From positions 6,253,367 through 6,317,366 of the forward strand of contig NZ_CP031320.1 in NCBI RefSeq assembly GCF_003355155.1: a stretch of 64,000 bases of DNA, read 5' to 3'. Below, piece after piece: positions 1 through 64,000 of the stretch; the stretch's first letter is position 1, and the number at the start of each line of letters is the position of its first letter. The position numbers were made by a program, and so were the translations under genes. This DNA is from Streptomyces armeniacus. GTDB taxonomy: Bacteria > Actinomycetota > Actinomycetes > Streptomycetales > Streptomycetaceae. Under the pieces are notes generated by a model, which worked only from the letters and a program-made list of their open reading frames with translations, searched no databases and had not been told where the DNA came from.

Positions 1-1
1 C

Positions 2-271
2 GATGCCACGGCCCGCAGGAAGCGGAACGCCGACACTCGCCGTGAGAAGGTCACCGCCCTCTTCGAGAACGAGGCGCAGCGCACCGGACGCACCGCGTAC
101 GCGGGCGAGCGCGCGGTGACCGAGTACCTCGACCACTACGCATCGATCCGGCCCAGCGGCGCGCTGAAAGACAACACCCTCGGTGCGCGCGGCCAGCGGC
201 TACTGGAGGGCACCGACGACGAGGTCAAGTCCACCGCGCACCGGCGCCTGATGGCGCTGCGCCAGCGCTGA
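2..271 (+). CDS. Hypothetical protein, C-terminal part only
   Basis: An open frame enters from the left edge and ends at the TGA at 269-271, giving 89 visible residues without a start. The fragment is charged and predicted helical (Arg, Lys and Glu rich near the edge, closing with an HRRLMALRQR tail). I recognise no domain. It could be the tail of a plasmid-type DNA-binding or replication protein, but this is a guess from composition only. The frame is continuous and its codon bias fits a real gene. Confidence 0.5.
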   Translation, partial: DATARRKRNADTRREKVTALFENEAQRTGRTAYAGERAVTEYLDHYASIRPSGALKDNTLGARGQRLLEGTDDEVKSTAHRRLMALRQR

Positions 272-426
272 GAGCCACCACTCCACGGCGGCGGCCAGAC
301 CCCCCTCGGGTTCCGGCCGCCGCCGTGCTCACCGCCGCCGTGCGCTCCCCCTCGCCGGGTTGCGCTGATGCGTCCTGAGCGCCCGGCTTCCTGACGTTCG
401 CCCGCCACCGGAGGGAGGAGGAGGGG

Positions 427-1029
427 ATGGTCCCCTGGAGCGCATCCGAGAAACAACGCGAGCAGTACGTCGACAACATCCTCACCGTGTGGCAGTGCGC
501 CACGTCCGAGCAGGAGCAGCGGGGCCGCAGCTGGTACCGCATCGCGAACGAGCTGGCGCGCGTGATCACCGGTGGTGACGCACGAGCTGGCGCTGGCGTC
601 CTCGCGGCGCTGTCCGCGAACAAATCGTGGCCGCAGACCTGCCGCCTGGCCCGCCAAGCATGCGAAACCGGGCTCACCTCCGGACACTTCGGGGACGCCC
701 TGGCCAAAGCGACCGTGATCGCGGCCGGGACGGACCCGGCCAAGGTGCTGCCGATGGACCGCAAGACTGGGCACTTCTTCCGCTGCATCGCCGACCCCGG
801 CGACACGGATGCCGTCGTAATCGACCGTCACGCCCACGACATCGCGGTCGGCGACATCTACGGACGTCGCGACAGAGGCCTCTCCGGCCAGCGATACGAA
901 CTGCTGGCCGCCGCCTACCGCGAGGCCGCGCAGCGGCTCGGGGAGCTGCCCAGCACGGTGCAGGCGGTCACCTGGGTCGTCCACACCGACCGCATCGCGG
1001 GCACCGGCACGCGCCCTCCGCGCACCTGA
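427..1029 (+). CDS. DUF7178-like mobile-element protein
   Basis: A 200-residue protein of unknown function. The middle carries the runs SWYRIANELA, GAGVLAALSANKSW, GHFGDALAKA, KTGHFFRCI and DAVVIDRHAHDIAVGD, with PSTVQAVTWVV near the end. I associate this pattern with a phage and actinomycete-element family (DUF7178). The family name is from memory; the conserved pattern itself is clear. The alternation of helix-rich segments with an invariant-looking IDRHAHD motif suggests an enzyme or nucleic-acid-binding fold, but no reaction is known to me. A GGAGGGAGGAGGAGGGG tract just before the ATG is a strong ribosome site. It is followed by a tRNA gene on accessory DNA. Confidence 0.6.
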   Translation: MVPWSASEKQREQYVDNILTVWQCATSEQEQRGRSWYRIANELARVITGGDARAGAGVLAALSANKSWPQTCRLARQACETGLTSGHFGDALAKATVIAAGTDPAKVLPMDRKTGHFFRCIADPGDTDAVVIDRHAHDIAVGDIYGRRDRGLSGQRYELLAAAYREAAQRLGELPSTVQAVTWVVHTDRIAGTGTRPPRT

Positions 1030-1102
1030 GCCCGCTGGCGCTACCGCCACGGCCTCGGCAAACCGCTTCTCGGGCCGCCCCGACTGGGGTGCAGCCATCC
1101 CC

Positions 1103-1176
1103 GCCTGCGTAGCTCAGGGGTTAAGAGCAGCGATCTTATAAATCGCATGTCGCAGGTTCGAATCCTGTCGCAGGCA
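1103..1176 (+). tRNA. tRNA-Ile, anticodon UAU
   Basis: A full cloverleaf can be drawn by hand. The acceptor stem 1103-1109 pairs perfectly with 1169-1175. The D stem is 1112-1115 with 1125-1128. The anticodon stem 1130-1134 pairs with 1142-1146 around the seven-base loop CTTATAA. The T arm 1152-1168 has loop TTCGAAT, and the discriminator base is A1176; CCA is not encoded. Loop positions 34-36 read TAT, so the tRNA decodes AUA. Most actinomycetes read AUA with a CAU tRNA modified by TilS, so an unmodified UAU isoleucine tRNA points to mobile DNA. A37 fits t6A modification. Confidence 0.9.
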
Positions 1177-1198
1177 CTTTGTGATGTCGCAGGCACTT
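1166..1198 (+). repeat. 14-bp direct repeat of the tRNA 3' end
   Basis: TGTCGCAGGCACTT occurs at 1166-1179 (the end of the tRNA plus two bases) and again at 1185-1198, a period of 19 bp. Elements that integrate into tRNA genes leave such a copy of the 3' end at the attachment site. Here the second copy is only 19 bp away, so it may be a scar of an excised or collapsed insertion, or local slippage. No integrase gene is visible in the window. Confidence 0.55.
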
Positions 1199-1394
1199 CT
1201 CTCCGCAGGGTTCCCGGGCAGAGAGAGGAAGACAGATTCCGTGTAGGGAAAGGCGGGCGCAGCACGAGGGCATCTCGGAGCTTCCCGTTGTCCTGCTCGA
1301 CGAGCATCAAGAGTACGCGGTCCGCCTCTTCAGCGGCGCCAAAACTCCCGGCGCCGCGTGAGGAGACGGCCGGGCTCCATCGCCAGATGAGGAC

Positions 1395-1592
1395 ATGCTG
1401 CGACGCCTGCTGAATCTGCCCCACGACGGGTGGAGACATGCCGTGCACTTGCTCAGCGGCTCGTTCCCGCACGACGGGTTCGGCGCGGGCGGGCAGTGGT
1501 GGTATGTCGCCTACTTCACCGCCGACGGCTGCAGTGTGCCGGATGCGCGTCGCGTGCAGCTCGCCCTGAACGAGTCTCGTTGGACGGCGTAG
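1395..1592 (+). CDS. Small hypothetical protein (possibly a remnant)
   Basis: A 65-residue frame starts at an ATG a few bases after a GATGAGG ribosome-site-like run. It contains a plausible folded segment (FPHDGFGAGGQWWYVAYFTADGC) and ends in a hydrophilic helix. I do not recognise the family. It lies among frames that look broken, so it may be the middle of a longer decayed gene rather than a working one. Confidence 0.3.
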   Translation: MLRRLLNLPHDGWRHAVHLLSGSFPHDGFGAGGQWWYVAYFTADGCSVPDARRVQLALNESRWTA

Positions 1593-1611
1593 CGGACCTG
1601 TTGGCCGGATA

Positions 1612-1866
1612 TCACGGTAGCGATTCGCACGCCGGGAGTCGTCGGCCCCGCCGTCGCGCTGCCCGCGCGTATGAGGCCGAGTACGAGTTCCTGCTGTATC
1701 TGCGCAGCACCCAGTTCTGCCGGTGGGCGGCTGGAGTCAAGCCGTGCCGGCCATCGACCTCAACGTCGCTCCCAGGCTGGCAGCTGTCCACACCGCCGGG
1801 TCGATCCGCTTCCTGGTGGGCCGCAACATCTGCTGGCTCACCGACAAGCGGGACGCACAGATGTGA
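1612..1866 (+). pseudogene. Frameshifted hypothetical gene
   Basis: One frame gives a convincing segment, YEAEYEFLLYLRSTQFCRW, up to about 1738. The next convincing segment, AVPAIDLNVAPRLAAVHTAG then IRFLVGRNICWLTDKRD, continues in a different frame to the TGA at 1864-1866. The change of frame falls around 1735-1745. Joined, the two halves read like one globular protein of unknown family. A sequencing error would give the same picture. Confidence 0.35.
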
Positions 1867-2076
1867 TGCGGTCCCGAGTGCTCCTGCGGCAGTCAGTATC
1901 AATTCCGGGTCCATGAGGGGTTCTCGCGCCAGCGGCGTGGCATGATCACGGACGTCATCGACGAATGTGGTGGAGACGCGCACCGCGAGGCAACCAGAAC
2001 AGCTGATGGTCAACGACCCCGGAGGGCGTTCGCCTCCACAATTGCGGGAGACTACCGGCAACGCCCTGGAGGTACG

Positions 2077-2316
2077 GTGCGCATCGATTTGAGCAACGCC
2101 ATCGCAACGGTAGAGAACCTGCTCGATGAGCTGCGAGAAATGCATGACACGGAGGTCGACGAAGCGCCGACTCGTGCCAGCCGACGTCATCGTGTTCACA
2201 CACGCTCGACCCTGCAGTACCTCTCTCATCTCAGTCAACGCGCGTCGGTAGAAGTCATGGACACCTACTACCGCTTCAAGCGTGAAGACGACTCCTCCAG
2301 GGGTGATCATGGGTGA
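2077..2316 (+). CDS. Small helical hypothetical protein
   Basis: A 79-residue product starting at GTG 2077, chosen because GGAGG lies four bases upstream. An ATG at 1942 in the same frame would add 45 residues of poorer composition. The product has a leucine-rich helix (AIATVENLLDELREMHD) and a basic middle, with no recognised domain. Its TGA overlaps the GTG start of the next gene (GTGA at 2313-2316), so the two are probably translated together. Confidence 0.5.
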   Translation: MRIDLSNAIATVENLLDELREMHDTEVDEAPTRASRRHRVHTRSTLQYLSHLSQRASVEVMDTYYRFKREDDSSRGDHG

Positions 2317-2819
2317 ACGACACCACTGAGTCCCTGCTGCGCGATGTCGCCGCCCGGCTGCAGAAGGCCATCCTGGCCCGGGACTGTCCGGCCGTGGTCG
2401 CCTTGTGCGGCCATCGCACCTTGATGATGTCCGACTACGACTATCTCCGGGATGAGGCCACCGCCCGCAGCTTCGAACACCGCGCCGCGGCCAAGGCCCG
2501 GGAGATCGAAGCCACCCGCTGGGTTCTTGCCGTACCGCAGGTGTGGCAGGAAGTCGAGGGCGGGGTGGCCGCCCGGGCGGTCTCCAACCATCCTCTACGC
2601 CCAGGCGAACAAGAGGTCATCACCTGGATGAGCTGCGATGCCGACGACGGTGTCGACTACGGCTATGTCCCCTACACCCGCCGCCCCAACCGGGAACCGG
2701 TCTTCGACGCGGTGAAGGTGTTTACCGAACCCGTCCGGCCTCGCCCGGAGATGCCCGGCTTCACGTTGCTGACCGCCCTGATGGACGTGGACGACGAGGG
2801 CTCCAGCAGCCCTAGCTGA
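2313..2819 (+). CDS. Hypothetical protein, 168 aa
   Basis: Starts at GTG 2313, overlapping the stop of the preceding small gene by four bases; a GGGGTGATC run upstream can serve as ribosome site. The protein begins with an amphipathic helix (LLRDVAARLQKAILARDC) and has an acidic, tyrosine-rich centre (SDYDYLRDE, DDGVDYGYVPYTRR). It ends in a short Ser tail. I recognise no family. The coupled pair closes with a hairpin terminator at 2830-2849, so the two genes form a self-contained unit on the accessory DNA. Confidence 0.6.
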   Translation: MNDTTESLLRDVAARLQKAILARDCPAVVALCGHRTLMMSDYDYLRDEATARSFEHRAAAKAREIEATRWVLAVPQVWQEVEGGVAARAVSNHPLRPGEQEVITWMSCDADDGVDYGYVPYTRRPNREPVFDAVKVFTEPVRPRPEMPGFTLLTALMDVDDEGSSSPS

Positions 2820-2829
2820 TCCGGCCACC

Positions 2830-2849
2830 AGCGCGCTGAAGCGCGCTTT
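2830..2849 (+). terminator. Hairpin terminator
   Basis: AGCGCGCT, two bases, AGCGCGCT, then TTTG. The 8-bp arms are self-complementary and form a strong stem 10 bases after the stop of the 168-residue gene. Confidence 0.6.
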
Positions 2850-2988
2850 GTGCCGCGAGCAGCACCTGATAGCCACGGTTGCCCCTCCACCACCTCTGCG
2901 GGCGGGAAACGCGGGTGCTGGAGGCCTACGAGAACCGTCGAGCCGCTTAGGCGCTACTGGCTCTGTGTACGAGAACGGGTCTGGCACA

Positions 2989-3014
2989 CGTTCCGTGACC
3001 CGGGTTACGGAACG
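2989..3014. promoter_or_regulatory. 26-bp near-perfect palindrome inside the left end
   Basis: CGTTCCGT, one base, ACCC followed by GGGT, one base, ACGGAACG, with a single mismatched pair. It starts at the inner edge of the left inverted repeat, upstream of the transposase remnant and the monooxygenase. It may be an operator for a dimeric regulator or part of the transposase binding region. Confidence 0.4.
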
Positions 3015-3019
3015 TCAAC

Positions 3020-3277
3020 GTTCTGGGACTCGCTCGTGTTCGACGAATCGTCGACGTGGACGTCGAAGCAGTGATCGCCACTTTCGGTACGGTCGACGTC
3101 GTGGCCAGAGACCGGGCAGTTGGTGCGGCTTCTCCGGACTGCGGCCGCTCCTCGAACCGAGTGCACGATTCCTATCAGCGCAGACTGAGGGATCTACCGC
3201 TCGCTGAACAGAGTGTTGTGATCCATCTGACGGTCCGGTGTTTCCTTTGCTGTTCAGCGCGAAAGACCCCGGCACGG
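3020..3277 (+). pseudogene. ISL3-family transposase, N-terminal remnant
   Basis: The frame reads LGLARVRRIVDVDVEAVI, a short beta segment, then PDCGRSSNRVHDSYQRRLRD, then a beta strand and CFLCCSARKTPAR. This follows the ISL3 N-terminal zinc-ribbon layout (CPxCG, a VH-S-Y-RR-L-DLP stretch, then a second Cys pair). The first zinc cysteine is replaced by Ser (SPDC). The DDE catalytic part is absent, and the frame runs on into the downstream flavoprotein gene, which has its own ribosome site. The remnant cannot be an active transposase. Confidence 0.6.
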
Positions 3278-3472
3278 ATGACGGTCAGCCTGTCCTTCGC
3301 CGGTGCCGAACGGCAGGTGCCCCAACTGCTCGACGAGATGAGCCGGGCCGACGACGCCGACTTCAACAGCCGGGCGGATCCGACTGGTTGGAGCATTCGG
3401 ACCGGGCCGCCGGGCCGGTGCGTGAAACGCGCGTGGGACGATCGGGAAACCAACCACAAGGAGAGGGATTTC

Positions 3473-4651
3473 ATGGGGGGCAAGGGTCAGCTGCATGTCA
3501 GTGCGGAACTGGCGGGGGTGTTAGAGCGGATCGACGCGCTCGGCGGGATGCTCGATGAACGGGCCGATGCCGCCGAGGAGTTGGGGAGGTTGCCGGAGGA
3601 CACGGCGCGGGCGCTGCTGGACACCGGGATCGTACGGGCCGAACTGCCGCTGAGCCTGGGCGGATACGAGTTCGCGCCGCGGCAGCTGATCGAGACGGCG
3701 GAGCGTACGAGCTACCACGACGCATCCGCCGGGTGGACCCTCTTCGCGCTTCAGATGGTGACCGGGACCACCGCGGCGTACCTCGCCCGGGACGCGGCGG
3801 CCGAACTGTTCCCCGACGTGCCCAGCGGACGGTACGCGCTGCTGGCCGGGCACGGCACACGCCCCGGCCGTGCCGTCCCCGTGGAAGGCGGCTTCCAGGT
3901 CAGCGGCCAGTGGCAGTTCGCCTCCGGAATGGCGCACGCCACCCACATCCACAGCGCGATCCAGGTCGAGGGCACCGATGAGCTGCGGGTCCTCGCGATG
4001 CCGAAGTCTCAGGTGACCCTGGACGGCAACTGGGACGTGCTCGGGCTGCGCGCGACACACAGCATCGACTACCACTGCACCGACGTGTACGTACCGCACG
4101 AGTACACCTACCTCGCGACCACGGACACCCCGGTCAACGGCGGCGCCGTCTACCGCCTCGGCCTGGTCAACATGTCAGCGATCGGACACACGGGCTGGGC
4201 CCTCGGCGTCGGCCGGCGGCTCCTGGACGAGCTGAAGCGGGTCGCCGCGGCGCGCGCCGGTTCACGGGGTGCCGCGGTCGACACCTCCCAGTTCCACGCC
4301 GAGTACGCGATGGCGGAGGCCAGGTTCCGGGCGGCCCGGGCTTGGGTGTACGACATCTGGCAGGAGGTCGAACAGAGCCTGGACCAGGGTGAGTCGCCGA
4401 GCACGGAGCAGGACACGCTGATCCGTCTCGTCCTGAACCACACGACCTCGACCGTGTACGAGGTGGGCAGCGCCGTACACCGCTGGGCCGGTTCGGCGGC
4501 GATCCGCCGCGGCCCGGTCGACCGCTTCCTGCGCGACCTCGGGACGGGCGCGCAGCACATCACGTCGAGCCCGGTCGTGCTCCAGAACTGCGGCAGGTGG
4601 ATGAGCGGTGCCCAGCCGGACGCCCGGTGGAGCTTCCTCGACCTGACCTGA
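3473..4651 (+). CDS. Acyl-CoA dehydrogenase-fold flavin monooxygenase
   Basis: A 392-residue protein starting at ATG 3473, eight bases after AAGGAGAGGG. The fold is that of the acyl-CoA dehydrogenase / HpaB-like two-component monooxygenases. It has an N-terminal helical domain (LPEDTARALLDTGIVRAELP, LGGYEFAPRQLIETAER), a central beta domain (GFQVSGQWQFASGMAHATH, VLGLRATHSIDY) and a C-terminal four-helix domain with RWAGSAAIRRGPVDRFLRDLGTGAQHI. These enzymes hydroxylate aromatic or indole-type substrates using reduced flavin supplied by a separate reductase, which is not seen here. Codon 17 is TTA, so translation should depend on the bldA tRNA and be tied to development. The gene is enclosed by the inverted repeats of an ISL3-like element. 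The substrate is unknown. Confidence 0.75.
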   Translation: MGGKGQLHVSAELAGVLERIDALGGMLDERADAAEELGRLPEDTARALLDTGIVRAELPLSLGGYEFAPRQLIETAERTSYHDASAGWTLFALQMVTGTTAAYLARDAAAELFPDVPSGRYALLAGHGTRPGRAVPVEGGFQVSGQWQFASGMAHATHIHSAIQVEGTDELRVLAMPKSQVTLDGNWDVLGLRATHSIDYHCTDVYVPHEYTYLATTDTPVNGGAVYRLGLVNMSAIGHTGWALGVGRRLLDELKRVAAARAGSRGAAVDTSQFHAEYAMAEARFRAARAWVYDIWQEVEQSLDQGESPSTEQDTLIRLVLNHTTSTVYEVGSAVHRWAGSAAIRRGPVDRFLRDLGTGAQHITSSPVVLQNCGRWMSGAQPDARWSFLDLT

Positions 4652-4845
4652 CCTGACCATCCGGGGACAGGCGACCGGGCGCCCGACCACCCGGCCCCAC
4701 CAGAGATCCGGTCCCCGTCGCCGCCGTGCCGTCCATTCGAGCCGGACAGCCGCGCTCGTGACCACCGTTTCAATTGAACAACACTTCACCCTCTGCGACC
4801 GGTCCCAAGATCTGTGCCAGATCCCGTTCTCGTACACAAAGCCAG

Positions 4846-5175
4846 GCGCTACCTACTGCGCGCTTAAAACAGCAGCTCCGCACCGCCCGTTGAATGGCCG
4901 CTGCCCGAGCGCGCTGTGCGGCGGCACGTGACCTACAGGGCGATCTTCTCTCTCGCAGCGGGCTGGCATCGACGGCGATCGGCGGTCCGTCCCCGGCGCA
5001 GGCCGCTGACCCCCTCGGAGACACCTCCCTCGAAGACCGGCGCTCAAGCGCCGAGTGCTCCGACGGCAGTCCCGCCTGCTGCGGAGCGAACGGCTGCCGC
5101 GCTGGCGGTCCGGCCGGAACAGCGCCCGAACCCCCAGCGGCACCCATCGATGACGGCGAAGGGAGTGGTTCTGTG
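4846..5175. other. Intergenic, no gene seen
   Basis: 330 bases between the ISL3-like right end and the DUF4007 start. The DUF4007 frame is open upstream to 4894, but that extension is low in complexity and lacks a ribosome site. A GAAGGGAG run at about 5158-5165 is the only clear signal. Confidence 0.5.
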
Positions 5176-6204
5176 ATGGCTCGTGACCAGACGCTGCTGA
5201 GCGGCTGCGTGCCCGCCTTCGCTCGGCACAACGGTTACCCGCCGCGCTGGGGATGGCCAGTGAAGGTGCATGCAGCGCTGCGCGAGGACACCCAGGCCTT
5301 CGCCCGTGCCAAGGCACCGGGCACGCTGGGGGTGGGCTCCTCGATAGTCGCTCCGATGCGGTTTTGGTCGCTCGCCTTCGGCCTCATCCGTCAGGACGAG
5401 CGCGCCTGCGGTGGGCCCCGGCCGGTCTGTGCCACCGGCCGCGGGCATTGGCTTCTGGAGGAGGAGGAGGGAGCCGATCCTTACCTGGAAGAGGCGGCCA
5501 CCTTGTGGCTGCTCCACTGGTGGCTGCTGAGCGCGCAGCCGTGCCACGTGCCCACCTTCCGCTACCTCTTCGGCATCTGGGGCAGGTCGCGCTTCGCCCG
5601 AGCGGAGTTGCAGGCTGCCGTGCAGGACGCCGCGGTCGCCACCGGCTGGTCACGACCGGCTGATCGCCGCATCCAACGCGATATCACCGCGCTGGTCTCC
5701 ATGTACGGCACTACCGGCCAGCCAGACCGGCCCAGCGCGCACGCGGTGGAAGAGTACGTGAGCAACCCCTTCCGCCAGCTCGGCCTTCTCGAACTCGCCG
5801 CCGCTGAGGCTCACTTCGGCGAACAGCCCCGGACGACGCGGCCCTCCGATAGGGACCTGCGGGTGAACCGTCACCGCGGCACTTCCTGCTGCCCACGCGC
5901 GATCCTCGCCTACGCCTGCTTGCAGTACGCCCAGCTTCAAGACGTGCGTGCCCCCGGCGCCATTGCCCTGGGCCGGTTGCACACCGACCCGGTCGGCCCC
6001 GGGCGGTTGCTGCTGGCCGACCGGCGCGCCCTGCGTACGGCCCTGGAACAGGTCGAAGTCGGGCCGACGGGCCGGGGCGTCCGGCTGGCCGCCTCGGGAG
6101 ACGGCGAAGAGCTGTTGGCCTTCACCGAGCCGCCGGGAGACCTGGCCGACCGCCTCCTGGCCGCCCGCTACCGCCGCTTGGACGGACCCGCCAGTCAGCG
6201 CTGA
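5176..6204 (+). CDS. DUF4007 family protein
   Basis: The start is ATG 5176 (GTG 5173 is equally possible), placed after GAAGGGAG, giving 342 residues. The sequence follows the DUF4007 layout closely: FARHNGYPPRWGWPVK, LGVGSSIVAPMRFWSLAFGLI, DPYLEEAATLWLLHWWLL, then DRRIQRDITALVSMYG and VEEYVSNPFRQLGLLEL. Family members are repeatedly found beside PAPS-reductase-like (DndC/CysH-type) genes in predicted DNA-modification or defence loci. The molecular function is not established. No such partner lies nearby; the neighbours are a monooxygenase transposon and an unknown gene. An in-frame ATA codon at 5344-5346 is one the local tRNA-Ile(UAU) could read. Family confidence is high; a defence role is inference. 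Confidence 0.75.
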   Translation: MARDQTLLSGCVPAFARHNGYPPRWGWPVKVHAALREDTQAFARAKAPGTLGVGSSIVAPMRFWSLAFGLIRQDERACGGPRPVCATGRGHWLLEEEEGADPYLEEAATLWLLHWWLLSAQPCHVPTFRYLFGIWGRSRFARAELQAAVQDAAVATGWSRPADRRIQRDITALVSMYGTTGQPDRPSAHAVEEYVSNPFRQLGLLELAAAEAHFGEQPRTTRPSDRDLRVNRHRGTSCCPRAILAYACLQYAQLQDVRAPGAIALGRLHTDPVGPGRLLLADRRALRTALEQVEVGPTGRGVRLAASGDGEELLAFTEPPGDLADRLLAARYRRLDGPASQR

Positions 6205-6436
6205 ACCACCGCGGAACTCCTCGTCACCTCCGCCACATCGGGCCGAGTCCGGTGCTTGCGCACGCCGGCCACCCTCGTGCACCTGCCCCGGGCCCTTCAT
6301 CCCGGGTTCGGGCACTGACACGGCCGTTGGATGACGCGACACACACAGCTTCCGACGACCGCGCACAGCAGCCGCCCGACTCTCCTGTGCGGCGCGGTGC
6401 TGGGCACCTGACCCACTCGCAGAAAGGAGCGAACAG

Positions 6437-6973
6437 TTGAGCCGCACCGATGACTACTGGCCGACCATCGGGGGTGCCGTCATCGTGTATATCGACAGCA
6501 TCGTCCACCAAGAAGACCGGCCAACCGCCAGGGCCGTGATCACGATGCTGCGCACCCGATACGGGTTCGTCAGCTTGCTGGACTTCGCTGCCGTGCTGGT
6601 GATGCTCACCGCCCAGCACTGCCCAGCCGTCCCCTTCCGTCGTCCAGACGGTCGCCCCGACGCCGTGGCTCTCACCCACTGTCGGCGAGAAGAAGCACGG
6701 CTCGTCCTGGACGGCCTGCAACCGATCAACCGCGACAGCGGCCAACCGGAAGTCGCGATCGACGACCTCACCCGGACCAACCGGCCACCTGCCCACGTCC
6801 GTCGCGCCCGCGTGCTGATCGATACCGCGTTGCAGGCTGCGCCACCCATGGGGGATGTCGTGGCGGCGCTCCGGCCGGCCGCTGACTCTCCCCGCGCGAT
6901 GGTTGTCGTTACGGCACTGGCCACGATCGCCCTGCGCAAAGTCACCTCGCGGACGGGCGGAGCCCCAGGGTGA
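6437..6973 (+). CDS. Hypothetical protein, 178 aa, TTG start
   Basis: AAAGGAG at 6424-6430 sits seven bases before TTG 6437, which gives MSRTDDYWPTIGG and a 178-residue product. An internal ATG would lose the well-placed ribosome site. The protein has a conserved-looking N-terminus (WPTIGGAVIVYIDSIVHQ), a helix with FVSLLDFAAVLVMLTAQH, and an Ala-rich C-terminus. I do not recognise the family. It lies 232 bases after the DUF4007 gene on the same strand and could share its transcript. No transmembrane segment is convincing. Confidence 0.55.
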   Translation: MSRTDDYWPTIGGAVIVYIDSIVHQEDRPTARAVITMLRTRYGFVSLLDFAAVLVMLTAQHCPAVPFRRPDGRPDAVALTHCRREEARLVLDGLQPINRDSGQPEVAIDDLTRTNRPPAHVRRARVLIDTALQAAPPMGDVVAALRPAADSPRAMVVVTALATIALRKVTSRTGGAPG

Positions 6974-7084
6974 GAACTCCGCGCGTCCGCGCCCCGAAGG
7001 GCTGCCCACCCGGCTTCCTCGGGCAGCGCGCAACAACCAGCGAGGCGGCGGCGCTGGCGCCACCGTGCGCCTACCTCAGGCGAC

Positions 7085-7708
7085 CTATCCATCTCGGTCG
7101 AGGCGGCGCCCCTTGTGCGCGGCGAACTTCTGCTCCAGGTCCCGGATGACCTTCACGTAATTGCGAGTCTCTGTATACGGCGGCACGCCGCCGTACTGGG
7201 TGACGCGGCCCGCGCCCGCGTTGTAGGCCGCCAGCATGTTCTGTGTCGGGTCGCCGGGCACGTCCTTGACGTAGCCCGCCAGCTCGCAGTCGTAGGAAGC
7301 GGCGGAGGGGATGGCGTCCTTGGGGTCCCAGACGTCCTTGTCGCCGTCACGGTCGCCGTCGATGCCATGGGTCGCCCAGGTGCCGGGGATGAACTGTGCG
7401 ATGCCCTGCGCCTGCGCCGGGCTCTGGGCGTCCGGGCGGAAGCCGCTTTCCTGGTAGAGCTGGGCGGCCAACAGCGCGGGGCTGATCTGCGGGCACAGCT
7501 GCCCCCACGTGCGTACGAGATCCTGGTAGGCCGCCGGCACGGTGCCCTTGGCCAGCCCGGCCGGACGCGCACCTCCCGGCCCGCCGGACCCGCCGGGGCC
7601 TCCGCCGAGGACGATGGACAGGGCGCTTCCGGCCGCGGCGGCAGCCAAGGCCGTCAAGAGGACGAGGCCGCCCAGCACCGTGAGGAGGATCTTGCCCACC
7701 TGCTTCAC
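7085..7708 (-). CDS. Lytic transglycosylase of the conjugation operon
   Basis: A 207-residue protein with an N-terminal membrane anchor (ILLTVLGGLVLLTALAAAAAG) and a Gly/Pro linker, then a GEWL-type lytic transglycosylase domain. The domain shows PALLAAQLYQESGF with the catalytic Glu, GIAQFIPGTW, and NMLAAYNAGAGRV. It would cut peptidoglycan outside the membrane to let the conjugation channel through. The GTG start at 7708 overlaps the stop of the upstream Replic_Relax gene by four bases, so the two are coupled. It is the last gene of the minus-strand transfer operon. Confidence 0.8.
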   Translation of the reverse strand: MKQVGKILLTVLGGLVLLTALAAAAAGSALSIVLGGGPGGSGGPGGARPAGLAKGTVPAAYQDLVRTWGQLCPQISPALLAAQLYQESGFRPDAQSPAQAQGIAQFIPGTWATHGIDGDRDGDKDVWDPKDAIPSAASYDCELAGYVKDVPGDPTQNMLAAYNAGAGRVTQYGGVPPYTETRNYVKVIRDLEQKFAAHKGRRLDRDG

Positions 7709-8718
7709 CTCCGCATCAGCGGGGCGACGGGTGGCGGTGCCTGGAGATCTCCGGAGGCAGGCATAGAGGCGTCGTGGGTGGAGAGCGGGGCCAGGTGCGG
7801 CCAGGCTCCGGCGAGCTCGGCGAGCCACAGGCGGGGCCCGGGAGGTCGGGCGGGCGCTAGGGGAAGCCAGCGGCCCAGAGCGGGATCACCGTGCCTCTCG
7901 GGGCCGAGGAGATCGCCGCTGGTGGTGGCCACCGGTACCAGCAACGGGTCATCCAGTGCGGCGAGAGCCTCAGCCAGGACGCGGCGGGCGCCCGCTTCGC
8001 GGCGAGAGCTGGGCAGCCAGATCAGTACCGGGGTGGTGATGCCGGTGGTCGCGGCCAGGCGGGCGTAGCGGTCGATCTTTGCCGCTAGGACGCCGAGTGC
8101 TTCGGTGCCGCAGTCGTATTCGAGGAACCACTCGATGGCGCCAGCGCGAGGCTCGTACCAGCGGCCGTAGGCGTCAGGGCGTACGACGTCACCGAAGTGC
8201 CGCTGGCAGCGGGCCTTGGACCACCACGCGGTCAACTCGCCGCCACTGTGGCCTTTTCGCGTACGAGCGGAGAGAGCGGTGAAGAGGCCGTTGATGCCGG
8301 TGGTGTGCGCGAGTTGGAGGGAGTGGGCGATGCCGATAGCACGGTCGTGCCGGTAGCCCAGCTCCCGAAGCTCCAGACCGTCTTCGCGGGCCAGCAGCGT
8401 GGCTCCGGCCGTGTCGAGGACGTAGTGCATGGGGGCGGTGCCGGCGGTGATGAAGGGCTGGAAGCGGTCGAGGACGCGCCACTTGAACAGCTGAAGGAGA
8501 CGCAGGTTGGCGGCTCGGTGGGTGGGCCAGGCCAGCGAGGCGATCTGGTGGCTGGTGAACACGGAGTGCTCGAAGAGCATCCGGGCCAGCCAACGATCGC
8601 GCGGGGTGAGGTACTTCGCGAGTTTCGCCATGTGGTCGCTGGTAGTTGCCGCGCGGGGGGTAGGGCGCTGGGGCATGTGCCCGCGCAGCTGTCGTTGCGG
8701 GGTGTGGTTGGTGATCAC
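7705..8718 (-). CDS. Replication-relaxation family protein
   Basis: A 337-residue protein starting at GTG 8718 with GGAGGTG eight bases upstream. The N-terminal half is a winged-helix region (LAKYLTPRDRWLARMLFEHSV, SHQIASLAWP, AANLRLLQLFKWRVLDRF) typical of the Replic_Relax family of actinomycete plasmids and conjugative elements. The middle has the RPDAYGRW and FLEYDCGTE motifs of its nuclease-like part, and the tail is Pro-rich. Such proteins are thought to act in DNA relaxation or processing for replication or transfer. It sits between the coupling ATPase and the transglycosylase, which fits a transfer role. Confidence 0.75.
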   Translation of the reverse strand: MITNHTPQRQLRGHMPQRPTPRAATTSDHMAKLAKYLTPRDRWLARMLFEHSVFTSHQIASLAWPTHRAANLRLLQLFKWRVLDRFQPFITAGTAPMHYVLDTAGATLLAREDGLELRELGYRHDRAIGIAHSLQLAHTTGINGLFTALSARTRKGHSGGELTAWWSKARCQRHFGDVVRPDAYGRWYEPRAGAIEWFLEYDCGTEALGVLAAKIDRYARLAATTGITTPVLIWLPSSRREAGARRVLAEALAALDDPLLVPVATTSGDLLGPERHGDPALGRWLPLAPARPPGPRLWLAELAGAWPHLAPLSTHDASMPASGDLQAPPPVAPLMRR

Positions 8719-8812
8719 GAGGTTTCACCTCCATGAGACGGATGACAGGACGGGGCGATCGGAGCCGACGGCGCGGGGCAGATGCGCCTGTGGCCCGGGC
8801 GCTGCACGTTGT

Positions 8813-11362
8813 TCACCGCGTACGCCGCGGATCGGCATGAGCCGACCGATCGCGGTTCTTGCTCAGCGGCACCCGGCCAGGCCGGTGCCGGGCGTTGCGT
8901 GCTGCCGCGGCCCGGATGGCTTTGGCCCGCCCGGGGATGGGTGGGGGGAGTTTCTCGGTGACGGCGGTGAACGCTGGGGCTTCGGCGCCGTGCAGGACCG
9001 GGCGTACGGCGGCGTGGAAGGCGTCGAGGTGGGAGAGGTCGTGTGCGGTCAGCCGGGGTTCGGTGTGCCGGGCCAGGTGGCGGGCGTCCTCGGGTGAGGC
9101 GTTGAAAAGGATCTTGGTGCGGGCATTGGTGCTGATGCCCTCTTCGAGTTCCTTGGGCAACTGCCGTAGGTACTGGTGCGCCAGCGTCAAGGAGAGCCGG
9201 TAGGCGCGGGCTTCGGCGAGCATGTCGCCCAACGGGTAGGGCAGGTGGAGGAAGTTGTGTGCTTCGTCGATGTATAGCCCGCAGTCCCGGCGACGGTCTT
9301 GTGGGGTGCGGGCGCGGGCGGTGGCGGCCTGCCACGTGCGGGCCACGATGATGGATCCGATCAGGTGCGCGGTCTCTGCGCCGAGCGCGTCCTGGGCGAT
9401 GCGTACCAGGCAGATCCCGCCGTCCAGCACCTGCCCCATCTCCACAGTGGAGGGCCCGTCGGCGAGCGCGGCGCGGACGAAGGGGCGCAGCAGTACCCCG
9501 CGGAGTTTGTTCATCAGCGGGGCGGTCACCTGGGCGCGGGCGGCATCCGAGAGGTCGCCGTACCAGCTCCAGAAGCCCTTGAGGATGTCGTCTTCGGGCC
9601 CGAGGCGGCTGGTGGCCCGGTGCCGGAAGGCGGCGTCGGTCAGCAGACGGGGCAGGTCACTCAGCAGTGGGGTGCCGGGCTGGGCCCGCAGGGTCAGCAG
9701 TCCAGCGCGCAGGATGTCATCGGTGCGCGGACCCCAGCTCGCGGCGTAGATCCGGGAGAAGATCGAGGTGAGTTGGTCCACGCTGCGTGCCGGGTCGGTG
9801 CCCTCCAGGGGGTTGAGGATGGGCGGGCGGCTCTTGCTGTCCGCGTCGAAGAGCACCACCTTCTCGCCGAGCTCTTCCGGGAGCCGCATCAGCACGTCGG
9901 TGACCAGATCGCCCTTGGGGTCGACAACGACCGCCCCGCGTCCGGCCTCGGCGTCCGCGAGGATCATCCGCGCCATCAGCTCCGACTTGCCGGATCCGGT
10001 GGCGCCCAGGATGTGCAGGTGCTGCCGGGCGTCGGGAACGCGCAGGGCGACCGGGCGCGGGTGGCCGCCGCTGGTGCGGCCGATCGGCCGCACCCCGGCC
10101 CCGGAGGCCGGGACGCCGGGTGGGGGCGGTACGGCGCGGGCGCCTGCGCGTTGCAAGCCGGGCACCGTTTCGTCCCACGGCAGGTGCGCCAGTGCGGCCA
10201 GCTCCGCGACGGAGAGCAAGTCCCCGTCATCCAGGCGGCGTTCGGCCAGGAGTGGCACCAGGCGCCGGGAGCGTGTGCGGGCGCGGCGGTAGTAGTTGTG
10301 CTCGGTGAACGCGGCGAAGGCGGAGGCGATCGCATGTCCCCGACCGCGCAGCTGCTCTGAAGCCCGCGTGCACTCCGCCTGGGAAGCGGTGGCGGGCACG
10401 GTGGCGGTGATGCCGTAGCGGACCCGGGTGTCGTACGGGGCGCCGCGCTGCTTGGCGACGATCACCCGGTCCTCGGCCGAGATCGCCAATGTGGTCTGCC
10501 GGTCCAGCACCGGCCCGCCGGTGCGGGAACGGGAGCGCGAGCGGGGGTGGTGGCCGGGGGTGGCCAGGTCCAGCAGGCCGCTGACCAGGCGGGGCGACTG
10601 CCCGGCCCGCAGTCGCCGGGCCGCGCGGCGGGCCCTTGTCACCCGCCGCCCGGCCACCGGCCGGGCCAGCACCTGCACCACCGCCTGCTCGCGTGGCCCC
10701 AGACCGACCGGCGCGCCCAGCAGAGCGCGGATCGGGTCGGCGGGAAACTCGGTGCGCAGCGGCAGCGCCTCGGGCCTCCCCAGCCGCAACTCGCCTCCAG
10801 CCGCGAGCAGTTGCTGACCGTTCGGAGCCGTGCAGGGAAGGGGCGCGGTGGCGGGCGTGGTGCGGGTGTGCGCCCCGGGCCAGGCCGACTCGACGGCCCG
10901 CTCGATCATCCCCGGCGGGATGACGCCGGGCACCCAGACCTGGAGGTGAACGGTCTCCCGGTCGAAGACGTACTCGAAGGCCAGGTGGGGCTGGCCGGTC
11001 ACCATACGGCGCCACGCCGGCCGCAGCAGGCCCACCAGGTTCGCCCACAGCGCGGCGGCACCCTCGGCATCGACCGTGGGCGGCGGCAGGATCTGGACCA
11101 ACCGCGCGTCCTCGGCCAACTGGTGGCGGCAGCGGCGGCGCCACCACCAGCGGGCCCACACCAGCCCGGCAGCAAGGGCGGCAACGGCCGGACCGACGAG
11201 GAGCCCCCAGGTGAGGGCCCAGTGCTGGAAGTGCGCGAGTAGGGCGTGCAGTGCGCCTGCGGGGTCGCGCAGATACTCCGTCAGCGGCGAGTTGGCCGCT
11301 GAAGAGCTGGACGTAGCGCCTTGTGCCGGGAGCCGCGGGAGCGGGGCGGGAATAGTGGACAT
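8813..11362 (-). CDS. VirD4/TraM-like type IV coupling ATPase
   Basis: An 849-residue protein starting at ATG 11362; GGAAGG lies upstream at longer than usual spacing. Near the N-terminus is a membrane segment (WGLLVGPAVAALAAGLVWARWWW). It is followed by a long domain (AFEYVFDRETVHLQVWVPG) like those of actinomycete transfer ATPases. The motor domain has the P-loop LGATGSGKSELMARM, then VVVDPKGDLVTDV, and a Walker B IDEAHNFLHLP with a TraM-like recognition region after it (TLAHQYLRQLPKELEEGI). It should couple the DNA substrate to the secretion channel at the membrane. It is the fourth gene of the transfer operon. Confidence 0.85.
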   Translation of the reverse strand: MSTIPAPLPRLPAQGATSSSSAANSPLTEYLRDPAGALHALLAHFQHWALTWGLLVGPAVAALAAGLVWARWWWRRRCRHQLAEDARLVQILPPPTVDAEGAAALWANLVGLLRPAWRRMVTGQPHLAFEYVFDRETVHLQVWVPGVIPPGMIERAVESAWPGAHTRTTPATAPLPCTAPNGQQLLAAGGELRLGRPEALPLRTEFPADPIRALLGAPVGLGPREQAVVQVLARPVAGRRVTRARRAARRLRAGQSPRLVSGLLDLATPGHHPRSRSRSRTGGPVLDRQTTLAISAEDRVIVAKQRGAPYDTRVRYGITATVPATASQAECTRASEQLRGRGHAIASAFAAFTEHNYYRRARTRSRRLVPLLAERRLDDGDLLSVAELAALAHLPWDETVPGLQRAGARAVPPPPGVPASGAGVRPIGRTSGGHPRPVALRVPDARQHLHILGATGSGKSELMARMILADAEAGRGAVVVDPKGDLVTDVLMRLPEELGEKVVLFDADSKSRPPILNPLEGTDPARSVDQLTSIFSRIYAASWGPRTDDILRAGLLTLRAQPGTPLLSDLPRLLTDAAFRHRATSRLGPEDDILKGFWSWYGDLSDAARAQVTAPLMNKLRGVLLRPFVRAALADGPSTVEMGQVLDGGICLVRIAQDALGAETAHLIGSIIVARTWQAATARARTPQDRRRDCGLYIDEAHNFLHLPYPLGDMLAEARAYRLSLTLAHQYLRQLPKELEEGISTNARTKILFNASPEDARHLARHTEPRLTAHDLSHLDAFHAAVRPVLHGAEAPAFTAVTEKLPPPIPGRAKAIRAAAARNARHRPGRVPLSKNRDRSAHADPRRTR

Positions 11363-11409
11363 GGCGGCGGTGACCTTCCAACGGCGAACAGCGGGCGGGC
11401 AGCGGGATG

Positions 11410-12252
11410 TCAGGCAGCACGGTCGCGCTGCTCGGCGACGGACCGGTCCTGGTCTTCTTCCGTGACCTGCGGACGGTCGTTGGTGAGCAGCCGCAGCGGG
11501 GGGCGGCGCCCGTGCAGCCGTTCGTGGCGTTCGGCGTCGACTTCGGCCTGCCAGGAACGGAACGTGCGTCCATCGAGGCGTTTGAGGTAGTGCGGGATGC
11601 GGTTGGCGGGGATACCGACCAGCCGGGGCCCGAGTACGGCGAGGAGGTCGTTTGCTTCCTGGCTGTGCCACCCCGCTTCGGTGATGGCCTCTTCGTCGGG
11701 GAAGACGTCGGCGACCCGGTCGTGTTCGGGATCCAGCGCGCTGTCATGGATGCCGCCGTAGCTGTACACCCATAGGAGGTTCTCCGGGGCTTGTGGTTCC
11801 ACCAGGGCGCGGAAGCGGGCGACTTCCTTGGTGTAGGCGTAGAAGTTCACCTCGGGGCGGGCGCAGATGATCCGGAGCCAGGCGAAGGTGTAGGCGTCGG
11901 AGAAGAAGTCGCCCGAGTCATGGATCCGTATCCAGGCGCCGCGGAACTTCGCGGCGCCCAGTTCGGTGGTCATTGCGTCTTCCCAGCCGGGCAGGTCGTC
12001 CAGGACGAAGGCGAGGTTGGCTTGGTGTTTGGCCCGAACGACGGGCCAGGTGTAGGTGCCGTGCCGGGCGTAGCAGACCTGGCGGCAGACCCCGGCCGAG
12101 GGGCAGGTGTTGTAGCTGCGGCCATCAGGCAGGCGGCCGGCCCAGGCGGGCAGCGACCAGTTCCAGACACCGATGGCGCGCATCTCACGGTTCTGGGTCA
12201 GCAGGCGGGTTGGTCGCGGCGATGGGGTGGACCCGGATGGAGTGGAGGACAT
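11410..12252 (-). CDS. Gp88-like protein with Cys cluster
   Basis: A 280-residue protein starting at ATG 12252, eight bases after GAAGGG. It matches the phage/element Gp88 family: NREMRAIGVWNWSLPAW, then the cysteine cluster CPSAGVCRQVCYARHGTY, IRIHDSGDFFSDAYTFAWL, NFYAYTKEV and NLLWVYSYGG. The Cys cluster and the following barrel-like strands recall radical-SAM proteins (the related Gp37/Gp68 families show the same look), but no function is proven. It lies inside the conjugation operon between VirB4 and the coupling ATPase, an unusual position for a phage-type gene. Confidence 0.7.
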   Translation of the reverse strand: MSSTPSGSTPSPRPTRLLTQNREMRAIGVWNWSLPAWAGRLPDGRSYNTCPSAGVCRQVCYARHGTYTWPVVRAKHQANLAFVLDDLPGWEDAMTTELGAAKFRGAWIRIHDSGDFFSDAYTFAWLRIICARPEVNFYAYTKEVARFRALVEPQAPENLLWVYSYGGIHDSALDPEHDRVADVFPDEEAITEAGWHSQEANDLLAVLGPRLVGIPANRIPHYLKRLDGRTFRSWQAEVDAERHERLHGRRPPLRLLTNDRPQVTEEDQDRSVAEQRDRAA

Positions 12253-12378
12253 GAGGGTGCCCTTCAAGCGGTGCGAGCGGCGGTCCATTGCCTGTCGTGG
12301 GGTTCGAAGACGCGCACGCGGACGGCGTGTTGCCGTGGAGCCGTCCCCTGGTGAGCTGTGGCCCCGAGTTCGGAGGGC

Positions 12379-14304
12379 TCAGCGGGCGTCGAGATCGACG
12401 GAGTCATCGGGGTCGGCGTCGAAGGTGTGCACGTCACTGCCGGAATCAAGATCCAGATATGACTCGGTACCGGCCGCGGTGGCGCCGTGTTCGGCGTAGG
12501 CGGCGAGTTCAGCGGGATCGGTGGTGATCAGGTGGTGTTCTGCCGGTGAGGCGATCGCTTCGAAGGAGACGCGCTGGGTTCCGGCCGCCAGCAGCCCTTG
12601 GCCGCGGTCGGCGGCCAGCAGGAACTCCCGCTCTCCCTCGGACAGGTTGAACGTGGCGGTGATCTCGTCGATGGCCTGCGGGGCCTGGCGCAGCAGGATC
12701 TGTGTGGCCGCGTTGGCCACGACGGCTTTCCCGAGCTCGGAGCCGAGGACGTCGGCGGTGTCCTGGGTGGCGACGGTAAGTCCGGCCCAGCGTTTCCGGA
12801 AACCTTTGGCCATGCGGAAGAGAAAGTCGGCACCTGCGGGCTCCTTCATCAACAGCCAGGCCTCGTCGACTGCGACCAAGCGGGGCCGCCGCAGGGCGGG
12901 GTTGGAGACCTGCCGCCAGACCGTGTCCAGGGTCAGCAGGGTGCCGATCGGCTTCAGTTCCTCGGCGAGATCCCTCAGGGAGTAGGCGACCAGGTGGCCC
13001 TCGGGGCGGGTGGTGGTGGGGCCGTTGAAGAGGCCGGAGAACGCGCCGCGAACGTAGGGGTCCAAGCGTGCGGCGAGGTCGTTGGCCGCGCGGGTCTTGG
13101 ACTCTTCCAGGACCGAGGCGAGGTCGGCGAGCAGCGGGGCGGGGCGGGTCCAGGTGCGCGGGTCGGAGGTGATGCCCGCTTGCTGGTAGGTGAGAGTGAT
13201 AGCCCGGTCCAGTACGGCCCGCTCGGCGGGGGTGAGCCCGGTGCCCAGCAGGACCGAGATGACGGTGTGCAGGAACAGGGCACGGCGCACCAGGGCGTCC
13301 TTGGGCGCGGTGCGGCGCCCGTCCTCACGGGTGTACAGGGGCAGGTCGAAGGGGTTGAGGCGTACACCGTCGGCGCCGAGGTGGAGGTAGGTGCCGCCCA
13401 CCGCGTGGGTGAGGCGGGCGTACTCGTCTTCAGGGTCGATGACGTGGATTTCGATCCCCCGGTACAGGGAGCGCAGCAGTTCCAGCTTGAGGAGGTAGGA
13501 CTTGCCGGCGCCGGAGTGGCCGAGGATGACGCTGTTGTGGTTGTCCAGGGCGAAGCGGTCCCAGTGGACCAGGCCCTGGGAGGCGGTGTTGTAGCCGTAG
13601 AGCACCCCGGCCGGGGCAGCGGCCACCGTGGTGGGGTCGGCGGGGGGAAGGTCGGGGCTGGTGAAGGGGAAGGCCGCGGCCAGCGCGCTGGTGTCGAAGG
13701 TGCGGCGCATCCGTACCTGGTCCAGGCCCAGCGGCAGGCAGGTGACCCAGCCTTGCAGGCTGCGGTAGCTGGTCGGTTTCGCATCGAGCAGGAGGCTGGC
13801 GGCAAGCGCGCGGACGGCGGCGACCTCGGTCTCCAACTCCTGACGGCTGGCCGCGTGCACGGTCAGGTACAGGCCGAGACGGAAGAGCTTGCCTTCGCCG
13901 CGGGCGACGCGGGCTGAGAGGTCGTAGGCGTCCTCGGTGGCGGCCTCCACGTACTGGTCGAGGAGCCGCCCTCTCTCCTCGCGGTAGCGGCGCCCGGACT
14001 CCAGCTTGGCCAGTTGCCGCTTGAGGCGCCGGGCTGCGGTGACCGGGTCGATCGGCTCGACGTGCAAGGAGACGTCGACGCGTCCGGGGTAGGTCAGCAG
14101 CGGCTGCAGCCACCCGGGATGGACCTCGCGGGGAAAGCCGGTGACGGCGAACGAGGCCACCAGCTCGCCCCCGACCTCCAGGTGCCGGGCACCCACGGCC
14201 AACGTGTCCGGGGTCAGCGCAGGGCTGTTGTCCGGCTGCACCGCCTCCGCCGCGGGGTGGCGGCGCGCAGGCGGTGCTGACCGGCGGGCACGTGCACGCT
14301 TCAT
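12379..14304 (-). CDS. virB4: VirB4-like conjugation ATPase
   Basis: A 641-residue protein. The N-terminal half carries the VirB4 substrate-handling domain (GWLQPLLTYPGRVDVSLHVEP, KLESGRRYREERGRLLDQYVEAA). The P-loop GHSGAGKS is at residues 262-269, followed by IHVIDPEDEYARL. The Walker B region reads RLVAVDEAWLLM, with an arginine-finger-like FRKRWAGLTVATQD downstream. It powers channel assembly in Gram-positive conjugation machines. Its ATG overlaps the stop of the PrgI-like gene by four bases (ATGA at 14301-14304). The C-terminus is acidic and low in complexity. Confidence 0.88.
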   Translation of the reverse strand: MKRARARRSAPPARRHPAAEAVQPDNSPALTPDTLAVGARHLEVGGELVASFAVTGFPREVHPGWLQPLLTYPGRVDVSLHVEPIDPVTAARRLKRQLAKLESGRRYREERGRLLDQYVEAATEDAYDLSARVARGEGKLFRLGLYLTVHAASRQELETEVAAVRALAASLLLDAKPTSYRSLQGWVTCLPLGLDQVRMRRTFDTSALAAAFPFTSPDLPPADPTTVAAAPAGVLYGYNTASQGLVHWDRFALDNHNSVILGHSGAGKSYLLKLELLRSLYRGIEIHVIDPEDEYARLTHAVGGTYLHLGADGVRLNPFDLPLYTREDGRRTAPKDALVRRALFLHTVISVLLGTGLTPAERAVLDRAITLTYQQAGITSDPRTWTRPAPLLADLASVLEESKTRAANDLAARLDPYVRGAFSGLFNGPTTTRPEGHLVAYSLRDLAEELKPIGTLLTLDTVWRQVSNPALRRPRLVAVDEAWLLMKEPAGADFLFRMAKGFRKRWAGLTVATQDTADVLGSELGKAVVANAATQILLRQAPQAIDEITATFNLSEGEREFLLAADRGQGLLAAGTQRVSFEAIASPAEHHLITTDPAELAAYAEHGATAAGTESYLDLDSGSDVHTFDADPDDSVDLDAR

Positions 14305-15425
14305 GACGCAGACCTCCCTTCTGGCATGCCGGAGAGCCAGCTCTCTTCAGCGCCGCCGTCCCGGCTCCCGTACTCGACCGGGGGCGGGGTGGTGATCACG
14401 TCATCGGCGGCGGCGAGGGACGGGGAGGGCGGCAGCAGGCTGTCGGGGTTGCAGGCCGCTGCCAACACGGCGGTGGCCTGCCCGGGATCCAGCGGGGTGA
14501 CGGTGATCCCGCTGGGGCCCAGGAGTTCGACGGCTTCGCCGAGACGGCGTGCCAGGCGAGTCTGCGCCGCGTGGAGAGTGGCGTCATCCGGCTGCGCGCT
14601 CCGCCGCGTGCGCTTGCACGGAGTGAGGGCGGAGAGCAGCGAGGTGCCGCCGAGCCCGTCCACCGGAACGGCCGTGTGCAGGGGTTCACGCAGTACGAGG
14701 AGGACTTGACGGCGCAGCAGATCGGTCTGCTGGCCCAGTTGGACAAGGTAGTCGGCGTGCTCGCGCGCAGCGGCCTCGAGCGCCGAGTGCGGCAGCTGTG
14801 ACGCGTTGGCGCGCAGTTCGTTGATCTGCGCGGACAGATCGAGTCGTTCGGTGCGCACCAGGACTTGGACGGGGGCGGTCAGGGAGTGCAGGTAGCGTCC
14901 GAACGCGCCGGTCAGCGCCTGCTGTTCGGTGGGGGTGCGCAGGGCGAAGTTGACGGTGCTGCACACCGCGACCGCCGCGAGCCCGTCGCCGCCCAGATCC
15001 ACCGCGGCGGTCTCGGTGACCTGCTCTGCCGGCATTCGTACGGGAGCGGGGTGGACGTCGCCACCGGGATAGTCCTCCCCGTGTGCGGGTGTGGCCTTCC
15101 CGGTGAGCCAGGCGGGGGCGGGGTGGAGGCCTTCGGGGGCGGCGACCTGGAAGCGGGGCGCCAGGCGCTGTCGCAGCGCGGACGTCATCAGGCGGTCCAG
15201 GGACAGACCATCGCGGCGGCCCAGGGCCAGCAGCGCCGCACCCGCGCCCACGGGGAGGGCGGCGACGGCGAAGACGGGCAGCGGCACCAGCGACCGGGTG
15301 GCGGACCAGATGCCGTAGAGCACGATGCCGGTGACCGCGAGGATCGTCAGCTGTCGTGCCGTCAGGTTCGCCAGGACGGTGTCCTCGCGGTCCACGTCGG
15401 CGGGGATCCGTATCGACTGCGTCAT
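14301..15425 (-). CDS. PrgI-like conjugation membrane protein
   Basis: A 374-residue protein starting at ATG 15425 with AGGAGG about ten bases upstream. Residues 20-70 hold the two membrane segments typical of PrgI/VirB3-like proteins (LTARQLTILAVTGIVLYGIW and LVPLPVFAVAALPVGAGAAL). A longer soluble domain follows, with VAVCSTVNFALRTPTEQQAL and a DLSAQINELRANASQLP helix. It is the first gene of the minus-strand transfer operon and is coupled to virB4. Its true upstream region is lost: 28 bases beyond its start the sequence folds back and enters adapter. Confidence 0.75.
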   Translation of the reverse strand: MTQSIRIPADVDREDTVLANLTARQLTILAVTGIVLYGIWSATRSLVPLPVFAVAALPVGAGAALLALGRRDGLSLDRLMTSALRQRLAPRFQVAAPEGLHPAPAWLTGKATPAHGEDYPGGDVHPAPVRMPAEQVTETAAVDLGGDGLAAVAVCSTVNFALRTPTEQQALTGAFGRYLHSLTAPVQVLVRTERLDLSAQINELRANASQLPHSALEAAAREHADYLVQLGQQTDLLRRQVLLVLREPLHTAVPVDGLGGTSLLSALTPCKRTRRSAQPDDATLHAAQTRLARRLGEAVELLGPSGITVTPLDPGQATAVLAAACNPDSLLPPSPSLAAADDVITTPPPVEYGSRDGGAEESWLSGMPEGRSAS

Positions 15426-15428
15426 GGC

Positions 15429-15488
15429 TGGCTACCTCCTGGGCCGCGGCCGATGCGGCGGGGTCGGCCGCGGCCCAGGAGGTAGCCA
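15429..15488. repeat. Fold-back palindrome, probable assembly artefact
   Basis: A perfect 25-bp inverted repeat, 15429-15453 against 15464-15488, around a 10-base loop. It includes the ribosome site of the PrgI-like gene on one strand and a mirror copy on the other. The right arm runs straight into Nextera adapter, so I read it as a minus-strand read joined head-on to the contig end. Confidence 0.8.
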
Positions 15489-15553
15489 TGTCTCTTTTAC
15501 ACCTCTCCGAGCCCACAGGACGGACTCCTACCCCGTTTACCGTTTTCTGCTTG
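15489..15553 (+). other. Illumina Nextera i7 adapter read-through
   Basis: Matches the Nextera mosaic end, the CCGAGCCCAC adapter part, the index GGACTCCT (15522-15529, identical to index N705) and the P7 tail ending TTCTGCTTG. I count 56 of 65 bases identical with no gaps. The bases after it (15554-15570) look like run-off noise. This is not genomic sequence. Confidence 0.95.
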
Positions 15554-15570
15554 CACAGAAAACTTACCCT

Positions 15571-15675
15571 ACCGCCCGCACCGGTCAACGCCTCCTCGCC
15601 CTGGCCACGGCCATCTGGCACAACTGGACCACCGGAGCCCGAAGCAAACGATCTCTCATCGCCTACGACCACTAA
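15571..15675 (+). pseudogene. IS transposase C-terminus (IS982/IS5-like)
   Basis: The last 34 codons before the TAA at 15673-15675 read TGQRLLALATAIWHNWTTGA followed by RSKRSLIAYDH, the usual C-terminus of this DDE transposase group. Everything upstream is adapter and noise, so the fragment is probably the edge of a contig that broke inside a multi-copy IS, not a gene truncated in the genome. Confidence 0.75.
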
Positions 15676-15701
15676 GAACATCGGACTCATTCATCTAGGA
15701 G

Positions 15702-15730
15702 GTATACCGGGCGAAACCCGCCCGGTATAC
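15702..15730. promoter_or_regulatory. 12-bp-arm palindrome before the WYL regulator
   Basis: GTATACCGGGCG, five bases, CGCCCGGTATAC: perfect arms, 17 bases before the ATG of the WYL regulator and directly ahead of its GAGGGAGA ribosome site. It is a natural candidate for autoregulation. Confidence 0.55.
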
Positions 15731-15747
15731 GAGGGAGACTTCCGGAC

Positions 15748-16818
15748 ATGCCCCGCCCCATCGCCCGCGTCCTCGCCCTGCTGGAGCTCTTGCAGTCGGG
15801 CGGCATCCGTACGGCGGCCGAACTCGCCGACCGGCTCGGCGTGGACGAACGTACGGTGCGGCACTACATCGGCCACCTCATCGACCTCGACATACCCGTC
15901 GAGTCGGTACGCGGCCGCCACGGCGGCTACCGGCTCGCCCCCGGCCACCGCATGCCGCCGCTCATGCTGAACGACGACGAGGCACTCGCCGTGGCGCTCG
16001 GCCTGGTCGCGGGCGAGCGGGCCGGACTGACGCCCTCCACGAGCACGGGCACGGGCACGGGCGCGGGCACGAGCACGGGCGCGGGCGCGAGCACGAACAC
16101 GGGCACGGGCACCGCGAGCGAGACGGCGGCGGCCAAGATCCGGCGGGTCCTGCCCGGACGGCTGCGCCTCAGGCTCGACGCCGTGCTCGGCAGCCTCGCC
16201 TTCACGGCCCCGCCCCGCACTCCGGCCGCGGCCCCGGCGACCGAAGTGCTCCTTCCGATCGCCGACGCGGTGAACCACCACCGGCCGGTCACGATCCGCT
16301 ACACCTCCGCGGACGGCCGCCACAGCGAGCGGACACTGCATCCGCACGGCCTCGTCGTTCACTCCGGGAAGTGGTACACGACGGCTGCGGATCTCACGTC
16401 CGGCCAGGACCGTACGTTCCGGCTGGACCGCATCACCGACGTACGGACCCTGCCGGGCTCCTTCGAACCGCCGCCCGCCGCCGATCCGGCGGAGCGCGTG
16501 CTGACGGCGCTCGCCACGGCTCCGTACCGGTACGAGGTGTCCTTGCGCGTCCAGGCCACGGCCGAGCACATCCACACGCGGCTTCCGCCCAGCGTCGCCG
16601 TCGTCCACGAACTGCCGTCCCCGGGAGGCGCGGACGCGCAGACCGAGCGCTGGTCACGCGTCGGACTGCGCGTGGACCGGCTCGACTGGCTGCCCGCCGT
16701 CCTCGCCTCGCTCGACCGGCCGTTCGTCATCGACCGGCCGGACGAACTGCGCGGCCTCGTCGAGGCCCTGGCCGAACGGCTCACGGCCTCGGCCCGCCGG
16801 ACTCCGCCCCAGGACTGA
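15748..16818 (+). CDS. HTH-WYL (YafY-type) transcriptional regulator
   Basis: A 356-residue protein starting at ATG 15748. Residues 1-65 form a winged HTH (RVLALLELLQSGGIRTAAEL, DRLGVDERTVRHYIGHLIDL). The WYL domain follows (VTIRYTSADGRHSERTLHPHG, GKWYTTAADLTSGQDRTFRLDR, with the W-Y-L-type core as KWYTT). A C-terminal WCX-like extension ends the protein. Between HTH and WYL is a Thr/Gly/Ser run coded by near-perfect repeats of ACGGGC and related hexamers (about 16036-16113), which probably varies in length between strains. WYL proteins sense ligands, often nucleic-acid-derived. The target genes are unknown; a palindrome lies in front of its own start. Confidence 0.85.
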   Translation: MPRPIARVLALLELLQSGGIRTAAELADRLGVDERTVRHYIGHLIDLDIPVESVRGRHGGYRLAPGHRMPPLMLNDDEALAVALGLVAGERAGLTPSTSTGTGTGAGTSTGAGASTNTGTGTASETAAAKIRRVLPGRLRLRLDAVLGSLAFTAPPRTPAAAPATEVLLPIADAVNHHRPVTIRYTSADGRHSERTLHPHGLVVHSGKWYTTAADLTSGQDRTFRLDRITDVRTLPGSFEPPPAADPAERVLTALATAPYRYEVSLRVQATAEHIHTRLPPSVAVVHELPSPGGADAQTERWSRVGLRVDRLDWLPAVLASLDRPFVIDRPDELRGLVEALAERLTASARRTPPQD

Positions 16819-17031
16819 CGTGTTGCCGCAAACGATGCGGCGTGCGGAACCCGGCGCCGCGCGCGAGCCGCACTGACACAGATCGTCAACTGATCGGCTC
16901 TCACGGGACTGGTCGCCGTACCGGCCCTGCGTAAGGGTTCAAGGAGGCGGCTGTGCGGCATTCGCGCACTCCGTCCCCTGCCCTGCCGCGCCGAGTGTTC
17001 AGGCGTATCCGCGAGAGAAGGAATCCCACCC

Positions 17032-17967
17032 ATGCGCGCCCTTGTGGTCGATCACGGCGAGGCCGGACCCGTACGGTTCGCCGATGCCGATGAGCCCGAG
17101 CCGTCCAGCGACGAGGCGCTGGTCGAGATACGGCACATCGGTCTCAACTTCGGAGAGCTGAATTACGTGCACCAGTGGCCGGCCGGCACCGTGCACGGTC
17201 ACGACGCGGCCGGCGTCGTGGTGCGCGCCGCGTCCGACGGCTCGGGGCCACCCGAGGGTACGCGCGTCGCGGTGGGGATGTCGCCCCACGCGTGGGCGGA
17301 GCGGGTGGCCGTCAGACCCGCCTCGCTCGGCACCGTTCCCGAGGGCGTGGACCTGGCCGACGGTGCCGCGCTCGGGATCGCCGGAGTCACCGCGCTGCGG
17401 GTGCTGCGCAAGCGTTCCCTGCTGGCGCGCGACGTCCTGGTCACGGGCGCCAGCGGGGGCGTGGGGCACTTCGCCGTTCAGCTGGCGGCGCTGGCGGGCG
17501 CCCGGGTGACGGCACTCGTGGGTTCGCCGGACCGGGCCGCCGGACTCCGCGAACTCGGGGCCGACCGGGTCCTGACCGACCCGGCGGACTTGACCGGCCT
17601 GACCGGCCCGGCCGAGACCGAGCGCCGGTTCGACCTCGTCCTGGACACGGTCGGCGGACCGCTGCTGGCCCAGGCGTGGGATTCCCTCGCCGAGGGCGGC
17701 ACCATCCACCTGGTCGGATACTCGTCGGGGCAGGACACCACGTTCCCGTCGGGGGCTCTCTTTGGCTTCGGCGAACCCCGCAGCATCGCCACCTACGGCG
17801 ACATGACGCCGACCGGCGGGGAGTTGACGGACCTGCTGGACCTCATGGCCGCCGGGAGGCTCTCGGCACCCGTCGGACTGCGCGGCCACTGGCGGGACGT
17901 GGACGATGCCGTCCAGGCGCTGTTCGCGCGGAAGGTGCACGGAAAGATAGTTCTCGACGTGGTCTGA
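17032..17967 (+). CDS. Zinc-type medium-chain dehydrogenase / quinone oxidoreductase
   Basis: A 311-residue protein starting at ATG 17032; AGAGAAGGA lies upstream. It has the GroES-like N-terminal domain (IRHIGLNFGELNYVHQWPAG, then HGHDAAGVVV) and a Rossmann domain with VLVTGASGGVGHFAVQLAAL. The latter is the glycine motif of quinone-oxidoreductase-like members. The structural zinc cysteines are absent, so it is a zinc-independent QOR-type NADPH oxidoreductase. The substrate is unknown. The AraC regulator starts 25 bases downstream on the same strand and may control this gene. Confidence 0.85.
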   Translation: MRALVVDHGEAGPVRFADADEPEPSSDEALVEIRHIGLNFGELNYVHQWPAGTVHGHDAAGVVVRAASDGSGPPEGTRVAVGMSPHAWAERVAVRPASLGTVPEGVDLADGAALGIAGVTALRVLRKRSLLARDVLVTGASGGVGHFAVQLAALAGARVTALVGSPDRAAGLRELGADRVLTDPADLTGLTGPAETERRFDLVLDTVGGPLLAQAWDSLAEGGTIHLVGYSSGQDTTFPSGALFGFGEPRSIATYGDMTPTGGELTDLLDLMAAGRLSAPVGLRGHWRDVDDAVQALFARKVHGKIVLDVV

Positions 17968-17991
17968 TCTTCCGTCGGCGAGAATGGAACG

Positions 17992-18912
17992 GTGGACGTA
18001 CTCGCGGAGGCCTTGCGTGTATCGGGTGCGCGAGGAGCGCTCGGGGTCGTGCTGAAGGCCGGAGGAGCCTGGGGCCTCTGGCTGGACTCCTATCCGGGAG
18101 GGGCACTGCACGTGGTGTCCCGGGGCACGGTGTGGCTCCACGTCCCGGGCGGGAAACCGGTGGAGGTGCGGGCAGGAGAGGCCGTCATGGTGTCGCCGGG
18201 CACCGCCCACGGGATAGCGAGCGGGGCCAGTACGACGATGGGTTCCTGCGACCGGGAGGCGACGGACCGGGCCCTCACCGAGGGCAGCGCCCTGCACCTG
18301 GGCTCGGCGCCGGCGCAGACGGAAGTGCTCGTCCTGCACTACGAGCAGGACCCGGAGGTGAGTACGCCGGTGCTCACCTCCCTGGCCCGGCCCATGCACA
18401 TCACGAGCCGGGAGAACGCGCAGCTCGGCAAGACCGTCGAGCTCCTCACGGCGGAGCTCGCGCACCCGCAGACCGGCACCACCGCCGCCGCCGTCAACAG
18501 CATCGTCGACCTGCTGCTCATCCAGTTCGTACGCGTCTGGCTGGCCCGCCACCCGGAGATGCGGTCAGGCTCGTGGCTGGGCGCGACGCGTGACCCGGTC
18601 GTGCGCGACGCCCTGGCATGTGTCCACGCCCGACCCGAACACCCCTGGACCACCGAGTCCCTGGCAGCCGCGACGGCGGTCTCCCGTACGACGCTGTCCA
18701 GGCACTTCCGGTCCGCTCTCGGACAGACGCCGGGCGCGTACGTGACGCAGTGGCGCATGGACCTGGCGTCCGTCCGGCTCCGCGACACCGACGAGCCGGT
18801 CGAGTCGATCTCCGGCGCGGTCGGCTACGCCTCTCCGCACGCGTTCAGCCGCGCCTTCCGGCGTGCCCGGGGCATGCCGCCGGGCGAGTACCGTTCCCGG
18901 CTTCGCGGGTGA
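17992..18912 (+). CDS. AraC-family transcriptional regulator
   Basis: A 306-residue protein starting at GTG 17992. The N-terminal half is a cupin sensor domain (GGALHVVSRGTVWLHVPGG, EAVMVSPGTAHGIASGAS), of the type found in cupin/AraC regulators. The C-terminal 100 residues form the double HTH (WTTESLAAATAVSRTTLSRH, then VESISGAVGYASPHAFSRAF). The close spacing to the oxidoreductase gene upstream suggests a shared transcript, with the regulator responding to a small compound handled by the enzyme. That link is inference. Confidence 0.85.
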   Translation: MDVLAEALRVSGARGALGVVLKAGGAWGLWLDSYPGGALHVVSRGTVWLHVPGGKPVEVRAGEAVMVSPGTAHGIASGASTTMGSCDREATDRALTEGSALHLGSAPAQTEVLVLHYEQDPEVSTPVLTSLARPMHITSRENAQLGKTVELLTAELAHPQTGTTAAAVNSIVDLLLIQFVRVWLARHPEMRSGSWLGATRDPVVRDALACVHARPEHPWTTESLAAATAVSRTTLSRHFRSALGQTPGAYVTQWRMDLASVRLRDTDEPVESISGAVGYASPHAFSRAFRRARGMPPGEYRSRLRG

Positions 18913-18931
18913 TCGCGGCGCCCCGCGTCGG

Positions 18932-19227
18932 TCAGGTGGAGTCCCAGTCCTCGGGTGTGATGACAAATCCCCTCTGCGGGCCGCCGCCCCTCTGCGCGCT
19001 CCGCGTCGGCCCTGCCTCCCCCTGAAGGGGAGCGGGCGGCTGGCCACTGAAGTGCCCGACGACGGCGGCCAGTACGTCCGCGGTGACGTCCCGCCGTACG
19101 GCCGGGTCCGCGCGTCGTACACCCGCCATGCCCCGCCGGGATCGCCGGCGTCAGCCGGTGCCACGACCCCTCCGATCGCGAGGGCGCGCAGCACCGCGTC
19201 AACGCGCCTGGCCTCATCTGGTCCCAT
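18932..19227 (-). pseudogene. Small hypothetical gene with a one-base frameshift
   Basis: Reading from ATG 19227, the frame gives MGPDEARRVDAVLRALAIGG and then APADAGDPGGAWRVYDA. It then turns to Arg-rich nonsense. The other frame resumes exactly there with DPAVRRDVTADVLAAVVGHF and continues to the TGA at 18932, ending FVITPEDWDST. One inserted base near 19108 would restore a 98-residue protein reading YDAADPAVRRDVT. I do not know the family. It may be a real inactivating deletion or a sequencing error in a GC run. Confidence 0.55.
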
Positions 19228-19327
19228 CGGATGCCCGCCTTCCGCTCGGCTCTGGACAGAGACTGTGCGCCCGGGCCCCGGATTGGGGCCGATCGGCCCG
19301 CAGCCGCCCGGTACCGGGTACACGGTG

Positions 19328-19636
19328 TTAAAGCCCGTCGGCCGGGTGTGCGGCGTCGACGATCGCCTGGAGTGCCGCGATGTGGCCGTCGAAGGCCTCG
19401 CGGCCGGCGGGGGTCAGCCGGGCCCGTACCTTTCGGCGGCTGCCGCTGATCCGGCGTTCCGTGGCGACGTAACCGGCCTCTTCGAGGGTCGCGAGCTGCT
19501 TGGACAGCGCCGAGTCCGAGAGCCCCAGCCGGTCCCTGAGGAAGGCGAACTCGGCCCAGTCCGCGGCGGCCAGCGTCGCCACCAGCGACAGGCGGGTGCT
19601 GGGGTGGATCAACTCGTCGAACTTCGCCGCGGTCAT
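19328..19636 (-). CDS. Winged-HTH regulator (MarR/ArsR-like)
   Basis: A 102-residue protein starting at ATG 19636, whose ATG overlaps the TGA of the upstream membrane-protein gene. The whole length is a winged helix: FDELIHPSTRLSLVATLAAA, FAFLRDRLGLSDSALSKQLA (recognition helix), then LEEAGYVATERRISGSRR (wing). This is the small transcriptional-regulator type often paired with a membrane protein. Translation coupled to the partner and a palindrome upstream of the operon suggest autoregulation. Confidence 0.85.
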   Translation of the reverse strand: MTAAKFDELIHPSTRLSLVATLAAADWAEFAFLRDRLGLSDSALSKQLATLEEAGYVATERRISGSRRKVRARLTPAGREAFDGHIAALQAIVDAAHPADGL

Positions 19637-20094
19637 GCCCGCGCCCAACCACGCAGCACGCGCAGGATGTCCGGTCCGCCGAACCCGATGACGACCGCCA
19701 TCAGGCCCCCCGCCCAGATGCTCGCGTGGCCGGCGCCGTCGGCGTCCAGCGCGAGCGCCGCCAGGACGGTGACCGCGACGAGACCGAGCAGCATGCCGAC
19801 CACGACGACGGGGATGCGGCGGCCGGCGACGGAGGCGCTCACCTGGATCTGCCGCGTGCGCCGCCGTCCGGTGAGCAGTCGCGAGGCGAACACCGCGTGG
19901 CCCGCGCCGAAGAGGCCCGCCGCGATGCCTGCCAGCCACGGCAGCACCGCGCCGCATGCGCCCAGTACCAGCCAGCCGGCGGCCATGGCCCACCAGTAGC
20001 CGGGTGGCAGGCCGATCTCCTCGGTGACCTGGCGGCGGGCGTGTTCGGCAGCGTCGAGCGAGGCGCGGGCCTGTTCCGAAGCGATGGCGTCCAT
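19633..20094 (-). CDS. Small membrane protein paired with the wHTH regulator
   Basis: A 153-residue protein starting at ATG 20094. The N-terminus is a charged helix (EQARASLDAAEHARRQVTEE). Four membrane segments follow: WWAMAAGWLVLGACGAVLPW; LAGIAAGLFGAGHAVFAS; VVVVGMLLGLVAVTVLAALA; IWAGGLMAVVIGFGG. No enzyme motif is seen. The gene overlaps the wHTH gene (TGA/ATG) and leads the operon. Such pairs occur widely in Streptomyces with unknown physiological input. Confidence 0.75.
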   Translation of the reverse strand: MDAIASEQARASLDAAEHARRQVTEEIGLPPGYWWAMAAGWLVLGACGAVLPWLAGIAAGLFGAGHAVFASRLLTGRRRTRQIQVSASVAGRRIPVVVVGMLLGLVAVTVLAALALDADGAGHASIWAGGLMAVVIGFGGPDILRVLRGWARA

Positions 20095-20456
20095 GATGAG
20101 ACCTCTGTTTCCTGGTAGGAAAGTGAGCGTTTCACTTTCCTGCTGGGAAAGTCAAGGTCGGTGCTCGCCGCGACCTGGGGCCCGGCGGGCGTCGGCGCCG
20201 CCTGTGCCGTCGGTCAAGTCCCCTTGATCGTCTGCGAGATCGCGTTCTCCGGACGCTCCACTACACTGCCCGAAAATCGCGTGGCCCCGGGTTGACCTCC
20301 TGGGGTCGGGGACCGTCCAAGGGACATCAACGGGGAGGTACGGCATGCATGCCGTCGGGGATACGGAACCGGAATCGCCGCACCGAAGACGGCGGGCCCT
20401 CGCCCGCGCTGCCGCCGCGCGAACGTGCCCGGACCGGCGCGTCGAGGGGGTGCGGG
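20095..20456. other. Divergent intergenic region
   Basis: 362 bases between the membrane-protein operon (minus) and the response regulator (plus). It holds the operator-like palindrome at 20118-20140. The response-regulator frame stays open upstream, but only the last bases before 20457 carry a ribosome site (GAGGGGG). No other gene is seen. Confidence 0.5.
20118..20150. promoter_or_regulatory. Operator-like palindrome GGAAAGTGA
   Basis: GGAAAGTGA, GCGTT, TCACTTTCC gives perfect 9-bp arms. A further overlapping pair, TTTCC and GGAAA, extends it to 20150. It lies 24 bases upstream of the membrane-protein start and is the best candidate binding site for the wHTH regulator of that operon. Confidence 0.6.
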
Positions 20457-21188
20457 GTGGCGGTGCGTGTCTTTGTGGTTGACGAGCAGGCGCTGTTCCG
20501 CGCCGGCATCCGCCACCTCTTGTCCGACGCGGAGGGCTTTGAACTGGCGGGTGAGGCGGAGTCGGCCGAAAGGGCCCTCCACCTGCTGCAGGAGCTGTCT
20601 CCGGCGCCCGACGTCGTACTGATCGACCCCCGGTCGGAGGCAGGCGCGGGCACCGTCGCCATCCGGGCTCTGCGGTCCGAACCGGCCCCGCCGGACGGCG
20701 CGGTGAACGGGGCGGACGGGGGGAACGGGGCCAACGGAGCGAACGGGGTCCGCGGCGGCAGGGCCCCGCGTGCGCTGGCCGTCTCCGTCCAGGACGACGA
20801 CGACTCGGTGATGGCGGCCCTGCGGGCCGGGGCCAGCGGCTACATCACCAAGCAGACCTCCGAACGTGAGCTGCTGCGCGCCATCGAGATCGTTGCCGAG
20901 GGCGGTGCCGTGTTCAGCCCCGTGATCGCGAAGCGGCTGAACGAATACTTCTCGACGCCCCACACGGCGTCGTGCCGGTCGATGTTCCCGCAGTTGACGG
21001 GGCGTGAGACGCAGGTACTGGACCTGCTCGCGCGCGGCTGGAGCAACGGCCGTATCGCCAAGGACCTGGTGCTGACGGAGAAGACGGTGCGCAACTACGT
21101 CTCGCAGATCCTCGTCAAGCTGGACGTGCACCACAGGGCGGAGGCGGTGGTACGGGCACGCGAAGCCGGACTGGGGGTCCTTTCCTGA
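20457..21188 (+). CDS. LuxR-type (NarL family) response regulator of the lanthipeptide locus
   Basis: A 243-residue protein starting at GTG 20457, after GAGGGGG. The receiver domain begins VRVFVVDEQALFRAGIRHLL, carries the phospho-acceptor in VVLIDPR and an LRAGASGYITKQ switch region. A Gly/Asn-rich spacer (NGADGGNGANGANG) interrupts the receiver domain before the LAVSVQDDD strand. The C-terminal HTH reads LTGRETQVLDLLARGWSNGR and VRNYVSQILVKLDV. No histidine kinase is nearby, so it is an orphan regulator placed like RamR/AmfR at SapB-type lanthipeptide loci. It most likely activates the downstream lanL-lanA genes; that role is inference from position. Confidence 0.85.
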   Translation: MAVRVFVVDEQALFRAGIRHLLSDAEGFELAGEAESAERALHLLQELSPAPDVVLIDPRSEAGAGTVAIRALRSEPAPPDGAVNGADGGNGANGANGVRGGRAPRALAVSVQDDDDSVMAALRAGASGYITKQTSERELLRAIEIVAEGGAVFSPVIAKRLNEYFSTPHTASCRSMFPQLTGRETQVLDLLARGWSNGRIAKDLVLTEKTVRNYVSQILVKLDVHHRAEAVVRAREAGLGVLS

Positions 21189-21224
21189 CCACGGGCGTGG
21201 CCGGTGCATGCCGAACCGTTTTGG

Positions 21225-21279
21225 CGTGCCAGGCCACCGCCGTGTGGCCACCGCCGTGCCAGGCCACCGCCGTGTGGCC
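21225..21279. repeat. 25-bp direct repeat, 30-bp period
   Basis: The 25-bp unit beginning CGTGCCAGGCCACCGCC occurs at 21225-21249 and 21255-21279. Each copy contains the inner palindrome GGCCAC...GTGGCC. It lies between the response regulator and lanL, so it may be a double regulator site or the terminator of the regulator gene. Confidence 0.5.
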
Positions 21280-21372
21280 GGGCACGGGCGACGCCGGGGC
21301 GAACACCCCGAAAACGGGGCGGTAACCGGAACCGGGACCTCCATGCGGGGACATTTTCGAGACAGCTGCCCC

Positions 21373-21396
21373 GGGAGTCCGGGACACGGGACTCCC
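21373..21396. promoter_or_regulatory. Palindrome upstream of lanL
   Basis: GGGAGTCC, eight bases, GGACTCCC, followed by TAGCGT. The arms are perfect, and the site is 58 bases before the chosen lanL start. It is a plausible operator for the adjacent response regulator. Confidence 0.45.
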
Positions 21397-21454
21397 TAGC
21401 GTGAGAGCCGCGCCGATCACCCGGCGCGTACGTCCCCTCCGCCTGGAGTCACCC

Positions 21455-24262
21455 GTGACCAGCGAGACCCAGCAGCCCGGCCATCTCTACGTCGACGACT
21501 TCCTCGCTGTCAGGGACGAGACGGTCGCGCTCCACGGGTGGCACCACTCCGCGGACGACATGTGGTGCCACGTGCTGCCCCCCGGGCACTGCTCACGGCC
21601 GCAGGGCTGGAAGATCCACCTTTCGGCGACGCCACGCTCCGCGGTGCCCGTACTGCAGGGCGCCGCCCGTGTGCTGCTCGAACGCGGCGTCGCCTTCAAG
21701 TTCGCCAAGGGCGCCGCCCAGCTGCGGCAGCTGCTGTCGGTGCGCTGCCATCGCGGCAGCAGCGGCAAGTTCCTCACCGTCTACCCGGAGAGCGACCGGC
21801 AGTTCGCCGAGCTCGTCGAGGAACTCCACCAGGCCACCGACGGCATGCCCGGCCCGAAGATCCTCTCCGACCGCCGGTACCGGCCCGGCAGCCTGGTGCA
21901 CTACCGCTACGGCGGCTTCACCAGCCGCCAGCAGGTCCTCGGCACCGACGGCTCGTACGTACCGATGCTGGTCGCACCGGACGGCAGCTGGTACCAGGAC
22001 GAGCGCGAGGCGTGGTACGCGCCGGTGCCCTGGTCCGCGCCGCCCCTTCCCGACGAGGCCCCCGCCCCGGCTCGGGGCGACGGGGAACGCGGCAAACAGC
22101 GGGTGCTGCTCGACTCCCGGTTCGCCGTCTTCGAAGCGATCAGGCACTCCAACCGCGGCGGTGTCTACCGTGCCAAGGACGAACGCACCGCCCGTACGGT
22201 CGTCATCAAGGAGGCCCGCCCGTACGTCGCGGCCGAGTCCGACGGCACCGACGCCCGCGACTACCTGCGCAACGAGCACGAGATCCTGCGCCTCTTCGAG
22301 GGGATGGGCATCGCGCCCCGCCCGGTGTCGCTCTTCGAGTACCAGGACCACGTCTTCCTCGCGGAGGAGGAGATACCCGGCGTGACGCTGCGGGCGTGGG
22401 TGGACCGCCACGTACGCGACGACCCCGGCCGCCTCGTCTCCCTGGACGCGGTGCTGCCGGTGGCACGCCGGCTGGTCGACCTGGTCGCCACCGTCCACGG
22501 CAAGGGCCTCGTCTTCCGCGATCTGACGCCGAACAACGTCATGGTCACCCCCGACGGCGAACTGGTGCTGATCGACACCGAGTTCGTGACCCGCCCCGGC
22601 GAGCAGGTGACGCGGGTGATGACGATGGGGTACGTGGCGCCGGAGGAGATGTCGGGCCCGGCGCGCCACCCGGCGCCCGGCCAGGAGACCGACCTGTACA
22701 GCCTGGGTGCGTCGCTCTTCCACCTCAGCACCGGCATCCACCCGCTGCTGGCCGAGGACTCCTCCCCCGAGCCGCGCCCGCTCGACGGCCGCGTGGCGTC
22801 CCTGGTGGAGGCCGTCGCGGGCACCAGCCCCACCCTGCGCGCGTTGGCGCCGCTGGTGCTGGGCCTGCTGCGGCAGGACCCGCGGCAGCGCATCGGGCTG
22901 ACGCGGGTGCGGGAACTGCTCGCCTCGACGGCGGCACGGGAGCACGACGACGGCTCGGCGGCACCCGTACGGCTGCCGGCGGGCGAGCAGCAGCGGCTGC
23001 TGGACGACTCCGTACGGGAACTCGTGGCGGCGATGACGCCCGACGACGAACGGACCCTGTGGCCGGCCTTTCCGTACGGCGGCCGGCAGTCCGACCCGCT
23101 GAGCCTGCAGGCGGGTTGCGCCGGCTCGATCGACGCGCTGCGGCGCACGCTGGCCCTCGGCGCCACCGGCGAATGCGCCGGGACTGACGGGCCTGGGAGC
23201 AACGGGACCGACGGGGCCGCCGGGGCCGCCGGGGCCGACGCCGTACGGGGTGCCCTGCGGACCTCGGTGACATGGCTGGAGGCCCGGCTGCGCCAGGACC
23301 AACGGCTCCTGCCCGGCCTCTTCTTCGGCCGCGCCGGCACCTGCTGGGCGCTGTACGAGGCGGCCGAGGCGCTGGGGGACGAGGACGCCATGCGGCGCGC
23401 GGTCGAGCGGGCGAAGCGGCTGCCGGTCGCGTGGGCCAACCCGGATGTCACCCACGGCGTGGCCGGTTCGGGCCTTGCCCAGCTCCACCTGTGGCGTCGT
23501 ACCGGCGACGACGAGCTGGCCCGCCGGGTGGCGATCTGCGCCGAGTCCGCGCAGGCCGCCCGCCCGTCGGGTGGGTCGACGCAGTGGCGGCTGGCCGATT
23601 CGCCCGGTGGCCGCTCGGCGGGCGGTCCGACACACCTGGGGTACGCACACGGGGTCGCGGGCATCTGCACGTTCCTGATGGCCGCCGCTCGTGAGCTGGA
23701 CCGGCCCGAGCTGCTGACGACGGCCGCCGAGGGAGGCGACTACCTGCTGTGCGTCGCCCGGGAGCAGGGGGACGGCGCTACCTGGCCGGTCTCGCCGCCG
23801 CAGCCGGGCGACGAGGAGCCACAGGAGGGGGTGTGCTGGTGGTGCAGTGGCGCCTCCGGCATCGGCACCTTCCTGATCCGGCTGTGGCGCGCCACCGGAG
23901 AGGCCAGGTACCGCGAGGCCGCACACCGTGCGGCGGTGGCCACCCGTGCCGAGAAGTGGTTCCTGTCCGCGAACCACTGTCACGGCATCGCCGGCAACGC
24001 CGAGTTCCTGCTCGACATGGCGGCCGCCACGGGTGAACGGGTGTACCGCGACTGGGCCGAGGAGTACGCCACCTGCCTGGCTCGGCTGTGCGTGCTGCGC
24101 GACGGCCGCCTCGTTCCCGTCGACGAAGCGTCCCTGAGGACCACCTACAGCTACGGCCTCGGGCTGGCCGGTTCGCTGGGATTCCTGCACCGGCTGCGCC
24201 ACGGCGGCGAACGCTGGTGGATGGTGGACGACTTCGCCCTGGCGCCGGAGGGCCTCCGGTGA
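21455..24262 (+). CDS. lanL: Class IV lanthipeptide synthetase LanL
   Basis: A 935-residue protein starting at GTG 21455, behind TGGAG; GTG 21401 is an alternative. There are three domains. Residues 1-195 are the phosphoSer/Thr lyase (LHGWHHSADDMWCHVLPPG, KIHLSATPRSA, FKFAKGAAQL). Residues about 215-500 are the Ser/Thr kinase, with the catalytic Lys in VVIKEARP near 251, VFRDLTPNN near 355 and the metal site LIDTEFV. From about 530 is the LanC cyclase. Its zinc ligands are all present: C797 in CWWCSGASGIG, then C842 and H843 in NHCHGIAGN. Intact ligands separate class IV from class III enzymes. It phosphorylates, eliminates and cyclises the precursor encoded 214 bases downstream. Confidence 0.92.
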   Translation: MTSETQQPGHLYVDDFLAVRDETVALHGWHHSADDMWCHVLPPGHCSRPQGWKIHLSATPRSAVPVLQGAARVLLERGVAFKFAKGAAQLRQLLSVRCHRGSSGKFLTVYPESDRQFAELVEELHQATDGMPGPKILSDRRYRPGSLVHYRYGGFTSRQQVLGTDGSYVPMLVAPDGSWYQDEREAWYAPVPWSAPPLPDEAPAPARGDGERGKQRVLLDSRFAVFEAIRHSNRGGVYRAKDERTARTVVIKEARPYVAAESDGTDARDYLRNEHEILRLFEGMGIAPRPVSLFEYQDHVFLAEEEIPGVTLRAWVDRHVRDDPGRLVSLDAVLPVARRLVDLVATVHGKGLVFRDLTPNNVMVTPDGELVLIDTEFVTRPGEQVTRVMTMGYVAPEEMSGPARHPAPGQETDLYSLGASLFHLSTGIHPLLAEDSSPEPRPLDGRVASLVEAVAGTSPTLRALAPLVLGLLRQDPRQRIGLTRVRELLASTAAREHDDGSAAPVRLPAGEQQRLLDDSVRELVAAMTPDDERTLWPAFPYGGRQSDPLSLQAGCAGSIDALRRTLALGATGECAGTDGPGSNGTDGAAGAAGADAVRGALRTSVTWLEARLRQDQRLLPGLFFGRAGTCWALYEAAEALGDEDAMRRAVERAKRLPVAWANPDVTHGVAGSGLAQLHLWRRTGDDELARRVAICAESAQAARPSGGSTQWRLADSPGGRSAGGPTHLGYAHGVAGICTFLMAAARELDRPELLTTAAEGGDYLLCVAREQGDGATWPVSPPQPGDEEPQEGVCWWCSGASGIGTFLIRLWRATGEARYREAAHRAAVATRAEKWFLSANHCHGIAGNAEFLLDMAAATGERVYRDWAEEYATCLARLCVLRDGRLVPVDEASLRTTYSYGLGLAGSLGFLHRLRHGGERWWMVDDFALAPEGLR

Positions 24263-24383
24263 GCGGCGGGCCACGCCCCGCCGGGCGGGCCCCAGAACCC
24301 TCTCCCGACCACGGTGCGAGCTCCGGCCGCGCGCGGGTGGAGCCCGTACCCACGTCGAGTACGGGGAGGGGGTGCGAGAGACC

Positions 24384-24413
24384 GCACAGCAACAGCAACA
24401 GCAACAGCAACAC
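24384..24413 (+). repeat. CAACAG hexamer tandem repeat
   Basis: Four to five copies of CAACAG lie between lanL and the precursor gene. In the precursor frame they would encode a poly-Gln stretch from an upstream GTG at 24372. The ribosome site at 24461-24469 shows that translation begins later. Confidence 0.6.
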
Positions 24414-24476
24414 GTACGTCAACACGGGCTGACGGCACGGCCGTCAGTCCACTCGCCACCAGGAAAGGACCAGGCC

Positions 24477-24596
24477 ATGGCCAACGACGTCGAACTTCTC
24501 CAGGAGCTTCCGGAGACCGAGGACACCGCGACCGTGATGGACGACGGCTGCTGCGCATGGGCCAGCGTCATCACCTGCTTCAGGACCACGTACTGA
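24477..24596 (+). CDS. lanA: Class IV lanthipeptide precursor LanA
   Basis: A 39-residue peptide starting at ATG 24477, with AGGAAAGGA seven bases upstream. The leader MANDVELLQELPETEDTA has the helical D-V-E-L-L...LPETE motif of class IV precursors such as venezuelin. The core lies within residues 20-39. It has Cys at 25, 26 and 34, Ser at 30 and Thr at 33, 37 and 38, ending TCFRTTY. Three cysteines and four hydroxyl residues allow up to three thioether rings; GCCAW gives adjacent ring partners. No double-Gly or AplP-type cut site is obvious. A strong hairpin follows the stop. Confidence 0.88.
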   Translation: MANDVELLQELPETEDTATVMDDGCCAWASVITCFRTTY

Positions 24597-24602
24597 CATC
24601 GA

Positions 24603-24634
24603 GGCCCCGGCGGCTCCGCGGAGCCGCCGGGGCC
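24603..24634 (+). terminator. 32-bp perfect palindrome after lanA
   Basis: GGCCCCGGCGGCTCCG and its exact reverse complement abut with no loop spacer. It begins seven bases after the lanA stop and ends the lanL-lanA transcript; there is no T-tract, as usual in Streptomyces. Confidence 0.8.
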
Positions 24635-24671
24635 GGCAGGCCGGTGCGACGGTCAGTGATCCGGCAGCGGC

Positions 24672-24707
24672 CGGTTCAGTGGCCGGTTCAGTGGCCGGTT
24701 CAGCGGT
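24672..24707. repeat. 12-bp tandem repeat (GGCCGGTTCAGT)
   Basis: Three consecutive copies of GGCCGGTTCAGY at the 3' end of the duplicated-domain lipoprotein gene, between the convergent lanA and lipoprotein genes. Confidence 0.6.
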
Positions 24708-25479
24708 CCTCGATGACGCTGACCGCGGTACCGTCCTTGATCTGGACCTTGGCGGAGACGCCCTTCTTCGCGGCGGCCTCGAGCTCCGTCTCGCTGCACT
24801 TGGTGGCGGCCTGGCCGTTCTCGTCGCCGCAGATCTCGCCCGCGCCCTGGATGTTGGTGGTCGTGGACGTGAAGAAGGCCTGCTCCTTGCCCTTCATGTC
24901 GCTGACCGTGTACTTGCCGGGGGCGAGGTAGGAGACCGTCCCGAACCAGGTGCCGCTGACGCCCTTGTCCCCGCCGGAGTTGTCGCCGCCGCCCGAGCGG
25001 TCGTCGATGATGCTGACCGCGGTGCCGTTCTTGATCTGGACCTTGGCGGAGACGCCCTTCTTGGCGGCCGCTTCGAGCTGGGCCTCGGTGCACTTGGTGG
25101 CGGCCTGGCCGTTCTCGTCGCCGCAGATGTCGCCCGCGCCCTGGATGTTGGTGGTCGTGGAGGTGAAGAACTGCTGCTTCTGGTCCTTCATGTCCGTCAC
25201 GGTGTACTTGCCGGGGGCGAGGTAGGAGACCGTCCCGAACCAGGTGCCGCTGACGCCCTTGCCGCCCTTCTTGCCCGGCTTTTCGGCCGAGTTCGCCTGG
25301 GTGCCATCGTTGTCACTCGCGCTGTCGCCGCCCCCGGTCTCCTGCTCCGACGACGAGGAGCCCTTCGACTTCTTGCTGTCCGAGTCGCTGCTGCTGTCCT
25401 GGCAGGCGGTCATCATGGCGGTGGTCGCGACGAGGGCGACGGTGGTGAGGACGGTCTTGCGAGCGTGAGTGCGAAGCAT
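24700..25479 (-). CDS. Lipoprotein with tandemly duplicated 87-residue domain
   Basis: A 259-residue protein starting at ATG 25479 (earlier in-frame starts lack a signal). The N-terminus is a lipoprotein signal with the TACQ lipobox at about residue 26. A Ser/Asp/Lys linker follows, then two copies of one domain. Each copy begins GVSGTWFGTVSYLAPGKYTV, contains FFTSTTTNIQGAG, a Cys pair (ICGDENGQAATKC), KGVSAKVQIK, and ends SVIEDR or SIIDDR. The copies differ at about ten positions, so the duplication is recent. The two Cys per copy could form a disulfide. It is anchored outside the membrane; the function is unknown. It is convergent with lanA. Confidence 0.75.
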   Translation of the reverse strand: MLRTHARKTVLTTVALVATTAMMTACQDSSSDSDSKKSKGSSSSEQETGGGDSASDNDGTQANSAEKPGKKGGKGVSGTWFGTVSYLAPGKYTVTDMKDQKQQFFTSTTTNIQGAGDICGDENGQAATKCTEAQLEAAAKKGVSAKVQIKNGTAVSIIDDRSGGGDNSGGDKGVSGTWFGTVSYLAPGKYTVSDMKGKEQAFFTSTTTNIQGAGEICGDENGQAATKCSETELEAAAKKGVSAKVQIKDGTAVSVIEDR

Positions 25480-25736
25480 GGTGTGGTTCCCCCCAGATGA
25501 GGTGCTCGGTGCCAGCCGCCCAACTCCCCGGCCGCTGCGCTTTCTTGGTCTGAGCACCACTCTGGTCAACATCACCGCGCCGGGGGAAGGGCGGTTACGG
25601 AGTGATGACACAGTCGCGGTCGGTACGGGACACCCGGGACGGGGCCTGATCAAAAGTCACGCCGGGGACGCGTGTGATGCGGCGAGGCGCGGAAAACCGC
25701 TACCGGCGTGCCGCGCGTACGTGCTTACGTGACCGC

Positions 25737-26378
25737 ATGGTGCCCACCGACCGTCTCCTCGCCTTCGCCGTGGCGTCGTTCCTGCTCATCGTCGTCCCCG
25801 GACCGAGCGTGCTGTTCGTGGTCGGGCGGGCGCTCGCGCAGGGGCGCCGTGCCGCGCTCACGACCGTCGTGGGGAACACGGTCGGCGCGTACGTCCTCGT
25901 GGCGGCCGTCGCCCTCGGCGTGGGCTCCGTGGTGGAGCGCTCGGCGCTCGTCTTCACCGCGCTGAAGCTGGCGGGCGGCGCGTACCTGGTGTTCCTGGGG
26001 GTCAGGGCCGTACGCCAGCGGGGTTCGCTGCAGGCGGCGTTCGCGGGGGAGGGTCCGGCGGCGCAGGGGGGACTGCGTACGTTCTGGGAGGGGTTCGCGG
26101 TCGGCGTCGCCAACCCGAAGACGATCGTGTTCTTCGCCGCCGTGCTGCCGCAGTTCGTGGACCGCGGCGCCGGGCACGTGGCGGCGCAGATGCTGGTGCT
26201 CGGCCTGGTCTTCAACGCGATCGCGCTGGCCTCCGACAGCGTGTGGGGGCTGGCGGCGGCCACCGCGCGCAACTGGTTCGCGCGCTCACCGCGCCGCCTC
26301 GCGGTGATCGGGGGCGCCGGCGGGCTGACGATGATCGGGCTGGGCGTGAGCGTGGCGGCGACCGGGCGCAACGACTGA
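25737..26378 (+). CDS. LysE/RhtB family amino-acid exporter
   Basis: A 213-residue membrane protein starting at ATG 25737. It has the family pattern FAVASFLLIVVPGPSVLFVV, GRRAALTTVVGNTVGAYVLV, LKLAGGAYLVFLGVRAVR and FAVGVANPKTIVFFAAVLPQ, with about six membrane segments. These proteins export amino acids or homoserine lactones by proton exchange. No regulator of the LysG type is adjacent. It is not obviously linked to the lanthipeptide locus. Confidence 0.88.
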   Translation: MVPTDRLLAFAVASFLLIVVPGPSVLFVVGRALAQGRRAALTTVVGNTVGAYVLVAAVALGVGSVVERSALVFTALKLAGGAYLVFLGVRAVRQRGSLQAAFAGEGPAAQGGLRTFWEGFAVGVANPKTIVFFAAVLPQFVDRGAGHVAAQMLVLGLVFNAIALASDSVWGLAAATARNWFARSPRRLAVIGGAGGLTMIGLGVSVAATGRND

Positions 26379-26487
26379 GGCCGCGGGGACGGACGGCGCG
26401 GGACCGAAGGCCGGGGTCGGGGCCGGTCAGCCCCAACGGGCGGCGCCGGCGCGCTGATCCTCCGGGCGCGCCGCCCGCCGGAGGGCG

Positions 26488-27177
26488 TTACCCAGGCCGC
26501 GAAGCCCGCGACAGCATGAGCTCAATGGCCGTGCCGACCGTGTACTCGTACTCCGCGTACCTGTCGAACCTCGCCAGATGGGGAGCGGCCTCGGCCGTCC
26601 TCGGAAGTCCGGACCGCTCCAGGGTCTGCCGGCGCGCCGCGACGGCGCTGTCGCCGACGCCGAAGGCCTGGCCGGCGTGGACCTCCCGGAGGAGCGTGCC
26701 GACGAGGGTGGCGACGAACACGCGCAGCAGGTGTACGGACTCCTCGAGCGGGCAGCCGGCGTCGCGCAGCACGGAGAGCAGCGCTTCGGTGGGCGCAAGC
26801 CCTTCGAGCGAGGCCAGTTGGCGCGTGAGGGTGAGCGCCGCGGCCTCGGGGTGGCGGAGTGCCCTGTCCCGGAAGGCGTCGGCGATGGCGCGCAGGTCGA
26901 GTCGTACGTCACCGGTGCGGGCCGGGATCTCCATCCCGCTCAGGAGATGTTCGGCGACGGCGTCCAGGAGCCCGTCCTTGCCGTGCACGTGGTTGTAGAG
27001 GCTCTTGGCGTCCACGCCCAGGAGCCTCGCGACGGATCGCATGCCGACGGCGCCGACGCCTTCGGCGTCGATGACGCGGAGGGTCGCGTCGACGATCGAC
27101 TCCCGGGAGAGCCGGGTGGCGCCCTTCGGCGGGCGGCCTCGACGGGCGGCGTTGGCCGGGGCTTGCGCGCGGGTCAT
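26488..27177 (-). CDS. TetR-family regulator
   Basis: A 229-residue protein starting at ATG 27177. The N-terminal HTH reads LSRESIVDATLRVIDAEGVG, MRSVARLLGVDAKSLYNHVH and GKDGLLDAVAEHLL. The C-terminal domain is the TetR_C type seen in tetracycline-repressor relatives (ALRHPEAAALTLTRQLASLEG). It is divergent from the SnoaL-like gene at 27335, and the palindrome between them is a likely operator, so it probably represses that gene and itself. Confidence 0.88.
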   Translation of the reverse strand: MTRAQAPANAARRGRPPKGATRLSRESIVDATLRVIDAEGVGAVGMRSVARLLGVDAKSLYNHVHGKDGLLDAVAEHLLSGMEIPARTGDVRLDLRAIADAFRDRALRHPEAAALTLTRQLASLEGLAPTEALLSVLRDAGCPLEESVHLLRVFVATLVGTLLREVHAGQAFGVGDSAVAARRQTLERSGLPRTAEAAPHLARFDRYAEYEYTVGTAIELMLSRASRPG

Positions 27178-27245
27178 GGCGACATTGTGCAGGCGGCAGC
27201 GTGCAGACGGCATGGTGCAGACGGCGGGGACGTCCCGTCCCTGGC

Positions 27246-27270
27246 ATTAACCCACGGCGTGGGTAAAATA
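27246..27270. promoter_or_regulatory. TetR operator over a promoter
   Basis: ACCCAC, GGC, GTGGGT (27250-27264), directly followed by TAAAAT (27265-27270), which looks like a -10 box for the SnoaL-like gene. A bound TetR dimer would cover the promoter. Confidence 0.55.
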
Positions 27271-27334
27271 CTGGGGCCGATGCGCTGCCGCCCCCGGTCC
27301 GAGCCGCTGATCCGAGTCGCTGAGGAGCCTCGCC

Positions 27335-27904
27335 ATGTCCCTTCCCCCGCGCTTCACCCTGCCGCCCGAAGACGTCCTGCGCGCCCGGGAGAAGCTGGTT
27401 CTGGACCACTTCCGCGACGAGGTGCGCCAGGACTGGGACGCCACGCTCTCGACGTTCCCGCACCCGCGCTACGAGCTGATCGCCCCGATGCAGGTCCACG
27501 ACGGCGACGGCGAGGTCCGGGCGTACTACCACGACACCCGCGTCGCGTTCCCCGACCAGCACCACGAGCTGATCGCGCTCCGGCACAGCGCGGACGCGGT
27601 GATCGTGGAGTTCTGGCTGCTGGGCACCCACAACGGTCCACTCGGCGCGATCCCGCCGACCGGCAGCACGCACCGCACCCGGATGACGGCGTACTTCGTC
27701 TTCGACGAGCACGAGAACCTCGTCACCGAGCGGATCTACTTCGACCAGCTCACCATCCTCGGACAGCTCGTCGGCGGCCTCGACAAGCGCAAGCCCACGG
27801 GCCTGCTCAAGCTCGCCCGAGTGCTCAAGGGCGCCATGTCGAAGTCCGGCGGCAAGCCCGACCCGCGGCTGCTCGGCACCACCCCGCCCGACCTCACCGG
27901 CTGA
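27335..27904 (+). CDS. SnoaL-like / NTF2-fold protein
   Basis: A 189-residue protein starting at ATG 27335. The pattern of an N-terminal helix (EKLVLDHFRDEVRQDWDATL), PHPRYELIAP, a long strand with ADAVIVEFWLLGTHNGPLGA, and FDEHENLVTERIYFDQLTIL at the end is that of polyketide-cyclase/ester-cyclase-like NTF2 proteins. It may bind or isomerise a small hydrophobic molecule. The Lys-rich C-terminal tail is unusual for the fold. It is divergent from, and probably controlled by, the TetR regulator. Confidence 0.75.
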   Translation: MSLPPRFTLPPEDVLRAREKLVLDHFRDEVRQDWDATLSTFPHPRYELIAPMQVHDGDGEVRAYYHDTRVAFPDQHHELIALRHSADAVIVEFWLLGTHNGPLGAIPPTGSTHRTRMTAYFVFDEHENLVTERIYFDQLTILGQLVGGLDKRKPTGLLKLARVLKGAMSKSGGKPDPRLLGTTPPDLTG

Positions 27905-27972
27905 CCGGACGGCGTTCACGGGCGCGGGAAAACCCCGTGCCGTACGGGACACCCGTACGCAACACTCACCGC

Positions 27973-28563
27973 ATGACCGCCGCGCTCGCGCCACCCCTAC
28001 CGCCCGCACCCGTTCAGGCCCTGATCGTCGTGGACGTGCAGACGGCGTTCGTCACCGGCACGGCCGCCGTGCCCGGCGCGGCCCGGCTGCTGCCGCGGGT
28101 CGAGGACCTGGTGGCGCGGGCGCGTACGGCAGGCTCGCTGGTCGTCCACCTCCAGAACGACGGCCCGCCGGGCGCGGACGACGAACCGGACACGCCCGGC
28201 TGGGAGTTGTACCTGCCGGTGGCCGAAAGCCCGCGCGAGACGGCGCTGCGCAAGACGGAGGACGACGGCTTCGCGGGCACGCCGCTCGGCGGACTCCTCG
28301 ACGCGGCAGGCGTACGGGACCTGGCCGTGTGCGGTGTGATGTCCGAGATGTGCGTCAGCGCGACGGCCCGTACGGCGCTGGCGCGCGGCCACCGCGTCGT
28401 CGTACCGCACGACGCGCACGCCACGCAGAACATCCCGGCGGCGCCCGGCATCAGTGGGCCCGTCCCGGCCGCCATGGTGTCGCGGGTGGCCGAGTGGGCG
28501 CTCGGCGACGGGGCCGAGATCGCCGCACACGCCGCCGACGTCGCCTTCGCCCCGCCCGGCTGA
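27973..28563 (+). CDS. Isochorismatase-like cysteine hydrolase
   Basis: A 196-residue protein starting at ATG 27973. It has the catalytic Asp in ALIVVDVQTAF, the Lys in TALRKTEDDGF and the Cys in GVMSEMCVSATARTALARGH, the full triad of nicotinamidase/isochorismatase-type hydrolases. The CVSATAR motif following the cis-peptide VMSEM is typical. The substrate could be an amide or N-carbamoyl compound. It lies 68 bases after the SnoaL-like gene, same strand, and could be co-transcribed. Confidence 0.88.
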   Translation: MTAALAPPLPPAPVQALIVVDVQTAFVTGTAAVPGAARLLPRVEDLVARARTAGSLVVHLQNDGPPGADDEPDTPGWELYLPVAESPRETALRKTEDDGFAGTPLGGLLDAAGVRDLAVCGVMSEMCVSATARTALARGHRVVVPHDAHATQNIPAAPGISGPVPAAMVSRVAEWALGDGAEIAAHAADVAFAPPG

Positions 28564-28580
28564 ACAGCCCCGCCCGCCGA

Positions 28581-29597
28581 CTACCCCTTCGCGATGAACC
28601 CGTTCTCGCGGAGGAAGCGCAGCGCCGCCTCGTCCGGTGTCCTGCCGTCCAGGTCGACCATCGCGTTGAGGTCGATGACCGTCTCCTTGGTGAGCTCGCG
28701 GCCCAGGCGCTCCGCCAGCTCCCGCAGCTCAGGGTGCTTCCGCAGGGTGTCCTCGCGGAGAGTGAGGGCCGCGAGCTCCGTCGTGAAGTGGCCCTTGTCG
28801 TCCGTCAGTACCTTCAGGTCCAGGGACTCCAGGCGGGCGTCCGTCGTGAACACCTCGGCGAGCCGGCAGGGGCTGCCCTTCGCCACGTTGACGTAGTTGA
28901 GGGCGAGCGCGTTCTGGTAGACCTGCGGCGACGGGAACGAGACGCCGTACGTCTTCTGGAGCGCCCGGATCTCGCGGTCCAGGAACTCCGAGGCACCGCA
29001 CAGCGTCAGCTCGTCCGGGTGCTCCTCGCCGAGCCGCTTCAGGTCGCTGAGCTTCTCCACCTCGCCCACGGGCCCGTCCGCGTCGCCCGCACGCGCGATG
29101 GCGTACTGGTTGCCGAACCGGGCGGGCCCGAGCCACTCGATGCCGTGCTTCTCGGCGTCCTCGCGTGCCGTCGCCTCGTACTGCCGCTTCGACCCCTGCA
29201 CCGGCCGGTCGTGGCCGAGGAACTGGGTCCAGCCGGTGCCGCTGTACTCCCAGTACATGTCCACGTCGCCGCTCTTGAGCGCGCCGCGCACGATGGCGGA
29301 GCCGTTCAGGCCGGTCTGGTCGGCCGTACGGGCGCCCGCCGCGCGGAGTGCGTAGATCATGATCTTGCCGAGGATCTTCTGCTCCGTGAACTCCTTCGAG
29401 CCCACCGTGAACTCCGCGCCGTCCAGGTCGAAGTCCTTCGCCAGCGACCCGCCGCGCAGCTCGCGCGCGCCGACCGAACCGGTGTCGCCCGCCGCGCCGG
29501 AGCAGCCGCTCAGCGCGGGCACGGCCAGTGCGGCGGCCAGGGCGAGCAGCACCGCGAGCCGCCGTGGGGTTGTCCTTGGGGTGCGCACGGCGTGCAC
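28581..29597 (-). CDS. OpuC-type osmolyte-binding lipoprotein
   Basis: About 338 residues. The start is one of several GTG codons at 29588-29600 after AAGGAAGG; I give 29597. The signal peptide ends in the lipobox LSGC. The mature part is a glycine-betaine/choline binding protein of the OpuAC/OsmX group: FTVGSKEFTEQKILGKIM, LKSGDVDMYWEYSGTGW, YGVSFPSPQVYQNALALNYV. It delivers a quaternary amine to the permease pair encoded upstream. It is the last gene of the four-gene minus-strand ABC operon. Confidence 0.85.
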   Translation of the reverse strand: MHAVRTPRTTPRRLAVLLALAAALAVPALSGCSGAAGDTGSVGARELRGGSLAKDFDLDGAEFTVGSKEFTEQKILGKIMIYALRAAGARTADQTGLNGSAIVRGALKSGDVDMYWEYSGTGWTQFLGHDRPVQGSKRQYEATAREDAEKHGIEWLGPARFGNQYAIARAGDADGPVGEVEKLSDLKRLGEEHPDELTLCGASEFLDREIRALQKTYGVSFPSPQVYQNALALNYVNVAKGSPCRLAEVFTTDARLESLDLKVLTDDKGHFTTELAALTLREDTLRKHPELRELAERLGRELTKETVIDLNAMVDLDGRTPDEAALRFLRENGFIAKG

Positions 29598-29623
29598 CAC
29601 CTTCCTTTCCGTGTCCGGATGCG

Positions 29624-30439
29624 TCACAGGCCGCGCGGCCGCAGGAAGTCCTCGGCCATGCCCGCCAGCCAGTCGATGAACAGGGCGAGTACGGCGACGA
29701 GCACGCTGCCGGTGACGAGGACGAGGTTGCGGCTGGAGCTGATCCCGTTCGAGATGACGTCGCCGAGCCCGCCCGCCCCGATGAACGTGGCGAGCGCGAC
29801 CGTTCCCACGGTGATCACCAGCGCCGTACGGACGCCCGCGAGCATCACCGGTACGGCCAGCGGCAGTTCGATCCGCCACAGCACCGCCCCGCGCGTCATC
29901 CCCATGCCCTCGGCCGCCTCGATCACCGAGCGGTCCACCTGCTGGAGCCCTGCGATGGTGTTGCGGAGGACAGGCAGGATGCCGTACGCGACGAACGCGA
30001 TGACCGCGATCTGGTTCACGCCGAGGCTGACGAAGGCGACCGCCAGCAGCACGATGAGCCCCAGCGACGGCAGCGCCTGCCCGATGCTCGCGACGGCGAG
30101 CACCGGCCCGGCGATACGGCGCGCCCAGCGCCGCGTCAGCAGCACACCGAGCGGAATGGCGATCACCAGGATCAGGACGGTGACGACGGCGGTGAGCTCC
30201 AGGTGCTTGACCGTACGGCTCACCAGGTACTCGGAGTTGAGGCTGCGCTCCTCGATCAGGTCCCGCTGCTGCGAGGAGACGTGCAGGGCGAGCACGAGCA
30301 GTACGACACCGAGCCCGAGCGGGGTGAGGGCGTAGCGCAGCAGCGCGGCGCGCCTCGGGCGCGCGGGCGCGCGTGTCGGCGCCGATACGGGCGCGGGTGT
30401 GGGCGCCGGCGCCGGTGCGGTGGACGTGGATGCGGGCAT
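29624..30439 (-). CDS. Glycine betaine/choline ABC permease
   Basis: A 271-residue membrane protein starting at ATG 30439. After a Pro/Ala-rich tail-like N-terminus there are about six membrane segments and the EAA loop region QVDRSVIEAAEGMGMTRGAV. GQALPSLGLIVLLAVAF is typical of ProW/OpuCB permeases. It pairs with the second permease at 31632-32279 to form the channel. Confidence 0.87.
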   Translation of the reverse strand: MPASTSTAPAPAPTPAPVSAPTRAPARPRRAALLRYALTPLGLGVVLLVLALHVSSQQRDLIEERSLNSEYLVSRTVKHLELTAVVTVLILVIAIPLGVLLTRRWARRIAGPVLAVASIGQALPSLGLIVLLAVAFVSLGVNQIAVIAFVAYGILPVLRNTIAGLQQVDRSVIEAAEGMGMTRGAVLWRIELPLAVPVMLAGVRTALVITVGTVALATFIGAGGLGDVISNGISSSRNLVLVTGSVLVAVLALFIDWLAGMAEDFLRPRGL

Positions 30440-30444
30440 CGCGG

Positions 30445-31629
30445 CTACGCCTCCTGCAACTGGTCGGAGCCGTCCGTACGGCCGCGCCCGTGCACCGTGT
30501 TGATCAGCGCGCGCAGGGAGTCCATCTCCACCACGCCCCGGTACCGGCCGTCGCCGTCCACCACCGCCAGCACCGACGAGTTGGCCGCCAGCATGTGGTC
30601 CAGCGCGTCGAAGAGGCTGTCGCCCGGACCGAGCGCCCGCAGCAGCGGCAGCGCCCCGCCGACCTCCCGCCCGGCGCCGGTGACCGGCAGCCAGCTCGTC
30701 GGCCGGTCGTCGTCGTCCAGGACGAGCAGGTGATCGCGCTCCGTACGGGCGGCTGCCGTACGGCGCTGCTCGCCGTCCGCGGACTCCGCGACGGTCGGCC
30801 ACGCCGGCAGCTCCAGGCTGTCCATCCGGGTCAGCGACAGCCTCCGTACGGAGGCGCCCGCACCGATGAAGTCGGAGACGAAACCGTCGGCGGGGTCGGC
30901 CAGGATGCGTTCGGGGGTGTCGTACTGCAGCACCTTGCCGTTGTCGGCGAAGATCGCGATCAGATCGCCCATACGGACGGCCTCGTCGATGTCGTGCGTG
31001 ACGAAGACGATCGTCTTCCGCACCTCCGCCTGGATGCGCAGGAACTCGTTCTGCAGCGACTCCCTGTTCAACGGGTCGATCGCACCGAACGGCTCGTCCA
31101 TCAGCATCACCTGCGGATCGCCGCCCAGCGCCCGCGCGACGCCCACCCGCTGCTGCTGGCCGCCGGAGAGCTGCTTGGGGTAGCGGCGGCGGTACGTGTC
31201 CGGGTCGAGGCCGACGAGCCGCAGCAGCTCGTCGACGCGTGCGGTGACGCGCTGCTTGTCCCAGCCGAGCAGCCGCGGGACGGTGGCGATGTTGTCCGCC
31301 ACCGTACGGTGCGGGAACAGGCCGCCCTGCTGGATCGTGTAGCCGATACGGCGGCGCAGCAGGTGCGCGGGCACCTCGGTGACGTCCTTGCCGTCCAGGT
31401 GGATGCGGCCCGAAGTGGGCTCGATCAGCCGGTTGATGAGTTTCATCGTGGTCGTCTTGCCGCAACCGGACGGGCCGACGAACGTCACGATCCGCCCCTC
31501 GGGGATGTCGAGCGTCAGCTCGTCCACCGCCGCCTCGGACTGGCCGGGGTAGCGCTTCGTCAGCCGGTCGAGGCGGATCATGGGGTCCACGTGGGCGTTC
31601 GCGTTCGCGTCAGGAGTCTTTTCGGTCAT
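30445..31629 (-). CDS. Glycine betaine/choline ABC ATPase with CBS domains
   Basis: A 394-residue protein starting at ATG 31629. It has Walker A GPSGCGKTTT, signature LSGGQQQRVGVARAL, Walker B VMLMDEPFGAIDP and the H-loop FVTHDIDEA. The C-terminal 130 residues contain a CBS pair (LDHMLAANSSVLAVVDGDGR, YRGVVEMDSL), known in OpuA/OpuC as ionic-strength or nucleotide sensors. It sits between the two permease genes, with only 2-5 base gaps. Confidence 0.9.
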   Translation of the reverse strand: MTEKTPDANANAHVDPMIRLDRLTKRYPGQSEAAVDELTLDIPEGRIVTFVGPSGCGKTTTMKLINRLIEPTSGRIHLDGKDVTEVPAHLLRRRIGYTIQQGGLFPHRTVADNIATVPRLLGWDKQRVTARVDELLRLVGLDPDTYRRRYPKQLSGGQQQRVGVARALGGDPQVMLMDEPFGAIDPLNRESLQNEFLRIQAEVRKTIVFVTHDIDEAVRMGDLIAIFADNGKVLQYDTPERILADPADGFVSDFIGAGASVRRLSLTRMDSLELPAWPTVAESADGEQRRTAAARTERDHLLVLDDDDRPTSWLPVTGAGREVGGALPLLRALGPGDSLFDALDHMLAANSSVLAVVDGDGRYRGVVEMDSLRALINTVHGRGRTDGSDQLQEA

Positions 31630-31631
31630 GA

Positions 31632-32279
31632 TCAGGCACCGAGTCCCTTGGGTGTGGTGAGTCGGTTCACGACGGCGTAAGCCAGATCGAACAGCACGGC
31701 CAGCAGCACGATGCCCGCCGCGCCCTCGATGGTCAGATAGATCGCGAACGGCGTGCCCGCGGTGGCCAGGCCGTCCAGAATGAGATTGCCGAGCCCGGGC
31801 CCGTTCACCGCCGCCGCGATGGCGGCGATGCCCAGCAGCAGCTGGGTGGCCACGCGCAACCCGGTGAGCAGCACCGGCCAGGCCAGGGGCAGTTCGACCG
31901 TCGCCAGCACCCGCGCCCGGCCCATGCCCATCGCGCGGGCCGACTCGACGACGGCCGGATCCAGCTCCCGCAGTCCCACGATCGTGTTCCGTACGACGGG
32001 CAGCAGCGCGTACAGCGTGAGCGCGACCACGGACGGGCCGCTGCCCAGCCCGAGCGGCGTGATGAGCAGCCCGAACAGCGCGTACGACGGGATCGTCAGC
32101 AGCAGCCCGGCCACGGCCAGCACGGCGGCGCGGGGCGCGCCTGTACGGTACGTCAGCACCGACACCGGCACCCCGATCAGCACGGCCAGCCCGAGCCCCT
32201 GGAGCACCAGGAGCGCGTGCGCGACCGTGGCGTCCAGGACGTCCGTCCAGTTCCCCTGGAGGAATTCGAAGAAGTTCAT
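31632..32279 (-). CDS. Glycine betaine/choline ABC permease, first gene of operon
   Basis: A 215-residue membrane protein starting at ATG 32279, after CTGGAGGA-like sequence (MNFFEFLQGNWTDVLDATVA). The EAA loop ELDPAVVESARAMGMGRARV and segments such as AVLAVAGLLLTIPSYALFGLL match OpuC permeases. The stop is 3 bases from the ATPase start. The order permease-ATPase-permease-binding protein is standard for this transporter. Confidence 0.87.
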   Translation of the reverse strand: MNFFEFLQGNWTDVLDATVAHALLVLQGLGLAVLIGVPVSVLTYRTGAPRAAVLAVAGLLLTIPSYALFGLLITPLGLGSGPSVVALTLYALLPVVRNTIVGLRELDPAVVESARAMGMGRARVLATVELPLAWPVLLTGLRVATQLLLGIAAIAAAVNGPGLGNLILDGLATAGTPFAIYLTIEGAAGIVLLAVLFDLAYAVVNRLTTPKGLGA

Positions 32280-32296
32280 GGCGGCCGGTCCGGCGG

Positions 32297-33298
32297 CTAG
32301 GCGTTGGCCGTCGCGGGCGCGGGCGCGGGCGCGGGCGCGGATGCGGGTGCGCTTGCGTGCGGCGCCGCGGCGGGCGCGGGTACGGGCTGGGCAGCCGGGC
32401 CGTGCGCGAACGCCTCCGCGTAGAACGCGTCCAGCTCCTCCACCAGCGCGCGGAACGTGGGGTGTTCGTCGAACATCCACTCCGTGTGCCCGGCCCCCTC
32501 GATGAGGTGCAGCCGCTTCGGCTCCCGCGCGTGCTCGTACAGCGCCCGCGCCTCCTCAGGGAGGTGCAGCCCGTTCTCGGCACCGTGCACGACGAGCAGC
32601 GGGCGCGGTGCGATCCGGTGCACGACGCTCTGTGGCGAGAAACGGAGAAGCATCTCCGCGGACTCCAGCGAGACGCCCGAACCGAAGCCCGGCGCCTTGT
32701 ACAGCTCCTCGCCCACGTAGCCGTCCGTCCGGCCGTCGCGGTCCAGCCGCACGATGTCCCACGGCGACGTGATCTCCGAACGGCCCCGCTCCGCCCGCCG
32801 CCCGCGGTCTCCCGCGATCCGCTCCAGCAGGCTGTTCCAGGTGGCCTCGTCGTGCATGTTCCGGGTCGAACGGGTGCCGTCACTGATGCAGTTGACGGAC
32901 GCCACCGCCCGTACGCGCAGATCATCCGCCGCCTCCGCGACGACCACGCCGCCGCCCATGCCCCAGCCGAGCAGCGCGATACGGCCCGCGTCGAGCAGCT
33001 CCGCCGCGGCGGCCCGGTCCACGGCGGCCCGCAGATCCTCCGCCCACTCCTGCGGCACCAGCCGGCCGCGCTCGCCCTCGCTCGTACCGAAACCGCGGTA
33101 GTCGAAGGCGACGACGGCATAGCCGCGGGCCGTCAGCGCGCGGGCGAAACGCTCGGGGTGGATCACCTTGAGGCCCTGGTAGCCGGAGGCGGGAATCACC
33201 ACCGGATACGGCGCGCCCGCCCCGTTGTCGTCCGGGAGGTGCAGGTCGGCGTCGAGGCGCAGCCCGCTGCTGAAGAAGGGAAAGGCATGGGTGTGCAC
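32297..33298 (-). CDS. Alpha/beta-hydrolase-fold protein lacking the nucleophile Ser
   Basis: A 333-residue protein starting at ATG 33298. The fold signs are clear: YPVVIPASGYQGLKVIHPER, AVVAFDYRGFGTSEGERGRL, the nucleophile elbow, PRPLLVVHGAENGLHL and a final His in GAGHTEWM. At the elbow the usual G-x-S-x-G reads GWGMG, with Gly at residue 113 where Ser, Cys or Asp is expected. It is therefore probably not a classical hydrolase, but may bind a ligand or use other chemistry. The C-terminus is an Ala/Pro repeat tail. It lies 17 bases upstream of the osmolyte transporter operon on the same strand and may share its transcript. Confidence 0.8.
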   Translation of the reverse strand: MHTHAFPFFSSGLRLDADLHLPDDNGAGAPYPVVIPASGYQGLKVIHPERFARALTARGYAVVAFDYRGFGTSEGERGRLVPQEWAEDLRAAVDRAAAAELLDAGRIALLGWGMGGGVVVAEAADDLRVRAVASVNCISDGTRSTRNMHDEATWNSLLERIAGDRGRRAERGRSEITSPWDIVRLDRDGRTDGYVGEELYKAPGFGSGVSLESAEMLLRFSPQSVVHRIAPRPLLVVHGAENGLHLPEEARALYEHAREPKRLHLIEGAGHTEWMFDEHPTFRALVEELDAFYAEAFAHGPAAQPVPAPAAAPHASAPASAPAPAPAPATANA

Positions 33299-33359
33299 GG
33301 TGTGGTTCCTCCGGGGGTGCGTCGTGTGCGGTATGGGTTACGCGTTGGGTTGTACGGGT

Positions 33360-33425
33360 GTGTGGTGCGGTGCGGTGCCTTGCGGTGCGGTGCGTTGCGT
33401 TGCGTTGCGTTGCGTTGCGTTGCGG
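33360..33425. repeat. Pentanucleotide tandem repeat (TGCGG/TGCGT)
   Basis: About thirteen consecutive 5-bp units, first TGCGG-type and then a clean run of TGCGT, between the IclR gene and the alpha/beta-hydrolase gene. The length is likely to vary between strains. It sits in the leader of the hydrolase gene. Confidence 0.75.
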
Positions 33426-33454
33426 TTTCGCGTGTTGCGGGGTTACGTGCGGTG

Positions 33455-34237
33455 CTACGCGGTGGCCTGCTGCTGGCCCGCCATAGCGCGGGAGACCTGC
33501 CGGGCCGCCGAACAGACCACGCGGCCCGCCCGGTCCAGCTCGGAGCCCATCCGGTACGTGGGCCCCGACACGTTGAGCGCGGCGACGACACGCCCGCGGA
33601 AGTCCCGTACGGGAGCCGCCGCGGCGACCAGCCCCGCCTCGAACTCCTCCTGCACCAGGACGTACCCCCGCTCCCGCGCCCGCTGGAGGCGGGCCAGGAA
33701 GTCCTCCGCGTCGCGCGGCGCGGCGGGCTCACCGGCGCCGAAAGGGGTGTCCGCGAGGAGGGCCCTCACCTCGTCGTCGCTGTGGTCGAACAGCAGCGCC
33801 CTGCCGGAGGACGTGGTGTGCAGCGGGGTCACCCTGCCCACCCAGCCCGTCGCCTGAACGGCGCGCATCGGGCTCTCCGACAGCACGGTCAGCGCGCCGT
33901 CCTCGGTGAGCACGGTGAGATGCACCCGCTCCTTGAGCACGTTGACGAGGCTCCGCAGTACGGGGGGTGCCTCGGCGAGCAGCCGCGGCCGTCCGGCGTT
34001 CACTGCCATCGTGAACACGCGCCAGCCCAGCCGGTACACGAGCGAGTCGCGGTCCCGCTCGACGAGGCCGACCTGATCGAGCGCCTTCAGCGCGCGGGAG
34101 ACCTGGGTCTTCTCCCGGCCCACGCGCCGCGCGATCTCGACCACCCCGAGCCCACCGCGCTCGGCCGCCTCGTCGGACCCTAGGGCCGTCAGGATGGCGA
34201 GCGTGCGGTGAAGGCTCGACGAACTGTCCGTTGCCAT
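33455..34237 (-). CDS. IclR-family transcriptional regulator
   Basis: A 260-residue protein starting at ATG 34237. The N-terminal wHTH reads SLHRTLAILTALGS, GVVEIARRVGREKTQVSRAL and QVGLVERDRDSLVYRLG. The C-terminal ligand domain has VHLTVLTEDGALTVLSES, GWVGRVTPLHTTSSGRALLF and the closing LVAAAAPVRDFRGRVVAALN motif. A composite site at 34269-34296, upstream of its start, recurs before the DUF6282 and nitrilase genes, so it probably controls both itself and that catabolic set. Confidence 0.88.
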   Translation of the reverse strand: MATDSSSSLHRTLAILTALGSDEAAERGGLGVVEIARRVGREKTQVSRALKALDQVGLVERDRDSLVYRLGWRVFTMAVNAGRPRLLAEAPPVLRSLVNVLKERVHLTVLTEDGALTVLSESPMRAVQATGWVGRVTPLHTTSSGRALLFDHSDDEVRALLADTPFGAGEPAAPRDAEDFLARLQRARERGYVLVQEEFEAGLVAAAAPVRDFRGRVVAALNVSGPTYRMGSELDRAGRVVCSAARQVSRAMAGQQQATA

Positions 34238-34268
34238 GCGGGGAGCATGCCGTGGGTTTGTGCCGGGG

Positions 34269-34296
34269 GACAACCCCCGTTGCCACCAGAGCAACC
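34269..34296 (+). promoter_or_regulatory. Composite operator, copy 1 (iclR promoter)
   Basis: Three half-sites in fixed spacing: GACAAC, four bases, GTTGCC, four bases, GAGCAACC. It lies 32 bases upstream of the iclR ATG and matches the copy at 38728-38755 in 19 of 20 half-site bases. Confidence 0.7.
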
Positions 34297-34341
34297 GGCC
34301 TCGGCCCTGGCCGATGCCTGCGGCCTCAGCCACGGCCAACC

Positions 34342-34366
34342 CAGCCCGTCCGGCGTTTGAGGACGG
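34342..34366 (+). repeat. Streptomyces interspersed repeat, copy 1
   Basis: AGCCCGTCCGGCGTTTGAGG plus ACGGC: a copy, inverted relative to the next two, of the short palindromic repeat common in Streptomyces intergenic DNA. Confidence 0.7.
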
Positions 34367-34434
34367 CCTTGGCCACGATGTGCGTGCGTTTGGCCGCGGG
34401 CCGTTGGTTCACCGGCGGGCCGGTGGCCGCTTGG

Positions 34435-34460
34435 GTCCGTCCTCAATCGCCGGACGGGCT
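34435..34460 (+). repeat. Streptomyces interspersed repeat, copy 2
   Basis: GTCCTCAATCGCCGGACGGG then CT: same family, opposite orientation to copy 1. Confidence 0.75.
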
Positions 34461-34509
34461 GGAAAGGGCGGGGATTTGTCCGCACGCCGCAGCCACGTTG
34501 TGGCTGATG

Positions 34510-34537
34510 GCCGTCCTCAATCGCCGGACGGGCTTGA
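34510..34537 (+). repeat. Streptomyces interspersed repeat, copy 3
   Basis: Identical in its core CCTCAATCGCCGGACGGGCT to copy 2, 75 bases on. A partial fourth copy (GTCGGACGGGCTTG) lies at the end of the FAD oxidase gene. Confidence 0.75.
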
Positions 34538-34557
34538 TTGCGTGGCTGAGGGCCGCT

Positions 34558-37500
34558 TCACGTGTCGGACGGGCTTGGGCGTGGCGCAGGGCGGAGGAGT
34601 TCCGCCAAGTGGAGGGCGTGGCGGGCCGTGGACTGTTCTATCTGCGTGCGGCACGAGAAGCCGTCCGCCAGGACCACCGTGTCCGGGGCCGCGTCCCGTA
34701 CGGCGGGCAGCAGTACGCGTTCCCCGGCCGCCCGGGACACCTCGTAGTGGCCGCGTTCGAAGCCGAAGTTGCCTGCCAGCCCGCAGCAGCCGGACTCCAG
34801 TCGCTCCTGGTCGACGCCCGCGCGGCGCAGCAGGTCCGCGTCCGGGGTGAAGCCCAGTTCCGCGTGCTGGTGGCAGTGGACCTGGGTGATCGCGCGGCGG
34901 TTGACGCGGGGCGGCTCCCAGTCGGGCGGGGCGTGCGTGCCGAGGAACTCGGCGAGCGTGTGCACCGCGCCCGCCGTACGTTCCGCCTGCGCGCCCGGCA
35001 GCAGCTGCGGCAGGTCGCCGCGCAGCGCCGCCGTGCAGCTGGGTTCCAGGCCGACCACGGGCGTACCGGACGCGACGGCCGGGGCGAGCGCGGCGAGCGT
35101 ACGGGTCATCACCCGGCGGGCGACGCCCAGTTGGCCGGTGGACACCCAGGTCAGGCCGCAGCACACGGGCCCGCGCGGCAGGACGACGCGGAAGCCCGCG
35201 TCCTCCAGCACCTCCACCGCCGCACGCGGCACCCGCGGGCTGAGGAAGTTGCCGAAGGTGTCCGGCCACAGGAGCACTGGCGGCCGCTCGGCCTGGCGCG
35301 CAGGGCCCGCCTGGCGCGCCGGGCCCGCAGGGCCCGAACGCACGCCCCCGCGGCGCCGGAACCACCGCGTGAACGGTTCCTCCGCGAACTCCGGCAGCGC
35401 CCGTTCCGGTGCGATCCCGCCCGCCCGCTTCAGGAGCGCGGCCAGCGGCCCGCCGCGCGTGGCCGCGTTCACGAGGCGAGGCGCGAGGGCGGCGGCGCGG
35501 GACCAGAGGGGGAGCCAGCCCATGGAGTAGTGCGAGGCGGGGCGCAGCCGGCGGGCGTAGTGGTGGTGCAGGAACTCCGCCTTGTACGTGGCCATGTCCA
35601 CGCCCACCGGGCAGTCGCTCTTGCAGCCTTTGCAGGACAGGCACAGGTCGAGCGCGTCGCGTACCTCCGTGGAGCGCCAGCCGTCCGTGACGAGTTCGCC
35701 GGTGAGCATCTCGGACAGCAGGTGGGCGCGGCCGCGGGTGGAGTGCTGTTCCTCCTTGGTGACCATGTAGCTGGGGCACATCACGCCCGTGCTCTCCGTC
35801 TGGCGGCACTTGCCGACGCCCACGCAGCGCCGTACGGCGCGCGGGAAGCTCCCGTCGTCCTCCGCATAGGCGAACACCGGCAGCACCCCACCCGTACGGA
35901 GACCCGTGTCCGTACGGAGACCCGTGTCCGTACGGGGGCCCGCGCCCGTACGGGAGCCCGTGACCGTTGCGGGCCGCAGGTCCGCATCCAGGGGCGAGGG
36001 GCGCACGATGACGCCGGGGTTCAGCAGCCCGCCCGGGTCCCACAGCGACTTGAACTCGCCGAAGGCGTCCAGCAGTCCGGGCGGGAACATGCGCGGCAGC
36101 AGCTCCGAGCGGGACTGCCCGTCGCCGTGCTCCCCGGACAGCGAACCGCCGTGCGCGGCGACGATCCCGGCGGCCTCCTCCATGAACGCGCGGAACGCCG
36201 CGACGCCCTCCCCGCCCGCGCCTCCTTCCGCCAGCCCGAAGTCGATCCGTACGTGCAGACAGCCCTCGCCGAAATGCCCGTACACCACGCCCCGGCGGCC
36301 GTGCGCGGCCATCAGCCGCTCGAAGTCCCGCAGGTACGCGCCGAGCCGTTCCGGCGGCACCGCGGCGTCCTCCAGCCCGGGCCACGCCTCCGCGCCGTCC
36401 GGCAGGCGGGTCGCGAGCCCGGCGCCCTCCTCGCGGATGCGCCACAGCCGCCGCCGCGCCGCCGGGTCGGTGACCACGCGCGTACCGGCGGGCCGCGGCC
36501 CGTCCCCGCCCGTGGCGGCCGCCGCCAACGCCCGCCCGCGCGCCGCCGCTTCGGCGTCGTCCGCGCCGCCCGTCTCCGCCAGCAGCCAGGCCGCTCCCTC
36601 CGGGAGCCCGACGGCGGCGCCCGACGGCTGCCGCGCCTGCCACATCCGTACGAGTGTCGCGTCCAGCCCTTCGAGCGTCAGAGGGGCGTGCGCGAGCAGC
36701 GCCGGTACGGCGTCGGCGGCCGTCGCCGGGTCCGGGTAGCCGAGCACGGTGAGCGCGCGGGCGGGCGGTGCCTCGACCAGCCGCAGCGTCGCACCGAGCA
36801 CCACCACGCAGCTGCCCTCGGAACCGGTCAGCGCGCGGGCCACGTGGCAGCCGTTCTCCGGGAGCAGCCGGTCCAGCGCGTAGCCGGAGACGCGGCGGGC
36901 CAACTCGGGCATGCCGGTACGCAGTTCCGCCAGATGCCGTTCGGTGAGCGCGCGCAGCCCGGCGTACACCTGGCCCGTACGGTCGGGGCGCGCCGCCAGC
37001 CGCGCCAGCTCGTCGCGCGGCGTCGCGCCGACCGTCATGCGGGTGCCGTCGGGGAGGAGCACGTCCAGCGACTCGACGTTGTCGGCGGTGGTGCCCCAGG
37101 CGACGGAGTGCGAGCCGCACGCGTTGTTCCCGATCATGCCGCCCACGGTGCAGCGGGCGTGGGTCGAGGGGTCGGGCCCGAATGTGAGCCCGTACGGCGC
37201 GGCCGCGCTCCGTACGGTGTCCAATACCGCCCCCGGCGACACCCGTACGGTGCGCTGTTCCGCGTCCACCGGCCCGACGTCCGTCAGATGCCGGGAGGTG
37301 TCGAGCAGGATGCCGCCGCCGAACGCGTTCCCCGCCACGCTGGTGCCGCCGCCCCGCGTCACCAGCGGCACGCCGTGCGCGTGGCAGGCGGCCACGGTCG
37401 CGAGGACGTCGTCGGTGTCGCGCGGCAGGACGACACCGCCGGGCGCGCGGCGGTAGTTGGAGGCGTCGGTGGTGTAGAGGGCGCGGGTGCCGGCGTCGAA

Positions 37501-37647
37501 CGAGACCCGGCCGCGTACGGTCCGGCGCAGCTCCGCCTCGACGGCGGCCGACGCGGCCGGTTCGTACGCGGCCGACGCGGCCGGTTTGTACGCCGCGGCC
37601 GTCTCGTACGGCTCGGACGGCTCTGGGGTGGTGCGGGCGCTGCTCAC
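34558..37647 (-). CDS. FAD-linked oxidase fused to Fe-S/CCG-domain oxidoreductase
   Basis: A 1029-residue protein starting at GTG 37647. The N-terminal half is a PCMH-type FAD domain (LVTRGGGTSVAGNAFGGGIL, CTVGGMIGNNACGSHSVAWG, ALTGSEGSCVVVLGATLRL) and a FAD_C domain (GRRGVVYGHFGEGCLHVRID, LSGEHGDGQSRSELLPRMF). A repeat-coded Arg/Thr/Gly linker follows (DTGLRTDTGLRTG). The C-terminal half has 4Fe-4S motifs (CVGVGKCRQ...GVMCPS, CLSCKGCKSDCPVG) and CCG domains (VCCGLTW, SGCCGLAGNFGFE). It resembles D-lactate/glycolate/2-hydroxyglutarate dehydrogenases and should oxidise a 2-hydroxy acid, passing electrons to the respiratory chain. It is downstream of the DUF6282 gene, probably in one operon. 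Confidence 0.88.
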   Translation of the reverse strand: MSSARTTPEPSEPYETAAAYKPAASAAYEPAASAAVEAELRRTVRGRVSFDAGTRALYTTDASNYRRAPGGVVLPRDTDDVLATVAACHAHGVPLVTRGGGTSVAGNAFGGGILLDTSRHLTDVGPVDAEQRTVRVSPGAVLDTVRSAAAPYGLTFGPDPSTHARCTVGGMIGNNACGSHSVAWGTTADNVESLDVLLPDGTRMTVGATPRDELARLAARPDRTGQVYAGLRALTERHLAELRTGMPELARRVSGYALDRLLPENGCHVARALTGSEGSCVVVLGATLRLVEAPPARALTVLGYPDPATAADAVPALLAHAPLTLEGLDATLVRMWQARQPSGAAVGLPEGAAWLLAETGGADDAEAAARGRALAAAATGGDGPRPAGTRVVTDPAARRRLWRIREEGAGLATRLPDGAEAWPGLEDAAVPPERLGAYLRDFERLMAAHGRRGVVYGHFGEGCLHVRIDFGLAEGGAGGEGVAAFRAFMEEAAGIVAAHGGSLSGEHGDGQSRSELLPRMFPPGLLDAFGEFKSLWDPGGLLNPGVIVRPSPLDADLRPATVTGSRTGAGPRTDTGLRTDTGLRTGGVLPVFAYAEDDGSFPRAVRRCVGVGKCRQTESTGVMCPSYMVTKEEQHSTRGRAHLLSEMLTGELVTDGWRSTEVRDALDLCLSCKGCKSDCPVGVDMATYKAEFLHHHYARRLRPASHYSMGWLPLWSRAAALAPRLVNAATRGGPLAALLKRAGGIAPERALPEFAEEPFTRWFRRRGGVRSGPAGPARQAGPARQAERPPVLLWPDTFGNFLSPRVPRAAVEVLEDAGFRVVLPRGPVCCGLTWVSTGQLGVARRVMTRTLAALAPAVASGTPVVGLEPSCTAALRGDLPQLLPGAQAERTAGAVHTLAEFLGTHAPPDWEPPRVNRRAITQVHCHQHAELGFTPDADLLRRAGVDQERLESGCCGLAGNFGFERGHYEVSRAAGERVLLPAVRDAAPDTVVLADGFSCRTQIEQSTARHALHLAELLRPAPRPSPSDT

Positions 37648-37784
37648 GGCGGGGCCGCCTTTCGGTGCGTACGGAATGGGGTGCGGGCGCGCGGGACCGG
37701 GGACGCGCGGGCGTGCCGGGGCAGGGAGGCGTACGGCGGGTGCGGCGAGGCGCGCGGGCCGCGTACGGCGCGGGGGCGCGCGGC

Positions 37785-38696
37785 TCACCGCGGGGTGACC
37801 AGCGCCTCCGGCAGTTCGGACGCGCACGCCCGCAACGCGCCGCGGTCCAGGCCCTCGCGGGCGAGCGTGTCGACGAGGAGTTCCAGCGCCTCGGGCGGGC
37901 TGGGGGAGTCGGGCTGCCCGGCGTCCGAGGAGAGGACGACCCGGTCCAGGCCGACCCGGGCGGCGTACGCCGCGAGCCGCGCCGCCGTCATGCCGGGCTG
38001 GTGCAGCAGTTGGAAGGTGGTGATCTCGGCCAGCGCGCCGCGCCCGGCCAGTTCGGCCGCCTCGGCGGCGGGCATGGCGGGGACGGTGTAGCCGGGGTGG
38101 GTCAGCAGCAGCCTGCGTACGCCGAGTCCGCGCGCGGTCTCCAGCAGCCAGCGCACCTCGGGCGTGCTGAGGTGCCCGGTGGCGAGCACGGCATCCGCCT
38201 CGGCGACCATGCGGCAGACGGCACGTACGTCCTCGGCGATGCCCGGCCGGTCGTACGGTCCCGCGTCCGGCCCGTCGTACGGTCCCGCGTCCCGCCCGTC
38301 GTACGGTCCCGTCTCCGTTCCGGTGGCGACCGGCGGCACGGCGTACGCGTGCCGGGACAGGTCCGTACGCGCCCCGCACAGGCTGGGCAGCCCCGCGTCA
38401 CGCTGGGTGTGCGCGTCGGCGGTGGGCATCCAGACGACGCGCCCGCCCGCGCCGAGGCAGGCGGCGACGGCGGCCGGATTCACGCCGCCGGTGTGCTGGT
38501 TGAGGGCGATGCCGCCGTGGACGCGCAGCGGGTGGTGCGCGCGGGAGGCGGCGGCCGCGCGTCCGACAGTGGACTCGTAGTGGGCCTTGAGCACGCACCC
38601 GGTGAAGCCCGCGCGCGCGTAGGCCGCGACCACGTCGTGGTCGTCGGCCCGGCGCGGGGTGACATCGGGTGCGGCGTGCACATGGAGGTCGAACAC
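37785..38696 (-). CDS. DUF6282-like metal-dependent hydrolase
   Basis: A 303-residue protein starting at GTG 38696 (VFDLHVHAAPD). The TTG at 38753 in the same frame lies inside the operator and is less likely. The N-terminal DLHVHAAPDV is a metal-binding HxH, and GCVLKAHYEST, GGIALNQHTGGVNP, VWMPTADAHTQRD, LATGHLS and LLLTHPGY are further His-rich strands of an amidohydrolase-like barrel. I place it in DUF6282 from memory. A three-fold GPYDG-type repeat (coded by 24-bp repeats at 38250-38320) interrupts the middle. It probably hydrolyses or decarboxylates an intermediate of the same pathway as the FAD oxidase. Confidence 0.7.
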   Translation of the reverse strand: MFDLHVHAAPDVTPRRADDHDVVAAYARAGFTGCVLKAHYESTVGRAAAASRAHHPLRVHGGIALNQHTGGVNPAAVAACLGAGGRVVWMPTADAHTQRDAGLPSLCGARTDLSRHAYAVPPVATGTETGPYDGRDAGPYDGPDAGPYDRPGIAEDVRAVCRMVAEADAVLATGHLSTPEVRWLLETARGLGVRRLLLTHPGYTVPAMPAAEAAELAGRGALAEITTFQLLHQPGMTAARLAAYAARVGLDRVVLSSDAGQPDSPSPPEALELLVDTLAREGLDRGALRACASELPEALVTPR

Positions 38697-38727
38697 GGGC
38701 CCAGGCTGCGCCGGGGGAGACGCGGAG

Positions 38728-38755
38728 GGCAACGGTAGTTGCCGGGGGAGCAACC
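38728..38755 (+). promoter_or_regulatory. Composite operator, copy 2 (DUF6282 promoter)
   Basis: GGCAAC, four bases, GTTGCC, four bases, GAGCAACC: same blocks and spacing as the iclR copy. The first two blocks form a perfect palindrome. It lies 31 bases upstream of the GTG start of the DUF6282 gene and downstream of the nitrilase stop. Confidence 0.75.
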
Positions 38756-38771
38756 ACCGTACGGCCTGCTC

Positions 38772-39602
38772 TCAGTCCACGCCCTCCTGCATCAACCGCC
38801 CCACCTCCCGGCTCACCAGCCCGAAGCGCGGCTCCTCCAGCAGCGGCATCTCCCGGCGCCGGCGCCGCACCGCGCTCACGTCGACGTCCACGACGGTCAG
38901 CGCCTCCGCGTCGCGCGGCGCCTCCGCGACGACCGTGCCCCAGGGGTCGAGTACGCGTGAACCGCCCCAGAACGACGCCTTGCCCTCCTCCCCGACCCGG
39001 TTCACGAACACCACCCAGCACTGCTGCAGCCGCGCGATGTTGAGCAGCAGGTCCTGCCAGTACACGGCGGTGTCGATGGCGCCCGGCGCCATCCCGGCCG
39101 CACTGTTGGTCGGCACGAACAGGATCTCCGCGCCGTCCTGCGCGGCCAGCCACGGCAGTACGGGCTGCCAGGCGTCGTTGCAGATCAGCGTCGCCGCGCG
39201 GGCGTGCGGGGTGGGGAACGCGCGCAGGGCGTGCCCGGGGCTGAAGTGCTTGCGCTCCTCCCAGTCGAGGTAGTTGGGCAGGTAGAGCTTGCGGTGGGTG
39301 TGCAGCACGGTGCCGGACGCGACGTAGCTCGCGGCGTTGTAGCGGCGCAGACGGCCGTCCTCGTACAGCCCGACGAGCACGTCGGGGCCGTAGCCGGACA
39401 GCTCGGCCAGCCGCACGTCCTCCGTGCTGATCGACTCGTCGCCGGGCACCGAGCCCAACGCGTAGCCGTGCAGGCTCAGTTCGGGGAAGATCACCACGTC
39501 GGCCCGCCGGCCCGCGGCCTCCTTCACGGCGGACCTGGCCTTGTCCACGTTCGCCTGTACGTCCCCCAGTACGCAGTCCAGCTGCGCCAGCGCGATCCGC
39601 AC
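38772..39602 (-). CDS. Nitrilase/C-N hydrolase family amidase
   Basis: A 276-residue protein starting at GTG 39602, behind GAGGGG. The catalytic triad is visible: E41 in VIFPELSLHGY, K105 in THRKLYLPNY and C141 in LICNDAWQP. The supporting Glu lies in DWEERKHFS. The LICNDAW context is shared with N-carbamoyl-amino-acid hydrolases and NAD-synthetase amidase domains. It should hydrolyse an amide or carbamoyl bond in the cytoplasm. A variant of the IclR-type operator lies about 80 bases upstream, so it is likely part of the same regulon as the FAD oxidase and DUF6282 genes. Confidence 0.87.
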   Translation of the reverse strand: MRIALAQLDCVLGDVQANVDKARSAVKEAAGRRADVVIFPELSLHGYALGSVPGDESISTEDVRLAELSGYGPDVLVGLYEDGRLRRYNAASYVASGTVLHTHRKLYLPNYLDWEERKHFSPGHALRAFPTPHARAATLICNDAWQPVLPWLAAQDGAEILFVPTNSAAGMAPGAIDTAVYWQDLLLNIARLQQCWVVFVNRVGEEGKASFWGGSRVLDPWGTVVAEAPRDAEALTVVDVDVSAVRRRRREMPLLEEPRFGLVSREVGRLMQEGVD

Positions 39603-39682
39603 CGCCAACCACCCCTCTTCGCTCGTGCCTTCGGTCTCCGGGAGCTGCGGTTCTACTGGCACGCCGCGGGCGCGGCAAGGCG

Positions 39683-39711
39683 AGTTGCTCGCCGGACAAC
39701 GCGGTTGCGGG
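39683..39711 (-). promoter_or_regulatory. Composite operator, copy 3 (nitrilase promoter)
   Basis: On the minus strand: CGCAAC, three bases, GTTGTC, four bases, GAGCAAC. The second and third blocks keep the spacing of copies 1 and 2; the first block is one base closer. It lies 81-109 bases upstream of the nitrilase start. Confidence 0.55.
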
Positions 39712-39767
39712 TACGGGCCGGTTGGGGCGCGGTGTTTCGGGCCGCGCGGCGCGGTTACACGAGGTCC

Positions 39768-40250
39768 ATGGCTGAGGACACGACGAATGCGACGGATGCG
39801 AAGCCGAAGACCGGCAGCCGTACGGGCGGCACGGCGAAGGGCGGCGCGAAGAGTGCCGCGAAGGGTGCCGCGGCGAAGGAAAGCGCGGCGAAGGGCGGCG
39901 CGGCGAAGGGCGGCGCCGACCGCGCAGGGCAGGACCGCGCAGGGCAGGACCGCGCAGGGCAGGACCGCGCCGAGAACGGCGCGGCCCCCGGCCCGACGCC
40001 CGCACGCCTGCGTACGGCCGCGGCCGAACGGGGCCGCGCCCTCACCGCGAAGGTGCCCCAACTCGCCAGGGTGGAGGACCCGAAGGCCGCGGCCACCGCG
40101 GCCTGGACGGCCGTACGGGCGCGGAAGATCCTCGTCGGCGGCGTCACCGCGGGCGTACTGGCGGCCGGCGCCGGCTCCTTCCACGCGGGCCGCCGTGCCG
40201 CGCTGCGGCGTGCCGGCCCGCTGACCCGGATGACGGGCGGCCGCCTCTGA
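39768..40250 (+). CDS. Ala/Lys-rich hypothetical protein
   Basis: A 160-residue protein starting at ATG 39768, after ACACGAGG. The first half is histone-H1-like low-complexity sequence (Lys/Ala/Gly, KGGAKSAAKGAAAKES) with three copies of DRAGQ coded by 15-bp repeats. The second half has a helix (ARLRTAAAERGRALTAKVPQ) and a hydrophobic segment (ILVGGVTAGVLAAGAGSF) that could be a membrane anchor. No known family. It may be a nucleoid- or membrane-associated small protein; the function is unknown. Confidence 0.55.
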   Translation: MAEDTTNATDAKPKTGSRTGGTAKGGAKSAAKGAAAKESAAKGGAAKGGADRAGQDRAGQDRAGQDRAENGAAPGPTPARLRTAAAERGRALTAKVPQLARVEDPKAAATAAWTAVRARKILVGGVTAGVLAAGAGSFHAGRRAALRRAGPLTRMTGGRL

Positions 40251-40413
40251 GCGCCGGTCCGCGTTCGCGCGCCGGTCCGCGTCCGCGCGCCGGACCCGTG
40301 CCGAGGGCCGGCGGCCGTACGCCCCGCACCCGCGGTGTCGTCACTCCCGCGCGTGCGGCAGCGACGTACGGCCCGGGCCGCGGCGCGCGTACGGGCCGTG
40401 CCGCCCGTACGGG

Positions 40414-40815
40414 TCAACGCCCCCGCCGCTCGCGCCAGTCCCGTACGACGTCCTCCACCTCGTACGGCGACAGGTTGAGCGGCGGGCCCTCGAGCGGGTG
40501 GCGGATCGCCGCGCGGATCTTCTCGTTGACGTCCGCGATGATCCGCCGGACCCGGTCCTCCGTGGGCGCCTGCCGGGCGGCGGCGAGCGCGTCCTGCGCC
40601 TCCTTGCGCAGGGCGAGCGTCGGCGGCAGGTACGACAGGCCCTCGCGCTCCATCTTCTCCTTGACCCACCACAGCTCGTCGTACGGCTTGTCGAGGCCCG
40701 GCAGCGGCTTGCCCGCGCCCGGCAGGTCGTCCATGTCGCCGCGCTCCGCGGCCTCGCGGATCTGCCGGTCGACCCAGCTCTCGAAGTCGAGGCCGGGCGG
40801 CTTGCGCTCCGTCAT
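40414..40815 (-). CDS. DUF1992 (DnaJC28-like) protein
   Basis: A 133-residue protein starting at ATG 40815, after GAGAGGGGT. It has the family pattern FESWVDRQIREAAERGDMDD, LPGAGKPLPGLDKPYDELWW, VKEKMEREGLSYLPPTLALR and a C-terminal helix ending VVRDWRERR. Related to the conserved domain of DNAJC28; the molecular role is unknown. The A+T-rich stretch at 40855-40877 upstream is a plausible promoter. Confidence 0.85.
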   Translation of the reverse strand: MTERKPPGLDFESWVDRQIREAAERGDMDDLPGAGKPLPGLDKPYDELWWVKEKMEREGLSYLPPTLALRKEAQDALAAARQAPTEDRVRRIIADVNEKIRAAIRHPLEGPPLNLSPYEVEDVVRDWRERRGR

Positions 40816-40898
40816 GACGTACCCCTCTCGCTTCGCGGACCTCTCACGCCACCGGTTTTATGGTACAGCGGTACTATAAAGATCCGCCGCCCGGCCCC

Positions 40899-42071
40899 CT
40901 ACGTGGCCGGGTTCGCCTCGGAGCCCTCGGTGCTGAGCAGTACGACCGTCGCGTCGCGGTCCAGACCCAGCGCCGCGCGCCGTTCCCCGCCGCCGTCCCG
41001 CCCGGCGCCGAGCGCGGCACGTACACCGGCCAGCGACGCGGCGCCGCACGGGCCCGACGAGACGCCGAGGGCGGCGAGTTGGCGTGCCGCCCGTACGCTC
41101 TCCGCGTCCGTCACCGCGACCGCCGCGTCCAGCCCGTCGCGCAGCACGGGCCAGGCCGTGCTGGACGGGGTGCCGCAGTTCAGGCCCGCCATCACCGTGC
41201 TGCCGGTGTCCACCACGGTGGGGCGCCCGGCGGTGAGGCTCGCCAGCACGCAGGCGGCGCCCTCGGGCTCGACGGCCAGCAGGGACGCGGCGGGTCCGGC
41301 CGTACGGGTGCGGTCGCGGTGGTGGGTGACGGCGGCCTGGGCGAGCGAACCCACGCCCACCGGCACGGCCACCAGGCCGGGCGGGGCGGCGCCGGCCGCG
41401 CGCAGCTGGTCGTCGACCTCGGCGAACAGCGTCGAGTAGCCCTCGACGATCCAGGCGGGCACGCGCTCGTAGCCCGGCCAGGCGGAGTCCTGCACGAGCA
41501 CCGCCGTGGGCGCGTCCGCGTCGCCCGTACGGGTGCCCGCGTCGCTCGCGGTCGCGTCCACCGCCGCCGCGGCGCGCCGTACCGCCTCGTCGTACGGCCC
41601 GGCCACCCGCGTGACCTCCGCGCCCTCCGCCTCGATCGCCGCCACGGCCGCCGGATGCACCCCGTCGGGCACGAAGACGTGCGCGGACCGGCCCAGCAGC
41701 CAGGCCACGCGCGCGAGGGCGCGGCCGTGGTTGCCGTCGGTGGCCGTGACGAAACGCAACGGGGTGCCGTCGTCGGCGCGCTCTTCCATGATCCGGTGGA
41801 CCGCCCAGGACACGCCGAGCGCCTTGAAAGCGGGCAGCCCCAGCCGTTCGGACTCGTCCTTCACGAACACCCGGCCGACCCCGAACTCGTCGGCGAGTGC
41901 GGGGAGTTCGGTGAGCGGGGTGGGCGAGTAGGCGGGCAGCCCGGCGTGGAAGCGGCGCACGCCGGGCGGTGCCGGCGCGCAGCGCCAGGCCCGCGCGGCG
42001 GGCCGCGCGTACCACGCGGGCGGGTGCCCGGGGCCGGGCGACGGGGACTGGGTTAGGGGATTCGTGACCAC
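40899..42071 (-). CDS. PLP-dependent diaminopropionate ammonia-lyase-like enzyme
   Basis: A 390-residue protein starting at GTG 42071 (in-frame GTG 42128 is an alternative). The type-II PLP fold is clear: FHAGLPAYSPTPLTELPALA, VFVKDESERLGLPAFKALG with the PLP lysine, VTATDGNHGRALARVAWLLG, VAVPVGVGSLAQAAVTHHRD and AGLNCGTPSSTAWPVL. This is the DAPAL/threonine-dehydratase group, releasing ammonia from diaminopropionate or a similar amino acid. The gene ends 84 bases from the DUF1992 start. Its upstream region runs into adapter at 42140, so its natural promoter is not fully seen. Confidence 0.82.
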   Translation of the reverse strand: MVTNPLTQSPSPGPGHPPAWYARPAARAWRCAPAPPGVRRFHAGLPAYSPTPLTELPALADEFGVGRVFVKDESERLGLPAFKALGVSWAVHRIMEERADDGTPLRFVTATDGNHGRALARVAWLLGRSAHVFVPDGVHPAAVAAIEAEGAEVTRVAGPYDEAVRRAAAAVDATASDAGTRTGDADAPTAVLVQDSAWPGYERVPAWIVEGYSTLFAEVDDQLRAAGAAPPGLVAVPVGVGSLAQAAVTHHRDRTRTAGPAASLLAVEPEGAACVLASLTAGRPTVVDTGSTVMAGLNCGTPSSTAWPVLRDGLDAAVAVTDAESVRAARQLAALGVSSGPCGAASLAGVRAALGAGRDGGGERRAALGLDRDATVVLLSTEGSEANPAT

Positions 42072-42139
42072 ACGCCCCACGGTGCCACGGCCCGGCACCG
42101 GAGGTCGCAGTCGCCTCACGACCCCCACGACCCCTGCCC

Positions 42140-42209
42140 CCGTCCCTTATACACATCCGACGCTGCCGACGAAGGCCTAGGCGGAGATCTCGGTGGATGC
42201 CGCAGCACT
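42140..42209 (+). other. Illumina Nextera i5 adapter read-through
   Basis: Matches the Nextera mosaic end (TTATACACATC), then GACGCTGCCGACGA exactly, then an 8-base index AGGCCTAG (one base from the reverse complement of S508), then the P5 tail with AGATCTCGGTGG. I count 59 of 70 bases identical, no gaps. The A-rich stretch after it (AAACAAAAACAG) is typical run-off. Not genomic. Confidence 0.95.
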
Positions 42210-42515
42210 AAACAAAAACAGTGGGCCCATCCTTTCTCTTGGCGCACACCGCCCCCTCGGACCCCGTACCCCCATAACCCACGGTCGTAGTGGGGGCGGC
42301 CACGGCGGAGCTGGCTGCTGGGGTGGGGCGGCGTGGCGGGCTGGGTGGCGGGGCGGACCGGCGCCGGCTCGGACGACGGGGAGGCGGCGGAGGGGGGGAA
42401 CCGCGAGGGCTGAGCGGGGGCACGGCGGGTGCGGCAGGGGGCGGCGCGGGACAGGGAGGGGCTGCTGGGGCGGTACGGACGGCGGGGGCTGCCGGTGCGG
42501 TGGCGGTCCCGGCTG
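42210..42515. other. Low-quality artefact containing a degraded copy of 62461-62630
   Basis: After the adapter run-off, 42311-42480 aligns without gaps to 62461-62630 at a constant offset of 20150 with roughly 80 percent identity. Nearly all differences are changes to G. Reading frames here are meaningless. The end of the artefact is judged by the return of normal sequence near 42515. Confidence 0.85.
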
Positions 42516-42551
42516 AGGCGGCCACGGCCGTGCGGGTGGTGGCTCCGACAT
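42516..42551 (-). pseudogene. Start of a proline-rich gene, cut by the artefact
   Basis: ATG 42551 on the minus strand has AGGGAGGG nine bases upstream and opens MSEPPPARPWPP, the usual start of Streptomyces proline-rich membrane or secretion proteins. Beyond about twelve codons the sequence merges into the artefact. In the genome this gene probably continues; only its beginning is trustworthy. Confidence 0.5.
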
Positions 42552-42866
42552 CCGCTGGCGCCCTCCCTGTCCGGCTGCGGTGACTGCGGTCATGGCTGTG
42601 GGGAGACCGGGGCAACTACTATGCCGTTGTACGCATGACGCACTGCACGCGGGTGCGAATCGGCGGACCCCTCCGGTGCCGGAGCACGGGTGGCCGAGAC
42701 TGAATCGCGGCCTTCCTCCGGTTTGGGTTCCGGTTGGGTCGTGCAGCATCGTGCCGCCGCGTTTCCGGGGCTGGACGGCTGGCCGTGTCCTGCGTTGGGG
42801 TGATTAGGCTGGGAGAGTACGCCCAGCCGCAAACCGGGGTGTACGACCACATCAGCAGGAGGCACA
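42552..42866. other. Divergent intergenic region upstream of the EspI-like gene
   Basis: Separates the cut proline-rich gene (minus) from the EspI-like ATPase gene (plus). AGCAGGAGG lies eight bases before the GTG at 42867. TAGGCT-type -10-like sequence occurs near 42805. No other gene is seen. Confidence 0.4.
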
Positions 42867-45800
42867 GTGAGCAGCGATCGGGACGAGATCCGCGTCGGCG
42901 GCAGCACGCCCGCCACCGATCGGCTCGATGCGGAAGCTGAGTCCGAGCACGAGACGGAAACGACGGGCCAGTTCACCATCGACTACACGCCTCCGGCCTG
43001 GTACACGCAGGATTCGCCGGCCACGGACGGCCGCGGCGAACCCGTGGCTCCACTCGGCCTGGACCGGGACGCCTCCGCGGGCGCGGACGCCGCGTTCCCG
43101 AGCGCTCCGCTGCCACTGGGCGGCGAGGAGAAGGACGAGTCGGACGAAGCGCCCGCATCGGTGGATTCGCCGGATACCTCGGAAACCGCTTCGGGCGAGG
43201 GGAGTTCGGAGCCGGACGGCGCGCCCGCCGGCAGTGAGACCGACGCGCGCGGCGCACGGCCCGGGGCCAGCACGCCGGACGGCACGGTCGACAGCCCCGA
43301 AACGGTGCGCTTCTCCTCGGCCTCACTGCGCCAGGAGATCTCCCGCTTCAGGAACGGCGGCGAGCCGGACGGCCCGGGGGACGGCGCGGACCAGGGCGGT
43401 ACGGCTGCCGCCTCCGACGACCTGGACGGCGCCGGCGACCCGGACCCGGACGCCCCGGACTCCGGCGGCTCCGCCGCCGCCTCGCACGGCGCGACGGCGA
43501 GCGGGAAGGCCGGGACCGCCGCGGACGCGGGCCCCGAAGCATTCCCCGAAGGAGTGACGGAGGACGGCGCCGACGCGGGCACCAAGTCCCCGACGCCGGA
43601 TTCCGGTTCGGTTCCGGGAGTCGGCGGGCCACGGGACGCCGAGCCTCAGGACGCCGTCCCGCAGGACGCCATACCGCCGGGCCACGTGCCGGGCGCGGAT
43701 CGCGTGGACGACGCGGCGCCCGCGGGCGCCGCCGAGGGCGCGCCGGAGCCGCGGGACACGCCACCGGCGCACCCGCTGTCGTCCACACCGCAGCAGGCGG
43801 CTCCGTGGCCGGCGGCGCCCGGCAGCGCCGGCACGCCGCCCGGCGGACTCCCGCCGCTGCCGCCGGACTTCCAGCCCGCGAACCCGCAGCAGGCCGCCGA
43901 CGCGCAGCCCGCTCCGCCGCCTCCCGGCACCCCGTGGCTCACCGCGCCGGACGCCGCGCACGACGCCGCCGCACCGGCCGTACCGGATCAGCGCGCGGAG
44001 CAGGCCCCGCCGGCCGCACCGCAGCACGGTCCCGGTGCGCCCGTGCCGCCGGCCGGCACGGGCCCCGCCCAGGACGCTCCGCACGGGCAGCCGGCACTCC
44101 CCGCCGGCGGACACGGCACCGTGCCGGGCAGCGCACCGCTGCCGCCCGCCGTACCGCAGGGCGGCCAGGGCGGGCACCCGGAACAGCCGGGCGCGCAGGG
44201 CCAGTTCGCACTGGGCCAGCCGGGGCAGCAGGCACAGCAGGCACCCGGTCAGCAGGCGCCCCAGACGCCCGGCCAGCCGCCCGTACAGCCCGGCGGTTAC
44301 GGCTTCCCGCAACCCGGCCAGTCCGGGGCGCAGCCGCCCGCGGCCGGGCAGGGCGGCTACGGCTACCCGCAGTCGTTCCCGCCCGCGCAGGGCCAGCACC
44401 AGGGTCAGGGCCAACCGGAGGCGCTGTCGCCCGCCCAGCCCGGCGGCTACGGCTTCCCGCAGCCCGCGCAGCCGCAGCAGCCCGGCCAGCCCCCCGCTCA
44501 GCAGCACGGCGGCCAGCAGCACGGCCGGCAGCCCGCACCGCCCCAGCACCAGCAGCAGGCCCCGGGCGCCATCGAGCCCAACGCCTCCGCGCAGCACGGC
44601 GGCTCGGGCTACCCGCAGCAGCTCCCGCCGGGCCAGGGCGGCCAGAACCCGGGCCAGGCGTTGCAGCCCCACGCGCCCAACGTTCCGCAGGCGCCGCCCC
44701 CGCAGCAGCAGCAACCGCCGCAGCCCCAGCCCCAGTCCCAGCAGCAGTCCCCGGACCCGCGCCGCCAGTCGCACAGCGGCGATGGTTCCCCCCTCGGCTA
44801 CACCGCCGCGGTCGAGCTGTCCTCGGACCGGCTCCTCAGCGACAAGAAGAAGCCGCGTTCGCAGAACCCTGCGCGCGGCGGGGGCCGCTTCCGGTTCGGC
44901 GGCAGGAAGGACGACACGGAGCGGCAGCGCAAGCTGGAGCTGATCCGTACCCCGGTCCTGTCCTGCTACCGCATCGCGGTGATCAGCCTCAAGGGCGGCG
45001 TGGGCAAGACCACGACGACCACCGCGCTCGGTTCCACGCTGGCGACCGAGCGCCAGGACAAGGTCATCGCGATCGACGCCAACCCGGACGCGGGCACGCT
45101 GGGCCGCCGCGTGCGCCGCGAGACGGGCGCCACGATCCGCGACCTGGTGACGGCGATCCCGTATCTCAACAGCTACATGGACATCCGCCGGTTCACCTCA
45201 CAGGCTCCGTCGGGCCTGGAGATCCTGGCGAACGACGTGGACCCGGCCGTGTCGACGACGTTCAACGACGACGACTACCGCCGCGTCATCGACGTCCTCG
45301 GCAAGCAGTACCCGATCATCCTCACCGACTCGGGTACGGGCCTGCTGTACTCGGCGATGCGCGGAGTGCTGGACCTCGCGCACCAGTTGATCGTCATCTC
45401 GACGCCGTCGGTCGACGGCGCCAGCAGCGCAAGCACCACCCTCGACTGGCTCTCGGCACACGGTTACGGCGATCTCGTGCAGCGCAGCGTCACCGTCATC
45501 TCCGGGGTGCGCGAGACCGGCAAGATGATCAAGGTCGAGGACATCGTGGCGCACTTCCAGACGCGCTGCCGCGGCGTGGTGACCATCCCGTTCGACGAAC
45601 ATCTGTCGGCGGGCGCCGAGTTGGACCTCGACATGATGCGCCCGAGAACCCGGGAGGCGTATTTCAACCTGTCGGCCATGATCGCCGAGGACTTCTCACG
45701 CGTTCAGCAGGAGCAGGGCCTGTGGACGGCGGACGGCAACCCGCCGCCGCAGCTGGCGCCTCCGCTGCCGGGCCAGTCCGTGCCGGGCCAGCCGTACGTC

Positions 45801-45917
45801 CCCGGGCAGGGCCAGCAGCCGTATCAGCAGCAGCCGTACGCGCAGCAGCCCCAGCAGCCGCAGCAGCCAGGCCAGCAGCAGGGCGGCTGGCCGCAGCAGC
45901 CGCCCCAGCAGCCGTAG
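42867..45917 (+). CDS. EspI-like MinD/ParA ATPase with long disordered N-terminus
   Basis: A 1016-residue protein starting at GTG 42867. Residues 1 to about 640 are disordered: first acidic and Ser/Thr rich, then Pro/Gln/Gly rich with repeats like GGYGFPQP. From about 690 is a MinD/ParA ATPase with deviant Walker [41 protein letters not shown] and [13 protein letters not shown] short PQQ-rich tail ends it. This layout is that of EspI (Rv3876) and its Streptomyces counterpart next to type VII secretion genes. It probably regulates or positions that machine; the remaining ESX genes are expected just left of 42.5 kb but are replaced here by an artefactual join. Confidence 0.8.
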
Positions 45918-45923
45918 GCGACC

Positions 45924-45966
45924 CCGCGGGCGGGCGGGTCCGGTGGCCGGGCCCGCCCGCCCGCGG
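45924..45966. terminator. Bidirectional terminator
   Basis: CCGCGGGCGGGCGGG (45924-45938), 13-base loop, CCCGCCCGCCCGCGG (45952-45966). Perfect 15-bp arms between convergent genes serve both. Confidence 0.85.
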
Positions 45967-45970
45967 TGTC

Positions 45971-47503
45971 TCAGGGCGTCAGCACCCGCAGGTACTCATG
46001 CTCGTCCCGCGTCCGCGGCCGCAGCTCCACCAGCGGCTGCGGCTTGTTCCGCGGGTTCCCCGCGTCGTCGAAGTCGATCTTCCCGCTGGCTCCGGCCAGC
46101 GCGTGCCGCCCGTTGATCTGCACCAGCAGCTCCCGCACAGAGTCCTTGTTGACCTTCCCGCGGCCGTCCTGTCCGGCCGCGTCGCGGATGGCGGTGCCCA
46201 CGGCGAGCACGGCGTCGTGGCCGAGCATCGCCTGCCCGTTCAGCAGGTCGCGTACGCCGCCGAACCTCTCGGCGTACGCGTCGCGGAAGGCGTCGAACGG
46301 GTTGGCCTTCCCGCCCGGATAGACGTCGGGGCTCGCGTCGGGGTGCGCGAGGGCGGTGTACTTGATGCGGATCTCGCTGCGCTCCCAGCTCTTGAGGAAC
46401 TTCTCGTACTCGTTCGTCTTCTTCCGCCACGGGATGTCGAAGAAGAGGCCGATCGTGTCGTCCGCCGAGTAGACGGTGACCGGGCAGGGCCGCCCCGTGG
46501 CGGCGGCGGACTCGATGAACCCCTTCATGTCCCGGCCGCGGCCCGCGAAGTAGACGGCGTCGGGCAGTTCGGGCTGGCCGCACAGCTTGTCCGCGACGGC
46601 CTCCAGCGAGTTGGGGACGGCCTCGCCGCGGGAGACGAACGGCAGGTCGATGGTGTCGAGTTCGAGCCCGGCCTTCTTGACGGCCTTGTCGAAGCCGCGG
46701 AGCAGCGAGGCGCTGTAGATGTCGTCGGCGTTGCGGTCCTTGATGACCTGGATGCGGAAGTCCTTCTTCCCGCGCTGGAGGCCCTTGAGGTACTTCGCCA
46801 TCGCCGACGTCTGGTCCGAGTTGGGCGCCACCGCGCGGAAGAACCCCAGCCTCTCGGGATCGCTGAGCTGGTCCGCCGTCACGGTGGAGCCGACCATCGG
46901 CACCTTCCGCTTCCGCAGTTCCTCGACGGCCTTCTTCGTCGTGTGGAGGCTCTGGCCGAAGCCGGCCACCGCGACCATCGGATGCTTGCCGTCGGTCATG
47001 CCGGCCAGCTGGTCGACCAGCGGGGCCCACTGCCCGGAGCCGCGCCCGGGGTTGGCCGGCAGCAGCTTGATCTGCGGGGTGTCGCCGTGGCCGCCGCTCG
47101 GGTCGTTCAGCTCCCGCTGCGCGAGGTACGCGCCCTCGAGCTCCTGCCGGATGCTGTCGCGTCCCTTGTCGCCGGGGCCGAGCGTCATCGGCTCGACGTA
47201 GCCGATGCTGACCCAGGGCTTCTTGGACTTCTCGACCTCCTTGTTCGCCTCTTCGATCCGCTCCATCACACCCTTCAGCGACTTGTCGAAGTGGTGCGCG
47301 CCGTCCGTCACGCCGATGCACTCGTCGTCCGGCCCGCGTTTCCGTACGCCGTCCGCGCACTGCACAAACCACTCGTCGTACGCCTTCAGCCCGCCCGCCA
47401 CCAGGGCGGCGACCACCGCCAGCGCCAGCGCTGTCCGCAGCTTCCAGCGCGGCGCCGGGCGCGGTACGGGCAGGACGTCTCCGTCAGCTCCGTTCACCAC
47501 CAC
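45971..47503 (-). CDS. Membrane-anchored type-1 periplasmic-binding-fold protein
   Basis: A 510-residue protein starting at GTG 47503; GTG 47497, which overlaps the upstream stop as GTGA, is an alternative. An N-terminal membrane anchor (LRTALALAVVAALVAGGLKAY) lacks a lipobox. The rest is a Leu/Ile/Val-binding-protein-like fold: VSIGYVEPMTLGPGDKGRDS, GAYLAQRELN, PMVAVAGFGQSLHTTKKAV, PMVGSTVTADQL and AMLGHDAVLAVGTAIRDA. No ABC genes are near, so it is probably a sensor rather than a transporter part. It is coupled to the NTPase gene upstream. Confidence 0.75.
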   Translation of the reverse strand: MVVNGADGDVLPVPRPAPRWKLRTALALAVVAALVAGGLKAYDEWFVQCADGVRKRGPDDECIGVTDGAHHFDKSLKGVMERIEEANKEVEKSKKPWVSIGYVEPMTLGPGDKGRDSIRQELEGAYLAQRELNDPSGGHGDTPQIKLLPANPGRGSGQWAPLVDQLAGMTDGKHPMVAVAGFGQSLHTTKKAVEELRKRKVPMVGSTVTADQLSDPERLGFFRAVAPNSDQTSAMAKYLKGLQRGKKDFRIQVIKDRNADDIYSASLLRGFDKAVKKAGLELDTIDLPFVSRGEAVPNSLEAVADKLCGQPELPDAVYFAGRGRDMKGFIESAAATGRPCPVTVYSADDTIGLFFDIPWRKKTNEYEKFLKSWERSEIRIKYTALAHPDASPDVYPGGKANPFDAFRDAYAERFGGVRDLLNGQAMLGHDAVLAVGTAIRDAAGQDGRGKVNKDSVRELLVQINGRHALAGASGKIDFDDAGNPRNKPQPLVELRPRTRDEHEYLRVLTP

Positions 47504-49563
47504 GGCCGCCTCTTGTACTGCTCCGACTTCCGCAGGAACACATGCCGGTCCGCCTCGTCATCGACCATCGCGCGCAACGTGAGGAACTCCTCCCTGATGT
47601 CCGGGTACAGCTCGGCGTACGGATCCCCCAGCGGGTTCCGGTACGGATCTCCCACCCGGTCGGTGGCCTGGTCATCGCGCGGCTCCGGGGCGATCCAGCT
47701 CGCCGCGAGCAGCCGCGTCACGGCCTTCATGCGCCGGTCCCGGGGCCGTTCCGGATCGTTCAGGAACCGGACCAGCGCCTCGAACTGCTGCCGCGGCGGC
47801 CCCGCCAGCCCGCCGCCCGGTGTCCGTACGGGCGCGCGGCGCAGCCGGCACAGCCCCCTGCACCACTCCTCGGCCGGCATCCGCGTGAAGCAGCCGTCGA
47901 GGTGGGTGGCGGCGGCCTCCAGATGGCCGGAGGCCAGGTCGTGGTAGGCCACGGCCCAGCTCTCCGCCTCGTGCCCCTCCTCGATACGGGCGGCTGCGCG
48001 CAGGCTGAGCGCCGTGTGCGCGACGTCCCAGGTGTCGGCGGTGGTGTCCGCCTGCGCCAGTTCGCGCAGCAGCAGGAAGCGCAGCACGGGGTGGAGCGTC
48101 TCGTGCGGGCCGTCGGTGAGTTCGTCGCCGGTGGCCAGGTGCATGGTGCGCAGCGGGTCGCCGGAGAACAGCGCGAAGTCGGCGCCCAGTGCCTCGCTCG
48201 CGTCGCGCCACAGCTCGCGTGCCGCGCCGGCCTGGCCGAGGTGTACGGCGGCGGCCGCGCGGGCCAGCATGGCGCGGAGTTCGACGCTGGTGCCCATCGG
48301 CAGCAGCCGGTCGAGCATGTCGCGCACCAGCTGGGGCGTGAACAGCCTGCGCAGCCGCTCGTCCCAGGGGTCGTCACCGGTCTGCGCGCGTAGTGCGTCG
48401 AGCAGCGCGGCGGTGGCGGCGGGCTGGCCGCGGGTGAGTTCGCGCACGAGCCAGCCGAGCCACTGAACGCCGTCGTCCGTCTCGGGCATGGGCGCGTCGA
48501 CGGGCACGCGGCGCAGCATCTCCTCGGCTTCCTTGTTGACCTCCCGCTGGTAGAGGTCGCGGAGCTGGCCCACGTGCAGCACGCTGTCCACCCGTACGGG
48601 CTGGAATTCGCGGTCCTTCTCCCAGCAGGCCAGATACGCGCCGGAGTGCGGCGGCCCGGACTGCTCCCGGCGTACCAGCGCCTCCGGGCGCGAGGCGGCG
48701 GTGGCGAGCACCAGCAGCGGGTCCCGGCACTCGGCCTTCTCCCGGGCGCGCAGCAGCGGTTCGAGGAACTGCCCGCCCAGCGGGCTGTCCGCGTTGTCGA
48801 GCAGCAGGAGGCAGTTGGTGGTGCGCTTCCGCTGCGCGGAGCGGGTGCCGTACGCCTGCTGGAGGTCGGCGACGAACGCGTCGAAGAGGACCTGCTCGGC
48901 GCGCTCCCGTTCGGCGCTCTCGCGGTCGTTGTAGAGCATGTTGAGGTTGACGATGAAGTCGTTGACGGGCCGGCCGCCCTGCTGGCGTCGGATCCGGGCG
49001 AGCCGCTGCCGGGTGGCGAGGCTGACGCCGCGGGCGCCCATGCTGGTGGGCAGGAGCCGCAGGGCGGGCGCCACCGCGAAGTTGGGCGCGCCCATGACGG
49101 TCGCCGCCGCCTCCGCGAACGCCTCCAGCACCCCCTGCAGCCGGTCACCGCGCTGGCCGCGCGGCGCCTCCAGCGCCTCGCGCAGCTGCTGCACGGCCCG
49201 CTCCCGGCTGGAGAGGTCGACCCGCGTGGACACGGCGATGAGCAGCAGGCCGCAGGTGGGGAAGGTGAGCCGGGGGAAGTCCCGCTTGTTCTCGTTGAGC
49301 TGGAAGACGAGCCGGGTCAGGACGTCGAGCGGTTTCGCCCCGTGCCGTCCGCGCGCGGCGAGGTCCACGTGCGCGAGCGGCGCGAGCCGGCCCCACTCCG
49401 CGAGGTGGCCGAGCAGCGTGGTCTTCCCGCTGCCGCGCGGGCCGAGCAGCAGCACGCTGGCCAACGGGCCGGCCTCCGGCGAGCGGACGAGCCGCGTCCG
49501 TACGAACTCCCGGATGGCCCGGTCCCGTTCGGACTTCCCGGCCAGTTCCAGCTCTCCCGCCAC
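47494..49563 (-). CDS. P-loop NTPase partner of the binding-fold protein
   Basis: About 689 residues from GTG 49563 (the frame is open to ATG 49698). Walker A is LLLGPRGSGKTTLLGHLA; Walker B is CLLLLDNADS. The region between resembles AAA/STAND-type NTPases (DVLTRLVFQLNENKR, ALRLLPTSMGARG). The C-terminal half is helical, with TPR-like repeats (ELRAMLARAAAAVHLGQAGA). It is coupled to the membrane-anchored binding-fold gene and lies next to the EspI-like ATPase, an order I recall from other Streptomyces (SCO5715-5717). A signalling role is inference. Confidence 0.65.
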   Translation of the reverse strand: MAGELELAGKSERDRAIREFVRTRLVRSPEAGPLASVLLLGPRGSGKTTLLGHLAEWGRLAPLAHVDLAARGRHGAKPLDVLTRLVFQLNENKRDFPRLTFPTCGLLLIAVSTRVDLSSRERAVQQLREALEAPRGQRGDRLQGVLEAFAEAAATVMGAPNFAVAPALRLLPTSMGARGVSLATRQRLARIRRQQGGRPVNDFIVNLNMLYNDRESAERERAEQVLFDAFVADLQQAYGTRSAQRKRTTNCLLLLDNADSPLGGQFLEPLLRAREKAECRDPLLVLATAASRPEALVRREQSGPPHSGAYLACWEKDREFQPVRVDSVLHVGQLRDLYQREVNKEAEEMLRRVPVDAPMPETDDGVQWLGWLVRELTRGQPAATAALLDALRAQTGDDPWDERLRRLFTPQLVRDMLDRLLPMGTSVELRAMLARAAAAVHLGQAGAARELWRDASEALGADFALFSGDPLRTMHLATGDELTDGPHETLHPVLRFLLLRELAQADTTADTWDVAHTALSLRAAARIEEGHEAESWAVAYHDLASGHLEAAATHLDGCFTRMPAEEWCRGLCRLRRAPVRTPGGGLAGPPRQQFEALVRFLNDPERPRDRRMKAVTRLLAASWIAPEPRDDQATDRVGDPYRNPLGDPYAELYPDIREEFLTLRAMVDDEADRHVFLRKSEQYKRRPWW

Positions 49564-49845
49564 AGCACCCCCCAGTGCGAACGACTCGGCCCGCGGCGAC
49601 GTGACGGGTCGTGAGCCACCGCGTGCGCCCCGTATATCCAAGAGGTGAACTCCCTCTCGGCACAAGGCTTTGACGGCAGTTCCCGAACGCGCTGTCATCC
49701 CGCCTTCACCAGCGTGCGGGGGCGCATACGAGCGCGCGGGTGCATTCAGGGGCGCACGGTGAGGATGAAGCGGTACGCGCCCCCGGCGGCACGAGGCGAC
49801 GCGAGACGGCGCGCGGCCGTTGGGGGGTGGCCGCGGCCGCGTCGG

Positions 49846-50802
49846 CTACGAGGGGTCGTCCGCCGCCGCGACCAGCGCGCGGCACTCCTCGACGTCCCGC
49901 GCCATCCGCCGCTTCAGCGCGTCCAGCGTGTCGAACCGCTCCTGGCCGCGGATGTACGCGAGGAAGTCGACCGCGACGTGCAGCCCGTACAGGTCCAGTC
50001 CGACCCGGTCGATCGCGTACGCCTCCACCGTCCGCTCGACCCCGTCGAACTGCGGGTTCGTGCCGACCGACAGCGCCGCGGGCATCGCCTCGCCCGCCGC
50101 GGTCAGCCACCCGGCGTAGACGCCGTCGGCGGGGATCGCCGTGTGCGGGAGCGTTTCGAGGTTCGCGGTCGGGAAGCCGAGTTCGCGCCCGCGCTGCGCG
50201 CCGCGTACGACGACGCCCTCCACGCGGTGCGGCCGGCCGAGGACCTCGGCGGCGCCGGTCACGTCGCCCTCGGCGATGAGCCGCCGGGCCAGCGTGGACG
50301 AGAAGGGCTCGCCGCCGCCCGCCGCGCCCCGCTCGTACAGGTCCACGACGAGCACGTCGTAGTCGTACGTCCCGCCGAGCTCGGCGAGGGACTCGACGGT
50401 GCCCGCCGCCCGGTGCCCGAAGCGGAAGTTGGGGCCCTCGACGACCGTACGGGCATGCAGCTTGTCGACGAGCACCTTGACCACGAAGTCGGCGGGCGAC
50501 AGCTGCGAGAACTCCTGCGTGAACGGCAGGACGAGCACCGCGTCCACCCCCAGCCGCGCCATCAGCTCCGCGCGCAGCGGGTGCGGCGCGAGCAGCGGCG
50601 GGTGGCTGCCGGGGCGCACGACCTCGCTCGGATGCGGGTCGAACGTCACGACCACCGCCGGAATCCCCAGCTCGCGGGCGCGCTCCACCGTCTTCCCGAT
50701 GATCAGCTGGTGCCCGCGGTGCACCCCGTCGTACGAGCCGATGGTGACGACGCTGCGCCCCCAGCCCTCAGGGATGTCCTCCAAACCACGCCAGCGCTGC
50801 AC
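49846..50802 (-). CDS. ribF: Bifunctional riboflavin kinase/FAD synthetase
   Basis: A 318-residue protein starting at GTG 50802 behind GAGGAG. The N-terminal adenylyltransferase domain has VVTIGSYDGVHRGHQLIIGK (HxGH-like) and VVTFDPHPSEVV. The C-terminal riboflavin-kinase domain has GRELGFPTANLETLP and DFLAYIRGQERFDTLDALKR. It converts riboflavin to FMN and FAD in the cytoplasm. The position downstream of truB is the conserved Streptomyces order, interrupted here by the trypsin-like gene. Confidence 0.93.
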   Translation of the reverse strand: MQRWRGLEDIPEGWGRSVVTIGSYDGVHRGHQLIIGKTVERARELGIPAVVVTFDPHPSEVVRPGSHPPLLAPHPLRAELMARLGVDAVLVLPFTQEFSQLSPADFVVKVLVDKLHARTVVEGPNFRFGHRAAGTVESLAELGGTYDYDVLVVDLYERGAAGGGEPFSSTLARRLIAEGDVTGAAEVLGRPHRVEGVVVRGAQRGRELGFPTANLETLPHTAIPADGVYAGWLTAAGEAMPAALSVGTNPQFDGVERTVEAYAIDRVGLDLYGLHVAVDFLAYIRGQERFDTLDALKRRMARDVEECRALVAAADDPS

Positions 50803-50938
50803 TCTGCCTGCTCCTCGCTGAAAACCCGATGGGACGGTGCCGGTCTGCCGGTCCAAGGGTGCCATGGCGTTGCACCGTTCCCACACGGGACCCGGTATAG
50901 CGGTGCGGACCAGGCGGCCGCCACCGTACGGAGGCCGG

Positions 50939-53900
50939 TTACGCGCCCGCCCGCTGCGCGGACGCGCCGCGCCGCCCGAGCGCGCCGGGGCCGGTCAGCG
51001 GCGACCATGCGGCCGGGTCCTGTGCGGTCCAGATCCGCAGCCGTTCGGCGAAGCCGGGGCTGTCGCCGGCGAGCTCCGCCAGCCGCTGGCCGAAGACGGC
51101 CGTGCCCTGCGGCGTACGCACCATCAGCAGCCCCGTACGGCGCACCTCCTCCGGGTGCACCGCCGGGCCGTGCGTGCGCACGGTGGCGTCGAGCACCGCG
51201 TCCAGCACGTACGGGTCGCGCTCCCGGCCGAGCAGGACGGCGAGGAGTTCGTCGCGCAGCGGCCCGGTGCCCGCGCCGAGCGCGCGGGCCGGCGGGAGGC
51301 GCAGCGCGGCCGTACGGGCCTGCGCCACCTCGTCGGTCAGCGGCAGCAGCACGCCGCGCGCGGCGGCGCCCTGATCCAGCCTGCGCCGTACGAACGCGGC
51401 GACCGCCTCGCCCGCACCGGCCGCGGCCTCCGGCCACAGGTCCGCGTGCTCCCGCAGCAGCACCGCCAGCCGCGCGGCCGGGCCGTGGCCCGTACCGGGC
51501 CCGTGCCCTTGCCCGGGGAACTCGGCCGCGCGTACGGCTGAGTTCCACGGGCACGGCAGCTCCGCCAGCGCGCGCAGCACCTCGGCGGGGCCCGCGTCCG
51601 GGCCGCGCAACCGGTCCCTGAACGCGGCGAGCACCTGCTCGGGATGTGTCGCCAGCGCCACACCGAGCGCGCTCGCGAGCGCGGACGCGCCGGTGTCGGC
51701 GAAGTGGGTGAGGGCCTCGTCCAGGTGCCGGGCCCGGCTCTCCGGGTCCCGTACGAGCAGCGCCAGCGCCGCCGTGTCCAGCGAACGGTCGCCGGGCCGG
51801 CGCAGCAGCTCCAGCGCGGCGAGCCGCAGCAGCTCGCGGTCGGTGTCCGTACGCGCGTGCCGCGCCGCCCGCAGCCCGTACGTCGCGGCCGCCGCCCGGC
51901 GCTCCCGGCGCGCGTCCTGCGCCCAGCGGTCGACGGCGCGGCAGAGGGCGGCGGGCTCGTCGCGGGCGAGCTCGGCGAGCAGCTCGGCGGCGCGGGGGTG
52001 CGCGGCGCCGGCGAGCGTCTCGACGAGGGTGTCGGTGTCCGGCCTGCGGTGCGTGTACAGCAGCGCGAGGGCGGCGCCCGCCACGGTCAGCCCGGAGGCG
52101 GCGGCGCCGGAGGGCGCGGCGAGGGGCCGCTCGTCGTCGAACCAGGTGCACAGCAGCGGCCGTACGGTGTGCGGCTCGGCAGCGAGCAGTTCACCGGCGG
52201 CGTCCAGATGCCGGCCGCCGGGGCCGGCACTGCCGTACGGCGCGTCCGTGGGCAGCAGGCGGCGCAGCAGCCCGATCCGGTCGGCGGTGCGCAGGGGCAG
52301 CCGGCGCCAGAACCAAGGGCCGAAGTCGTCGGTGCCGCCGCACTCGGCGATGTGGTCGGCGAGGGCGTGCAGCACGTGCAGATACGGGGTGGCATCGGGC
52401 AGACGCAGCAGCGTCTCGCCGAGTAGGTGCGCGGCCCACCAGGCCCGCTCGGCTTCGGCGGGTGCGGCGGACCCGGCGGGTACGACTGCACCGGACGCCA
52501 AGGGGGCGGCGTCCGGCGCGTCCGCGGCCTCCGGGGCGTCGTCGGACGGGCCGGGCAGCGCGCGGACCAGCCCGTGCAGATGCCGGGCCAGCGTCCGCGG
52601 CCCCGCACGGTCCGCGCTCTGCAGCAACGCCTGCACCACCGGCCCGATACGGTGCCGCGGCACCGTGACGGGCGGCGGCGCGGCACGCCCGTACGCGGGC
52701 CGCACCAGGGACTCCAGCGCGGCGCCGAGCCCGAGGTGGCGGCCCTGCAGCCACTCGGCGAACTCCTCGTCCGCGAACCGGTACGCCTCCCCGGCGGCCA
52801 TCAGCACTCCCTCGGCCAGCACCGCCTGCGCCCAGCCGCCCCCGCGCGGGAACAGCTCCTCGAAGCCCTCCCGGTCCAGCGCCCCCTGGCCGGGGCCCAG
52901 ACAGCGCCGCGCCGCCTCGTGCAGCTGGCCCGCGACCCGTACGGCGAGGCGCCGCACCGCCGTACCCGACGGCGCGCGGGCGGTACGCCCGAGGCGCACC
53001 GCGACGCGCAGGGCGAGCAGGTCCAGATACGCGGCGAACACCTCGGCACGGGACGGCGGCGCCGCGAACCACTCCCCGGAAGCCGCGTCGGCCGCGCGCG
53101 CCTGCTGCTCCGCCGCCTCCTGCTCCGGCGGGGCGTCGCCCTGCTGCTGGGCGGCGCGGATCTCCGCGAGCATCCGCACCGTCAGCGGGTGGCCCGCGTC
53201 GGCCGGAGCCGCCACGCCGTCCGGCAGCCCGTGGTACGCCCGTACGCGCGCCGCCTGCCGCGGCGGCAGGTCGCCGATCCGCATACAGGCCGGCAGCACC
53301 GCCGCGCTGCGCGCCCGCGCGCCGCCGCCCGGCACCGCACCACCGCCCGGCTCCACACCACCGCCCGGCTCCACACCACCGCCCGGCTCCACACCACCGC
53401 CCGGCTCCACACCACCGCCCGGCTCCGCCTCGAAAGCCGCTCCCCCGCCGGGCACGTACAGCATGTCCGCCGGGAACAGCGCGCCCGCCCGCTCCCAGAA
53501 CTCCGGCCTGCACGCGAAGACCAGCCGCGCGCCCGCCGCCCGCAGCCAGCCCGACGTGCCCGCCGTCCACCGCCGCAGATCGTGCGCCAGCCGCGGCGGC
53601 ATCTCCTCCGGCGCGTCGAGGAGGACGAGCAGGCAGCGGCCCGCGTCCCGGGCCAGCCGCGCCACCACGTCGGCGTTCACGCGCCCCTCGGGCCCGTGCT
53701 GTGCGCCGGTGTCGCCGCCGGGCTGCACGTTACGGCCGGCCGCCGTCAGCGCGCGGCCCACCGCTTCCCGCACGCTCGCGTCGTCCGCGCGTAGGTCCGC
53801 GCCGCGCAGCCAGACGCTCGGCGCGGGCGTGACACCACGGGAGCGGCGGGCGGCCAGCGCGGCGAGCTCCGTCGTACGGCCGGTGCCGGGGTCGCCGACG

Positions 53901-54682
53901 AGCGCTGTCACGGACGCCTCGCTGTCCCCGAACGACCGCAGCTCGTCCGCCACTTCGGGCCGTACGACCGGCCGCCGCGCACCGTCCGCGACTGGCCCCA
54001 CGGAGGTGGCGGTGAGCCGCAGCGTGCCGGCGAGGTTCAGGTCGGGGCCGAAGCCGGGCACGGTGGCGCCGTTGCGCACGAGCAGCCGGGCCAGCGGCCC
54101 GGCCGGCTCGAGCGGCGCCACCGTACGGGGCTGCACCGCGAACCCGGCACCGCGTCCGCCGCTCGGCGCGTGCAGCGCCGTCCCGAGCACGGCGAGCACC
54201 GCTCCCGTCGCGGCGTCGAGCACGGGCGAGCCGGACGCCCGCCTGCTCAGCCGCAGCCGGGCGGCGGCGCCCTGCGGGAGGTCTAGCACCATGACGTCGT
54301 CGAGCGGGTGGAAGCACTCGGTCGAGGTGTACGTGGCGGAGGTGCTGCCGCTGATGCGCGCGTCCAGCCAGCCGCCCTCCCACAGGCGCACCGGAGTCCC
54401 TTCCGGACGGGCCCGTTCGGCGCCCGCCACGAGCGGGGTGAGGCCCAGGCCCTCCGTGTGCACGAGCGCCAGATCCCACTCCGGGAACGCGGTGATGTGC
54501 GCGCTCTCCACCAGGCAGGTGCGCTCGCCGGGCGCGTGCACCACGACCCTGCTGAGGCCGTCCACGGCCTCGTGGCTGGTGATCAGCGTGCCGAGGGTGT
54601 CCGCGGCGAAGCCGGTGCCGCGTTCGCGCCCTGCCAGGTCGCAGATCCGTACCAGCGCGGTCTCCGCCGTCGCCGCACCCAT
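50939..54682 (-). CDS. Trypsin-like protease fused to NTPase and helical repeats
   Basis: A 1247-residue protein starting at ATG 54682. The N-terminus is a trypsin-like domain with a candidate triad: His in LITSHEAVDG, Asp in PEWDLALVH and Ser in RRASGSPVLD. A P-loop domain follows (ALVGDPGTGRTTELAALAAR; Walker B CLLVLLDAPEE), with a five-fold GGGVEP repeat (18-bp DNA repeats at 53343-53432). After it come long Ala/Leu/Arg-rich helical repeats. The layout protease-NTPase-repeats is that of NLR-like or STAND conflict proteins, in which a sensor region triggers the protease. The conserved location beside ribF suggests a housekeeping or core immunity role. No partner is identified. Confidence 0.75.
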   Translation of the reverse strand: MGAATAETALVRICDLAGRERGTGFAADTLGTLITSHEAVDGLSRVVVHAPGERTCLVESAHITAFPEWDLALVHTEGLGLTPLVAGAERARPEGTPVRLWEGGWLDARISGSTSATYTSTECFHPLDDVMVLDLPQGAAARLRLSRRASGSPVLDAATGAVLAVLGTALHAPSGGRGAGFAVQPRTVAPLEPAGPLARLLVRNGATVPGFGPDLNLAGTLRLTATSVGPVADGARRPVVRPEVADELRSFGDSEASVTALVGDPGTGRTTELAALAARRSRGVTPAPSVWLRGADLRADDASVREAVGRALTAAGRNVQPGGDTGAQHGPEGRVNADVVARLARDAGRCLLVLLDAPEEMPPRLAHDLRRWTAGTSGWLRAAGARLVFACRPEFWERAGALFPADMLYVPGGGAAFEAEPGGGVEPGGGVEPGGGVEPGGGVEPGGGAVPGGGARARSAAVLPACMRIGDLPPRQAARVRAYHGLPDGVAAPADAGHPLTVRMLAEIRAAQQQGDAPPEQEAAEQQARAADAASGEWFAAPPSRAEVFAAYLDLLALRVAVRLGRTARAPSGTAVRRLAVRVAGQLHEAARRCLGPGQGALDREGFEELFPRGGGWAQAVLAEGVLMAAGEAYRFADEEFAEWLQGRHLGLGAALESLVRPAYGRAAPPPVTVPRHRIGPVVQALLQSADRAGPRTLARHLHGLVRALPGPSDDAPEAADAPDAAPLASGAVVPAGSAAPAEAERAWWAAHLLGETLLRLPDATPYLHVLHALADHIAECGGTDDFGPWFWRRLPLRTADRIGLLRRLLPTDAPYGSAGPGGRHLDAAGELLAAEPHTVRPLLCTWFDDERPLAAPSGAAASGLTVAGAALALLYTHRRPDTDTLVETLAGAAHPRAAELLAELARDEPAALCRAVDRWAQDARRERRAAAATYGLRAARHARTDTDRELLRLAALELLRRPGDRSLDTAALALLVRDPESRARHLDEALTHFADTGASALASALGVALATHPEQVLAAFRDRLRGPDAGPAEVLRALAELPCPWNSAVRAAEFPGQGHGPGTGHGPAARLAVLLREHADLWPEAAAGAGEAVAAFVRRRLDQGAAARGVLLPLTDEVAQARTAALRLPPARALGAGTGPLRDELLAVLLGRERDPYVLDAVLDATVRTHGPAVHPEEVRRTGLLMVRTPQGTAVFGQRLAELAGDSPGFAERLRIWTAQDPAAWSPLTGPGALGRRGASAQRAGA
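53343..53432. repeat. 18-bp tandem repeat, five copies
   Basis: CCGCCCGGCTCCACACCA in near-identical tandem, coding a GGGVEP hexapeptide repeat in the protease-NTPase fusion. Likely length-variable. Confidence 0.85.
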
Positions 54683-54986
54683 TGCCCGAACCTCCCCGCC
54701 GGACCGGCCCCGTGCTCCGACGTTAGGCCGCGGATGATCAGCAGGAACAGTGCGCAGAGCGAACGCGCCCCCTACTGCGCCGCCAATTCACTCCGCGCGC
54801 CCGCTCGTTGGGGTGAAACTTTGTCGTTGAGTGGATAGAGAGACAAAGGGGCCGAGGAGGGGGGCCGTGGGTCGGTTGCCCCGCCCGTACCACTCACCGC
54901 AGGCAGCCGCCCCACGGCGGACGGCCTCCCACCCCCGCGCGCGGCCACCCGGCGGCCCTCAGTCCGGGGGCGGGCAGTCCGGGTGC
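54683..54986. other. Intergenic between truB and the protease fusion
   Basis: 304 bases. An inverted repeat CTTTGTC (54819-54825) and GACAAAG (54842-54848) lies in an A+T-richer patch. It may be the terminator of the infB-truB transcript or a promoter/operator of the protease gene. Nothing else is seen. Confidence 0.4.
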
Positions 54987-55925
54987 TCAGTCCTTGGGCG
55001 GTACGAAGACGGCGAGGCTCTTGGCCCGTCCGCCGCGCGGCTCCACGAGCGCCACGAAGCGCCCGTCGGGCCCGAACGCGGCCACCGGAGCGCCGCCTTC
55101 CGCCAGTGCGGGCATCGCGATCTGCACGCCGTTGGCCAGCTGCCCCGCCTGCCGCGCGTCCACGTCCCAGCGGCTGAACGCCGCCGACGCCGCGTCCGCC
55201 AGCGGCAGCGGCGAGAGCCCGTCGCCCTCGTCCCGCTCCGCCTGCAGCTGCTCCAGGGTGCGGGCGGTGTCCAGCCCGTACGGGCCCACACGGGTCCGCC
55301 GCAGCGCGGTGAGGTGTCCGCCGACGCCGAGCCCGGCGCCCAGATCGCGTGCCAGCGCCCGGATGTACGTGCCCGACGAGCACACCACCGACACCAGCAC
55401 GTCGACCACGGGCGTGCCGTCCTCCGCCCGCTCCTCGTGCACTCCGTGCACCGCGAACGAGGAGACCGTCACCGGCCGCGCCGGGATCTCGAAGTCGTCG
55501 CCGTCACGGGCGCGTTTGTACGAGCGCTTGCCGTCGATCTTGATCGCGCTGACCTTTGACGGCACCTGCATCAGCTCGCCGGTCAGCGCCGCGACGCCCG
55601 CGTCGATCCCCTCCCGGGCCACGCCGGAGGCGTCCCGCGAGGCGGTGATCTCGCCCTCGGCGTCGTCGGTCACGGTGGTCTGCCCGAGCCGTACGGTGCC
55701 GACGTACTCCTTCTCCGTCAGCGCCAGGAACCCGAGCAGCTTCGTGGCCCGCTCGATCCCGAGCACCAGCACGCCGGTGGCCATGGGGTCGAGCGTGCCG
55801 GCGTGCCCCACCCGCTTCGTACGGGCGATGCCGCGCAGCTTCGCGACCACGTCGTGGGAGGTGTAGCCGGCGGGCTTGTCGACGATGACGAGCCCGCCGG
55901 GCTCGTACGGACTGCCGCGCTTCAC
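54987..55925 (-). CDS. truB: tRNA pseudouridine(55) synthase
   Basis: A 312-residue protein starting at ATG 55925. It has GLVIVDKPAGYTSHDVVAKL and the catalytic Asp in HAGTLDPMATGVLVLG, then YVGTVRLGQTTVTDDAEGE, GKRSYKRARDG and CSSGTYIRALARDLGAGL. It makes pseudouridine at position 55 of tRNA. Its start overlaps the rbfA stop by four bases, so translation is coupled. Confidence 0.95.
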   Translation of the reverse strand: MKRGSPYEPGGLVIVDKPAGYTSHDVVAKLRGIARTKRVGHAGTLDPMATGVLVLGIERATKLLGFLALTEKEYVGTVRLGQTTVTDDAEGEITASRDASGVAREGIDAGVAALTGELMQVPSKVSAIKIDGKRSYKRARDGDDFEIPARPVTVSSFAVHGVHEERAEDGTPVVDVLVSVVCSSGTYIRALARDLGAGLGVGGHLTALRRTRVGPYGLDTARTLEQLQAERDEGDGLSPLPLADAASAAFSRWDVDARQAGQLANGVQIAMPALAEGGAPVAAFGPDGRFVALVEPRGGRAKSLAVFVPPKD

Positions 55926-56440
55926 TCAGCCGCGTCCTCGCCACGGCCCGCCGCGCCGCCGTCCGTCCCGGCGTCCGCTGCCGCCCCGGCGTCCGCGTCC
56001 TCCTCCTCCGAGTCCTCGTCCGCCGGCTTGCGGTACGGGTCCGCATCCCCCGCGTACGCCGCGCCGGACGACGCTTTGCGCACCTCCTCATCGGAGGCGC
56101 GCGCACGGGCGAGCAGGTCGTCGATCTGCTTGGCGTTCTCGGGCACCGCGTCCGCCACGAAGGACAGCGTCGGGGTGAACTTCACCCCGGCCGCCGCGCC
56201 CACCGCGGAACGCAGGACTCCCTTGGCGCTCTCCAGCCCCTGCGCGGCCTGCTCCCGCGTCTCCTCATCGCCGTACACCGTGTAGAAGACGGTCGCCTCC
56301 CGCAGGTCACCGGTGATCCGCGTGTCCGTGATCGTCACGTGCGAGCCCAGCCGCGGGTCCTTGACACCCCGCTGGAGCTTCTGGGCGACCACCTCACGGA
56401 TGAGGTCAGCCAACCTCTTCGCCCGCGCATTGTCGGCCAC
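55922..56440 (-). CDS. rbfA: Ribosome-binding factor A
   Basis: A 172-residue protein starting at GTG 56440 with AGGAGA seven bases upstream; an ATG at 56464 would overlap the ylxP stop. The conserved part is VADNARAKRLADLIREVVAQ, DPRLGSHVTITDTRITGDLR, EATVFYTVYG and TPTLSFVADAVPENAKQID. A long acidic C-terminal tail (EDSEEEDADAG) is typical of Streptomyces RbfA. It acts in 30S maturation. Confidence 0.93.
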   Translation of the reverse strand: MADNARAKRLADLIREVVAQKLQRGVKDPRLGSHVTITDTRITGDLREATVFYTVYGDEETREQAAQGLESAKGVLRSAVGAAAGVKFTPTLSFVADAVPENAKQIDDLLARARASDEEVRKASSGAAYAGDADPYRKPADEDSEEEDADAGAAADAGTDGGAAGRGEDAAE

Positions 56441-56460
56441 TGGTCCGTCTCCTGTCCCGC

Positions 56461-56760
56461 TCATTCATCGTCTTCGTCGCCGTGCAACCGCCGCCGTACC
56501 GACAGCAGTTCCACTTCCGGCCGGGCGGCGACCATGCGCTCGCACCGGTCGAGCACATCCGTCACGTGCCCTACGTCCCCCGCGACCGCCGCCAGGCCGA
56601 TCCTGGTCCTGCGGTACAGATTCTGCTCACCGACCTCCGCCACGCTCACCGCGTGCTTGCGCTGCAGCTCGGCGACGATCGGACGGACGACGGACCGCTT
56701 CTGCTTGAGCGAATGGACATCGCCCAGCAGGAGGTCAAAGGAAAGAGTCCCCACATACAC
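56461..56760 (-). CDS. ylxP: YlxP/DUF503 protein
   Basis: About 99 residues from GTG 56760 (VYVGTLSFDLLLGDVHSLKQ). It contains KRSVVRPIVAELQRKHAVSV and AEVGEQNLYRRTRIGLAAVA, the family pattern. It sits between infB and rbfA as in most Gram-positive bacteria. Its role in ribosome assembly is inferred from location. Confidence 0.88.
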   Translation of the reverse strand: MYVGTLSFDLLLGDVHSLKQKRSVVRPIVAELQRKHAVSVAEVGEQNLYRRTRIGLAAVAGDVGHVTDVLDRCERMVAARPEVELLSVRRRLHGDEDDE

Positions 56761-56873
56761 CCGGTGATCGTACGTGGAACGCCGGAGCCGATCGACGGAG
56801 TTTCCGCTCCGCCGACCGGCACCGGAAGGCCGGTACGGCACGGCCGGGGCCGCGCCGTACCGTCCGCACCGCG

Positions 56874-59942
<3,069 letters not shown>

Positions 59943-60098
59943 TTCGCTCCTTTACGGTCCGGGGTTGGGTGTCCGCCGGACCTTCGCTACTTATGCATGG
60001 GCGTACTCATCGCGTACTCATCGAGTGCTCATCGCAATCTCGACCTACTTCCGACTCGCGAGGTACCGAACCCGTGCGGAGGCTCCGCACCGGCTCTC

Positions 60099-60374
60099 TT
60101 ACGGTGTCACCTGCGGTGAGGTCTGCAGCTCCGCGGTTTCGAGCGGACCGGGGGCCCGGAAGGCCCGCTGGAACGCCCGGCGGCGGACCGCCAGATCGAC
60201 ACAGGTCTGTGTGGGGTGCACGTACGCACCCCGGCCCGGCAGCGTACCGCGAAGATCGGGAACACACCGTCCCTCGACCAACACCACACGCAACAGGTCA
60301 CGTTTCGCCGAACGCTCCCGGCACCCCACACACGTACGTTCAGGGCATGCACGGACTCGCGTCCGGCCAGACAT
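60099..60374 (-). CDS. ylxR: YlxR/DUF448 RNA-binding protein
   Basis: A 91-residue protein starting at ATG 60374. The family core is ERTCVGCRERSAKRDLLRVV, then GTLPGRGAYVHPTQTCVDLA and RRRAFQRAFR. It lies between nusA and infB, the usual place. The C-terminus is short and basic. Predicted RNA binding; the exact role is unresolved. Confidence 0.9.
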   Translation of the reverse strand: MSGRTRVRACPERTCVGCRERSAKRDLLRVVLVEGRCVPDLRGTLPGRGAYVHPTQTCVDLAVRRRAFQRAFRAPGPLETAELQTSPQVTP

Positions 60375-60537
60375 CCTCAAGTCTACCTCCCCGCACCCCA
60401 CTGCTCCCCCAGGGGTGTGGCCGTCCTCACTCGCTTGCGACAGCCCGGAACCGCGTCCCGGGCCGTGGCCCGTACGGTCCCCTCCCGGCCTGCTCCGGAC
60501 CTGCACCTGAACCGCTCCGGACCCGGCCCGGTCCGTT

Positions 60538-61569
60538 TCAGGCCTGTTCGGCCGCCTGTCCCTGGTCGCCGCCGGCGCGCTCCGCGTCGGCCCCGGCCGG
60601 GGTGTCCGGGCGGATGTCGATCCGCCAGCCGGTCAGCCGGGCCGCGAGACGGGCGTTCTGCCCTTCCTTCCCGATGGCCAGCGACAGCTGGTAGTCCGGC
60701 ACGGTGACGCGGGCGGACCGGGCCGCCATGTCCACGATCTCGACCTTGCTCACCCGGGCCGGCGACAGCGCGTTGGCCACCAGCTCGGCCGGGTCCTCGG
60801 ACCAGTCGACGATGTCGATCTTCTCGCCGTGCAGCTCCGCCATCACGTTCCGCACGCGGCCGCCCATCGGGCCGATGCAGGCGCCCTTGGCGTTCAGCCC
60901 GGACCGCGTGGAGCGTACGGCGATCTTCGTACGGTGCCCGGCCTCGCGGGCGATGGCGGAGATCTCCACCGACCCGTCGGCGATCTCCGGGACCTCCAGC
61001 TCGAAGAGCTTCTTCACCAGGTTCGGGTGGGTCCTGGACAGCGTGACGGACGGGCCGCGCACGCCCTTGGCCACCCGCACCACGTACGTACGCAGCCGGG
61101 TGCCGTGTGCGTAGTCCTCGCCGGGCACCTGCTCCTGCGGCGGCAGGATCGCCTCCAGCTTGCCGATGTCCACCAGCACGCTCTTCGGGTCCTTGCCCTG
61201 CTGCACCATGCCGGCGACGACGTCGCCCTCGCGGCCCGCGTACTCGCCGAAGGTGACCTCCTCCTCGGCGTCCCGCAGCCGCTGCAGGATGACCTGCTTG
61301 GCGGTGGTGGCGGCGATCCGCCCGAACCCGGTGGGTGTGTCGTCGAACTCGCGCGCCTCCGCGCCCTCCGCCAGCTCCTCCGAGCTCTCCTTGGCCCAGA
61401 CCGTCACGTGCCCGGTCTTGCGGTCCAGCTCCACCCGGGCGTCGCGACGGCTTCCCTCGGAGCGGTGGTAGGCGATGAGGAGCGCCGACTCGATCGCCTC
61501 GACCAGCAGGTCGAAGGAGATCTCCTTCTCACGGACCAGTCCCCGCAGGGCACTCATGTCGATGTCCAC
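60538..61569 (-). CDS. nusA: Transcription termination/antitermination factor NusA
   Basis: A 343-residue protein starting at ATG 61569. It has the N-terminal RNA-polymerase-binding domain ([20 protein letters not shown]), S1 domain ([36 protein letters not shown]) and KH domains ([57 protein letters not shown]). It is the short form without C-terminal acidic repeats, as in actinomycetes. It overlaps closely with rimP upstream (2-base gap). Confidence 0.95.
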
Positions 61570-61571
61570 GG

Positions 61572-62108
61572 CTACGCCTCCTCCTGGCTCTCGTCGTCAT
61601 CGGCCGCGGACGTCTCGTCTGCCTGCTGCACGGCCTTGCGGTTGAACTCGACCTCTACGCGCGCCTTGGCGATCTCGTCGAAGGCGAGGCGCCGGCGGGT
61701 CGGCTTGCGCCCCTTCACCCCGGGCACCTCGAGATCCAGGCCGCCCTCGTCGACGGCGGTGATACGGGCGACGAGCTCCCCGCCCTCGTGCAGCTGCGCC
61801 TTGACCAGCCGGCCGGCCGCGCGCTCGTAGTGCCGGCGCTCGGTCAGCGGGCGGTCGACACCGGGCGAGGTGACCTCCAGGACGTACGGCGCGCCGCCCA
61901 TCGTGTCCGACTCGTCCAGCGCCTGGGACAGCGAACGGCTCAGCTCGGCGCACACGTCGAGCTCGACGCCCTCCGCGGAGTCGACCACGACGCGGAGCAC
62001 GCGCCGCTTCCCGGCGGGGGTCACGGTGATCTCCTCGAGATCCAGTCCCCTCGTGGTGACGAGCGGCTCCAGCAGTCCGCGAAGCCTCTCGCTCTGGGTG
62101 GTGCTCAT
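61572..62108 (-). CDS. rimP: Ribosome maturation factor RimP
   Basis: A 178-residue protein starting at ATG 62108. It shows [60 protein letters not shown] and an acidic tail. It needs to act in 30S assembly. First gene of the rimP-nusA-ylxR-infB operon; a TACAAC -10-like box and GAGGAG ribosome site lie upstream on the minus strand. Confidence 0.94.
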
Positions 62109-62416
62109 CCGGGTGACTCCTCGGCCGCGTGTGCTGTTGTAGGGAAAAGTCGCGTGTCGGGGTCAAAGCCTAGCGCCTGCCGCGGGCGGCGCCGACCGGG
62201 CGCGGGGGCGGGGGCGCCCCCTTGCGTACGGCGTTCCGCCGCTGGAGTGCGGCGCGGGCGCGCCGGGGGCGGCCCGGCGGCTAAGCGGGAAATCACACAG
62301 GTACTCTCACCTGGCGTGACGACCGTTGCCGGAGCCGTGCGGACTTGTCCGGGGTCATCGCACCGGTATCCCCGCCTTCCCCGCCGGGGGACGCATCACT
62401 GCCCAGGGAGAGCACC
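62109..62416. other. Divergent promoter region
   Basis: 308 bases between rimP (minus) and the lipoprotein gene (plus). It contains a CAGGT, six bases, ACCTG inverted repeat near 62295-62310. The only other signals are the rimP -10-like and ribosome-site sequences. No gene is seen. Confidence 0.45.
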
Positions 62417-62950
62417 ATGCCGCTCACGCCTCCGCGCGACGCCGCGCGGCCCCGACGGAGATCGCTGCTGGCGGGCGCCGTGTGTGCCGCCGGAGCGGCG
62501 GGGCTGACCGGCGCCTGCTCCGACGACGGCGAGGCCGCCGAGAGCGGGAACCGCGAAGACTCAGCGGGGGCACGGCGGTTGCGGCAGGCGGCGGCGCGGG
62601 ACAGCGAGGCGCTGCTGGCGCGGTACGACGGGACGGCCGCCGCCCACCCCGATCTGGCCGGCCGGCTGAAGCCGCTGCGCGGTGAGGTCGTACGGCACCT
62701 GGAGGAGCTGGCCGGATCCGCGCGCCCGGACCGTACGACCAGGGGGCGCGGCGGCGGTGCGAAGAACCGGGACGGCGTGCCCGCCGACCGCAAGGAGGCG
62801 CTCGCCGCACTCGCCGCCGCCGAGCGCCGTACGGCGGACGCCCGCACCAAGGCGCTGGCCGGCGCGCCGCCCGAACTCGCCCGGCTGCTCGCCTCGGTGG
62901 CCGCGTCCGGTGCCGCGCACGCGTACCTGCTGACGGGGGAAGGCTCATGA
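62417..62950 (+). CDS. Tat-type lipoprotein
   Basis: A 177-residue protein starting at ATG 62417, behind AGGGAGAG. The signal has twin Arg (RRRSLLAGAVCAAGAAG) and the lipobox LTGAC. The mature part is an Ala/Arg helical protein (LRQAAARDSEALLARYDGTA) with a disordered middle. Its stop overlaps the DUF4439 gene start by four bases, so they form a pair. Part of this gene (62461-62630) appears in degraded form at 42311-42480, an artefact. The family name is not known to me. Confidence 0.75.
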   Translation: MPLTPPRDAARPRRRSLLAGAVCAAGAAGLTGACSDDGEAAESGNREDSAGARRLRQAAARDSEALLARYDGTAAAHPDLAGRLKPLRGEVVRHLEELAGSARPDRTTRGRGGGAKNRDGVPADRKEALAALAAAERRTADARTKALAGAPPELARLLASVAASGAAHAYLLTGEGS

Positions 62951-63423
62951 CGGACGAGGAACTGACCGCCGTACAGGCCGCGCTGGCCGCGGAGCACGCC
63001 GCCGTGTACGGCTACGGCGTCGTCGGCGGGCGCGTCGAGAACTCCCGGCAGGACGAGGCGCGCGAGGCGTACGACGCGCACCGCGCGCGGCGGGACACCC
63101 TGTGGCGCGCCGTACGGGACCTGGGCGGCAAGCCGGAGCCGGCGGCCGCAGCATACGAGCTGCCGTTCGGCGTGCCGGACGGCCCCGCGGCGGTGCGGCT
63201 CGCGGCGGAACTGGAGGACCGGGTCGCCGCCGTGTACGCCGATCTGGTGCGGGCGAGCGAGGGCGCCCGGCGCCGGGAGGCGGCGGGCGCGCTGCGCGAA
63301 GCGGCCATCCGGGCGACGCGGTGGCGCGGCAGCGGCGTAGCCTTCCCTGGGCTCACCGAACGCTCCGCACCGGCGCGGCCGAGCACCTCGGGCTCGCCGG
63401 ACGTTCGGGCCCGGACGCTCTGA
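62947..63423 (+). CDS. DUF4439 ferritin-like protein
   Basis: A 158-residue protein starting at ATG 62947, overlapping the lipoprotein stop by four bases. The pattern VQAALAAEHAAVYGYGVVGG, then EAYDAHRARRDTLWRAVRDL, matches the ferritin-like DUF4439 family. Its helices carry conserved Glu/His positions of a possible diiron site (AEHAA...DAHRARRD). Function unknown. The pairing with the Tat lipoprotein suggests a cell-envelope task. Confidence 0.85.
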   Translation: MTDEELTAVQAALAAEHAAVYGYGVVGGRVENSRQDEAREAYDAHRARRDTLWRAVRDLGGKPEPAAAAYELPFGVPDGPAAVRLAAELEDRVAAVYADLVRASEGARRREAAGALREAAIRATRWRGSGVAFPGLTERSAPARPSTSGSPDVRARTL

Positions 63424-63460
63424 CCGCATCGCCGCCCGCTCGGAAAGGCCCCGCTCCGCA

Positions 63461-64000
63461 ATGCCCTCCGTTCTCCCCCTCGACCCCCCGCAGCGGCTCG
63501 TACGCGCCCTCGACGGCCACCCCGAACCGGCCGTCGCCGCCCGCTGGCTCGAGGCGCTCCCCGCGCTGCTGGAGCGGACGCTCGAGCACTGGGGGCTGAC
63601 GGCGGAACGGGTGGTCTCGCCGGGCGGACGCGGCAGCCTCGTGGTCCTGGTGCGGCAGCCGGACGGCACGGCCGCGGCGCTGAAGCTGCACGCGCCCGCC
63701 AGTTCCGCGGCGCAGGAGGCGGCGGCGCTGGCCCACTGGAACGGCTGGGGCGCCGTACGGCTGCTGGACGCCCGCCCCGCGGACGGCGCGCTGCTGCTGG
63801 AGCGGCTGCACGGCGAGGTCTCACTGCGTTCGCTGGCGGAGGCGAAGGCCATGCTGGAGGCCGCGTCGGCCGTACGGCGGCTGTGGATTCCGCCGCCGGA
63901 GGGGCACGGTTTCGAGTCCGTGGAGAAGCACACGGCCGCGGAGGCGGATGCGATGCGCGCCTGGGCGGACGCCGACGTACGCCCCCTGGTGGACGAGGCG
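63461..64000 (+). CDS. Aminoglycoside/hydroxyurea phosphotransferase-like kinase, 5' part
   Basis: Starts at ATG 63461 and runs open to the window end (180 codons). The N-terminal half of a PF04655-type kinase is visible: SPGGRGSLVVLVRQPDGTAA, ALKLHAP with the ATP-binding Lys, EAAALAHWNGWGAVRLLDAR and GALLLERLHGEVSLRSL. The catalytic HGD motif would lie beyond the edge. Such proteins in Streptomyces core genomes may confer low resistance or phosphorylate other metabolites. Confidence 0.8.
   Translation, partial: MPSVLPLDPPQRLVRALDGHPEPAVAARWLEALPALLERTLEHWGLTAERVVSPGGRGSLVVLVRQPDGTAAALKLHAPASSAAQEAAALAHWNGWGAVRLLDARPADGALLLERLHGEVSLRSLAEAKAMLEAASAVRRLWIPPPEGHGFESVEKHTAAEADAMRAWADADVRPLVDEA

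Follow-up and report, generated by a model that had tools for sequence, protein, structure and literature searches.

Analysis of the window (the whole stretch of 64,000 nucleotides from Streptomyces armeniacus, to which all coordinates refer unless stated otherwise) indicates that a cluster of hydrolase, oxidase and importer genes very probably constitutes one regulon, predicted from its sequence to be controlled by an IclR-family regulator through operators of three boxes. Read in gene direction, the regulator would bind GTTGC-N7-GCAAC-N4-GTTGC and thereby control itself and the surrounding blocks, the first formed by iclR and probably by an alpha/beta hydrolase and an OpuC-type importer, the second by a nitrilase-type amidase and the third by a DUF6282 protein and probably an FAD/Fe-S oxidase. 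A previous reading of the sequence alone, hereafter the sequence-only reading, had started at iclR, and we find that the conserved unit reaches further to the left, to the alpha/beta hydrolase (32297-33298) and the ABC importer (28581-32285). The features are, from left to right:

27985-28563: isochorismatase adjoining the importer
28581-29594, minus strand: OpuAC-type substrate-binding protein (PF04069, E 3.8e-45)
29624-30439, minus strand: ABC permease 2, 271 aa (translation, start by eye)
30445-31629, minus strand: ABC ATPase, 394 aa (translation, start by eye)
31632-32285, minus strand: ABC permease 1, OpuC/choline type (PF00528, E 2.8e-21)
32297-33298, minus strand: alpha/beta hydrolase (PF12146, E 3.8e-18)
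33455-34237, minus strand: IclR-family regulator, 260 aa (PF01614, E 1e-32; PF09339, E 1.4e-8)
34270-34295, plus strand: predicted three-box operator of iclR, ACAAC-N4-GTTGC-N7-GCAAC
34558-37647, minus strand: FAD/Fe-S 2-hydroxyacid oxidase (FAD_binding_4, FAD-oxidase_C, Fer4_8, CCG), an optional member
37785-38696, minus strand: DUF6282 protein, predicted amidohydrolase-fold barrel
38729-38754, plus strand: predicted three-box operator of the DUF6282 gene, GCAAC-N4-GTTGC-N7-GCAAC, with 0 box mismatches
38772-39602, minus strand: nitrilase-superfamily amidase (PF00795, E 5.7e-35)
39675-39700, plus strand: predicted three-box operator of the nitrilase gene, GCAAG-N4-GTTGC-N7-ACAAC, with 2 of 15 box bases differing
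39704-39708: fourth box GTTGC, 3 bases past the nitrilase operator, read from the sequence

The regulator exceeds the curated cut-offs of its family for both HTH_IclR (34.8 vs 22 bits) and IclR_C (113.5 vs 24 bits). As had been proposed, the iclR and DUF6282 promoters share a 28-bp site with the same four-base spacing: GRCAACNNNNGTTGCCNNNNGAGCAACC has two exact matches in the window, at 34269-34296 (+) and 38728-38755 (+), against an average of 0.02 matches in 100 dinucleotide shuffles, and no further such site was found within the window when up to 3 mismatches were allowed. The variant at the nitrilase promoter, described as close, is closer still, since the conserved register gives it the same spacing and orientation to its own gene as the other two sites. 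All three consist of half-sites of alternating direction with gaps of 7 and 4, within the gaps of 7 and 3-4 of IclR-family three-box sites. Their centres lie 45 bp before the ATG of iclR at 34237, 45 bp before the GTG of the DUF6282 gene at 38696 and about 85 bp before the GTG of the nitrilase gene at 39602, and the region upstream of the oxidase gene contains no operator-like site, the best having 7 mismatches.

The sequence-only reading had tied its proposal to finding the site again in orthologous promoters; there its position, spacing and orientation all proved to be conserved. With at most 2 mismatches, GTTGC-N7-GCAAC-N4-GTTGC is present in 44 of the 58 iclR, DUF6282 and nitrilase promoters (19/19, 13/20 and 12/19, respectively) from the loci of 20 relatives designated clade A, and the best count for 131 other spacings in the same promoters was 10; note that these 20 loci were chosen after the first site and gene-content results for the loci had been inspected. 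The operator lies at a distance of 44-46 from the start, taken as that of the matched protein, in 17 of 19 clade-A iclR genes. Across 50 loci (890,841 bases) there are 62 three-box matches vs 5 in one shuffled set with letters permuted within 500-base blocks, and 21 vs 0 at one mismatch; 61 of the 62 precede the match to a cluster gene by no more than 160 bases, and the last lies inside the oxidase gene of L072. We reject the idea that the sites arose by chance or from low complexity, on the basis of the window shuffles, this 50-locus control and the promoter spacing scan. At 2 mismatches the site is missing from fourteen of the 58 clade-A promoters, and an evident operon accounts for all but 11 of them: the nitrilase gene of L043 follows the importer, and the DUF6282 genes of L050 and L051 follow the nitrilase gene. 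Where the block of the alpha/beta hydrolase is inverted (L053, L060), it has a site of its own.

We also asked whether DUF6282 genes carry the site in general, and rejected this: 16 of the 18 loci L092-L109 show, within their 2.1-3.6 kb, no match to the alpha/beta hydrolase or the nitrilase and no close one to the IclR, and these 16 contain no site at 2 mismatches, the best among them having 3 (L095). L108 in this series is the window itself, and L106, carrying part of the cluster, reaches only 3 mismatches at its best site, an argument against a fixed site at this locus. Two of the 16, L101 and L102, do match the IclR, at 29-31% identity.

In a sister clade of the regulator, clade B, with a mostly one-direction cluster, the third box is found one base further out (23/25 vs 0/25). 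A site with gaps of 7 and 5 stands upstream of iclR in 23 of 25 cases, and before 0/25 nitrilase, 0/24 binding-protein and 0/22 oxidase matches. As evidenced by the protein tree of the regulator, the spacing tracks its phylogeny with one change (support 100/99), the window, L082 and those clade-A loci that have an IclR being located on the same side of one branch. L082, at first placed in clade B, was transferred to the gap-4 group because of its DUF6282 site (2 mismatches); no label was given on the tree to L067, whose site has 3 mismatches, or to L080, whose upstream DNA is too short. One exception is a clade-A nitrilase promoter that fits gaps of 7 and 5 at 2 mismatches. Within the DNA-binding domain, residues Q45 and A49 of the window IclR correspond to Q and A/T/S in its own clade, but to V/I/S and Q/G in the other.

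Note that the three-box pattern alone is no mark of this regulon, as at one mismatch it occurs in 192 of 199 Streptomyces genomes. In the genome of the window (G000) the same threshold yields 5 matches vs 1 for a control pattern, the fifth at C1:3516828 (L091). A second IclR-family gene of this genome, 29% identical to the local one, lies near an equally spaced site (G000:C1:3426972-3426997, in L089), so that the local regulator is not the sole candidate binder; another identically spaced site precedes a KDPG aldolase gene (L090). Many of the listed genome-wide matches read as in the other IclR regulon, and a reversed control pattern likewise matches many genomes. Binding of the window sites by another IclR-family regulator of the genome, with the local IclR controlling something else, is nevertheless improbable: the sites near the second IclR and KDPG aldolase genes have other letters (GCAATG..GTTGCA..TGCAAC and GCAACG..GTTGCG..TGCAAT), the spacing in relatives differs according to which clade the local IclR belongs to, and a site is retained before local iclR in 19/19 clade-A and 23/25 clade-B upstream regions.

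Its likeliest mode of action would be repression, lifted by the substrate or an intermediate, and we consider it probable that the regulator is a repressor. Autoregulation of IclR proteins is commonly repression, and the site centres about 45 bp before the iclR and DUF6282 start codons are probably over or near the promoter. A search for a sigma-70-like promoter at the operator sites found none, so that repression by promoter occlusion is deduced from position only. Some three-box IclR proteins (PcaU, PobR) activate, and no promoter element can be placed relative to the sites, as would suit an activator; we regard activation as rather unlikely, given the position of the sites and the autoregulation of GylR, which is stated as repression in PMC9732521.

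The gene set recurs widely. Thirty-seven loci span 18 kb or more; all of them contain IclR, 35 the alpha/beta hydrolase, 35 the nitrilase, 32 the binding protein and 22 the oxidase. Among the 50 DUF6282 loci, 45 contain an alpha/beta hydrolase match (tblastn, E below 1e-12), 39 permease 1, 40 the ABC ATPase (E below 1e-40) and 39 permease 2 (E below 1e-12, possibly including matches to permease 1). Importer and alpha/beta hydrolase are more constant members than the oxidase, which is present in only 4 of 20 clade-A loci; the isochorismatase is not one of the families shared by four or more of the loci. Of the earlier placement of nitrilase, DUF6282 and oxidase under one regulator, the first two are upheld by conserved sites, while the membership of the oxidase is indirect because it has no operator of its own, although it directly follows DUF6282 in the window and in some relatives of the window's type (L044, L046, L056) and is probably cotranscribed with it. 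By the cut-off of the NCBIfam equivalog for the D-2-hydroxyglutarate dehydrogenase YdiJ (432 vs 1350 bits), the oxidase would be a relative of YdiJ, but not that enzyme. An MmgE/PrpD-like family occurs in 7 loci (the L048 member was scanned by Pfam) and gave no further lead.

An OpuAC binding protein, two permeases and an ATPase together identify an OpuC/ProX-type importer, based on Pfam for the binding protein and permease 1 and on translation and homology to the loci of relatives for the ATPase and permease 2. These families are osmoprotectant transporters, and the importer might serve osmoprotection next to the hydrolases by accident; we give this little credence, for several clade-B genera, among them Actinomadura, Geodermatophilus and Haloechinothrix, carry all these genes on a single strand, with the importer flanked by iclR and nitrilase-DUF6282. 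For an importer belonging to the regulon, its family tentatively suggests a small, cationic (betaine-like) nitrogenous compound as the class of substrate. The best solved relative of the binding protein is 8dp6 (E 1.2e-29), an entry named 'Osmoprotection protein' that we take to be an ergothioneine binder, and ergothioneine breakdown was considered for this reason, without an ergothionase-like gene standing out. Nicotine-type breakdown, prompted by the pair of amidase and alpha/beta hydrolase, was dropped, as no nicotine-pathway hydrolase is named among the listed solved relatives of the alpha/beta hydrolase at E 1e-8.

For the chemistry, we infer that the importer would take up such a compound, the three hydrolases would split ester/lactone and amide bonds, and the resulting 2-hydroxy acid would be oxidised into the respiratory chain. 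Neither solved structures nor NCBIfam nor open-licence papers supplied a pathway name, and the search of such papers agrees with the earlier statement that no described pathway has this gene combination. An undescribed actinobacterial pathway that imports and degrades a cationic amide-type compound, with a regulator whose third half-site has shifted by exactly one base between two lineages that also differ in residues of its DNA-binding domain, seems to us to stand slightly below even chances.

The DUF6282 protein is predicted to adopt the barrel fold of the amidohydrolase superfamily. Metal ligands of that superfamily are an HxH motif on strand 1, histidines after strands 5 and 6 and an aspartate after strand 8; in 32 DUF6282 sequences H6, H8, H176, H201 and D259 are invariant and situated in or just after strands 1, 5, 6 and 8 of the model, so that the ligand pattern is found at the level of a predicted model. 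The superfamily further has a bridging lysine or glutamate on strand 4, where the model shows neither; strand 2 bears an invariant K38, and an invariant D95 follows strand 4. No papers on DUF6282 were found among the open-licence literature searched, and linking the family to a recurring set of genes and to a switch that can be tested confines its function to a single probable catabolic pathway.

Among known IclR-family systems, PobR and HmgR act in aromatic-acid catabolism. Their operators and that of PcaU have a third external half-site, required for binding of PcaU (as cited in PMC8222616), and share it with the window operators, although their genes differ. In their study of 181 IclR-family groups, Suvorova and Gelfand (2021, PMC8222616) predict three-box sites of alternating direction for 32 ortholog groups, so that the 'three-block composite operator' of the sequence-only reading does have its three boxes, but represents a known IclR-family architecture rather than a new kind. 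Like those sites, the window operators have three alternating boxes, with one pair spaced by 7 (group 1, subgroup GTT-11-AAC) and the other by 4, as in group 2 (consensus 3-4). Unlike the consensus GTTYC, the boxes here are GTTGC and the spacer is G+C-rich; by eye, the window sites deviate from the group 1 consensus GTTYCRYW3RYGRAAC with G instead of Y at position 4 and a centre that is not A/T, and the gap of 5 in the sister clade falls outside the range of 3-4. GylR of Streptomyces clavuligerus, likewise an IclR-family regulator controlling itself and a catabolic operon, represses its own gene and the glycerol operon (PMC9732521), but its site has a palindromic 18-bp core, with no third box mentioned in the accessible text, and its targets are glycerol genes. 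If the one-base shift holds true, it would be a natural experiment on the choice between two dimer geometries by IclR tetramers, and the difference between two well-supported clades makes it possible to test directly whether dimerisation in IclR-family regulators takes two alternative modes, as suggested in PMC8222616.

The sequence-only reading had placed three-block sites at iclR and the DUF6282 gene, with a variant at the nitrilase gene. This was correct and the signal is stronger than claimed, with two exact matches to the 28-bp pattern in the window versus 0.02 expected. The boxes read GCAAC-N4-GTTGC-N7-GCAAC or, toward the gene, GTTGC-N7-GCAAC-N4-GTTGC, and this orientation is identical at all three predicted sites.

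Genes and predicted operators of the locus in the window
39675-39700, predicted nitrilase operator, 2 mismatches
38772-39602, minus strand, nitrilase-superfamily amidase
38729-38754, predicted DUF6282 operator, 0 mismatches
37785-38696, minus strand, DUF6282, start GTG at 38696
34558-37647, minus strand, FAD/Fe-S 2-hydroxyacid oxidase
34270-34295, predicted iclR operator, 1 mismatch
33455-34237, minus strand, IclR regulator, start ATG at 34237
32297-33298, minus strand, alpha/beta hydrolase
low-coordinate end 28581, minus strand, OpuC-type ABC importer, next after the alpha/beta hydrolase

The host genome is a single contig of 8.08 Mb, and the closest relatives for the locus are Streptomyces. 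The listed starts of DUF6282 and IclR match those of the relatives' proteins, and counted from these corrected codons both site centres lie at -45. Upstream of the oxidase, the alpha/beta hydrolase, the first permease and the binding protein of the window, the best match had at least five mismatches. In the nitrilase promoter (39675-39708) the alternation continues with a fourth box, GTTGC, located 3 bases past the third, which probably accounts for the promoter's different description in the earlier reading. Between the oxidase stop and the iclR operator (34333-34540), inspection of the sequence revealed direct and inverted repeats like CGTCCTCAATCGCCGGACGGGCT. Between iclR and the alpha/beta hydrolase, 5-base units that resemble the operator half-site, for example GTTGC or GGTGC, are repeated in tandem over part of the intergenic gap (33360-33426); in the 14 clade-A relatives inspected, no GTTGC was found in this gap (in one, L045, both matches overlap and leave no gap).

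A genome collection was scanned with DUF6282, yielding 50 loci, 20 of the window's type (clade A) and 30 others. The clade-A check covered 58 promoters, belonging to iclR, DUF6282 or nitrilase genes, and 44 of them contain the site with gaps of 7 and 4 and at most two mismatches (iclR 19/19, DUF6282 13/20, nitrilase 12/19); none of the 131 alternative gap pairs is found in more than 10, the 10 belonging to gaps 4 and 7. Three of the 14 misses are evidently operon-internal (nitrilase of L043, DUF6282 of L050 and L051), five are DUF6282 promoters with at least three mismatches (L042, L049, L053, L054, L060) and promoters of the nitrilase gene account for the other six (L041, L045, L046, L047, L054, L086), four of these at three mismatches. 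Across all 50 loci (890,841 bases), two mismatches and gaps of 7 and 3 or 4 gave 62 sites versus 5 in the one shuffled set used as control, and one mismatch gave 21 versus 0. Of the 62 sites, 61 are located upstream of a match to a cluster gene, at most 160 bases away, and the remaining one is inside an oxidase gene (L072). The motif search in orthologous loci thus found the site conserved, and phylogenetic footprinting supports the reading of these genes as a putative IclR regulon.

The cluster of the 30 remaining loci is mostly unidirectional, commonly in the order iclR, alpha/beta hydrolase, importer, nitrilase, DUF6282, oxidase; in some of these loci the hydrolase occupies another place. 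The pair GTTGC-N7-GCAAC is present, at one mismatch, in 24 of 25 iclR upstream regions. The third box is shifted by one base: its gap is 5 in 23/25 and 4 in 0/25 of these regions, versus 4 in 19/19 and 5 in 0/19 in the window's type. Before other genes of the 30 loci no site was found for nitrilase (0/25), binding protein (0/24) or oxidase (0/22), DUF6282 has one in 1/30 (L082, gap 4), and the alpha/beta hydrolase has a gap-5 site in 4/28 (L070, L076, L078, L081), loci in which it is located upstream of iclR. In the regulator tree a single branch with support 100/99 parts the two spacings, L082 being labelled gap-4 on its DUF6282 site and L067 and L080 left unlabelled. The spacing groups are divided without overlap by two positions of the recognition-helix region, Q45 and A49 in the window's protein, and by six further positions as well. 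The distance between the direct repeats formed by boxes 1 and 3 is 21 bp in one clade and 22 bp in the other. As this is about two turns of DNA, a tetramer bound to one face is plausible.

Among the 37 loci that span 18 kb or more, IclR is found in all 37, alpha/beta hydrolase and nitrilase in 35 each, binding protein in 32 and oxidase in 22; the ATPase is present in 40 and a permease (second-permease query) in 39 of all 50 loci. The oxidase is an optional member of the cluster, found in 4/20 clade-A loci and 22/30 others. A protein with an MmgE/PrpD look, one of which was scanned, joins the cluster in seven loci, and in several relatives genes of this one family lie within the cluster or next to it.

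Genes of the MmgE/PrpD-look family
L048:16593-17918, MmgE/PrpD by Pfam
L055:16423-17805
L063:6799-8115
L072:10774-12216
L083:10822-12198

In a sample of 296 genomes from the phylum, DUF6282 scored above its cut-off in 18, including the genome of the window, and several of the 18 are without the cluster, which is therefore uncommon. No mention of DUF6282 was found in the open-licence papers searched, and none of the matches listed is about the gene set by title or start of abstract, in agreement with the earlier statement that no pathway with this combination is described.

The window's genome also contains a second IclR gene (29% identical) with a site of the same spacing nearby, flanked by a D-serine-dehydratase-like gene and one for a PfkB-type kinase (L089:4973-4998), and a further such site precedes a KDPG aldolase (L090:4894-4919). 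The three-box architecture is thus shared, and both sites probably mark a second IclR-family regulon. The pattern GCAAYG-N3-GTTGCR-N6-GCAAC recurs at one mismatch in many Streptomyces genomes among the matches listed, and these sites possibly belong to that second regulon.

PMC8222616 describes two kinds of IclR-family sites, with consensus half-site spacings of 7-8 and 3-4 bases as counted here, and predicts three-box sites joining both kinds for 32 ortholog groups. The proposal of an unusual operator type is accordingly not supported; by its three-box architecture the window's operator is a member of this known kind, with a different letter at one box position. The 5-base gap of the sister clade lies beyond the spacing range of the consensuses given there.
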